DNA of 37,831 nucleotides. It comes from Gallionella sp. GTDB lineage: Bacteria > Pseudomonadota > Gammaproteobacteria > Burkholderiales > Gallionellaceae. Positions within the stretch are counted from its first letter, which is position 1. Every line of letters starts with the position of its first letter. The stretch covers positions 1 to 37,831 of the forward strand of contig JABEVG010000040.1 in NCBI GenBank assembly GCA_013044075.1, in the 5' to 3' direction. Of this stretch, positions 1-37,831 are shown one piece after another. The notes under the pieces were generated by a model. That model did no database searches. It was given only the letters and a program-made list of their open reading frames with translations, and had not been told where the DNA came from. The translations under genes were made by a program, and so were the position numbers.

Positions 1-759
1 ACGCACCTTCACATTGAGTGTGCCGCTGTCCACTTCGGGATTAACCACTGTAATCTCTCCGTCAAACGATTCGCCGGGATAAGCATCCGTCTTGGCAGTC
101 ACCTTTTGCTTATGATGGATCAAACTGATATTTTGCTGTGGGATCGAAAAATCCAAGTAGATTGGATCCAGTGCTTGCAACGAAACGATTGGCGTACCGG
201 CACTCAGATATTGACCAACGCTTACCATGCGCACACCAACCCGCCCCGCAAAGTGTGCGGAAATAGATTTTTTATTCACCAGTGCCTGCTGTTGAGCTTC
301 GTTAGCTTTAGCTTGAGCGAGGGTCGCCTCATCCATCTCCAACGTCTGTTGACTTATGGCTTGGAATCCGAGTTGCAACTTATCGCGTTCGTAAATGATC
401 TTGGCTATGTTGGAGGCGGCATGAAGCGCATGGAGCTTGGCAATGTCATCGTCAGCAATCAGTTCGACGAGTACTTTCCCTTTTTGTACGTCCTCACCCT
501 GCTTAAAATGAATGGCGGAAACCGTACCCGATACTTCTGGACTGACCTCAGTACCATCAATTGCATGCAAACTGCCGACTGCGTCGAGTTGTGGTAGCCA
601 TTCCTGATATCCGGCTTTCATGGTCGAAACAGTCTGTGCGGCACCACCCACGGATGACATGAATTTTTTCATCATGTGCCCCTTAAATGCCTGATAGCCG
701 AATATACCGCCGAATACCAGGCTGGCTAAAACGAGCATGATTATCATCCGTTTTCTCAT
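1..759 (-). CDS. RND efflux periplasmic adaptor (HlyD/MexH-like), 3' end outside window
   Basis: This frame is open from an ATG at 759 to the left edge, giving 253 residues with no stop, so the C-terminal part is missing. Residues about 5-22 form a hydrophobic N-terminal anchor. Two lipoyl-like half motifs follow (about 74-100, EVSGTVSAIHFKQGEDVQKG; and about 166-194, ISAHFAGRVGVRMVSVGQYL), separated by an Ala/Gln-rich helical hairpin, and then the start of a beta-barrel domain (PIYLDFSIPQQ). This order is typical of membrane-fusion proteins that join an inner-membrane RND pump to an outer-membrane channel. An AGAGGG sequence lies just before the start. It is 36 bp downstream of the outer-membrane factor gene on the same strand, so the two are probably cotranscribed, with the pump gene expected beyond the left edge. 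The sequence feel is closest to MexH-type drug adaptors, but the substrate cannot be read from it. Confidence 0.88.
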   Translation of the reverse strand, partial: MRKRMIIMLVLASLVFGGIFGYQAFKGHMMKKFMSSVGGAAQTVSTMKAGYQEWLPQLDAVGSLHAIDGTEVSPEVSGTVSAIHFKQGEDVQKGKVLVELIADDDIAKLHALHAASNIAKIIYERDKLQLGFQAISQQTLEMDEATLAQAKANEAQQQALVNKKSISAHFAGRVGVRMVSVGQYLSAGTPIVSLQALDPIYLDFSIPQQNISLIHHKQKVTAKTDAYPGESFDGEITVVNPEVDSGTLNVKVR

Positions 760-795
760 TGCGGCCCTCTCTGTTGGGTCAGTTCTCGATCGAGT

Positions 796-2310
796 TTAAT
801 CTTCATGCTTGTTGTCTCCTGTTTTTTGCTTGGACACGACACTGTCCGTGTCATTACGATTCCACCATCCGCCACCCAAGGATTGGAACAAAGCGGCGGT
901 ATCCGCATATCGGCTGGCACTTGCTTGCGCTAAGGCAATCCGGGTTTGCTGATATGACTGCTGGGCATTGAGCAACACCAGATAGTTTGCCGCACCGATT
1001 TGATATTGTTTACGAGAAATCTCAAGATTATCGGCAGCCGACCGTGAAGCCAGAGTTTGCGATTGAAATATCTTCGTATCAGATTGCAATGCATTCAGCA
1101 CATTGGCCACATCCTGGAAAGCCGACAACACAACGCTTCGATATTGCGCGGCCACTCCATCGTAGGCTGCAATCGCTGCACGGCGCTCGTGCAGCAGCGT
1201 GCCCCCGTTGAATATAGGCTGAACCAGATTTCCCCCGAGACTCCATATACCTGATCCAGCAGAGAATAGACCGCCGGGAGTGGTGGCCATTGAACCAACG
1301 TTACTGTTGATGGTGAATTGCGGCAACATGTTGGCAGTGGTTACGCCGATCCGAGCACTGGCAGCATGCAACAATGACTCCGACGCGCGGATGTCTGGAC
1401 GCTGTTCGACCAGATTAGAAGGCAGGCTAATCGGCAATTCATGCGGGAGTTGCAACATTTCAAGATTGAACTCTTCCAAAGAGTTTTCACTTGGAAAGTA
1501 ACCGGCCAGCGTGCCTAATTGATTGCGGATCTGCGCTAGTTGTTTCTCTAACACCGGCAGACTCGCTTGGGTTTGGGCCAAAGCAGTTTTTTGTGCCAAG
1601 ACACTGGTGATCGGAACCGCACCCACGTCAAACTGACGCTCCAGTATATCGAGCAGCTGGGACTCCGAGTCAATGATTTCCCGGGTTGCTGCGATTTGGG
1701 CGCGCAACGAAGCTTCTTGCACGGCCGTGGTCACCACATTTGAGGTCAGTGTTAAATATGCCCCCTCGAGCTGAAAGTTCTCGAACTCTGCTTGTGCCCC
1801 CATAGTCTCTAGCGTCCTGCGAGCCCCACCAAACAAGTCCACACCGTAGGAAACACTGACCGAAGCACCATACAGACTAAATATCGAACCAGGGAAAGAC
1901 GGTTGACCAAACTGCGCGCCAACGAACTTTTGCCGGGCAGCCGAACCGTTTGCATTGACGGAAGGGTACAGAGTCCCTTGTGCTGCATAGACATTTTCCT
2001 GCGCCTGACGTAACGTGGCCTGCGCAGCTTCCAGACTAGGATTTGATTTCAACGCCTGTTCCACAAGATGGTTCAGAGCTGGTGAATGAAACAGCGTCCA
2101 CCACTGCGCGGGGATATCGCGCCCCTCCAATAGCTTCTGTGATATGCCGTCATCAGCTTCTGGCGAAATCGAGTGACCGGGTAGCGGCGATTTTGTGTAG
2201 GCTTTCACAGAAGGGGGGGCAGGCCGTTGAAAATCCGGCCCCACCATGCATCCTGTCATCCACAGAGCCAATGCAGAAGCTATGGCAGTTTTTCTTACTG
2301 GCGCGTTCAA
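796..2310 (-). CDS. RND efflux outer-membrane factor lipoprotein (NodT/OprM family)
   Basis: The 504-residue product is a TolC-like outer-membrane channel of the NodT/OprM family. It starts with a signal peptide and lipobox ending at Cys21 (WMTGC), followed by the family hallmark MVGPDFQRP. Two long helical/strand repeats follow, containing the duplicated motifs of outer-membrane efflux proteins (NPSLEAAQATLRQAQENV; LPSNLVEQRPDIRASESLL), and it ends with the usual ALFQSLGGGWW. The only start consistent with the signal peptide is a TTG at 2310; AAGG about 7 bases upstream supports it. It is the first gene of a two-or-more-gene efflux operon continuing into the adaptor at 759. It is clearly paralogous to the outer-membrane factor at 31555-33180 but serves a different pump. 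Substrate unknown. Confidence 0.93.
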   Translation of the reverse strand: MNAPVRKTAIASALALWMTGCMVGPDFQRPAPPSVKAYTKSPLPGHSISPEADDGISQKLLEGRDIPAQWWTLFHSPALNHLVEQALKSNPSLEAAQATLRQAQENVYAAQGTLYPSVNANGSAARQKFVGAQFGQPSFPGSIFSLYGASVSVSYGVDLFGGARRTLETMGAQAEFENFQLEGAYLTLTSNVVTTAVQEASLRAQIAATREIIDSESQLLDILERQFDVGAVPITSVLAQKTALAQTQASLPVLEKQLAQIRNQLGTLAGYFPSENSLEEFNLEMLQLPHELPISLPSNLVEQRPDIRASESLLHAASARIGVTTANMLPQFTINSNVGSMATTPGGLFSAGSGIWSLGGNLVQPIFNGGTLLHERRAAIAAYDGVAAQYRSVVLSAFQDVANVLNALQSDTKIFQSQTLASRSAADNLEISRKQYQIGAANYLVLLNAQQSYQQTRIALAQASASRYADTAALFQSLGGGWWNRNDTDSVVSKQKTGDNKHED

Positions 2311-2709
2311 AATATAGCCTTGGTTTATTTAGTTAAATGAGTAGTGAATGACATTATTAGCAAAGCGTAAGGGATGGTATCTTTCCAACAATCTGGAGCC
2401 TCTTGCAAAACTCCCCGTCTGCAGCACTTCGTACCGCACGACTCGCCAGATTTGGATAATTGCGTTGCGCGCTATTCATCTCGGCTGTCGATAAAATAAA
2501 ATCTTTTGAACCTTCATCTCGCCAGCAATGGCCATCCACCCCTATCGTTTTCCAGTCTATAAATTCAACTTGAACTCGTGGCCTTGCAAGAAGTTCTCCG
2601 CTAAATGAATTTTGAATTTCAGGGCAAGCGTATCAAACACTTGTTTGAAAGTAAAGCGCGAGTCTCTTTTTGGGTTCGGCGGCATGACCGCCTAAGGGGC
2701 TTGCGCACA
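2311..2709. other. 399-bp gap, possible gene remnant, no recognised function
   Basis: No intact gene is recognised here. On the minus strand a frame stays open from about 2640 down to a stop near 2357 (about 90 codons), with protein-like composition (for example VQVEFIDWKTIGVDGHCWRD). It has no convincing start except a GTG at 2539 and matches nothing I know, so it may be a decayed gene or chance. Two small palindromes occur, TCAAAC-ACTT-GTTTGA at 2633-2648 and GGCGG-CATGA-CCGCC at 2678-2692. Neither is followed by a T-run, so I do not call them terminators. Confidence 0.4.
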
Positions 2710-5007
2710 TCATCGCAAGAAGCCCAACTCAAACACTTGCGGTTGCAGTTTTTCGCTCAGGGTTTTGTACGCAATTTCAAACGGGTTGAAATCCACGGGG
2801 ACGGCGTCTCCGCTGGCGTTACGAGCTTTTATGGCGTTACGGATTTGATACCAGCCCACATCGGGACGATTCAATTTCAATTCATCGCGCACGGTGCGCA
2901 CGTCGGTGTGGGAAAAATACGCTTGCCACAAAGTGCGACCGGCATCGAGTACGCTTTGAGCCTCGGTGGATAATTTTTTATCCGCCAAATACTGCACCAT
3001 GAAATCCGATTCAAACCGGTCCGGCGCACCGATTTCGGCTTCGGTGTACGGAATGAAGTGGTTCACCAGCGACCATTTCTTGCCGTTCCATTCGAGGTCA
3101 TTTGCACCGGCGGTGAGATTGCTGCCGTTGAACAACATCCATAGCAAACAATCGGATTTAAACTCGTCGGAAAGCGGTTGCGTGGGTTGTAAAAACTGGT
3201 CGCGGTCGTTGAGCCAGGTTGGTTTTATTAAGCGGCGCACGGCGAACACAATCGCGGCTTGCCAAAGGTTCTCATGGGTCACAAAAAAACCACGTCCACT
3301 ACCAAATCCAGACGAAAGAATCATTGTTAACTTACTAGCTTGCTGCAAGTCATTTCCAGCACAATTCATCCATGCGATTGCTCCATCTGCCCATTTTGTA
3401 CCGCGTAAATCTTTGGTTGCTGTCGCCGGTACGATTGCATTTTTTAATGGGACGGCATCTGTGCTATTTGTTGCTGGTCTATCAACCCAATCCGTTAATA
3501 GGGGGGCAGTGGAGATGTTGTAAAAGTTTTTCTCGCCAATAGCTTTTGCATTCTTGTCCAAGACCTCAACAGAAATTTCAGTTATTGGTGTTTTATTGCG
3601 TGCGTTTTGGTTGGTTTGCCATACCAAAAAACCAATAGGGAAATCGCCATTCAAACCATCGAAAGCTTGGCTATGCACCACAAATCCCCCCAAGTATTTT
3701 GCTTGCCAAGCATCTCGAAACTTATCAAGTGTTGGCGCGCTCACATACTTCAATGTGCTAAACATCGCCAATGTTGCAGCCGGGATTTCTTGCGCGATTC
3801 GTGCGACAAATTGCGTAAATAATTCGTTGCTGGCTTTGCCATACAACGGCATTGAGTTTGTAGCAAACTTGGTTTTCGCCACGCCAGCTTTTGTTTTGGT
3901 GTCTACTCCTAGCGTCATATTGTCAGAATTGGTTGCCTCCGCATACGGCGGATTAATCAACACCAAAATCTTCTTCCCTTCGGCTATCGCTTTGCGCAAT
4001 CCCGGCGGCACTTTGTTGGTGAGGCTGTAATCAATACTCCCCACCGTTCGTAGTGAGTTTGTCGAACCACACCCTTCGACAGGCTCGGGGCGAACGGTGA
4101 AAGAGTCAACAATATCGTCATTCAAATAATCGTATTGAAAACGTGTCGCGGCGACGCAGGTCTTGGTGGCTTTCATCACGTCCACGTCGGCTTCGTCCAG
4201 CGTGGACATGTAGATGTTGCGCGGGTTGCTGTGCTTGACTTCGAGGTTGCCCACGCCGCAGCACATATCCCACACGATGTATTCTTTTTGCCAGTTCTTG
4301 CCCAGTGTCTCGGCGAGTGTGTCATAGGCTTTGTCCACCACCGCGAGCGGTGTGTAGTACGCGCCTTTGAAACTGCGCTCATCCAGCGGTATCAGGCTGT
4401 CGCGACGTTCCAGCAGATAATCACGATATTCTGCTTTGGGTGGCCTGTGATAGATCGCCCAGAACTGGCGATAACCTTCTTTGTTGCCCAGCTCATACAT
4501 CTTTCCGCCCAGGCTAAAGACAGGCGCATTGTTCTTGTGCAGCAATTCGGCGGGCAAGTTGTCATGAGTCGAAACCGTGCCATCGCTCATGATGTCGGCG
4601 AAGAACAGCAGCGCATAATCGTCTTCTTCCACACCGCCAATTTCACGGCCGATCATCACCACCCATTTGTCAAAAACTTGCTTGAGGTTATCGGGCGTAA
4701 TCTGGGTGCGGATGATGTCGCCGGATTTGATCGCGGTTTTGACGGTGCTGATGAACTCGTCTTCATGCGTGGATATCTTGAACGAGACGAAATGCGTGCC
4801 GATATAGGCGGAGATTTCCGCCAATGCTTCCTGCGTGTATTGGCTGGCGGATTTGCCCCATTTCACGGTTTTCTTTTTCAGGAATGGCAACACGTCGGCA
4901 CTCTTCATCAGTGCGGCTTTTTCGGTGTCGATGACGGCGAGGAACGGCGGAATCTGTTCGCCTTTGTTCAGCGCGTCTTGCACGTAATGCAAGAGCTGCG
5001 TGAACAT
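2710..5007 (-). CDS. Type IIG-like restriction-modification N6-adenine methyltransferase (Eco57I type), separated from its nuclease part by a stop
   Basis: The 765-residue frame is the main part of a fused restriction-modification enzyme. Visible motifs are GAYYTP (215-220) and DMCCGVGNLE (247-256), the S-adenosylmethionine-binding motif, and INPPYAEAT (351-359), the NPPY catalytic motif of amino-methyltransferases modifying adenine N6. The C-terminal half would hold the target-recognition region. The upstream reading frame 5011-5172 is in the same frame and separated only by TAG plus one GCG codon, and the junction reads as continuous protein (KHSS-stop-AMFTQLLHYV). The gene is therefore best seen as one original about 820-residue protein interrupted by a nonsense codon. 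ATG 5007 could be used by reinitiation. Residues about 304-321 (VRPEPVEG and following) are encoded by an inserted palindromic repeat between the two catalytic motifs. Whether the enzyme is still active cannot be told. Confidence 0.85.
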   Translation of the reverse strand: MFTQLLHYVQDALNKGEQIPPFLAVIDTEKAALMKSADVLPFLKKKTVKWGKSASQYTQEALAEISAYIGTHFVSFKISTHEDEFISTVKTAIKSGDIIRTQITPDNLKQVFDKWVVMIGREIGGVEEDDYALLFFADIMSDGTVSTHDNLPAELLHKNNAPVFSLGGKMYELGNKEGYRQFWAIYHRPPKAEYRDYLLERRDSLIPLDERSFKGAYYTPLAVVDKAYDTLAETLGKNWQKEYIVWDMCCGVGNLEVKHSNPRNIYMSTLDEADVDVMKATKTCVAATRFQYDYLNDDIVDSFTVRPEPVEGCGSTNSLRTVGSIDYSLTNKVPPGLRKAIAEGKKILVLINPPYAEATNSDNMTLGVDTKTKAGVAKTKFATNSMPLYGKASNELFTQFVARIAQEIPAATLAMFSTLKYVSAPTLDKFRDAWQAKYLGGFVVHSQAFDGLNGDFPIGFLVWQTNQNARNKTPITEISVEVLDKNAKAIGEKNFYNISTAPLLTDWVDRPATNSTDAVPLKNAIVPATATKDLRGTKWADGAIAWMNCAGNDLQQASKLTMILSSGFGSGRGFFVTHENLWQAAIVFAVRRLIKPTWLNDRDQFLQPTQPLSDEFKSDCLLWMLFNGSNLTAGANDLEWNGKKWSLVNHFIPYTEAEIGAPDRFESDFMVQYLADKKLSTEAQSVLDAGRTLWQAYFSHTDVRTVRDELKLNRPDVGWYQIRNAIKARNASGDAVPVDFNPFEIAYKTLSEKLQPQVFELGFLR
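4044..4097. repeat. Palindromic repeat inserted in frame in the R-M methyltransferase
   Basis: The left arm begins CCGTTCG and contains GAGTTTGTCGAA; the right arm, read in reverse complement, begins CCGTTCG and contains GAGCCTGTCGAA. The element is thus a 54-bp imperfect inverted repeat. It is exactly 18 codons long, keeps the host frame open and encodes the VRPEPVEG peptide I recognise from dispersed repeats of this type in other bacterial genomes. A half-copy-like sequence is at 21165-21186. Confidence 0.8.
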
Positions 5008-5010
5008 CGC

Positions 5011-5172
5011 CTAACTGGAATGTTTTCCGGTGTCTTTCGCCTCAAACCAAATTTCTTTGGTGCGGATGTCAATCAGCCCTTTGGTGTACCCCTTGAGCCC
5101 CAACGCTTTGATGTACGCGTCTTTAACATCTTCTTCGCTACGCGCAGATTGAAGTTGGGTATATAAGCTCAT
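5011..5172 (-). pseudogene. N-terminal nuclease segment of the R-M protein, ended by an in-frame TAG
   Basis: This 53-residue segment starts at ATG 5172, which overlaps the stop of the PIN toxin gene as ATGA, so it is translationally coupled to it. It contains a PD-(D/E)XK-like nuclease core: Asp35 in LIDIRTKE and the Glu44-Ala-Lys46 triad in WFEAKD. It ends at TAG (5011-5013) directly before GCG-ATG of the methyltransferase frame, in the same phase. The most economical reading is a recent TAT/TAC (Tyr) to TAG change in a single type IIG gene. Alternatives are a genuine two-subunit arrangement with stop-start coupling, or a sequencing error. As it stands the fragment has the catalytic residues but is far too short to be a complete nuclease domain. 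Confidence 0.75.
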
Positions 5173-5567
5173 GGCGCAATCAGCTTTACGGTGGGGAAAT
5201 AACTTTGATAGCGTTTGCTGTCGCGGGTCAGCAATGAACAACCCGCTACGGCGGCGTGCGCGCCGATGAAAAAATCAGCGAGGACGTTGTTGCCTTTGCC
5301 ACCGCGATGACGGTATTGTGCAAAAGCTTTGCCCGCCAAAAACAAGGCGGGGCGGGGCAATTCCGACATGCTCAAGCGCATTTTTTCGAGCGTTTTGTCC
5401 AACATTTCCACGTGCGAAAAATTAAGCGATAACTCGGCATAAATAACGGGGTTGATAGAGAGCGCATGGACTTTTGCTTGCGCGCGCAATTGCGCGACAG
5501 ACCAATCCGCCCATGTTGGATCGTCTTGCAGCACGTCGATTAGCACATTGGTATCGACCAGCAACAT
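5169..5567 (-). CDS. vapC: PIN-domain ribonuclease toxin (VapC family)
   Basis: The 132-residue PIN-domain protein has the four acidic positions expected for a metal-dependent VapC ribonuclease: Asp5 (LLVDTNVLID), Glu45 (IYAELS), Asp98 (NVLADFFIGAHA) and Asp116 (LTRDSKRY). Family length is typical. Its start overlaps the antitoxin stop by one base (TGATG) and its own stop overlaps the R-M start (ATGA). The three genes therefore form one translationally coupled minus-strand unit. The expected role is an RNA-cleaving toxin neutralised by the upstream AbrB-type protein; the RNA target is not predictable. Confidence 0.92.
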   Translation of the reverse strand: MLLVDTNVLIDVLQDDPTWADWSVAQLRAQAKVHALSINPVIYAELSLNFSHVEMLDKTLEKMRLSMSELPRPALFLAGKAFAQYRHRGGKGNNVLADFFIGAHAAVAGCSLLTRDSKRYQSYFPTVKLIAP

Positions 5568-5806
5568 CAGTCTTTGCCGCGCAACAAGGCCATCAATTCA
5601 TCGGTGCGCCATTTGATGTCCGCCTTGCCGCGTGCGGCATCGAAGCGATCCGGCTTGCGGCTGGCGCGCGCATTGGCTTTATGCAGCACCACTTCGCCGT
5701 CGCTGTTCACCGCGAATTGCACCGCACACCCCGCCGCCATATCGAGCGCGTCGCGGATTTGCTTGGGAATGGTGACTTGGCCTTTGCTGGTGAGTGTGGT
5801 GGTCAT
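5567..5806 (-). CDS. vapB: AbrB/SpoVT-family antitoxin (VapB-like)
   Basis: The 79-residue protein begins with the swapped-hairpin DNA-binding fold signature of the AbrB/MazE/SpoVT family (LTSKGQVTIPKQIRDAL, residues 5-21). Its C-terminal tail (KWRTDELMALLRGKD) is charged and would wrap and inhibit the PIN toxin encoded immediately downstream. The start at 5806 is preceded by GAGG. A perfect 8-bp inverted repeat lies just upstream (5822-5848) and is the obvious candidate operator for autorepression by the antitoxin or the toxin-antitoxin complex. Confidence 0.9.
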   Translation of the reverse strand: MTTTLTSKGQVTIPKQIRDALDMAAGCAVQFAVNSDGEVVLHKANARASRKPDRFDAARGKADIKWRTDELMALLRGKD

Positions 5807-5821
5807 GGCTGCCTCGCGGTG

Positions 5822-5848
5822 GTATTACAGGAAATTGCATTGTAATAC
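5822..5848 (-). promoter_or_regulatory. Candidate operator of the vapBC-R-M operon
   Basis: GTATTACA (5822-5829) and TGTAATAC (5841-5848) are perfect inverted repeats separated by 11 bp, 15 bp upstream of the antitoxin start. The half-site includes TGTAAT, a near match to a -10 box, so binding here would block transcription. AbrB-type antitoxins commonly bind such palindromes in their own promoters; the assignment is inferred. Confidence 0.6.
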
Positions 5849-5864
5849 GAAAAGTTCCGGGCGT

Positions 5865-5895
5865 AAAAAAGCCGCAGCGGTGAGCTGCGGCTTTT
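5865..5895 (-). terminator. Rho-independent terminator after hemE
   Basis: Read on the minus strand, GCCGCAG (5891-5885) pairs with CTGCGGC (5877-5871) around a 7-base loop, followed by six T. The stem is flanked by A4/T4 on the other side too, so it may work in both directions. It lies 18 bp after the hemE stop and separates the gltBD-hemE operon from vapBC. Confidence 0.9.
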
Positions 5896-5912
5896 ACTTT
5901 TGCGAGATGCCC

Positions 5913-6977
5913 TTAGTGGTACTTGCGGCTCAGCTCATGCACCGCTTGCACCAATGCCGCCGCGTGTTCCGGGTTGGTGTGTTGCGAAATGCCGTGGCCG
6001 AGGTTGAACACGTGACCGCTACCGTAGCCGTAGCTGCCCAGCACTTTTTCGACTTCGTTGCGTATCGCATCGGGTGAGGCGAACAGCACGACCGGGTCGA
6101 GATTGCCTTGCAGGGCGACTTTGTGGCCGACCTTCTGGCGCGCGATGCCGATGTCCATGGTCCAATCCAGACCGACCGCGTCACAGCCGATATTGGCGAT
6201 GCTCTCTATCCACAGACCGCCACCCTTGGTGAACACGATGGACGGAATACGCACGCCGTCCTTCTCTTTGATCAGACCATCGACGATGCGCTGCGTGTAG
6301 GGCAGCGAGAACTCGTGGAAGGCCGCATGCGACAACACGCCGCCCCATGAGTCGAAGATCATCACGGCTTGCGCGCCCGCTTCGATCTGCGCGTTCAGGT
6401 AGTTGATGACCGACTGCGTGGTCACTTCGAGGATGTGGTGCATCAGCTTGGGCTCGTTGTACATCAGGGTCTTGACCTTGGCGTAGTCGTCGCTGCCGCC
6501 GCCTTCCACCATGTAGCAAGACAAGGTGAACGGGCTGCCGGAAAAACCAATCAGGGGCACGCTGCCGTCCAGTGCCTTGCGTATCTGGCTGACCGCATCG
6601 GTAACATAGCGCAAATCCTTGTCAGTGTCGGCGGGACGCAACGCCAGAATCTCGGCTGCGCTGCGCAAGGGGCGTTCGAACTTGGGGCCCTCGCCTTCGG
6701 AAAAATACAGACCCAGACCCATCGCATCGGGGATGGTCAGGATGTCGGAGAACAGGATGGCCGCGTCCAGCGGAAAACGCTCCAGCGGTTGCAGCGTGAC
6801 TTCGGTGGCGTAGTTGGGGTTCTTGCACAGGCCGAGGAAGCTGCCCGCTTCCTTGCGCGTGGCGCGGTATTCAGGCAGGTAGCGACCGGCCTGACGCATC
6901 ATCCACAGCGGGGTGTATTCGGTCGGTTGGCGCAGCAGGGCACGCAAAAAGGTATCGTTCTTAAGCTTGAAGTTCAT
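5913..6977 (-). CDS. hemE: Uroporphyrinogen decarboxylase
   Basis: HemE decarboxylates the four acetate side chains of uroporphyrinogen III to give coproporphyrinogen III in cytoplasmic haem synthesis. The 354-residue length is normal. Diagnostic segments are the N-terminal [15 protein letters not shown] (residues 24-38, substrate-binding Arg28 and Arg32) and [11 protein letters not shown] (70-80, with the essential Asp78). The central [20 protein letters not shown] and the C-terminal [20 protein letters not shown] complete the fold. The start ATG 6977 has GGAAA upstream and is 19 bp after the gltD stop, so the gene is the last of the gltB-gltD-hemE operon. The terminator at 5865-5895 follows. 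Confidence 0.97.
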
Positions 6978-6996
6978 TGTTATTTTCCGGGTTAAT

Positions 6997-8460
6997 TTAG
7001 CGTGGCAATACTGACGAACCCATCAGGAACTCATCCACTGCACGGGCGCACTGGCGGCCTTCGCGGATCGCCCAGACGATCAGCGATTGACCGCGACGCA
7101 TGTCGCCCGCAGTAAACACTTTCGCCAGATTGGTGTGATAGGCGTTAGCACCTTCAGTCGTGGCCTTTACATTGTTTCTGCCATCCTTCTCCACACCGAA
7201 GGCATCCAACACCTTCTGTACCGGATTGACAAATCCCATGGCGAGGAACACCAGATCGGCTTTGACTTCGAATTCGCTACCGGGCACTTCTACCATCTTG
7301 CCTTCCTTGAATTCGACGCGCGCGCACAACAGTTTTTCCAGTTTGCCGTTGCTGCCCAGAAACGCTTTGGTCGAAACCGACCAATCGCGATTCGCACCTT
7401 CTTCGTGCGAGCTGGAGGTGCGCAATTTCATCGGCCAGTTCGGCCACACCAGCGACTTGTTCTCTTGTTCGGGAGGGCGTGGCATCACTTCGAACTGCGT
7501 CACGGATGCTGCGCCGTGACGGTTAGACGTGCCCACGCAATCCGAACCGGTATCGCCGCCGCCGATCACCACCACATGCTTGCCGGTGGCGCGTATCTGT
7601 TCGGGCAAGGCATCGCCCGCATTGACGCGATTCTGTTGTGGCAGGAAATCCATCGCGGGATAGATGCCGGTCAGCTCGCGACCCGGCACGGGCAGATCGC
7701 GCGGCGTCTCGGCACCGCCGGCCAGGATGACCGCGTCGAATTCTTTATCCAACTGCTCTGGCGTGATGGTGGTGGTCGCCATGTTGTTCACGCCAATATC
7801 GCTATCGGTACCGATGAACACCGAGGTCTTGAAGGTCACGCCCTCTGCTTCCATCTGCGTCACGCGGCGGTCGATGTGCGATTTTTCCATCTTGAAATCG
7901 GGGATGCCGTAGCGCATCAATCCGCCGATGCGGCTGTTCTTCTCGAATACCGTCACCGCATGACCGGCACGGGCCAGTTGCTGCGCGGCCGCCAGACCTG
8001 CCGGACCGCTGCCCACGACTGCGATTTTTTTTCCGGTTTTTTTCGCATTGACTTGCGGAACGACCCAGCCGTTCTCCCAACCCTTGTCGATGATGGCGTG
8101 CTCAATGGACTTGATGCCGACCGCGTCGTTGTTGATGTTCAGCGTGCAAGCCGCCTCGCAGGGCGCGGGACACAAGCGTCCGGTGAACTCGGGGAAGTTG
8201 TTGGTGGAGTGCAGCACGTCCAGCGCGTTCTGCCAGTCGCCGCGATATACCAGGTCATTCCAGTCCGGGATGATGTTGTTGATCGGGCAGCCCGACGTGC
8301 AGAACGGGATGCCGCAATCCATGCAACGCGCACCCTGTGTTTTGGCCTGATCATCGCTCAGATGCAGCACGAATTCTTTGTAGTTCTTCAGACGCTCGGC
8401 GACAGGCAGATTCGCTTCGGCCAGTCTCTCGAACTCCATAAATCCGGTGGGCTTACCCAT
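6997..8460 (-). CDS. gltD: Glutamate synthase (NADPH) small subunit
   Basis: GltD takes electrons from NADPH through FAD and [4Fe-4S] clusters and passes them to GltB, where 2-oxoglutarate and glutamine are converted to two glutamates. The 487-residue protein has an N-terminal cysteine cluster ([19 protein letters not shown]), an FAD-binding GxGxxG ([19 protein letters not shown]), an NADPH-binding fold ([19 protein letters not shown]) and the C-terminal FAD motif [17 protein letters not shown]. Its ATG overlaps the gltB TAA by one base (TAATG), so translation is coupled, as expected for subunits of one enzyme. Confidence 0.97.
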
Positions 8461-11400
8461 TATGCGACCTCCAGTTGTTTGGCTTTTTGCGCGGCGATGT
8501 CCTGCAAGGCACGACGGTATTCGGTCGGCATCACCTTGGTGAACTTGGGCAGATAGCCGGCCCAGTTCTCCAGTATCAGACGCGCGCGTTCGCTGCCGGT
8601 GTACATCAGATGCTTCTCGATCTGCTCGCGCAGAGCGTGTTCATCGGCTTTGTCGAGATGATTGAAATGCACACGGCCATGCGCTTCGACTTCGCCGGTT
8701 TCACTCGCTGCGGCTTCTTCCGGTATCGGTTCGAGCGCGACCATGGACAGGTTGCAACGCTTCTCGAACTGGCCATCCTCGTCCAGCACGAAGGCCACGC
8801 CACCCGACATACCCGCCGCGAAGTTACGCCCCGTCATGCCCAGCACGATGACCATACCGCCGGTCATGTACTCGCAACCGTGGTCGCCCAGGCCTTCCAC
8901 GACGGCGATCGCGCCGGAGTTGCGCACCGCAAAACGCTCGCCCGCCACACCGTTGAAATAGCATTCGCCGGAAGTCGCACCGTACATCACGGTGTTGCCG
9001 ACAATGATGTTCTCGTGCGACACCAGCTTGGCTTCCGCTGGCGGCATGATGGCGATACGTCCGCCGCACAGGCCTTTGCCCACATAGTCGTTGCCTTCAC
9101 CGCGCAACTCGAACGAGATACCGTGCGACAGGAACGCGCCGAAGCTCTGACCCGCCGTGCCGGTGAACTTCACTTGTATGGTGTCGGTCGGCAGACCAGC
9201 TTGACCGTAACGCTTGGCCACTTCGTGCGACAACATCGTGCCGACGGTGCGGTTGACGTTGCCGATCCTGCTCTCGATGACCACCGGATTTTTGTCGTTC
9301 AACGCCTGCTGCGCCTTGGCGATCAGGGTGTTGTCCAGTGCCTTGTCCAACTCGTGGTCCTGGCCGCTGTCATGGCGGCGCGCCACGCTGGCCGGCATGT
9401 TCGGTTGATGGAACACGCGGGAGAAGTCCAGACCCCGCGACTTCCAGTGCGCGATGCCGTGCTTCACATCGAGCAGATCGCTGCGGCCGATCAGGTCGTC
9501 GAACTTGCGGATACCCATCTGTGCCATCAGCTCGCGCACCTCTTCGGCGACGAAGAAGAAGTAGTTCACCACGTGCTCCGGCTGGCCGGTGAATTTCTTG
9601 CGCAGTTCCGGGTCCTGTGTCGCCACGCCGACCGGGCAGGTGTTCAGATGGCACTTGCGCATCATGATGCAACCTTCCACGACCAGCGGAGCGGTCGCAA
9701 AACCGAACTCGTCCGCACCGAGCAACGCGCCGATCAGCACATCGCGACCGGTCTTCAACTGACCATCGACTTGCAGCGCGATACGGCCGCGCAACTGGTT
9801 CAGCACCAGGGTCTGCTGCGCCTCGGCCAGACCCAGTTCCCAGGGTGTACCGGCATGCTTGATGGAGGAGATGGGCGATGCGCCGGTGCCGCCGTCGAAG
9901 CCGGAAACCACGATGTGGTCGGCCTTGGCTTTGGACACACCCGCTGCCACCGTACCCACGCCGACCTCGGACACCAGCTTCACCGAGATGGAAGCGGTCG
10001 GGTTGGCGTTCTTCAGGTCATGGATGAGCTGCGCCAGATCCTCGATGGAATAGATGTCGTGATGCGGAGGGGGCGAGATCAGACCCACGCCAGGCACGGA
10101 GAAGCGCAGCTTGGCGATGTACTCGGACACCTTGCCGCCGGGCAACTGGCCGCCTTCGCCTGGCTTCGCGCCCTGCGCCATCTTGATCTGGATCTGGTCC
10201 GCGCTGGCCAGGTATTCCGCCGTCACCCCGAAACGACCGGACGCGACCTGCTTGATCTTGGAGCGCAGCGAATCGCCCGGCAGCATCTGCCTGTCCGCTT
10301 CGATACGGCTTTTGCCGATGATGTCGGACAGCATCTCGCCGCCCTTGAATGTTTTGAAGCGTGCGGCATCTTCACCGCCTTCGCCGGTGTTCGATTTGCC
10401 GCCGATACGGTTCATGGCGATGGCCAGCGTGGTGTGCGCCTCGGTGGAGATCGAACCCAGCGACATCGCGCCGGTGACGAAACGCTTGACGATGTCTTTC
10501 GCGGAATCGACTTCATCCAGCGGCACTGCTGCGCCGAGCGGCTTGATCTCGAACAGGCCGCGCAAGGTCTTCAATTTCGACGATTGGTCGTTGATGAGCT
10601 TGGCGTATTCCTTGTAGGTCGCGGCGTTGTTGGTGCGCGTCGCGTTCTGCAACTTGGCGATGGAATCGGGCGTCCACATGTGTTCTTCGCCGCGCACGCG
10701 GTAGGCATATTCGCCGCCCGCTTCCAGCATGTTCGCCAGTACCGGGTCGTTGCCGAACGCGTTGCTGTGCGTGCGCACAGTCTCTTCCGCGACTTCATTG
10801 AGCGAGATGCCTTCGATCTGCGTTGCCGTGCCGGTGAAGAACTCGGCCACGAAACTCGCGTTCAGGCCGATGGCTTCGAAGATCTGCGCGCCGCAATACG
10901 ATTGGTAGGTTGAGATGCCCATCTTGGACATGACTTTCATCAGCCCCTTGTTGATGGCCTTGATGAAACGCTTCTTCGCCTCTTTCACTTCCACGCTGGC
11001 GGGCAACTTCATGGCCGCGATGGTCTCGTAGGCCAGCCACGGGCAGACCGCTTCCGCGCCGTAACCGGCCAGCAGGGCGAAGTGATGCACTTCGCGCGCC
11101 GAACCGGTATCAACCACCAAGCCGGTGCTGGTGCGCGAACCGGCGCGTACCAAATGCAGATGCACCTTGGAGGTCGCCACCAGTGCGGGAATCGCCACAC
11201 GCTGCGCCGACATGGCGCGATCCGACAAAATCAACACGTTGTAGCCATCGGCCACGGCTTGGTCGGCTGCGGCACATAAGGCTTTGACTGCGACTTCGCA
11301 TCCGGCCGCGCCCTGCTCAGCCGGATAGGTGATGTCCAGCACCAGAGAGCGGTATTGGCCTTGGGTCAGGCTGTCGATGTTGCGCAGCTTGGCGATGTCC

Positions 11401-13124
11401 TCGTTGGACAACACCGGCTGATGCACTTCCAGACGCAGGGTGGGGTCGGTCTCGTCTATGCCCAACAGATTCGGTTTCGGCCCGATGAAGGAAGTCAGCG
11501 ACATGACGATCTCTTCGCGTATCGGATCGATGGGCGGGTTGGTCACTTGCGCGAACAACTGCTGGAAGTAATCGTAGAAAGACCGGTTCTTGTTGGACAG
11601 CACCGCCAATGCGGCATCCGTCCCCATCGAACCGGTCGGCTCCTCGCCCGCGTTGACCATAGGTGCGAGGATGAACTTCACGTCTTCCTGCGAGTAGCCG
11701 AACGCTTGCTGCGTGTCGAGCAAGGAAGCATTGAGCGTCTGCTTGCCATTGACAGCGGGCAGATCGCCCAGGAAATAGCGCGACTTTTCTATCCACTGGC
11801 GGTACGGTTTGGCGGTAGCAATCTGGTTCTTCAGCTCACTGTCGTCGATGATGCGTCCGGCTTCCATGTCGATAAGGAACATCTTGCCCGGCTGCAAACG
11901 CCACTTCTTCACCACCTTGTGTTGCGGGATGTGCAGCACGCCCATCTCGGAAGCGAGCAGCACCATGTCGTCATCGGTGATCAGATAACGCGCGGGACGC
12001 AGGCCGTTGCGGTCCAGCGTCGCGCCTATCATCTTGCCGTCGGTGAAGGCCACTGCGGCGGGGCCGTCCCATGGCTCCATCAGTGCGGCGTGATATTCGT
12101 AGAAGGCGCGGCGTTCCTCGTCCATCAGCGGGTTGCCCGCCCAGGCTTCTGGAATCAGAATCATCATCGCGTGGGGCAGCGAATAGCCGCCCGCCACTAA
12201 CAGCTCCAACGCGTTGTCGAAACACGCCGAATCGGACTGACCGTCCACGATCAGCGGCCACAGTTTTTCCAGATCCTCACCCAGCAGGTTAGAAGACATC
12301 GCCGCGTGGCGCGCCGCCATCCAGTTCACGTTGCCGCGCACCGTGTTGATCTCGCCGTTGTGCGCGATCATGCGGAACGGGTGCGCCAGGTTCCAGGTCG
12401 GAAAGGTGTTGGTGGAGAAGCGTTGATGCACCAAGGCCAGCGCGCTGATCAGCGTCGCGTCTTGCAGATCGAGGTAGTACTTGCCGACCTGGTCGGCCAG
12501 CAACATCCCTTTGTAGACGATGGTGCGCGAGGACATGGAAGGACAGTAGAAACCCTTGCCCTGTGCATCGCCCAAACCGCGTACCGCGTGTTCCATGGTC
12601 TTGCGGATGACGAACAGTTTGCGCTCGAAGCCATCCTGGTCCGCGCAATTCTTGCCGCGCGCGATGAACACCTGACGCACCACCGGCTCGACCAGCTTGA
12701 CGCTCTCGCCCAGTATCGAGCTGTCCACCGGCACATCGCGCCAGCCCAGTAAAGACTGGCCTTCGGCGGCGATCTTGTCGGCGACGACCTGCTCACAGGT
12801 CGCGCGCGCCTTGGCATCGCGGGGCAGGAACAACATCGCCACACCATAGCTGCCGACGGCGGGCAAAGTGATATTCGATGCAGCGCATTTCGCGCGCAAG
12901 AAGGCATCCGGCACCTGCAACAAGATACCCGCGCCGTCACCGGCCAGCGGGTCGGCACCCACCGCACCGCGATGCGTCAGGTTCTCCAAAATCTGCAAAC
13001 CCTGACTGACCATGTCATGGCTTTTCTTGCCCTTGATATGAGCAACAAAGCCCACTCCACAGGCATCGCGCTCTTGGCGCGGATCATATAAACCTTGCTG
13101 CATCGGCAAAGAAGAATTGCTCAC
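8460..13124 (-). CDS. gltB: Glutamate synthase (NADPH) large subunit
   Basis: The 1554-residue large subunit carries the N-terminal class II glutamine amidotransferase domain. The catalytic Cys22 ([12 protein letters not shown]) becomes N-terminal after removal of a 21-residue propeptide. An ammonia-channel/central region follows, then the FMN synthase domain ([23 protein letters not shown]) and the C-terminal beta-helix (GXGXG) domain. Cys1152, Cys1158 and Cys1163 ([12 protein letters not shown]) fit the C-x5-C-x4-C ligands of the [3Fe-4S] cluster. The start is a GTG at 13124 with GGGGAA six bases upstream; it leaves a propeptide of usual length. It is the first gene of gltB-gltD-hemE, with a promoter candidate and a terminator-like hairpin in its leader. 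Confidence 0.97.
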
Positions 13125-13167
13125 GGCGTTCCCCAGTAAAAACTCAACAACTCAAAACGTTAAAGCG

Positions 13168-13192
13168 AAAAAATGGCGACACACGTCGCCAT
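13168..13192 (-). terminator. Terminator-like hairpin in the gltB leader (possible attenuator)
   Basis: On the minus strand ATGGCGAC-GTGT-GTCGCCAT is a perfect 8-bp stem with a tetraloop, followed by a run of T. It lies 44 bp before the gltB start and downstream of the predicted gltB promoter, with no upstream minus-strand gene to terminate. Attenuation or premature termination of gltB transcripts is therefore the natural reading. A mini-ORF ATG...TAA of 10 codons (MATCVAIFSL) spans the hairpin exactly, but has no strong ribosome-binding site. Confidence 0.65.
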
Positions 13193-13225
13193 ACCAACTG
13201 CAAATACAAAAGCGAAAGGGCGGGA

Positions 13226-13254
13226 ATCTTACCTTGTCTCAGGGTATAGGGCAA
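13226..13254 (-). promoter_or_regulatory. Candidate sigma70 promoter of gltBD-hemE
   Basis: Minus strand: -35 TTGCCC (13254-13249), 17-bp spacer, -10 TAAGAT (13231-13226), each 4 of 6 matches to consensus. It predicts a start near 13219 and a leader of about 95 nt containing the hairpin at 13192-13168. Confidence 0.45.
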
Positions 13255-13290
13255 CCGCTCTGACACGCCACTGACACTGTTTAAAACAAC

Positions 13291-13319
13291 TTTACGCCGG
13301 TGTGCGTTTTTGTTATGTT
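13291..13319 (+). promoter_or_regulatory. Candidate sigma70 promoter of the mgtA leader
   Basis: TTTACG (13291-13296), a 17-bp spacer and TATGTT (13314-13319) form a weak but correctly spaced promoter. The predicted start near 13326 is just upstream of the SD-preceded mini-ORF at 13351, and gives an mgtA leader of about 260 nt. Confidence 0.3.
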
Positions 13320-13350
13320 GCGCGCCGTTTCGTTCTGTCGAGGGCCCTAT

Positions 13351-13410
13351 ATGGATACGTGTTCAAGTGATCGTTGCACCTTGACGGTCGGCATGCTCTT
13401 GGCAAAGTAA
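13351..13410 (+). CDS. 19-codon upstream ORF in the mgtA leader
   Basis: ATG 13351 to TAA 13408-13410 encodes MDTCSSDRCTLTVGMLLAK. A GAGGG ribosome-binding site at 13340-13344 is six bases before the ATG. The last codons are the 5' arms of two leader helices (13386-13394 and 13395-13405), so a ribosome finishing this ORF would block both. The position recalls the MgtL leader peptide of enterobacterial mgtA, but the sequence is not similar. Like MgtL it has acidic residues near its N-terminus (Asp2, Asp7), which may be coincidence. Translation is not proven. Confidence 0.55.
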   Translation: MDTCSSDRCTLTVGMLLAK

Positions 13411-13587
13411 GCCGCAGAATCTTCTCTGTCGCTATCTTGCCAAGAGCGAGATAGCGGTTTCACCCGGAGCGTTTGCTCCAAATCGCGACAATTCTCACCG
13501 CATCCCGAAGACCGGCACATTAGTGCTGCGACTCTCGCGTTTATGCCGACCTTTTCCATACGCTGTATGAAGCATAGAAGGGAAAAG
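13386..13587 (+). ncRNA. Structured 5' leader / candidate cis-regulatory RNA of mgtA
   Basis: A set of perfect helices can be drawn. P1: GGTCGGCAT 13386-13394 with ATGCCGACC 13543-13551, a 9-bp closing helix. P2: GCTCTTGGCAA 13395-13405 with TTGCCAAGAGC 13437-13447, 11 bp and stacked directly on P1. P3: GGAGC-GTTT-GCTCC 13466-13479. P4: 13513-13518 with 13523-13528 around ATTA. A competing helix, CGCTATCT 13430-13437 with AGATAGCG 13449-13456, cannot coexist with P2. A last hairpin, CTTTTCC 13551-13557 with GGAAAAG 13581-13587, covers most of the mgtA Shine-Dalgarno AGAAGGGA (13576-13583). No T-run follows the helices, so control at the ribosome-binding site or Rho-dependent termination is more likely than intrinsic termination. 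I recognise no named riboswitch class. Confidence 0.6.
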
Positions 13588-13588
13588 C

Positions 13589-16354
13589 ATGAGCCCAGAT
13601 TTTTTTAAGGAATTCTTCGCGGGATTTATCCGCACCCGCGCCATCAGCCGCCACTTCCGGCGGCTCGCCATACTCGATGCCATCAAAGGCACGACAGTCG
13701 CGCGCGATGTCCCTTCCACACTGAGTCACACGCTGACGGATGCGGCCTATCGCGCGGCCGATCCGCTGCTGGCCGGACTGGACAGCCATCTCGACGGCTT
13801 GTCCGAGACCCAGGCGGAACTGATCCGCGCGCGCGTCGGCACCAATGAAGTCGAGCATGAAAAGCCGCTCCCGGCCTGGCTGCATCTTTGGTATTGCTAC
13901 AAAAATCCGTTCAGCCTGTTGCTGACGGTGCTGGCCGCCATCTCTTTTTTCACCGAGGACATCAAGGCCGCCATCGTGATTTCCGCCATGGTGGTGCTGG
14001 CCACGCTCATCCGTTTTATCCAGGAAAGCCGCTCCAACAATGCGGCTGACAAACTCAAGGAGATGGTGAGCAATACGGCGACCGTGCTGCGCCGCGACCC
14101 CGCGCAGGATGCCGCCGAGGAAGCACGCCGCTACTTCAATGTGGTGCTGCATCCCAAAGGCCCGCGCAAGGCCGAGGTCGCCATCAAACTGTTGGTACCC
14201 GGCGATCTGGTACTGCTGTCGGCGGGCGATATGATCCCCGCCGACCTGCGTATCCTGTCCGCCAAAGACCTGTTCGTCAGCCAATCGGCGATGACGGGAG
14301 AATCCATGCCGGTGGAAAAATTTGCCGACCAGCGCGTCGCCAACGTCAGCAATGCCATCGAGCTCGACAACATTCTGTTCATGGGGACCAACGTGGTCAG
14401 CGGTTCGGCCAAGGCGGTGGTGATCGCCACAGGCGGCAACACCTATTTCGGCGCGTTGGCACAACGGGTGACCGCCACCACGCGCACCCTGACTTCTTTT
14501 CAGGCCGGCATCAACAAGGTCAGCTGGTTGCTGATCCGTTTCATGCTGGTGATGACCCCGGTGGTGCTGCTCATCAACGGTTTTACCAAAGGGGATTGGC
14601 TGGAGGCCTCGCTGTTCGCTTTGTCGGTGGCGGTGGGCCTGACCCCCGAGATGCTGCCGATGATCGTCACCACCACGCTCGCCAAAGGTGCAGTGGTGTT
14701 GTCGCGGCAAAAGGTGATCGTCAAACGTCTGGATGCAATCCAGAACTTCGGTGCGATGGACGTGCTGTGCACCGACAAGACCGGCACGCTGACCCAGGAC
14801 AAGATTTTCCTCGAACGTCACACCGACGTGTTCGGGCATGCATCGGACACGGTGCTCAATTACGCTTACCTGAACAGCTATTACCAGACCGGGCTGAAGA
14901 ACCTGCTGGATGTGGCGGTGCTGGAACACGTCGAGGTTCACCAGGAGCTGTCCATCAACACGGCGTTCCACAAGATCGACGAGATCCCTTTCGACTTCGT
15001 GCGCCGCCGGATGTCGGTGGTGGTTGCCGAACAGGACGGGCAACATCTGCTGATCTGCAAAGGAGCACTGGAAGAAGTGCTCGCGATATGCGACCAGGTC
15101 AGGCACGGCGACCAGGTCGAGCCCTTGCAATCCGACGTGCTGGCGCGTATCCGTGCCGTGACCGCCTCCTTGAATGAAGAAGGCCTGCGGGTCGTCGCAG
15201 TCGCCGCAAAAGAAATGGCCAGCCCCTGTGTTTCGTACAGTGTTGGCGATGAAAATGCATTGACGCTGATCGGCTATATCGCCTTCCTCGACCCGCCCAA
15301 AGAATCCACCGCGCCGGCCATCAAGGCACTCAAAGAGCATGGCGTGACCGTCAAGGTGCTGACCGGCGATAACGAGCTGGTGACGCTCAAAATCTGCCGC
15401 GAAGTGGGGCTGCCGATAGCGGGCGTGCTGCTGGGCGCGCAGGTCGAGGACATGCCCGAAGCGGTGTTGGCCGAGCAAGTCGAGCAATGCAACATCTTCG
15501 CCAAGCTGACCCCCTCTCACAAAGAACGCATCGTCCAGGCACTGCGCCGCAACGGCCATGTGGTCGGATTCATGGGCGACGGCATCAACGACGCGCCCGC
15601 CCTGCGCGCCGCCGACATCGGCATCTCGGTGGATACCGCCGTGGATATCGCCAAAGAAGCGGCGGACATCATTCTGCTCGAGCGCAGCCTGATGGTGCTG
15701 GAAGAAGGCGTGATCGAAGGACGCAAGACCTCCGCCAACATGTTGAAGTACATCAAGATGACCGCCAGCTCCAATTTCGGCAACGTGTTCTCGGTGCTGG
15801 TGGCGGGTGCATTCCTCCCGTTTTTGCCGATGCTGCCGCTGCATCTGCTGGTGCAGAACCTGCTGTATGACTTCTCCCAGATTGCCATCCCGTTCGATAG
15901 CGTGGATGAGGAACAGGTCAAATATCCGCAAAGCTGGAAGCCGGACGACATCGGCCGCTTCATGATATTTTTCGGGCCGATCAGCTCGATCTTCGACATC
16001 GTCACCTATTGCCTGATGTGGTTCGTGTTTTCCGCCAACACGACGGAACAGCAGACCCTGTTCCAGTCCGGCTGGTTTGTCGAAGGGCTGATGTCGCAGA
16101 CGCTGATCGTGCATATGATACGCACGCAAAAGATCCCCTTCCTCCAGAGCAAGCCCAGCTGGCAGTTGATGAGCGCGACCATACTCATCGTCTCCGCCGG
16201 TATTTTCCTGGTGATGGGACCGTATGCGAGCTACTTCAAACTGCAAGCCTTGCCGCCGGTCTACTTCGTGTATCTGTCCGTCATTCTGCTGGGTTACATG
16301 GTGCTCACCCAAGCCATGAAAGGCATCTACACCCGCAAATACGGCTGGCAATAG
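13589..16354 (+). CDS. mgtA: Mg2+-importing P-type ATPase
   Basis: The 921-residue protein is a P-type (P3B) ATPase that brings Mg2+ into the cytoplasm at the inner membrane. Visible landmarks are the actuator TGES (236-239), the phosphorylation motif DKTGTLT with Asp396, the hinge GDGINDAPALRAADIGISVDTAVD (from residue 663) and about ten membrane segments. The transmembrane segments include PFSLLLTVLAAISFF and the C-terminal cluster with SSNFGNVFSVLVAGAFLPFLPM, which is characteristic of MgtA/MgtB. ATG 13589 has AGAAGGGA upstream. The gene sits behind a long structured leader with a mini-ORF and is followed after 80 bp by a porin gene on the same strand. Low-Mg2+ induction is expected from the family, not shown by the sequence. 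Confidence 0.95.
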   Translation: MSPDFFKEFFAGFIRTRAISRHFRRLAILDAIKGTTVARDVPSTLSHTLTDAAYRAADPLLAGLDSHLDGLSETQAELIRARVGTNEVEHEKPLPAWLHLWYCYKNPFSLLLTVLAAISFFTEDIKAAIVISAMVVLATLIRFIQESRSNNAADKLKEMVSNTATVLRRDPAQDAAEEARRYFNVVLHPKGPRKAEVAIKLLVPGDLVLLSAGDMIPADLRILSAKDLFVSQSAMTGESMPVEKFADQRVANVSNAIELDNILFMGTNVVSGSAKAVVIATGGNTYFGALAQRVTATTRTLTSFQAGINKVSWLLIRFMLVMTPVVLLINGFTKGDWLEASLFALSVAVGLTPEMLPMIVTTTLAKGAVVLSRQKVIVKRLDAIQNFGAMDVLCTDKTGTLTQDKIFLERHTDVFGHASDTVLNYAYLNSYYQTGLKNLLDVAVLEHVEVHQELSINTAFHKIDEIPFDFVRRRMSVVVAEQDGQHLLICKGALEEVLAICDQVRHGDQVEPLQSDVLARIRAVTASLNEEGLRVVAVAAKEMASPCVSYSVGDENALTLIGYIAFLDPPKESTAPAIKALKEHGVTVKVLTGDNELVTLKICREVGLPIAGVLLGAQVEDMPEAVLAEQVEQCNIFAKLTPSHKERIVQALRRNGHVVGFMGDGINDAPALRAADIGISVDTAVDIAKEAADIILLERSLMVLEEGVIEGRKTSANMLKYIKMTASSNFGNVFSVLVAGAFLPFLPMLPLHLLVQNLLYDFSQIAIPFDSVDEEQVKYPQSWKPDDIGRFMIFFGPISSIFDIVTYCLMWFVFSANTTEQQTLFQSGWFVEGLMSQTLIVHMIRTQKIPFLQSKPSWQLMSATILIVSAGIFLVMGPYASYFKLQALPPVYFVYLSVILLGYMVLTQAMKGIYTRKYGWQ

Positions 16355-16434
16355 CCGGGCGTCGGATCGCACAAAATTCACGGCAAGCGGTTAACATCGC
16401 GCGCCTGTCACTGCAACGGATTTGGAAACACGTC

Positions 16435-17817
16435 ATGAAAAGAATATTGATGCCGGCTCTGCTCGCGATACTGCCGTGCCTCGCGCACGCCGGACCATCC
16501 GGCATGGTTCTGGCTGCGGCCGATGTCACGCCCGCGACCCCGCTTTCGCCCGACACACCCGTTCCGGCTGTGCCGCAGGCGTGGGGCTTATACGGCCAAC
16601 TTACCGTTGTCAGCCAGGCGCACCCGGGCTTCACTTCGCCTTATCAGGGCACGAACAGCCTGAGCCCCAAGAGCAGCAGTGCCGAGACGACCGATCTCAC
16701 CCTGTTCGCCGGTGTGCATCTGTGGGACGGTGGCGAGTTCTGGATCAATCCGGAAGTCGATCAGGGATTCGGCTTGAGCAATACGGTGGGCGTAGCGGGC
16801 TTTCCGAGTGGCGAGGCCTACAAGGTCGGCGCGAACACGCCCTATCTGCGCCTGCCTCGCGCGTTCTACCGGCAAACGATCAATCTGGGCGGTGAAGCGC
16901 AGACCATCGCACCGTCTGCCAACCAGATAGAACGCACCCAATCCGCCGACAACATCGTTCTGACACTGGGCAAGTTCTCCGTGGTCGATGTCTTCGATAC
17001 CAACAGTTATGCGCATGACCCCCGGTCCGACTTTCTGAACTGGTCCGTCGTGGATGCGGGCGCGTTTGATTATGCGGCGGATGCGTGGGGATTCAGCAAG
17101 GGCGCATCCGTGGAATGGACGCAATCCTGGTGGACGTTGCGTGGCGGATTTTTCGACCTATCCCAGATTCCGAACACGACGACATTGGATCAAACCTTCG
17201 CGCAGCATGAATGGGTCGGCGAGCTGGAGGAGAGGCACAGCCTGTGGAGTCATCCGGGCAAAGCCAAGCTGTTGAGCTTCATCAATCAGGGCTACATGGG
17301 TAGTTATGCCGATGCCTTGAGCCTCGCGCGGCAGACCAACAGCACGCCGAACACCGCACTGGTTCGCCGCTACGGTTCGCAATCCGGGTTCGCGCTCAAC
17401 CTCGAACAGGAATTTGCTGCGGATCTGGGAGGATTTGCGCGGGTCAGCAAGAACCAGGGCAAGAATGAAGCGTTTGAATTCACCGAGATCAACCAGTCGG
17501 TGTCCGCCGGGCTGTCGCTGAAAGGCGACCGTTGGGATCGGCACGATGACACCCTGGGCTTCGCCGCCGTCGCCAACGGATTATCCGGCGCGGCGCGCAA
17601 TTATTTTGCAGCGGGCGGGATCGGCATCTTGATAGGCGACGGGCAGCTTCCGCATTACGGCACGGAGCAGATCATGGAGACTTACTATGCCTATTCCGTG
17701 CGCGCGATGAATCATTTGACCCTTACCCTGAACTATCAATACGTGGTCAACCCGGCCTACAACCAGGACCGTGGTCCGGTCTCGATCATCGGTGCCCGAT
17801 TGCATCTGGAGTTTTAA
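16435..17817 (+). CDS. OprB-like carbohydrate porin family protein
   Basis: From ATG 16435 (GGA about eight bases upstream) the product is 460 residues. It has a clear signal peptide cut after PCLAHA, then beta-barrel-type alternation with many aromatic girdle residues, ending in LHLEF, a typical outer-membrane C-terminal Phe. Segments such as LTLFAGVHLWDGGEFWINPEVDQGFGLSN, RAFYRQTI and the DTNSYAHDPRSDFLNWSVVDAGAFDYAADAWG region fit the OprB (carbohydrate-selective porin) family. The open frame extends far upstream inside mgtA, but the signal peptide fixes the start. It follows mgtA by 80 bp with no visible terminator, so it may be cotranscribed. A role in outer-membrane passage of small solutes is inferred; sugar specificity is not established by the family name. 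Confidence 0.85.
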   Translation: MKRILMPALLAILPCLAHAGPSGMVLAAADVTPATPLSPDTPVPAVPQAWGLYGQLTVVSQAHPGFTSPYQGTNSLSPKSSSAETTDLTLFAGVHLWDGGEFWINPEVDQGFGLSNTVGVAGFPSGEAYKVGANTPYLRLPRAFYRQTINLGGEAQTIAPSANQIERTQSADNIVLTLGKFSVVDVFDTNSYAHDPRSDFLNWSVVDAGAFDYAADAWGFSKGASVEWTQSWWTLRGGFFDLSQIPNTTTLDQTFAQHEWVGELEERHSLWSHPGKAKLLSFINQGYMGSYADALSLARQTNSTPNTALVRRYGSQSGFALNLEQEFAADLGGFARVSKNQGKNEAFEFTEINQSVSAGLSLKGDRWDRHDDTLGFAAVANGLSGAARNYFAAGGIGILIGDGQLPHYGTEQIMETYYAYSVRAMNHLTLTLNYQYVVNPAYNQDRGPVSIIGARLHLEF

Positions 17818-17831
17818 TCCGGGGGACGGGA

Positions 17832-18139
17832 CTACGCCCCGAGAATCTTGTAAGCCAGTCCGATCACCGCGCAGGCGGCGATGACTTCGATGACACCGCG
17901 CTTGTAACGGAACAGCGCGACAGCCCCCGCGATCGCCCATAGCAAATCATTCCTGAGCGCGTGCAAAAGACGCCGCTCCGAGATACGGCGTTTTTTCTCG
18001 ACCAGGTCCTGATGCAGGATGGCATCTGCCCCGCCGGTCCGCCGAAACTGGTGAAGTCCAGCTTGAGCCAATACCAGAAGGCTTGCGCCAGCGTGACCGG
18101 CGCGGGCGGCTGGTTATCGGGCGGGGCGTCGTTGCGCAT
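17832..18139 (-). pseudogene. Chromate transporter (ChrA) remnant, frameshifted and internally deleted
   Basis: ATG 18139 opens a ChrA-like N-terminus (VTLAQAFWYWLKLDFTSFGGPAGQ). At about 18024 one base appears lost: restoring a C would give Q-I-A-I-L-H-Q-D, after which the next frame continues as LVEKKRRISERRLLHAL, again ChrA-like. Near 17955 this is joined directly to a C-terminal membrane segment (NDLLWAIAGAVALFRYKRG to IGLAYKILGA-stop). About 100 codons remain of a protein usually about 400 residues long. The gene is therefore dead by two lesions, a -1 frameshift and a large in-body deletion. Its start overlaps the HPP gene end by 26 bp, suggesting former translational coupling. Confidence 0.85.
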
Positions 18140-18806
18140 GTTGCATGGCGCGGTTATAGATTTCGAGCAAGTCTTCCTCGCTCACATCGATCACGCTATC
18201 CATCGCTTCGAGTGCCGCTTCAATATCGTCCACGGTGATCTCTGCGGGCGGGATGCTCGGTGCCTGGGGGATGGGTGGTTGATGCGGTGCCGGGTAGTGC
18301 CGGCCCGGCAGCAGATTGTTGATGAGCAAGGCGAACGCCAATGAAACAGCCGCATTCATGGCAACGATACCGGCCAGCCATAATCCGCCCATCAGATGGA
18401 ACTGGCTTGCTCCCAGCACCACCGTGAGCGCGGTCGCCGCACCGGGCGGATGCAGCGCGTCCAGCAGATGCATCAGCAGGATAGCCAGTGCCACGGCAAT
18501 CGCCGCCGCGATGATGGGATCGGCAATGAGCAGGCTGATGATCCAGCCCGCCAGTGCCGAGATCGCATGCCCGACCACCAGATTCCAGGGCTGCGCCATC
18601 GGGCTGTGCGGCACCGCAAACAGCAGCACCGCCGATGCCGCAGTCGATCCGAGCATGAGCACAGGATAGGGGCCGCGCGGCAGGAATTCGATCAGCAGAC
18701 CCAGCCACAAAATGGCGATACCGCCGGCCAACGCGCCGCGCAACTTCTCCGCGAGCGTGACGGTGGCGTGATGATGGGGCAAAAAAAGCCGGAGGAAATC
18801 TTTCAT
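18114..18806 (-). CDS. HPP-family integral membrane protein
   Basis: Using ATG 18806 the product is 230 residues: a short N-terminus (MKDFLRLFLPHHH), four to five hydrophobic helices, and the family signature LHPPGAATAL in the third or fourth helix. An acidic soluble tail follows (VDDIEAALEAMDSVIDVSEEDLLEIYN) in the position where some relatives carry CBS domains. Longer starts up to 18887 are open, but add a segment that does not look like this family. HPP proteins are inner-membrane proteins; a plant relative has been linked to nitrite transport, but the bacterial substrate is unknown. It is in the minus-strand run after rlmI and overlaps the chrA remnant. Confidence 0.82.
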   Translation of the reverse strand: MKDFLRLFLPHHHATVTLAEKLRGALAGGIAILWLGLLIEFLPRGPYPVLMLGSTAASAVLLFAVPHSPMAQPWNLVVGHAISALAGWIISLLIADPIIAAAIAVALAILLMHLLDALHPPGAATALTVVLGASQFHLMGGLWLAGIVAMNAAVSLAFALLINNLLPGRHYPAPHQPPIPQAPSIPPAEITVDDIEAALEAMDSVIDVSEEDLLEIYNRAMQHAQRRPAR

Positions 18807-18905
18807 GTGCTGACTAGCGGTTCGGACGGGAACGCTATGATAACCGCCCGGACAGAAAAGGTTGATCGTGTTCGCTCCGTCCGGCATCGCGCGGACCGCG
18901 CGTTT

Positions 18906-20264
18906 CTAGGAAGCGACCCTCAGCACCAACCCTTTCAGATACGCCCCCTCAGGGAAGCTGAGCAGCACCGGATGATCGGCACTGGCGTGCAGGTGATGCA
19001 CGATCTGCGCGTCCACGCCGGCATCGAGTGCCGCACCCGCGACGATCTTCTGGAACAGCTCCGTGCTGATGCCGCCGGAGCAGGAATAAGTGGCAAGCAG
19101 GCCACCGGGGTTGAGCAGCTTGAAGCCCAGCAGATTGATGTCCTTATAACCTCTTGCGGCTTTTTCGGCGAAGGCGGCGGTGGGGGCGAACTTGGGCGGA
19201 TCGAGAATGATGAAGTCGAATTTTCGGCCCTGGTCGCGCAGTTTGCGCAGTGCCAGGAACACATCGTCGCATTGCCATTCTGCGGCACTGGCATCCAGAC
19301 CGTTGGCGGTCAGATTTTCTGCGGCAATGCGCAGCGCGTCCGCCGAGGCATCGATGGACAACACCGACTTCGCGCCGCCGCGCAGGGCATACAGCGAGAA
19401 TCCTCCGGTGTAGCAGAAGCAATTCAGCACGGTCTTGTTGCGCGCCAGCGTTTCGGTGAGTTTGCGATTGTCGCGTTGATCCAGGTAGAAGCCGGTCTTC
19501 TGTCCGGCCGCCACATCGACGTTAAAACGCAGTCCGTGCTCGACCACTTCGACCCGGTCCGGCAATGTGCCGCGCAACACACCGTTGCGTTCGATCAAGC
19601 CCTCCAGTCCGCGCGAGTCGGAATCGGAACGCTCGTAGATGCACGCGGGCTCGCACACATCCTGCAAGATATCGGCGAGGGTATCGCGCCAATATTCCGC
19701 GCCCGCGCTGCCGATCTGCATCACCAGCGCCGCGCCATACCGGTCGACGATCAAGCCCGGTAGTCCGTCCGATTCGGCATGGATGAGGCGCATCCCGGTG
19801 TTCGACTCCCTCTCCCCTCGGGAGAGGGTTGGGGTGAGGGAGAGCGTGCTCCGCGCCGCCAGTGCGTTGACGATCTTGCGGCGAAAGAACGCCGCGTCTA
19901 TCACTTCATCCTCGCGCCATGACCATACCCGCGCGCTGATCTGCGAGTCCGCGTTATAAGCGGCCCAGGCGAGGAACTCGCCCTGCTCGCTGCGCACTGC
20001 GACAGTCGTGCCGTTCACAGGCGCGCCATCGACATGCGCGATCGCCCCGGAGAACACCCAGGGGTGGCGACGCTGCAAGGACTTCTCCCGTCCCGCTGCC
20101 AGCACGATAGCAGGCGCGGCTTGCGCGTTACCGCTGCGCGGTTGCGTCAATACGCGCGGTGCGGTGGCCGGCTCTTGCTGGCGCGAACGCTTGCGGAAAT
20201 CCGGCTTGCCGGAAGCGGTGCGCCGCCCGGTCGAGCGGGGCTGGTTGGATTTTTCTTGGGTCAT
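18906..20264 (-). CDS. rlmI: 23S rRNA (cytosine-C5)-methyltransferase RlmI-like
   Basis: The 452-residue protein has a PUA-type RNA-binding domain (about 52-115, LAAGREKSLQRRHPWVFSGAI), then a class I methyltransferase. Motifs are CFCYTGGFSLYAL (about 282-294, SAM binding), FIILDPPKF (about 351-359) and ATYSCSGG (about 391-398), whose Cys is the likely catalytic nucleophile. This is the RlmI architecture (m5C1962 of 23S rRNA in E. coli). It is longer than the usual about 396 residues for two reasons: a basic, low-complexity N-terminus of about 50 residues, and an in-frame repeat-encoded insert (LSLTPTLSRGERE, 141-153) between PUA and catalytic regions. It lies 9 bp after xerC in the dapF-xerC operon. 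Confidence 0.9.
   Translation of the reverse strand: MTQEKSNQPRSTGRRTASGKPDFRKRSRQQEPATAPRVLTQPRSGNAQAAPAIVLAAGREKSLQRRHPWVFSGAIAHVDGAPVNGTTVAVRSEQGEFLAWAAYNADSQISARVWSWREDEVIDAAFFRRKIVNALAARSTLSLTPTLSRGERESNTGMRLIHAESDGLPGLIVDRYGAALVMQIGSAGAEYWRDTLADILQDVCEPACIYERSDSDSRGLEGLIERNGVLRGTLPDRVEVVEHGLRFNVDVAAGQKTGFYLDQRDNRKLTETLARNKTVLNCFCYTGGFSLYALRGGAKSVLSIDASADALRIAAENLTANGLDASAAEWQCDDVFLALRKLRDQGRKFDFIILDPPKFAPTAAFAEKAARGYKDINLLGFKLLNPGGLLATYSCSGGISTELFQKIVAGAALDAGVDAQIVHHLHASADHPVLLSFPEGAYLKGLVLRVAS
19808..19840. repeat. Palindromic repeat inserted in frame in rlmI
   Basis: CCCTCTCCC-CTC-GGGAGAGGG is a perfect 9-bp hairpin, followed by TTGGGGTGAGGG. Read with the gene it encodes the LTPTLSRGERE peptide I recognise from a widespread proteobacterial intergenic repeat. 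The host frame remains open through it and the flanking protein (PUA domain and RLIHAESDGLPGLIVDRYG) is normal on both sides. Confidence 0.8.
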
Positions 20265-20273
20265 GTTTTCTTC

Positions 20274-21191
20274 TCAGGATTTGCGTTTGGCGCGCGGGTG
20301 CGCCGCGTCGTAGATCTTGCTCAGGTATTGGAAATCGAGATGGGTATAAACCTGTGTGGTGGAGATACTGCTGTGGCCCAGCAACTCCTGCACGGCACGC
20401 AGGTCACCGGATGATTGCAACAGATGGGTGGCGAAGGAATGGCGCAGCAGATGGGGATGCACGCTGCTGGTGATGCCGAGTTTGATGCCCCAATGCTTCA
20501 TCTGTAATTGCACCACACGCGGCGAGATGCGCTGCCCGCGAAGCCCCACGAACAGCGCGGCTTCATCGGCTCTAGCCAGCTGATCGCGCACCGCCAGCCA
20601 GACTTTTATCGCCGCGACGGCAAATTTCCCGAGTGGCACGACTCGTTGTTTGCTGCCCTTGCCGGTGACGCGCACCTCGCCGTCACCCAGACTGGCGTTC
20701 ATGTCCGCCACATTCAGACCGACCAACTCGGCCAGCCGCAAACCGGAAGAATATAAAAGCTCGATCATCGCCTTGTCGCGTATCGCGGTCACATTCTCGG
20801 CAGGAACGTCCATGAGATGCACCGCCTCATCGGGCGACAGGGCTTGCGGCAATACCTGCGCGGATTTGGGTGCGCGCACCCCCACACAAGGATTGTCGGT
20901 GTAGCCGTGATCGCGCATCAGATAGTTAAAGAACCCGCGCCATGCCGACAACATGCGCGCCAATGAACGTCCGGACAAACCCCGGCTGTGCAGTTGCCCG
21001 ATGTAACGGCGGATCTGGTGTGCCTTGAGCGTATCCAGCACCGTGTCGCCGGATAACCCGAACAATCGGTTCAGGTCGCGCGCGTAATTTTCTGCGGTGA
21101 GTTCGGAGTAACGTTTCTCGTTACGCAGCCAGGCCAGGTAGCCTTGCAGATATGCCTCGTTGGTCCCTTCGACTGAACTCGGGGCGTGCAT
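20274..21191 (-). CDS. xerC: Tyrosine recombinase XerC
   Basis: XerC acts with XerD at the dif site to resolve chromosome dimers before cell division. The 305-residue protein has an N-terminal SAM-like core-binding domain (about 12-95) and a catalytic domain with all expected residues: Arg152 (SSGLRLAEL), Lys178 (VTGKGSKQR), His247 and Arg250 (HPHLLRHSF), His273 (LGHSSI) and the nucleophile Tyr282 (TQVYTHLD). It is 2 bp after the DUF484 gene, in the dapF-DUF484-xerC order common in proteobacteria, which argues for XerC rather than a phage integrase. The first residues (HAPSSVEG) look repeat-derived, so the functional core may start near residue 10. Confidence 0.95.
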   Translation of the reverse strand: MHAPSSVEGTNEAYLQGYLAWLRNEKRYSELTAENYARDLNRLFGLSGDTVLDTLKAHQIRRYIGQLHSRGLSGRSLARMLSAWRGFFNYLMRDHGYTDNPCVGVRAPKSAQVLPQALSPDEAVHLMDVPAENVTAIRDKAMIELLYSSGLRLAELVGLNVADMNASLGDGEVRVTGKGSKQRVVPLGKFAVAAIKVWLAVRDQLARADEAALFVGLRGQRISPRVVQLQMKHWGIKLGITSSVHPHLLRHSFATHLLQSSGDLRAVQELLGHSSISTTQVYTHLDFQYLSKIYDAAHPRAKRKS

Positions 21192-21193
21192 GG

Positions 21194-21820
21194 TTAACGT
21201 TGCAAGTAGGGATGCAAGCCGCTCGCCACCGCATCACTGATGCGCCGCAAAAACACCGTACCCATCTCCGGATAGAAACGTTGTTTGTCCGGGCTGGCGA
21301 GCACCAGCAAGCCTATGGTATCGCTCCCCGCATGCAGGGGAAGATACGCGTAGGAACGCAGCTGCCCGGCGGGCACGTCGAACCAGGCCGCAGTGTCGTG
21401 CGCCGGGTGATGCAGGCACACCGGCTGCGCCTGGGCATCGGCAAAGGCCAGCACTTCGGCACTGGGCGGCGTGATTTCCCACAGGCGCAACACGGTATGC
21501 GGCACACTGAAAATATCACCTAACAAGTGCGGGACCATGTCCTTGAGCGTAGCCAGATCGCGGGCCGCAAACAGGGCCACGATGAATTCGTGGACCTTGT
21601 GTTGCAGCGCGTCATTTTCCTTGGCGAACAACAGCAGATCATGCAGTTTCTTTTCCAGCTCCTTGTTCTTCTCGCGCAACGCGAGCAACTGTCTTTCGCT
21701 CAGTGATATCGTGCGCCCGCCATGCGGATGAGGCAGATTGATACGGGCCAAGGTATCGATATGCGCCTCGAAGAACTGGGGATTGTCTTGCAGATATTGC
21801 GCTACGTCTTCGGCTCTCAT
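21194..21820 (-). CDS. DUF484 family protein
   Basis: The 208-residue protein has the DUF484 opening (EDVAQYLQDNPQFFEAH), a coiled-coil stretch rich in Leu, Lys and Glu (about 42-75, LSERQLLALREKNKELEKKL), and a GAF-like C-terminal domain (about 80-200). It lies between dapF (8 bp gap) and xerC (2 bp gap), the usual place for this family. Its biochemical function is not known. The GAF-like fold and coiled coil suggest a dimeric regulatory or scaffold protein, which is inference. Confidence 0.9.
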   Translation of the reverse strand: MRAEDVAQYLQDNPQFFEAHIDTLARINLPHPHGGRTISLSERQLLALREKNKELEKKLHDLLLFAKENDALQHKVHEFIVALFAARDLATLKDMVPHLLGDIFSVPHTVLRLWEITPPSAEVLAFADAQAQPVCLHHPAHDTAAWFDVPAGQLRSYAYLPLHAGSDTIGLLVLASPDKQRFYPEMGTVFLRRISDAVASGLHPYLQR

Positions 21821-21828
21821 GCTTGCTC

Positions 21829-22653
21829 CTATATTGTAATTTCGCCGTTAAACACGGTGATCGCCGGACCGGTCAGCATCACCGGTTGACCCATCCCATC
21901 CCAAGCGACACCGAGTGCACCGCCGCGCGTGAGCACATGCACCGGGCTATCGAGCAAGCCGAGGCGTATCCCGGCCACCGCTGCCGCGCACGCTCCCGTC
22001 CCGCACGCCAGGGTCTCGCCCGCACCGCGCTCAAACACGCGCAGTTTGATGCTGTGTCTGTCGACAACCTGCATGAAACCGGCGTTGACGCGCTTGGGGA
22101 AACGCGGATGCAGTTCGATCAGCGCGCCGGTTCTTGCCACGTCGGCGGTCTCAATATCGTCCACGACCTGCACCGCATGGGGATTGCCCATGGACAGCGC
22201 GCTGATGTGCAGCGTGACACCCGACACGTCCAATGCCTCGCTCGCCTGCTCTGTGCCGCCGACAAAGGGGATGCGCGCCGCGTCAAACACGGGCGCGCCC
22301 ATATTCACCGTCACGCGCCCGTCTTCTTCGAGACGCGGCATGATCAGACCGCTCTTGGTTTCCACCACGATCTCGCGTTTGCCGGTGAGCTTTTGATCAT
22401 GCACAAAACGCACGAAGCAGCGCGCGCCGTTGCCGCATTGCTCGACCTCGCCGCCGTCCGCGTTGAAGATGCGATAACGGAAATCCGCCTCCTGATTCTG
22501 CGATTTTTCCACCAGCAAGATCTGGTCGCAGCCCACACCGAAGTGTCGGTCGGCCAGCAGGCGCAATTGTTCCGGGGCGAGGCTGAGGTGCTGGCGCACG
22601 CCGTCGATGACGACAAAGTCATTTCCCGCACCATGCATCTTTGTGAACTTCAT
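21829..22653 (-). CDS. dapF: Diaminopimelate epimerase
   Basis: DapF converts LL- to meso-diaminopimelate for lysine and peptidoglycan synthesis, in the cytoplasm and without a cofactor. The product is 274 residues, the normal size, with the opening [17 protein letters not shown]. The two catalytic cysteines are Cys73 ([10 protein letters not shown]) and Cys218 ([12 protein letters not shown]), each in a GNG/GTG substrate-binding loop. The start at 22653 is preferred over a longer frame because AAGGAT lies seven bases upstream; that ribosome-binding site overlaps the tag stop codon, so the genes are coupled. It lies in the CoA-binding/tag/dapF/DUF484/xerC/rlmI run. Confidence 0.96.
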
Positions 22654-22655
22654 AG

Positions 22656-23234
22656 CTATCCTTTGTTTAATTGGGCATACCGGAAACAATCCGTGGTGTG
22701 GTCATTGACCATGCCCGTGGCCTGCATGAATGCGTAGCAGATCGTCGTGCCGACAAACTTGAAGCCGCGCCGTTTCAATTCTTTACTCATCGCATCCGAC
22801 TCGGCTGTGCTGGCCGGCACCTCGGCCATGCTGCGTCTGGCATTCTGCCTAGTCTGCCCACCGGCGAACTGCCAAATGTAGTGGTCGAAACTGCCGAACT
22901 CGGCCTGCACTTCAAGAAACTTTTGCGCGTTCAACACCGCAGCGTTCACTTTCAGGCGGTTGCGCACAATGCCGGGATTTTGCAGCAGCGATTCTATGTG
23001 AGCGGGGGTATAGCGGGCAATGCGTTGCACAGCAAAATCATCGAATGCGGCGCGATAGTGTTCGCGTTTGCGCAGCACCGTGATCCAACTCAGTCCCGCT
23101 TGCGCCCCTTCCAGGATCAAGAACTCGAACAGCTTGTGATCGTCATGCAGCGGCACGCCCCACTCGCGGTCGTGATAATGCCGGTACAGTTCATCACTGC
23201 CCGCCCAGGCGCAGCGGCACACCGCGTCAGTCAT
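22656..23234 (-). CDS. tag: DNA-3-methyladenine glycosylase I
   Basis: Tag removes 3-methyladenine from alkylated DNA as the first step of base-excision repair. The 192-residue product matches the family throughout: [21 protein letters not shown] at the N-terminus, [18 protein letters not shown] with the catalytic Glu42, and [30 protein letters not shown] near the C-terminus. The zinc site of the family is represented by Cys8 and His21 at the N-terminus and the His and Cys of NDHTTDC. The start at 23234 overlaps the stop of the CoA-binding protein by 8 bp; a longer frame from 23270 is open but not needed. It is 2 bp from dapF. Confidence 0.95.
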
Positions 23235-23661
23235 TCGCTTCGTCGGAAGAGCAAAGCTGCACGCAGTCACGCCACATACAGCGATCCATCACCACCGTCA
23301 TCCCCGCTTGTTGCGCGCGCAGCGCGGCGGCTTCGTCGATCACACCGTCCTGCAACCAGAGATTTTTGATGCCCAGTTTGATACAGCTTTCCACGATAGC
23401 GGGCACATGCTCGGAGGCGCGAAACACGTCCACGATGTCGGGCAATTCGGGCAGGCTTTCCAAATCTGGATAGGCGCGCTCGCCCAGCACTTCGGTCACC
23501 AGAGGCCGCACCGGAACGATCCGGTAGCCCCGGCTTTGCAGCCCGCGTGCCACGCGAAAACTGGGGCGTGCCGGATTGGGCGACAAGCCCAGCACCGCGA
23601 CGCGGCGCACCTGGTGCAGCAACTGGCGGATCTGTTCGGTAGTCGGATTGGCAAATGTCAT
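23227..23661 (-). CDS. CoA-binding domain protein (YccU-like)
   Basis: Starting at ATG 23661 gives 144 residues forming one Rossmann-like CoA-binding domain: RRVAVLGLSPNPARPSFRVA (nucleotide-binding loop), RGYRIVPVRP, then DVFRASEHVPAIVESCIKLGIKNLWLQDGV and MDRCMWRD at the end. A longer frame upstream is open but reaches into the divergent gene and lacks family-like sequence. Members bind CoA-type ligands in vitro, but their physiological role is unclear. It is the first gene of the long minus-strand operon and diverges from the gene at 23754 across 92 bp. Confidence 0.88.
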   Translation of the reverse strand: MTFANPTTEQIRQLLHQVRRVAVLGLSPNPARPSFRVARGLQSRGYRIVPVRPLVTEVLGERAYPDLESLPELPDIVDVFRASEHVPAIVESCIKLGIKNLWLQDGVIDEAAALRAQQAGMTVVMDRCMWRDCVQLCSSDEAND

Positions 23662-23671
23662 GGCTGGCTTC

Positions 23672-23700
23672 TTGGTTCGGATGAGCGCGTAAGATAACAT
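23672..23700 (+). promoter_or_regulatory. Weak candidate promoter for the cNMP/CBS/NTase gene
   Basis: TTGGTT (23672-23677), 17 bp, TAACAT (23695-23700) in the 92-bp divergent region. It matches 3 and 4 of 6 consensus bases, so it is only suggestive. Confidence 0.22.
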
Positions 23701-23753
23701 CTTTGCCAGACCGGATGGAACCTGACGTTCTGCCGATTTTTTGGAGTACTCGG

Positions 23754-25670
23754 ATGACACCACAACCCGGCAATTCTTTGCTCGCTGCAACGGCGGAACA
23801 TTTGCGCCGCTACGCTCCGTTCGATCAAATGGAAGCGGCACATCTGCATCGTCTGGCAGCGCGTTTGCGGCTGGCCTATTACCATCAGGGCGAAGTCCTG
23901 CTGTCCCCCGAGCAAGGCACGGCGCTGAAGCTGCTTATCATCAAACAGGGCGGGGTACAGGGCGAGCAGGATGTGGCACGCGCCCAGGAGGATGCAGCCT
24001 GGCTGGAGCTGCACGAGGGCGAGTGCTTCCCGCTCGGGGCATTGCTCGCCAGGCGCGCGGTGACCGGCACGTATCGCGCCAGGACCGACACGTTTTGCTA
24101 TGAACTCGATGCGCGGGACTTCTTTGAATTGATGCATTTGAGCGTGGCCTTCCATGATTTTTGCACCCGCCGCATCGCCAATCTGCTCGAACAATCCAAA
24201 CACATCATCCAGGCGCAATATTCGCGCTCCAGCAGCGAGCAGCAATCCATGACCAGCCGGCTCTCGGAGATCATGGACCGTGCGCCTATTACCTGTTCAC
24301 CGCAAACCGCTATCCGCACCGTGCTGCAAACCATGCGCGACCATCGCATCGGCTCGATGGTCGCGGTAGAGGACGGTATCGCGGTGGGCATGTTCACCTT
24401 GCACGATGTGTTGAACCGCGTGGCGTTGCCGCAAGCCGATCTAACCCAGCCCATCATCGGCGTGATGAGCCAACGACTCACCACCTTGCCGTCGCACGCA
24501 CTGGCCTACGAGGCCATGCTGGCGATGGCAAGAGAAGGCATACGGCATTTGCTGGTGAGCGATCACGGCAAGTTCGTCGGGGTGCTGTCCGAGAAAGACC
24601 TGTTCACCCTGCAACGCGTGAGTCTGCGCCAGGTGAGCCAGACCATACACAGTGCGACCACGCTGGACGACCTGAAACACGCCGCGCACAACATCCGCCA
24701 GTTGGGCCAGAACATGCTGGCGCAGGGTATCGCGGCGGAGCATCTCACCCAGCTGACCTCGACACTGAACGATCTGTTGAGCGCGCGCATCATCGAGTTG
24801 GAATGCGTCGCGGCGGGTCTGCAGGAACCGGATTCCTGCCAGACCGCATTCTGCTGGTTGGCCCTCGGCTCGGAAGGGCGACTGGAGCAGACTTTCCACA
24901 CGGACCAGGACAACGGCATCATCTTCATCACACCCCGTGGCCAAACACCGGAAGCGGTACGCGGCAGCCTGCTCCCTGTCGCCGAACACATCAACACGGT
25001 CTCGGCGGCATGCGGATTCCCGCTATGCAAGGGCGGGATCATGGCCTCCAATCCGCGCTGGTGCCTGAGCCTGGAGGAATGGAAGAATGTGTACGCCGAT
25101 TGGATCGCCAGGGGCGACGCGCCGGAGCTGCTCAACGCATCGATATTCTTCGACTTCCGCGCGTTGTCCGGCAATGTCACGCTGGCCGCGCAACTGCGCG
25201 CATGGCTGCACGACAAGATCAAAGACAACCGGCGATTCCTGCAACTGATGGCAGGCAACGCGCTAGGCAACCACCCGCCAGTCGGGGTGCTGCGCGACTT
25301 CGCCGTCGGGAAGAACGGTGGCGACAACACGCTGGATCTCAAAGTGAACGGCATCACGCCCTTCGTCGATGCCGCCCGCATCTTCGCGCTCGCCAGTGGC
25401 TCTAACGAAACCAATACCGTACTCAGATTGCGCGCCGCCGGGACAGCCTGGCAGATCAAGGCTGATGAGATCGATGCCTGGGCGCATAGCTTTCATTACA
25501 TCCAGTTGCTACGCCTGCGCCTGCAACATGAGCAGGTCAAACAAGGCAAGGAATTCTCCAATCGCGTTGATCCCGACACGCTCAACGAACTCGACCGGCG
25601 CATCCTGAAAGAAGCGTTCCGCCAGGCGCGCAAGTTGCAGAAGGTATTGGAAAACTACTTCACGTTTTGA
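23754..25670 (+). CDS. cNMP-binding / CBS / DUF294 nucleotidyltransferase-like regulator
   Basis: From ATG 23754 (GGAG seven bases upstream) the product is 638 residues with four parts. A cyclic-nucleotide-binding-like domain (about 1-140) contains HQGEVLLSPEQ and ECFPLGALLARR. A CBS pair follows (about 173-290; PITCSPQTAIRTVLQTM and LTTLPSHALAYEAM). Then come a GlnD-like nucleotidyltransferase domain with GSEGR at about 372-376 and the metal-binding Asp384-x-Asp386 (TDQDN), and a DUF294 C-terminal domain. It is a soluble, probably ligand-regulated protein; the transferase substrate, if any, is unknown. In many proteobacteria such genes neighbour a DUF4212/sodium:solute symporter pair and a DnaQ-type exonuclease, both found nearby here (28178-31369). 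Confidence 0.9.
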   Translation: MTPQPGNSLLAATAEHLRRYAPFDQMEAAHLHRLAARLRLAYYHQGEVLLSPEQGTALKLLIIKQGGVQGEQDVARAQEDAAWLELHEGECFPLGALLARRAVTGTYRARTDTFCYELDARDFFELMHLSVAFHDFCTRRIANLLEQSKHIIQAQYSRSSSEQQSMTSRLSEIMDRAPITCSPQTAIRTVLQTMRDHRIGSMVAVEDGIAVGMFTLHDVLNRVALPQADLTQPIIGVMSQRLTTLPSHALAYEAMLAMAREGIRHLLVSDHGKFVGVLSEKDLFTLQRVSLRQVSQTIHSATTLDDLKHAAHNIRQLGQNMLAQGIAAEHLTQLTSTLNDLLSARIIELECVAAGLQEPDSCQTAFCWLALGSEGRLEQTFHTDQDNGIIFITPRGQTPEAVRGSLLPVAEHINTVSAACGFPLCKGGIMASNPRWCLSLEEWKNVYADWIARGDAPELLNASIFFDFRALSGNVTLAAQLRAWLHDKIKDNRRFLQLMAGNALGNHPPVGVLRDFAVGKNGGDNTLDLKVNGITPFVDAARIFALASGSNETNTVLRLRAAGTAWQIKADEIDAWAHSFHYIQLLRLRLQHEQVKQGKEFSNRVDPDTLNELDRRILKEAFRQARKLQKVLENYFTF

Positions 25671-25701
25671 GCGTCACAAATCCTGAACGCGCACGAACGC
25701 C

Positions 25702-27708
25702 TTACCAACCCAGGGTCAACTTGACATAAGTTCGCTGGTTGAACACATTCGTGCCGACATAGCCGGAGTAATTGTCGTTGAACAGATTCTGCACCACCCA
25801 CGCCACGTCGCCGCTCAATCCGGCGAAATTCCTGAACGCTTTCGCCACGCGCACATCCACTCGCTTGTACATGCTCTGGTAATCGGCCGGGCCGCGATCG
25901 AAGGATTGCAGCGCGCCCTGCTGGTAGTAGCCGGTGCTGAACGAATATCCATCGTCGAAAGATTGCATGTACAGCATGCTGATGGTGTTTAGCGGGGTAC
26001 CACCGGCCAGCAGATCGCCGCTTCCCGGCATCAGCGCGTTGGCATTGCTGCGGGCGAACTCATGGGCATAGTTCAGCGTAACTTGCGCAGCGGCACTGAA
26101 GCTGTGTTTAAGCGTCGTTTCCACCCCGTCGTACTGGCCAGACAATCCGTTCCTAAAACCGACATTGGTCGGATAGATCGTATTGTCGAACTGGTCGTTG
26201 AACACCCGCACATCGACCGTTGTCGCCCATTCGTCGATCTCCGTCAGGTAACCGATCTCGCGCGAGAACATACGTTCCGGGGTCAGGTTCAACGAGGTGT
26301 TGCCCACCACAAAGCGGTCGCCCACCTGGAAATTGATGGCGTTGGCCGCGCTGCCATAGTCTTCCACCAGAGAGGGCGTGCGATAGGCCACCGACCCGCC
26401 GATACGGAAAGTCTGTTTGGGCGTGACGTGATAATTCAGCGAGGCGCGCGGCGAAAGTTTTTTTCCGCCCAGGCCGTCGTTCTCGAACATCGCACCGAGG
26501 TTGCCGATCAGACTGGGAGCAAAACGCCATTCGTCCTGGGCGAACACCCGTACCGACTGGACGTTCAATTGATTGTTCAAAGTACTGGGGACGAGCGCGG
26601 AAATATAAACATTATCGGCGGCTTGTTCGTCGTTGATGCCCGCGCCGTAGACCAGGCGATTGGTGTCCGATAGCGACACGGTATGTTGCACCTCGAACGC
26701 GGTGCGTTCGCCGCTGGTCGATTTGTTCACGATCGCATTCCCGAATTGCGGCACGACATAGTTTTCCTGATAAGCATTGCGCGTGTGCGAGAAACTCACT
26801 TTAAGTTCGGACGTGTCTTCCAGCAGGTGCAGCCAGGTGAGCTGTTGGAAGCTGTCGTTGCTGATCAAGTCATGAAACGGGTTCGTACCGCCGTGACTGT
26901 CTATGAATCCCACACCCTGCACGTCGTGCGTGCCGCCCAGTTGCACGTCGAAGTTATTGCGGCTGTTGGCATAGTAAGTCGCCCGATAATTTGCCAGACG
27001 CGCCTGGTTGCTGTCGTTGCTGTTGTTCAGATTCGAACCAAACGGGCTGGGCAAATACGTCGCGGTGCGGTTGTCAAAACCGTTGTCGGCGACTTTGGCC
27101 ACGGTCATCCGGTAATCGAAGTTATCGCCGTGTCTGCCAAACTGTCCGGTCACATCGTTGATGCCTTTGTTGCCATTCGTCCACGACACCCTCGTGCCAT
27201 TCAACGCACCGGCATCTTTGGTGATGATGCTGATGACACCCTGCACCGAGTTCGCGCCGTAAGAAGCGGCTGCCGGACCGCGTATCACCTCGATGCGTTC
27301 GATGTCGTCTATCGTGATTGGCAGGCTGGCCCAATCCACCGTGCTGGTGGGCGGCATATAGACGCTGCGCCCGTCTATCATCACCTGCATGGAACGGGCG
27401 TATTGGTCGGTAGAACCGTGATAGGCGACGATGGGCTGCGAGCCTTTGTAATAACTCACATACATGCCGGGCACCAGACTGAACACATCGGCGATATTGC
27501 GGAACCCCGATGCCTCTATCATCTTGCGGTCTATGACCGTCATCGCATTCGGTGCTTCGGACAAAGGTTGGGATAAACGCGACGCACTGAGCACGACCGG
27601 GAAATCCTGAAGATAATCTTGCTCGCTCGCCACCTCATCCGCATAGGCAGATCGCACAGCCAGACAAACAGCGGCCGCCACGCGCCGCAGATATTTTGGA
27701 ACACTCAT
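25702..27708 (-). CDS. TonB-dependent outer-membrane receptor
   Basis: The 668-residue protein has a signal peptide (cut near AYADE), a plug domain (about 38-165: PNAMTVIDRKMIEASG, MQVMIDGRSVYMPP, IERIEVIRGPAAASYGANSVQGVISIITK) and a 22-strand-type barrel ending in YVKLTLGW, the usual aromatic C-terminus. Such receptors import siderophores, cobalamin or other large ligands using TonB energy. The ligand is not evident, and no cobalamin riboswitch or obvious Fur box is seen upstream. It is a single gene, convergent with the cNMP/CBS/NTase gene (31 bp apart), and divides that gene from the symporter genes. Confidence 0.93.
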   Translation of the reverse strand: MSVPKYLRRVAAAVCLAVRSAYADEVASEQDYLQDFPVVLSASRLSQPLSEAPNAMTVIDRKMIEASGFRNIADVFSLVPGMYVSYYKGSQPIVAYHGSTDQYARSMQVMIDGRSVYMPPTSTVDWASLPITIDDIERIEVIRGPAAASYGANSVQGVISIITKDAGALNGTRVSWTNGNKGINDVTGQFGRHGDNFDYRMTVAKVADNGFDNRTATYLPSPFGSNLNNSNDSNQARLANYRATYYANSRNNFDVQLGGTHDVQGVGFIDSHGGTNPFHDLISNDSFQQLTWLHLLEDTSELKVSFSHTRNAYQENYVVPQFGNAIVNKSTSGERTAFEVQHTVSLSDTNRLVYGAGINDEQAADNVYISALVPSTLNNQLNVQSVRVFAQDEWRFAPSLIGNLGAMFENDGLGGKKLSPRASLNYHVTPKQTFRIGGSVAYRTPSLVEDYGSAANAINFQVGDRFVVGNTSLNLTPERMFSREIGYLTEIDEWATTVDVRVFNDQFDNTIYPTNVGFRNGLSGQYDGVETTLKHSFSAAAQVTLNYAHEFARSNANALMPGSGDLLAGGTPLNTISMLYMQSFDDGYSFSTGYYQQGALQSFDRGPADYQSMYKRVDVRVAKAFRNFAGLSGDVAWVVQNLFNDNYSGYVGTNVFNQRTYVKLTLGW

Positions 27709-28177
27709 GCAATACGCCCCCGACCTGCTTTGATTTTTTCGCGATAGTACAGGATGTCCACAATAAATTTAAGGCAACCTCAAGCGACCCGCACGAGCGG
27801 CTGGCAGTACGATCGCGTTTCAAAGCACAGGAAAATTAACATTGAAACGATGATTGAAACAAACCCTGCCGGTCAAGATCAGTTTGCAGGGAAGGTCTTT
27901 TTCACGCTGGCCTAGACGCGCCCGACTACAACAGCCCTGGCCCGCCCATTGAGCGGCTCAACGGCATGATAATTGCTCGACTGCCGGTGCAGCTTAAGCG
28001 CAACGACAGGCGTTCCGCAAACCTGATCCGAACCAGTCCGCGCTGTGGTACGTGTAACAATTTGGCAAGATTGCGCGGCCAGTCAATATCTCTTACGCTG
28101 CACCGCGTTGTGTCCTAAAAATATCCGTCAGGCATATCGGTCGCCTGTTTTGTCAACCTTAACTATCGGGAGAAAAA
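27709..28177. other. 469-bp divergent intergenic region
   Basis: This separates the TonB receptor (minus) from the symporter genes (plus). I see a CCCTGC/GCAGGG inverted repeat (27864-27869, 27886-27891; 16-base loop) and the promoter candidate at 28062-28090, but no gene, known riboswitch or insertion sequence. Confidence 0.5.
28062..28090 (+). promoter_or_regulatory. Candidate promoter of the DUF4212/symporter operon
   Basis: TTGGCA (28062-28067), a 17-bp spacer and AATATC (28085-28090). The -35 is good (5 of 6), the -10 weak (3 of 6). It would give a leader of about 80 nt. Confidence 0.3.
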
Positions 28178-28498
28178 ATGTCACAGCCAAGTATGAATTG
28201 GACCGCGATTGATGCGGATCCGCGCTTTCAAGCCTTGCATCGGAAAAAGACTTTGTTTTTGTGGGGTCTGATGATTTTCTCTACCGTTTACTATTTCCTG
28301 CTGCCAATCGGTGCGGCCTACTTCCAAGACTTGTTCAAAGTCAAAGTCTGGGGGGTGGTGAATGTCGGCATCCTGTTTGCCCTGTCAGAGTTCATCGTGG
28401 CCTGGACCATCGCTTTCGTCTACTCGAAAAAGGCCAATGCTGAATTCGATTCCATGGCGCAAGAAATCATCAACGACGCACACAAGATGGGAGCCTGA
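28178..28498 (+). CDS. DUF4212 small subunit of a sodium:solute symporter (VC_2704-like)
   Basis: The 106-residue protein has two membrane helices (LFLWGLMIFSTVYYFLLPIGAAYF and VNVGILFALSEFIVAWTIAFVY) and an amphipathic C-terminal tail. This matches the DUF4212 family, found next to large symporters of the VC_2705 group and thought to be an accessory subunit. GGGAG precedes the ATG at 28178. Its stop is 1 bp before the symporter ATG (TGAGATG), so the two are translationally coupled. Confidence 0.92.
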   Translation: MSQPSMNWTAIDADPRFQALHRKKTLFLWGLMIFSTVYYFLLPIGAAYFQDLFKVKVWGVVNVGILFALSEFIVAWTIAFVYSKKANAEFDSMAQEIINDAHKMGA

Positions 28499-28499
28499 G

Positions 28500-30542
28500 A
28501 TGACAAAATCCTATAGAAATTTCGCCCTGTTCGCGATCGCTCTGCTGGCTTGCACTTCCGCTTATGCGGCGGGCGGCGCAGTGGCCGATGAATTCAAATG
28601 GATGACTTTCGCGGTATTCGGCGTGATCATCGCCATCACCATGGGCATCACGGTATGGGCCTCGAAGACCACCCACAGCACTTCGGAATTTTATGCGGCG
28701 GGGCGTTCGGTGAGCGGCATCCAGAACGGTTGGGCAATCGCGGGTGACTATCTATCCGCCGCCTCATTCCTCGGCATCGCCGGCCTGATCTCGCTGTATG
28801 GCTACGATGGCTTCATGTATTCGGTGGGCTGGCTGGTGGCGTACATCACAGTGCTGCTGGTCATCGCCGAGCCTTGCCGCAACATCGGCAAATACACCAT
28901 GGGCGACATCCTGGCTTTCCGTAACGACCCCAAGAAAACCAAGACCGTGGCCGCGCTTTCCACCATCACGGTCTCTACCTTCTATCTGACCGCGCAAATG
29001 GTCGGCGGAGGCGTACTGATCAAAACCCTGATCGGCATCGACTACGAAATCTCCGTGATAGGCGTGGGCATCTTGATGCTGACCTATGTGGTGTTCGGCG
29101 GGATGAAAGCCACCACCTGGGTACAGATCACCAAGGCGGTATTGCTGGTGATCGCATCCATCATTCTGGTGATCCTGGTCTGGTCGCCTTATGGCTTCAG
29201 CTTGCCGGCTTATTTGCAGGCGGTCGTGGGCGATAGCAAAGTGCAAGGTCAAGTGGCGAAGTTGCTGGGCAGTGCCGCCGCAACCATGACCCCCGAAGAA
29301 CTCGGTCAACGTTTTCTTGAGCCCGGCCTGTTCCTGAAGAACCCCATCGATCAAATCTCCCTGGGGATGGCATTGGTGCTCGGCACCGCCGGCATGCCGC
29401 ACATCCTGATGCGCTTCTTCACCGTACCGACCGCACAGGCCGCACGCACTTCGGTCATCTGGGCGATGGGCATCATCGGCGGTTTCTACGTGCTGACCTT
29501 GTTCCTGGGTACGGGTGCGGCGATGCTGGTGGGTCCTGCAAAGATCGCCACGGTTGACGCGGGCGGGAATATGGCCGGGCCGCTGCTTGCCCAATACCTG
29601 GGTGGCGGAGCGGACTCCATGCTGGGTAACTTCTTCCTCGCATTTGTGGCGGCGGTTGCATTCGCCACCATCGTCGCGGTCGTGGCGGGCTTGGTATTGG
29701 CTGCCGCCTCGGCAATGGCGCATGACATCTATGTCGGCGTCATTCGTGGCGACCGTGCCACACCCAGGGAGCAAGTGGTCGCGGCGCGCATCTCTTCCAT
29801 CATCGTCGGTGTGATCGCGATCACCGTCGGCATCCTGGCCAAGGGACAAAACGTGGCGCATCTGGTGGCACTTGCTTTCGCGGTGGCGGCATCTTCGAAC
29901 TTGCCTGCGGTGTTCCTGACGCTGTACTGGAAAAAATGCAACACCACCGGCATCATCATGGGCATGATCGTGGGCTCACTCACCGCCATCGGATTGGTGA
30001 TGATCTCGCCCAACATGACCTACCCCCAGGCAGTCACCAAAGCCGCCAACAAGGTATTGGACGGAGAACCGGCCATGCCAGCCAAAGATGCCGTTCCTGC
30101 ACAAGAGCGGAGTAGCTTCTTGTGTGAACTGTTTGCGCTGAATGGTTGCAAGCTGGCCGCACCGGCGAAACCTGCCGAGCCGGCAAAAGAAGCCAAACCC
30201 GGCACCCGTGAAAAACTGGTGATGCTAAAAGCAAAGCTGGATGCCGCAACCGACGAAGCCGACAAAAAGAAAGTTCAGGAAGAAATCGGCAAAGTGCAAA
30301 AGGTGCAGGACAAGGCCGAGGCGGACCTGAAGAAAATGGATGGTCAAACCACCAGCCTCATGGGCTTGGACAAACCCTTCTTCCTGCTCAAAAACCCCGG
30401 CCTGCTGTCTATCCCGCTGGGCTTCCTGATGGTGATACTGGGTTCCTTGTTCACGCGTGACAAACGTGCCGAAACCATGTGGGACGAGCTTTACGTGCGC
30501 CAAAATACCGGCATCAACGCGGAAGCCGCAACCGCGCACTGA
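28500..30542 (+). CDS. Sodium:solute symporter, VC_2705/ActP-like
   Basis: From ATG 28500 the product is 680 residues: a signal-like N-terminus (ACTSAYAAGG), then the sodium:solute symporter core with about 13 helices. Segments include TSEFYAAGRSVSGIQNGWAIAGDYLSAASFLGIAGL and GMPHILMRFFTVPTAQAARTS, diagnostic of the acetate-permease-like branch. It probably carries a monocarboxylate such as acetate with Na+ at the inner membrane; the substrate is inferred. Unusually, a hydrophilic Ala/Lys/Glu-rich insert of about 120 residues (about 505-625), with coiled-coil character, lies between the last two hydrophobic segments. An earlier open start exists inside the DUF4212 gene but is in the wrong frame for that gene and lacks family sequence. 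A strong terminator follows at 30567. Confidence 0.93.
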   Translation: MTKSYRNFALFAIALLACTSAYAAGGAVADEFKWMTFAVFGVIIAITMGITVWASKTTHSTSEFYAAGRSVSGIQNGWAIAGDYLSAASFLGIAGLISLYGYDGFMYSVGWLVAYITVLLVIAEPCRNIGKYTMGDILAFRNDPKKTKTVAALSTITVSTFYLTAQMVGGGVLIKTLIGIDYEISVIGVGILMLTYVVFGGMKATTWVQITKAVLLVIASIILVILVWSPYGFSLPAYLQAVVGDSKVQGQVAKLLGSAAATMTPEELGQRFLEPGLFLKNPIDQISLGMALVLGTAGMPHILMRFFTVPTAQAARTSVIWAMGIIGGFYVLTLFLGTGAAMLVGPAKIATVDAGGNMAGPLLAQYLGGGADSMLGNFFLAFVAAVAFATIVAVVAGLVLAAASAMAHDIYVGVIRGDRATPREQVVAARISSIIVGVIAITVGILAKGQNVAHLVALAFAVAASSNLPAVFLTLYWKKCNTTGIIMGMIVGSLTAIGLVMISPNMTYPQAVTKAANKVLDGEPAMPAKDAVPAQERSSFLCELFALNGCKLAAPAKPAEPAKEAKPGTREKLVMLKAKLDAATDEADKKKVQEEIGKVQKVQDKAEADLKKMDGQTTSLMGLDKPFFLLKNPGLLSIPLGFLMVILGSLFTRDKRAETMWDELYVRQNTGINAEAATAH

Positions 30543-30566
30543 ACATAAAAATTCGTTTTTAACTCG

Positions 30567-30597
30567 GCTCTCCTGGGAAACCCGGAGAGCTTTTTTT
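30567..30597 (+). terminator. Rho-independent terminator after the symporter
   Basis: GCTCTCC (30567-30573) pairs with GGAGAGC (30584-30590), with an inner GGG/CCC extension, followed by seven T. It closes the DUF4212/symporter operon 24 bp after the stop. Confidence 0.92.
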
Positions 30598-30667
30598 CGT
30601 TTGGGCCTTGCCCAAACAACCGCCTTGTTATCCAATCCGGCTAATCACTCCCCCAAAGGCATGCGCG

Positions 30668-31369
30668 ATGAATTGGTTGGAAAGATTGCGTGGTCGCAAA
30701 CTCAAACTCTCGGATCGGCAGTCAGCCCGGCTCAAAGCGTGGCGTGACCTGCCCCGGCCAGGAACGCCAATCAGGCTGGACAACGCACGCATGGTCGTTA
30801 TGGATGTGGAAACCACCGGACTCAATCTGACCCAAGACAAACTGATTGCCATCGGTGCCGTCGCTATCGTCAACGGCAAGATCGCCTTGGAAGACAGCTT
30901 TGAGCTGGTACTGCAACAAGCCAGCAGCAGCAGCAAGAAAAACATCCTGATACACGGCATCAGCGGTCAGGCTCAAACGGAGGGACGCGCTCCCGCGGAA
31001 GGGTTGTTGGCTTTTCTCGAGTATCTGCAAAACGACCCGCTGATTGCTTTTCACGTCACGTTTGATGAAACCATGTTGTGTCGCGCCATGCGACAGCATC
31101 TCGGCTTTGTGTTCAAACACGAGTGGCTCGACCTCGCCTATGTCACCCCGGGGCTCTACCCTCAACTAGCGTCGACATTCCGCGCACTGGACGACTGGCT
31201 GGAGCATTTCCACATTCGGAACTACGCCAGACACAATGCCCTGGCTGACGCGCTCAGCACCGCGCAATTATTCATGGTCGTCAGCCAGACCGCGCGATGC
31301 AAGGATATCGTCGACTATCCAAGCCTGCGTCGTGTCGAGCAGGCGCAGCGTTGGCTGGATACGCACTGA
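30668..31369 (+). CDS. DEDDh 3'-5' exonuclease (DnaQ-like)
   Basis: From ATG 30668 (AAAGG about nine bases upstream) the product is 233 residues. All DEDDh residues are present: Asp46 and Glu48 (VVMDVETTGLN), Asp133 (FHVTFDETML), His189 and Asp194 (ARHNALADALSTAQLF). It belongs to the stand-alone relatives of the DNA polymerase III epsilon proofreading subunit, with a basic N-terminal extension of about 40 residues before the fold. It is short of the polymerase-binding C-terminus of true DnaQ, so it is probably a separate nuclease; its substrate is unknown. It is downstream of the symporter's terminator and so may use its own promoter. Confidence 0.92.
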   Translation: MNWLERLRGRKLKLSDRQSARLKAWRDLPRPGTPIRLDNARMVVMDVETTGLNLTQDKLIAIGAVAIVNGKIALEDSFELVLQQASSSSKKNILIHGISGQAQTEGRAPAEGLLAFLEYLQNDPLIAFHVTFDETMLCRAMRQHLGFVFKHEWLDLAYVTPGLYPQLASTFRALDDWLEHFHIRNYARHNALADALSTAQLFMVVSQTARCKDIVDYPSLRRVEQAQRWLDTH

Positions 31370-31421
31370 AAATCCTTCCCGCTACCCGTAAAGTATTTCC
31401 GGTGTCTTCCGCTCACCGCGC

Positions 31422-31450
31422 TCGACTTTGTCACCCTAACTGGCTAGAAT
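31422..31450 (+). promoter_or_regulatory. Promoter candidate of the heavy-metal efflux operon
   Basis: TCGACT (31422-31427), 17 bp, TAGAAT (31445-31450); 4 and 5 of 6 consensus matches. The spacer is normal length, not the 19-20 bp of MerR-type metal-regulated promoters, so no MerR-family control is implied. It leaves a leader of about 98 nt. Confidence 0.5.
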
Positions 31451-31554
31451 CGCGCGCCGATTCTGCCGGATGCCGGCCAGGTCGCATCCTTTAGTTTCCC
31501 CTTACGGTGTATCTAACCGCTTGATCTAAGCGAATTGAAATTGAGGCTACTGTA

Positions 31555-33180
31555 GTGATCGCCGTCCCCAAAAAATCGCTTACATTTTCGTGTGTCATCG
31601 CCGCGATTGTCTTCTCCGGCTGCGCCGTCGGACCGGATTTCAAACGACCTGCCGCACCTGCGGCAAGCAGCTACTCGCCGCAGCCCATGCCCGACACGAC
31701 CACGTCGGCAGCCGTACAGGTCGGCGAGGCGCAGCACTTCGATCCGCAAGCGGACATTCCGTTCGACTGGTGGACATTGTTCCAGTCACCACAGCTCAAC
31801 TCGCTGATCCAGCGTGCGTTCAAAGCCAACCCCAGCATTGAATCCGCGCAAGCCGCGTTGCGTCAGGCACAGGAATCCGTGATCGCCCAACAGGGATTTT
31901 TCTATCCCACGGTCGCCGCAAGTTACTCGCCATCGCGTACCAAGCTGGCGGGCAACATGGGCGGCAACTCGCCCGGCGTACAGGGAAATGGCACGATCAT
32001 CCAGACTTACTCCAACCCCGCCGGCCCTGTGTTCAACGGGCCGGCCTATTACAACTTCCATGTGGCGCAATTGACGGTGGGCTATGTGCCGGACGTGTTC
32101 GGCCTGAACCGCAGACAAGTTGAATCCGCCGAGACCCAGGTCGCCACCCAGAAACTGCAACTGGAAGCAACCTATATCACGCTGGCCGCCAATGTGGTCG
32201 CCGCCGCCATACAGGAAGCATCAGTACGCGCGCAGATCGCGGCGTTGGAACGCATCGTTGCCATCAATCAGGAATCACTGGGCGTACTGCACAACCAATT
32301 CAAGCTCGGTTATGTGTCCGGCATGGAAGTCGCCGCGCAGGAGTTATCGCTGGCATCGGCAGAGCAGGCACTGATCCCGTTGCAGGAACAGCTGAAACAA
32401 ACGCGCAATCTGATCCGTGCCTTGGCGGGCAATCTGCCCAATGAAGATATCGCGGAAACCTTCGGTCTCGCCAGCCTGCATCTGCCGCAGGAACTGCCCT
32501 TGAGCCTGCCCTCCAGGATCGTCGAACAACGTCCCGATGTGCGCGCCGCCGAAGAACAGATGCATTACGCCAGCGCGCAAGCGGGGGTGGCGATTGCCAA
32601 TACCTTGCCGCAGTTCGCCATCGCGGCCGGCGTGGGCGGCATGGCCAGCACGCCGGACTGGATGTTCCGCACCGGCGGCGGATTCTTCAATCTCGCGGCC
32701 AGTGTGAGTCAGACGATCTTTGATGGCGGCACGCTGCATGCCCGGTCACGCGCCGCCGGACAGGCACTCATACAAGCCGGTGCGCAATACCGCAGCACCG
32801 TCATCACCGCCTTGCAGAACGTCGCGGATACGCTGGATGCCATACGGTCCGATGCCGATGCACTGAAGGCCGCCGCCAAAACGGCGCAAGCCGCGCAAAC
32901 CATGTTCGATCTGAGCCGCAAGCAATACCGGTTCGGCCAGATCGATTACCTGACACGACTGGTCGCCGAGCAGAATTACCAACTGGCATCGATCAATCTG
33001 GTACAGGCGCAAACCAACCGTCTCGGCGATACCGCCGCGCTGTATCAGGCACTGGGTGGCGGCTGGTGGAATCGACCCGACGATGCTGCAACCACCGCGA
33101 CACCCGATACCCGGTCGCATGAGACTGCTTCATCCGGCGTACCGCCGAACTCTTCGGCACATGGAGAACACGTTCAATGA
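31555..33180 (+). CDS. Heavy-metal RND efflux outer-membrane factor (NodT/CzcC-position)
   Basis: The 541-residue outer-membrane lipoprotein has its lipobox at Cys23 (AAIVFSGC), then CAVGPDFKRP. It carries the duplicated OMF repeats (NPSIESAQAALRQAQESV; LPSRIVEQRPDVRAAEEQM) and ends its core in AALYQALGGGWW; the last about 35 residues are low complexity. The start is a GTG at 31555 with GAGG eight bases upstream. Its stop overlaps the adaptor start as ATGA. It is paralogous to the OMF at 796-2310 but is the first gene of a different, metal-type operon. It belongs to the NodT/OprM-like branch rather than the classical CzcC family, although it occupies the same operon position. Confidence 0.93.
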   Translation: MIAVPKKSLTFSCVIAAIVFSGCAVGPDFKRPAAPAASSYSPQPMPDTTTSAAVQVGEAQHFDPQADIPFDWWTLFQSPQLNSLIQRAFKANPSIESAQAALRQAQESVIAQQGFFYPTVAASYSPSRTKLAGNMGGNSPGVQGNGTIIQTYSNPAGPVFNGPAYYNFHVAQLTVGYVPDVFGLNRRQVESAETQVATQKLQLEATYITLAANVVAAAIQEASVRAQIAALERIVAINQESLGVLHNQFKLGYVSGMEVAAQELSLASAEQALIPLQEQLKQTRNLIRALAGNLPNEDIAETFGLASLHLPQELPLSLPSRIVEQRPDVRAAEEQMHYASAQAGVAIANTLPQFAIAAGVGGMASTPDWMFRTGGGFFNLAASVSQTIFDGGTLHARSRAAGQALIQAGAQYRSTVITALQNVADTLDAIRSDADALKAAAKTAQAAQTMFDLSRKQYRFGQIDYLTRLVAEQNYQLASINLVQAQTNRLGDTAALYQALGGGWWNRPDDAATTATPDTRSHETASSGVPPNSSAHGEHVQ

Positions 33181-34337
33181 TCCAGATGAAAAAGAAACCC
33201 CTCGTGTCACTCATCGTTTTGCTGCTGGTCGCGGGAGGCAGCTACTTGGGCTGGCAGCGATTCCATCCCGCCCATCCCGCTAACGACAGCGCACAACCCG
33301 CACCCCGCAAGGCATCCGACACGCTGCATTTCGATTTGAATGCGCCGCAATTGACCTTCTTGCAGATCAAGCCCGCCGAGGCGTTTCCCGAGCCATTGGT
33401 CGAAGCGCTCAACGCGCGCATCGCATATGACGACAACCACACCGCACGGATCTTTTCGCCACTCGCCGGACGGGTGACCAAAATTTCTGCCGAGGCCGGG
33501 CAGCAGGTCAAAGCGGGGGATGTGCTGTTACAACTGGACTCGCCGGACTACGCCGCAGCCGCCTCGGATAATGCCAAAGCGGCAGCCGACCTGATGCGCA
33601 AGAAGCAGGCTTACGAGCGTGCCAGACAATTGTTCGACACCCAGGGCATCGCCCTCCGCGACCTCGAATCCGCCGAGGCCGACTGGCACCAGGCCGAGGC
33701 CGAGGCACTGCGCGCCAAGGCACACATGAAAAATCTGGCGAGCGCGGACAAGACCACAGATGGTCAATTCAACCTGCGCGCACCCATCGCCGGCATCATC
33801 AGCGAACGTCAGGTCAATGCCGGCAGCGAAGTCCGGCCCGACGCTGCCAATCCGCTGTTCGTCATCACCGATCCGCAACACTTGTGGGTGCTGATCGACT
33901 TGCCGGAACGCCAGCTCGACAAAGTCAAAGTCGGCCAGCCGGTGTTCGTCGAAGTCGATGCCTACCCCGATGAGATCTTTTATGGCCGCGTGACCGTGGT
34001 CGGTGCGACGCTGGATCCGCTCACGCGCCGTGTACAGGTGCGCTGCTATTTGAACAACCCGGAACACAAGCTCAAACCGGAAATGTATGCGCGTGTGACT
34101 CCCGATGTGGACAATGAAGCCCATCTGCCGCGCATCCCCAATTCCGCGCTGTTCACCCAGGGCGTGTCCAGCTATGTCTTCGTCGAACTGTCACCCGGCG
34201 TGCTGCAACGCCGCAAAGTTGAACTCGCTCTGCAAGGACATGAATACAGCTATGTGAAACAGGGGCTGAGTGCCGGGGAGCGCGTGGTTACAAGCGGGGC
34301 TTTGCTGCTTAATTCAGAGCTGTCCGGCGAAAACTAA
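33177..34337 (+). CDS. Heavy-metal RND efflux periplasmic adaptor (CzcB/CusB-like)
   Basis: The 386-residue membrane-fusion protein has an N-terminal anchor (about 8-24, LVSLIVLLLVAGGSYLGW) and a lipoyl half (FSPLAGRVTKISAEAGQQVKAGDVLLQLDSPDY). A helical hairpin follows (about 130-190), then the second lipoyl half (LRAPIAGIISERQVNAGSEV), a beta-barrel (LWVLIDLPERQLDKVKVGQPV) and a membrane-proximal domain. It joins the pump at 34355 to the outer-membrane factor encoded upstream, with which it overlaps by 4 bp. No His-rich or Met-rich metal-binding N-terminus is seen, so the ion is not predicted from this subunit. Confidence 0.94.
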   Translation: MIQMKKKPLVSLIVLLLVAGGSYLGWQRFHPAHPANDSAQPAPRKASDTLHFDLNAPQLTFLQIKPAEAFPEPLVEALNARIAYDDNHTARIFSPLAGRVTKISAEAGQQVKAGDVLLQLDSPDYAAAASDNAKAAADLMRKKQAYERARQLFDTQGIALRDLESAEADWHQAEAEALRAKAHMKNLASADKTTDGQFNLRAPIAGIISERQVNAGSEVRPDAANPLFVITDPQHLWVLIDLPERQLDKVKVGQPVFVEVDAYPDEIFYGRVTVVGATLDPLTRRVQVRCYLNNPEHKLKPEMYARVTPDVDNEAHLPRIPNSALFTQGVSSYVFVELSPGVLQRRKVELALQGHEYSYVKQGLSAGERVVTSGALLLNSELSGEN

Positions 34338-34354
34338 AAGGCCCAAGAAAAAGC

Positions 34355-37300
34355 ATGCTAGACAAGCTCATCACCTTCGCGCTGCAACAGCGCGTGTTCA
34401 TTCTCAGTGCCAGTTTGGTGCTGGTCATTTTCGGCTGGTACGCCTGGGAAAATCTGCCCATCGAGGCCTTTCCCGATGTGCAGGACGTGCAGGTGCAGGT
34501 CGTCACCCAGGGTACCGGCCTGGCCCCGGAAGAAATCGAACGCAATGTGACCCTGCCGATCGAGCGCGAGATGAGCGGCGTGCCGCGCATGATCCAGTTG
34601 CGCTCGGTATCCATTACCGGCCTGTCCATCGTCACACTGACCTTCGCGGATAACACCGACGACTATTTTGCCCGCCAGCAAGTGCTGGAGAAACTACAGA
34701 ACGTCACCCTGCCCAACGGCATCCAACCCAGTATCGCGCCCCTCACCAACGCGGTCGGCGAGGTTTATCGCTACGTGCTGGACACCCCCCCCGACATGCC
34801 GATACAGGATGTGCGTGTGTTACAGGACTGGGTGATACGCCCCGCGCTGCGCACCGTGCCGGGCGTTGCCGATGTCAACAGTTTCGGCGGGGTCATCAAG
34901 GAATACCAGGTGCAGGTCAACCCATCGCTGCTGCGCAAATTCAATGTCACGCTGGACCAAGTGTCGCAAGCACTGACCAACAATAGCTCCAACAGCGGCG
35001 GCGGTGTGCTGCGGCGCGGTGACGAGGCACTGGTGATACGCGGCATCGGCTTGTTTCAAACACTGGACGACATCGGGCGCGTCGCCATCGTCACACAAGG
35101 TGGCCGCCCCATCCTGGTCAGCGACGTGGCATCAGTTGTCATCGGTGCGCGCCCGCGCTCCGGTATCGTCGCCTTTAACGAACGCGACAACGTGGTGCAG
35201 GGCATCGTGCTGATGACCAAGGGACAAAATGCCACCAAGGTCGTGGTCGGCATCAAGGCCAAAATAGTCGAGCTGCAACGCAAGCTGCCGCCCAACGTCA
35301 AGCTGGTTCCCTATTACGACCGCACCGACCTGGTCAAACACACGGTGCATACCGTGGTCGACAATCTGCTGGTTGGCGCATTGCTGGTGGTGTCCATCCT
35401 GGTGATCTTCCTGCGCAACTGGCAAGCCGCGCTGGCCGTCGCCGTGGTAATTCCGCTGTCGCTGTTGTTTGCTTTCGTGCTGATGGACACACGCGGCGTG
35501 TCCGCCAATCTGATCTCGTTGGGCGGCGTGGACTTCGGTATCATCATCGACAGTGCCGTGGTATTGGTCGAAGCCCTGATGGTCAAGCTTGCGCTCGGCA
35601 ATGCCGAACAATTCCCGCAACATGCCAACTATTCCTGGCGTGTGCACACGCTGAAAAATACCGCGCTGGAACTGGGTCGCCCCATCCTGTTCTCCAAAGC
35701 CATCATCATCCTCGCCTTCCTGCCGATCTTCACTTTCCAGCGCGTGGAAGGAAAGATCTTTTCGCCCATGGCCTTCACCCTGACCTTTGCCCTGCTCGGG
35801 GCGATTCTGCTGACGCTCACCCTGGTCCCCGTGCTGGTGAGCTATGCGATGAAGAACGGTGATCTCGCGGAAAAACACAGTAACTGGATGAGCGCGTTGC
35901 AGCAACGTTACCGCCGCCTGCTGGCTTGGGGCGATACACGCCGCAAACCCATCGTGATCGTTTCGGTCGTGCTGCTTGCGATCACGCTGTTGCTTTCGCC
36001 GCGTCTCGGCAGCGAGTTCCTGCCCAAACTCGACGAGGGGAATATCTGGTTGACCATTACCCTGCCCCCCTCCACCGCGCTGGACAAAACCAAAGAAATC
36101 GAACGCCAGGTACGCAAGATCCTGAACGACTATCCCGAAGTGAATAACGTCACCACGCAAGTCGGGCGACCCGATGACGGCACCGATCCGAAAGGCGTGA
36201 ATAATCTGGAGATCATGGCCGACCTGAATCCCAAGGACACCTGGCAATTCTCCGACAAGGAAGCATTGATCACCGACATGGAGAAAAGGATTCATGCCAT
36301 CCCCGGTGTGCCCACCAATTTCTCCCAGGTGATCGAGGACAATCTTGAAGAAGCCCTGTCAGGCGTAAAAGGCGAGATCGCGGTGAAAATCTACGGCCCC
36401 GATCTGGAGATACTCGAGGACAAGAGCGAACAGATCGCCAACGTGCTGCGCAGCATACGCGGCGCGACCGATGTGGCCGCCATCAAGATCGGCGGGCAAA
36501 GCGAGCTGAATATCGTGATGAACCGCGAACAGATGGCGCGTTATGGCATCAACGTAAACGATGTGAACAGCACCATACAGACCGCGCTGGGCGGCACTGC
36601 CGTCAACTCGTTCTTCGAGGGAGACAAACGCTTCGACGTGACCGTGCGACTGGAAAAAAGTTATCGCGACGCGGTGGACGATGTCGCCGATCTGCCGATT
36701 AACTTGCCGAACGGCAACGGCACGATTCCGCTGGGCGAGATCGCCCATGTCGATATCAAACAGGGCGCGGGACGTATCAGCCGTGAGAACGGTGGACGAC
36801 TGGTTGCGGTGAAAGCCAATCTGCTCGGCCGCGACCAGGGTGGCTTCGTCGCCGAGGCGATGGAAGCTGTCAAAGACCAGGTCAAACTTCCCCCCGGCTA
36901 CAGCATCACCTGGGGCGGCCAATTCGAGAATCAGCAACGTGCTTTGGCGCGCTTGAAGATCATCGTCCCGCTCTCGGTGCTGATGATCTTCGTGCTGCTG
37001 TTCTGGGCGTTCCGCTCGATGATGAAAGCGTTGCTGGTCATGCTGATGGTACCGTTCACCATCATCGGCGGCCTGGCCGGACTGGGCTTGGCTGGACTGC
37101 ATCTGTCGGTGTCGGCAGCGGTAGGCTTCATTGCCGTGGCGGGCATCTCGGTGCAGAACGGTGTCATCATGGTCGAGCAATTCATGGAGATCATGCTCAA
37201 GGGCAAGGGTTTGAAAGAGGCAGTCATGGAGGGTGCGGTACTGCGTCTGCGCCCCATCCTGATGACCGCATTGATGGCAGGACTGGGATTGCTCCCGGCG

Positions 37301-37456
37301 GCACTCTCACACGGCATCGGCTCGGAGACCCAACGCCCATTTGCTGTAGTGATCGTTGGCGGTATCGTCACCGGCACATTGTTTACCCTGCTGCTGCTGC
37401 CGATGCTGTATCCGCTGTTCGCCGATGAGGCGCGCCACGCGAACATAACCGAGTAA
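34355..37456 (+). CDS. Heavy-metal RND efflux pump (CzcA family, HME-RND)
   Basis: The 1033-residue inner-membrane proton-driven pump has twelve membrane segments in two halves and two large periplasmic loops. The opening LPIEAFPDVQDVQVQV and the fourth-helix motif VDFGIIIDSAVVLVEA mark it as heavy-metal (HME) type: Asp393, Asp399 and Glu406 have the spacing of CzcA's proton-relay residues. This motif fits the divalent-cation pumps (Co/Zn/Cd/Ni) better than the Cu/Ag CusA branch, but the exact ion cannot be fixed. It starts 17 bp after the adaptor gene, and no regulator gene (two-component, MerR or ArsR) is adjacent within the window. No clear terminator follows; an imperfect GCGCTTTTAG/CTAAAGCGC inverted repeat (37487-37496, 37518-37526) lacks a T-run. 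Confidence 0.95.
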   Translation: MLDKLITFALQQRVFILSASLVLVIFGWYAWENLPIEAFPDVQDVQVQVVTQGTGLAPEEIERNVTLPIEREMSGVPRMIQLRSVSITGLSIVTLTFADNTDDYFARQQVLEKLQNVTLPNGIQPSIAPLTNAVGEVYRYVLDTPPDMPIQDVRVLQDWVIRPALRTVPGVADVNSFGGVIKEYQVQVNPSLLRKFNVTLDQVSQALTNNSSNSGGGVLRRGDEALVIRGIGLFQTLDDIGRVAIVTQGGRPILVSDVASVVIGARPRSGIVAFNERDNVVQGIVLMTKGQNATKVVVGIKAKIVELQRKLPPNVKLVPYYDRTDLVKHTVHTVVDNLLVGALLVVSILVIFLRNWQAALAVAVVIPLSLLFAFVLMDTRGVSANLISLGGVDFGIIIDSAVVLVEALMVKLALGNAEQFPQHANYSWRVHTLKNTALELGRPILFSKAIIILAFLPIFTFQRVEGKIFSPMAFTLTFALLGAILLTLTLVPVLVSYAMKNGDLAEKHSNWMSALQQRYRRLLAWGDTRRKPIVIVSVVLLAITLLLSPRLGSEFLPKLDEGNIWLTITLPPSTALDKTKEIERQVRKILNDYPEVNNVTTQVGRPDDGTDPKGVNNLEIMADLNPKDTWQFSDKEALITDMEKRIHAIPGVPTNFSQVIEDNLEEALSGVKGEIAVKIYGPDLEILEDKSEQIANVLRSIRGATDVAAIKIGGQSELNIVMNREQMARYGINVNDVNSTIQTALGGTAVNSFFEGDKRFDVTVRLEKSYRDAVDDVADLPINLPNGNGTIPLGEIAHVDIKQGAGRISRENGGRLVAVKANLLGRDQGGFVAEAMEAVKDQVKLPPGYSITWGGQFENQQRALARLKIIVPLSVLMIFVLLFWAFRSMMKALLVMLMVPFTIIGGLAGLGLAGLHLSVSAAVGFIAVAGISVQNGVIMVEQFMEIMLKGKGLKEAVMEGAVLRLRPILMTALMAGLGLLPAALSHGIGSETQRPFAVVIVGGIVTGTLFTLLLLPMLYPLFADEARHANITE

Positions 37457-37629
37457 ACCATAATCAGGATCACCAAAATTAACTCTGCGCTTTTAGCTCT
37501 GGCCTTTGCCTGCCGCACTAAAGCGCGGTCCATGCCAAATGAGTTGAACTGCATAGAACACGGAAGAGACTATTGGAGCAGCAACTGGTGATGCGCGTGT
37601 TATCTTCAATTACTCGTGTCAATTGTTGG

Positions 37630-37658
37630 TTGACCGCCCCCCTCTAATACATTACTAT
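37630..37658 (+). promoter_or_regulatory. Promoter of the tRNA-Ser/tRNA-Arg unit
   Basis: TTGACC (37630-37635), 17 bp, TACTAT (37653-37658), then a GC-rich stretch (GCGCGGCC) where transcription should start. A GC-rich discriminator is typical of stable-RNA promoters under stringent control. Confidence 0.65.
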
Positions 37659-37669
37659 GCGCGGCCTTC

Positions 37670-37763
37670 GGAGAAGTGGCCGAGTGGTCGAAGGCACTCC
37701 CCTGCTAAGGGAGCATGCGGGCATAAACCTGCATCGAGGGTTCGAATCCCTCCTTCTCCGCCA
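37670..37763 (+). tRNA. tRNA-Ser (anticodon GCU)
   Basis: The acceptor stem GGAGAAG (37670-37676) pairs with CTTCTCC (37753-37759), discriminator G 37760, and CCA is encoded at 37761-37763. The anticodon stem CTCCC/GGGAG encloses CTGCTAA with anticodon GCT at 37704-37706. A long variable arm (about 37714-37736) is as expected for serine tRNA, and the T-loop TTCGAATC is normal. It reads AGC/AGU codons. Confidence 0.96.
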
Positions 37764-37779
37764 AGGCAACAATTTTTAC

Positions 37780-37831
37780 GCGCCCGTAGCTCAGCTGGAT
37801 AGAGTACTTGGCTACGAACCAAGGGGTCAGG
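37780..37831 (+). tRNA. tRNA-Arg (anticodon ACG), 3' part outside window
   Basis: The sequence starts GCGCCCG, has D-arm AGCTCAGCTGGATAGAG, and anticodon stem CTTGG/CCAAG around CTACGAA, with anticodon ACG at 37814-37816 (A34 is normally changed to inosine). About 52 of 77 bases are present before the window ends. It follows tRNA-Ser by 16 bp and is probably cotranscribed with it. Confidence 0.93.

Follow-up and report, generated by a model that had tools for sequence, protein, structure and literature searches.

Among the known Mg2+-responsive leaders are the M-box (Rfam family RF00380) and the enterobacterial mgtL and corL leaders. PMC11552253 reports that efficient translation of the upstream ORF (uORF) of mgtL and corL gives the OFF fold; the same paper describes MgtL as relying on proline and acidic residues, and corA as having pyrimidine-rich Rho-utilisation (rut) regions on both sides of stem B. 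It further states that Rho-dependent termination went undetected in the case of E. coli mgtA, which makes this a mixed precedent, and that in Salmonella the Mg2+-dependent folding of the mgtA RNA alone is enough to modulate Rho termination. The M-box (ykoK) controls several unrelated families of Mg2+ transporters, Nramp-related genes included, and one Nramp-related Mg2+ transporter was discovered via its Mg2+ riboswitch (PMC4072509). The Salmonella mgtCBR leader has short ORFs and tandem attenuators (PMC3641672).

Here we analysed the mgtA leader in a 37,831-nucleotide stretch of Gallionella sp. DNA, the whole of which is referred to as the window. It shares with the enterobacterial mgtA leader and MgtL its place before mgtA, a Shine-Dalgarno-led (SD-led) short ORF that ends in mutually exclusive helices, and a candidate pyrimidine-rich rut region. 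The two differ in that no covariance model matched in either direction: RF01056 (Magnesium-II, the mgtA leader) gave no match in the window at its gathering score (40 bits), and scored the E. coli mgtA leader, our positive control, at 125.8 bits. Searched with Rfam at E values up to 5, positions 13130–13650 gave no match to RF01056 or the M-box, and neither family reached its gathering score in 34 related loci, at least one of which (L007, as fetched) lacks the element. The view of an earlier note on this DNA, that the leader fits no named riboswitch class, is borne out by these searches. The peptides differ as well. Unlike MgtL, the window's peptide has no proline and two aspartates, and those of its family are rich in serine and cysteine; richness in proline and acidic residues marks neither the window's peptide nor the family as a whole, where proline is absent from 58/121 peptides and occurs at least twice in 22/121, with a mean of 1.2 acidic residues.

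The E. coli K-12 annotation ysgD we read as corL, from its place and UUG start. Most corA-linked members of the present family also start with UUG (LGSPYSDMRPSLHGRLAR and others), L114 starting with GTG, and the CorL N-terminus, LDTPSRYW, resembles MDTCSS/LGSP. In the E. coli corA locus, searched over 64 kb, our broad model R2 gave a weak full-length match exactly on the ysgD ORF (6.2 bits, E 1.5). This match lacks significance, for R2 scored 6.3 bits at each of two other places in that locus; the E value becomes 0.0094 if the search is restricted to 401 bases. Model R1 did not match the E. coli corA leader, and R2 gave nothing above 9.2 bits in 12 other corA loci, one of which (L298) has its own, different mini-ORF. 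Like the M-box the element would control several unrelated Mg2+ transporter families, but there is no Rfam match here and the ORF is an integral part of the element. The Salmonella mgtCBR leader likewise stands before mgtC and combines short ORFs with attenuation; the element here has a single ORF.

The mgtA leader of the window

The leader occupies positions 13326–13588, and the features of the locus are as follows.

13291–13319, + strand: predicted sigma-70 type promoter; -35 TTTACG at 13291–13296, extended -10 TGTTATGTT with hexamer TATGTT at 13314–13319
13340–13344, + strand: Shine-Dalgarno sequence GAGGG of the mini-ORF, read from the sequence
13351–13410, + strand: leader mini-ORF of 19 codons, MDTCSSDRCTLTVGMLLAK and stop, by translation; a 10–22 codon ORF is present in 121/121 scored members
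13386–13394, + strand: 5' arm of P3, a long-range helix stacked on P1, GGTCGGCAT; clade-level at best, conservation not significant
13395–13405, + strand: 5' arm of P1, strand A, the final mini-ORF codons, GCTCTTGGCAA; covariation and arm-swap test
13429–13440, + strand: 5' arm of P2, strand B, common to P1, TCGCTATCTTGC; arm-swap test and two-sided changes
13437–13447, + strand: 3' arm of P1, TTGCCAAGAGC, overlapping P2 strands B and C; covariation and arm-swap test
13446–13457, + strand: 3' arm of P2, strand C, GCGAGATAGCGG; arm-swap test and two-sided changes
13473–13522, + strand: candidate Rho-utilisation site 3' of P2, C-rich and G-poor (18 C and 8 G in 50), by composition
13543–13551, + strand: 3' arm of P3, ATGCCGACC, from the fold; conservation not significant
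13551–13587, + strand: P4 hairpin (13551–13557/13581–13587), touching the mgtA ribosome-binding site, by eye
13589–16354, + strand: mgtA, Mg2+-translocating P-type ATPase of 921 aa, by TIGR01524

The mgtA product scored 1328 bits against TIGR01524 (cut-off 610.75). Upstream, YTTTAC-N12-TTTTGYTAYNNT is kept in 6/6 leaders of the window's clade, compared by eye, and this conserved promoter-like sequence predicts a transcription start upstream of the mini-ORF. The earlier note had pointed to the mini-ORF with GAGGG before it, and both are present in the sequence; its proposal that the final codons form one arm of mutually exclusive helices also stands. The 11-bp P1 and the 9-bp P3 that it described adjoin each other with no mismatch in either, and the minimum-free-energy fold contains both. 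An 8-bp helix at 13430–13437/13449–13456 is real and does exclude P1, but it is only the middle of P2, a 12-pair hairpin. The leader folds at -96.7 kcal/mol with P1 and P3 versus -89.0 with P2 enforced, and P2 forms when 13425–13592 is folded alone, i.e., with the ORF omitted. The fold of the leader strand beats 200/200 dinucleotide shuffles (-96.7 versus -78.2 ± 4.8, z -3.9). In the arm test the window's ORF tail paired with strand B, as cut for that test, no better than when shuffled (z -0.9); the full 11-bp P1 of the window is perfect despite this value.

The SD of mgtA is AGAAGGG (13576–13582), and P4 (CTTTTCC/GGAAAAG) exists but covers only its end and the spacer; the earlier note had placed it over the SD. 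Counterparts of P4 of 5–7 bp, in several sequence versions, were seen by eye before mgtA in 6/6 leaders of the window's clade, and this putative ribosome-binding-site hairpin, sought in those six leaders, may be local to the clade. P3 fared differently as a feature of the family: among the six clade leaders 77/720 permutations were as low as the own pairing, and in 32 leaders, mostly Pseudomonas with the window and one relative, own segments paired no better than permuted ones (-17.4 versus -17.7), and P3 was dropped as a conserved core. A sequence near 13279–13295, TGTTTA-N5-ACTTTA, resembles a PhoP box, but this candidate was set aside, its first half, compared by eye, not being kept in five relatives. 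The PhoQ sensor family PF08918 was found in the E. coli control and not in the window's assembly (93% complete), and therefore this mgtA was not classed as PhoPQ-controlled.

Occurrence and conservation of the element

Covariance model searches placed the element in 32/399 genomes of the order, 102/245 genomes of Herbaspirillum's family, 12/198 Pseudomonadaceae genomes, and only 2/369 and 3/249 genomes of the class and phylum samples, both including the window's genome; every count covers either the window's genome or genomes that supplied elements for the training of model R1. One copy per genome was found in 5/5 genomes scored more fully. On contig C57 of the window's genome R2 gave a weak match (E 0.044) that might have been a second copy; it falls within an open reading frame and was judged to be chance, and other weak R2 matches inspected by eye (L309–L312) showed no such leader. 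As judged by sequence, the window leader is a member of a family across Burkholderiales and some Pseudomonas that precedes several unrelated Mg2+ genes, for which the earlier description, a diverged version in one betaproteobacterium, was too narrow. Rfam 15 gave no match to the element, and this conserved RNA switch with its built-in mini-ORF has apparently gone undescribed so far.

For the comparisons below, 123 non-redundant members were picked from 220 extracted elements after six loci had been dropped, two at contig ends (L186, L120) and four with no matching gene (L137, L140, L141, L157); 21 of the 123 belonged to the R1 training set, and a few loci had been collected twice under different handles. 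The compensatory changes among homologues that the earlier note called for were found: covariation is seen in P2, in the hairpin inside the ORF and, to a lesser degree, in P1. The structure is beyond chance because the element recurs in many genomes with such changes. In the family structure 88.9% of cells are paired, compared with 34–53% when slid, with 247 two-sided changes versus 74 in shuffles, and two-sided changes occur at 12/12 P2 pairs of the family model. The same alignment (A2) had been adjusted to P2 and to the hairpin within the ORF, not to P1; in it P1 is 81.7% paired versus 77.1% in shuffles and 24–52% when slid, with 70 two-sided changes versus 31 in shuffles; two of the five measures for P1 were not extreme, being reached by 39/500 and 12/500 shuffles. 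Own arms pair better than swapped arms for both helices (P2 z -22.5, P1 z -11.3); for P2 the test is biased towards own arms, since these were taken from the best hairpin. Against shuffled A regions P1 gave a mean z of -1.65, with only 40/123 members below -2. Support for P1 is weaker than that for P2. In some Herbaspirillum-type members the ORF stop precedes strand A.

The mini-ORF is conserved too, as the note had also asked. From the aligned start, an ORF of 10–22 codons ends before the shared strand in 121/121 scored non-redundant members (L008 and L058, where a wrong start was picked, were excluded from codon counts), with the first stop in this range in 50/121 (+1) and 2/121 (+2) for the other frames; this conservation is conditional on the member search, because the model that finds members includes the ORF start. 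GGAG stands 5' of the start in 103/121 members, while the remaining 18 have a purine motif that is weaker. The N-terminal part is Ser/Cys-rich (GTCSSDS in the family, DTCSSD in the window), serine occupies codon 5 in 109/121 members, and serine and cysteine average 33% of the peptides; no known stalling motif was seen in the peptide. Codons with a single change are synonymous in 44.5% of cases in frame 0 versus 25.1% expected, and since frame +1 has an excess as well (49.7% versus 32.7%), the conservation of the ORF may partly be an RNA constraint.

Genes behind the element

MgtA, CorA and MgtC are classic Mg2+ genes. Behind the element, the first classed gene, at most 847 nt away, was MgtA, MgtC, CorA, Nramp, an OprB porin, the ABC permease, an unnamed outer-membrane-type protein or NicO in 161/167 loci; of the remaining six, five have none of the listed gene classes and one runs off its contig. 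Classification relied on similarity to reference proteins drawn from such loci, with Pfam run on representatives only. In L004 and L005 mgtA follows the porin, and in L112, L115 and L145 it follows the unnamed outer-membrane-type protein. MgtA, CorA or MgtC came first in 108/167 loci, and the distance from element to gene varied widely. From these downstream genes alone we infer Mg2+ as the signal, and the element is probably how these bacteria tune magnesium uptake, although for the Nramp genes (9 loci) and NicO (2 loci) the signal could be a different metal.

Proposed mode of control and its alternatives

By comparison, the element runs from an SD and ORF, in many members with a hairpin inside the ORF, through strand A, which lies at the ORF end or immediately after it, to strand B, strand C, a C-rich stretch with little structure and the gene; B can partner either A (P1) or the downstream C (P2). 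We consider it probable, with some reserve, that the window leader represents a conserved cis-regulatory family in which ribosome progress along the 10–22 codon ORF controls Mg2+ transport genes. Our best reading is a Mg2+-responsive, uORF-controlled attenuator, with Rho-dependence probable, that works like the enterobacterial mgtL and corL leaders with a different peptide and RNA; in it we infer the polarity, the part of Rho and the sensing of Mg2+. With Mg2+ plentiful, the ribosome would complete the ORF and cover strand A, P2 would form, and Rho would load on the C-rich RNA around it and end transcription (OFF). Under Mg2+ shortage, the ribosome would stall in the Ser/Cys-rich N-terminal part or abort translation there, leaving strand A free to form P1 and letting transcription enter mgtA (ON). 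The sequence does not fix this assignment of P2 to OFF and P1 to ON. In the window's clade, P3 and P4 may bring in control of translation as well.

The stretch 3' of P2 is of the kind expected for a Rho-dependent attenuator, i.e., C-rich, G-poor and unstructured upstream of the gene: C exceeds G in 116/123 members, versus 57/122 further downstream, and its local fold has a mean z of -0.65, below -2 in 12/123. Intrinsic termination, as in a trp-type attenuator, was rejected as the general mode, with terminator-like sites in only 7/123 members. Comparing own with swapped sequences gave no sign that the stretch pairs with strands A, B or C: own pairing was weaker than swapped for C and A (z +4.0 and +4.1), and B did not pair with it (z +0.6). 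Given this lack of pairing with strand C, the simplest version, in which the rut is sequestered, is not supported.

The Ser/Cys-rich peptides, and the Nramp and NicO genes, would also suit a uORF switch for another signal, such as Ser/Cys charging, another divalent metal, polyamines or envelope stress. We regard this as unlikely, given the prevalence of MgtA, CorA and MgtC as first genes and the Nramp-related Mg2+ transporter known through its Mg2+ riboswitch (PMC4072509); furthermore, a Ser/Cys attenuator is expected before amino-acid genes, none of which is among the classed genes. A riboswitch that binds Mg2+ directly, its RNA folding around the ion and the ORF being a by-product or folding aid, is about as improbable. 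It would account for the strong conservation of structure, and the Mg2+-dependent folding of Salmonella mgtA RNA, in itself enough to modulate Rho termination, offers a precedent (PMC11552253), but no large conserved aptamer core was seen besides P1, P2 and the ORF-internal hairpin, no Rfam family matches, conservation is highest over the SD, the start codon and the opening codons of the ORF, and start and in-frame stop are kept in every scored member though ORF length varies.

Mainly translational control, in which a ribosome on the ORF alters access to the downstream ribosome-binding site through P3 and P4 in the window, would fit the P4-like hairpins of the window's clade and the scarcity of sites resembling intrinsic terminators in the family. 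The wide variation in element-to-gene distance and the failure of P3 in both permutation comparisons argue against it, and we hold it to be quite improbable. The shortness of the single helices is all that speaks for chance structure in an ordinary untranslated leader, a reading with next to no probability that the shuffles, the recurrence in many genomes and the covariation already contradict.

If the uORF-controlled attenuator is true, it adds a further widespread family without an Rfam 15 match, ribosome-read control by Mg2+ would be commoner than thought, and many natural variants are on offer for working out how ribosomes sense Mg2+. A bolder proposal, which we put forward tentatively and would not yet call probable, is that a single unnamed RNA/uORF class governs how many Burkholderiales and part of Pseudomonas supply themselves with Mg2+, the Ser/Cys-rich nascent peptide (GTCSSDS) serving as a kind of Mg2+ sensor unlike the Pro/acidic MgtL. 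By association it would mark OprB-type porins, an ABC permease/ATPase pair and the small outer-membrane-type protein as components of Mg2+ uptake that have gone unrecognised, new Mg2+ genes by prediction.

The window leader and its predicted folds

The leader (13326-13588) lies between two genes:

8460-13124, minus strand, a long gene forming the 5' neighbour of the leader, possibly gltB to judge from its size
13589-16354, plus strand, the Mg2+-translocating P-type ATPase gene mgtA (TIGR01524, 1328 bits)

This leader folds far better than its shuffled versions (z −3.9; 0 of 200 shuffles as good), and the sequence and its folding placed the 19-codon mini-ORF (13351-13410), two perfect helices and a competing hairpin where the earlier note had located them. 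The last codons of the ORF form strand A (13395-13405), which pairs with 13437-13447 in helix P1, while strand B (13429-13440) pairs with strand C (13446-13457) in hairpin P2; with strand B shared between them, P1 and P2 are mutually exclusive. The optimum fold combines P1 with the long-range helix P3 (13386-13394/13543-13551) at −96.7 kcal/mol, compared with −89.0 kcal/mol (7.7 worse) when P2 is enforced, and P2 appears in the predicted fold when the ORF is omitted. P3, the 9-bp helix of the earlier note, is present in the window but is at best confined to the window's clade of six mgtA leaders. A hairpin at the mgtA ribosome-binding site (in the window 13551-13557/13581-13587) was seen by eye in all six, as was a promoter-like YTTTAC-N12-TTTTGYTAYNNT, which suggests that transcription of the window leader starts near 13326, 5' of the ORF.

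Distribution of the leader family

Relatives of the window leader were found by blastn against mgtA loci in the closest genomes and in Pseudomonas leaders, with matches in Sulfuricella and another MAG lying ~1.6 kb 5' of mgtA, a porin-like gene between. A regular expression for the mini-ORF returned 45 loci (42 distinct, the window's own included), whose peptides mostly read V/M-G-T-C-S-S-D-S...A-R. With the covariance model R1 (33 sequences, 140 positions), 39 of the 80 sources examined matched at E up to 0.001, at 40 places in all; 39 places were 5' of mgtA on its strand and the 40th was a second copy at one locus (L084), 3' of mgtA and 5' of a porin-like gene. In large genome searches, run with stricter filters and therefore missing weak members, R1 matched 32/399 genomes of the order (E up to 0.01; 27/158 genera), 2/369 in a sample of the class (the second match, besides the window, being weak), 3/249 in a sample of the phylum (the window plus one genome each from the order and the class), 12/198 in the family that includes Pseudomonas protegens and 102/245 in the Herbaspirillum family, the last with 130 places and up to four copies per genome. 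R2, a broader model of 101 sequences, gave matches, often weak, at E up to 0.1 in 24 of 76 genomes of the window's genus. A strong new match (L302) precedes a gene resembling a cation diffusion facilitator and then a CorA-like gene, while weaker ones lie 5' of mgtA (L307, E 1.1e-5) and of an Nramp-like gene (L308, E 2.0e-4), the names in L302 and L308 being read from sequence.

The earlier note could match this architecture to no named riboswitch class, and Rfam 15 likewise gave no match to the element, either in the window or among 34 related loci, its two matches in the latter being unrelated. The element falls outside Magnesium-II (RF01056) and encodes another kind of peptide. Among the papers listed in a literature search, none described the family in its title or in the opening of its abstract. 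The available text of PMC3521395 lists mgtC2, in a single genome, next to the homologue of a predicted Burkholderia sRNA, which might be this element; in that of PMC4035088 an MgtC gene appears only among predicted sRNA targets. The ORF before E. coli corA shares its UUG start with most corA-linked members, and the peptide beginnings are similar (LDTPS.. in E. coli, LGSP.. in those members); on that locus R2 gave three equally weak matches, one exactly on the ORF at 6.2 bits.

A corA locus of the order (L298) carries a different SD-preceded mini-ORF (MDSTPPSCVLSATPVTV) 175 nt 5' of corA, whose tail looks by eye like the complement of a stretch further 3' (GTGCTTTCAGCC against GGCTGAAAGCAC).

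Shared anatomy and a proposed mechanism

The anatomy was studied in 123 non-redundant elements out of 220 extracted. A P2-type hairpin is present in 123/123 despite very different sequences, and a 101-row alignment holds two-sided changes in all 12 P2 pairs and all six pairs of an ORF-internal hairpin. For P1, counted on this alignment, which was not fitted to it, 81.7% of cells are paired, where shuffles reach 77.1% and slid versions 24-52%; two-sided changes number 70 against 31 in shuffles. Less striking are the P1 pairs with a two-sided change (9 vs 7.0, equalled by 39/500 shuffles) and the pair types (equalled by 12/500). Own arms outpair swapped arms in P1 (z −11.3) and in P2 (z −22.5, a value biased by the choice of arms), while P1 is only moderately better than with shuffled A regions (mean z −1.65; below −2 in 40/123).

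The ORF spans 10-22 codons in all 121 scored members, compared with first stops in that range in 50/121 and 2/121 for the other frames, and ends 10-46 nt 5' of strand B. Starts are GTG (69), ATG (41) or TTG (11), GGAG precedes 103/121 and codon 5 is Ser in 109/121. In frame, synonymous changes exceed expectation (44.5% vs 25.1%), as they also do in frame +1 (49.7% vs 32.7%), which leaves peptide and RNA constraints unseparated. The 50 nt 3' of P2 (+15 to +65) contain more C than G in 116/123 members, a bias that has disappeared by +110 to +160 (57/122); this stretch is little structured, and no pairing of its own with strands A, B or C was seen in family members. By eye, a block CTCTCATCGACGCTGA recurs ~35-40 nt 3' of P2 and 5' of mgtA in Pseudomonas leaders such as L017, and many Pseudomonas-type leaders have a later GCCTGCC...GGC(A/G)GGC hairpin between P2 and mgtA.

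As judged from sequence, this layout suits a switch read by the ribosome. On finishing the ORF, a ribosome would cover A and B would pair with C (P2), while one halting early would leave A free to pair with B (P1). With the enterobacterial leader ORFs mgtL and corL (available text of PMC11552253) as the basis, the finished ORF and P2 would be the OFF state and P1 the ON state, and the element would work as the mgtA and corA leaders of enterobacteria do. From the C-rich stretch, Rho is the candidate terminating factor; the available text of the same paper reports that Rho-dependent termination was not detected at E. coli mgtA. In some members the ORF stops 5' of A (L228 and its like); there a ribosome at the stop codon might still extend its footprint to A.

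Genes behind the element

First classed gene 3' of the element; the reference proteins were themselves drawn from loci with the element
Order (29 loci out of 33 places, the other four being the window and three that were unfetched): MgtA 12, OprB 8, ABC permease 2, unnamed outer-membrane-type protein 2, CorA 1, none 4
Pseudomonadaceae (12): MgtA 10, MgtC 1, none 1 (partial match)
Herbaspirillum family (126 of 130 places): MgtA 59, MgtC 20, ABC permease 13, OprB 11, Nramp 9, outer-membrane-type protein 6, CorA 5, NicO 2, cut by contig edge 1

Pfam on representative downstream proteins confirmed OprB, CorA, BPD_transp_1, MgtC, Nramp, NicO and ABC_tran with AAA_assoc_C. One element is followed by four unrelated protein classes with known or reported links to Mg2+ (P-type ATPase, CorA, MgtC and Nramp-related), which is hard to explain without Mg2+ involvement; an Nramp-related gene has previously been noticed behind a Mg2+ riboswitch and then shown to transport Mg2+ (PMC4072509, available text). 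Mg2+ would be the signal, and we lean towards a leader family that controls Mg2+ transport genes through how far the ribosome travels along the 10-22 codon ORF.

The unnamed outer-membrane-type protein (~240-280 aa; no Pfam match for the one tested) follows the leader in L112 (1711-2547), L115, L145, L158, L159 and L169, with mgtA 3' of its gene in the first three. The element also precedes a gene classed with NicO (nickel/cobalt transport) in L225 and L203, Pfam having been run on the L225 protein. An ABC system with a fused permease carries the leader in L206 (744-3814), L189, L218, L221, L210 and L207; an ATPase accompanies the permease where read (L206 and L189, the latter with an AAA_assoc_C domain), and the system is 3' of an OprB-type porin in L189, L218 and L221. 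Its substrate is plausibly Mg2+ or a linked ion. Near one ABC-type locus lies a Betaproteobacteria toxic small RNA (L213, 4703-4768; RF02278, 53 bits).
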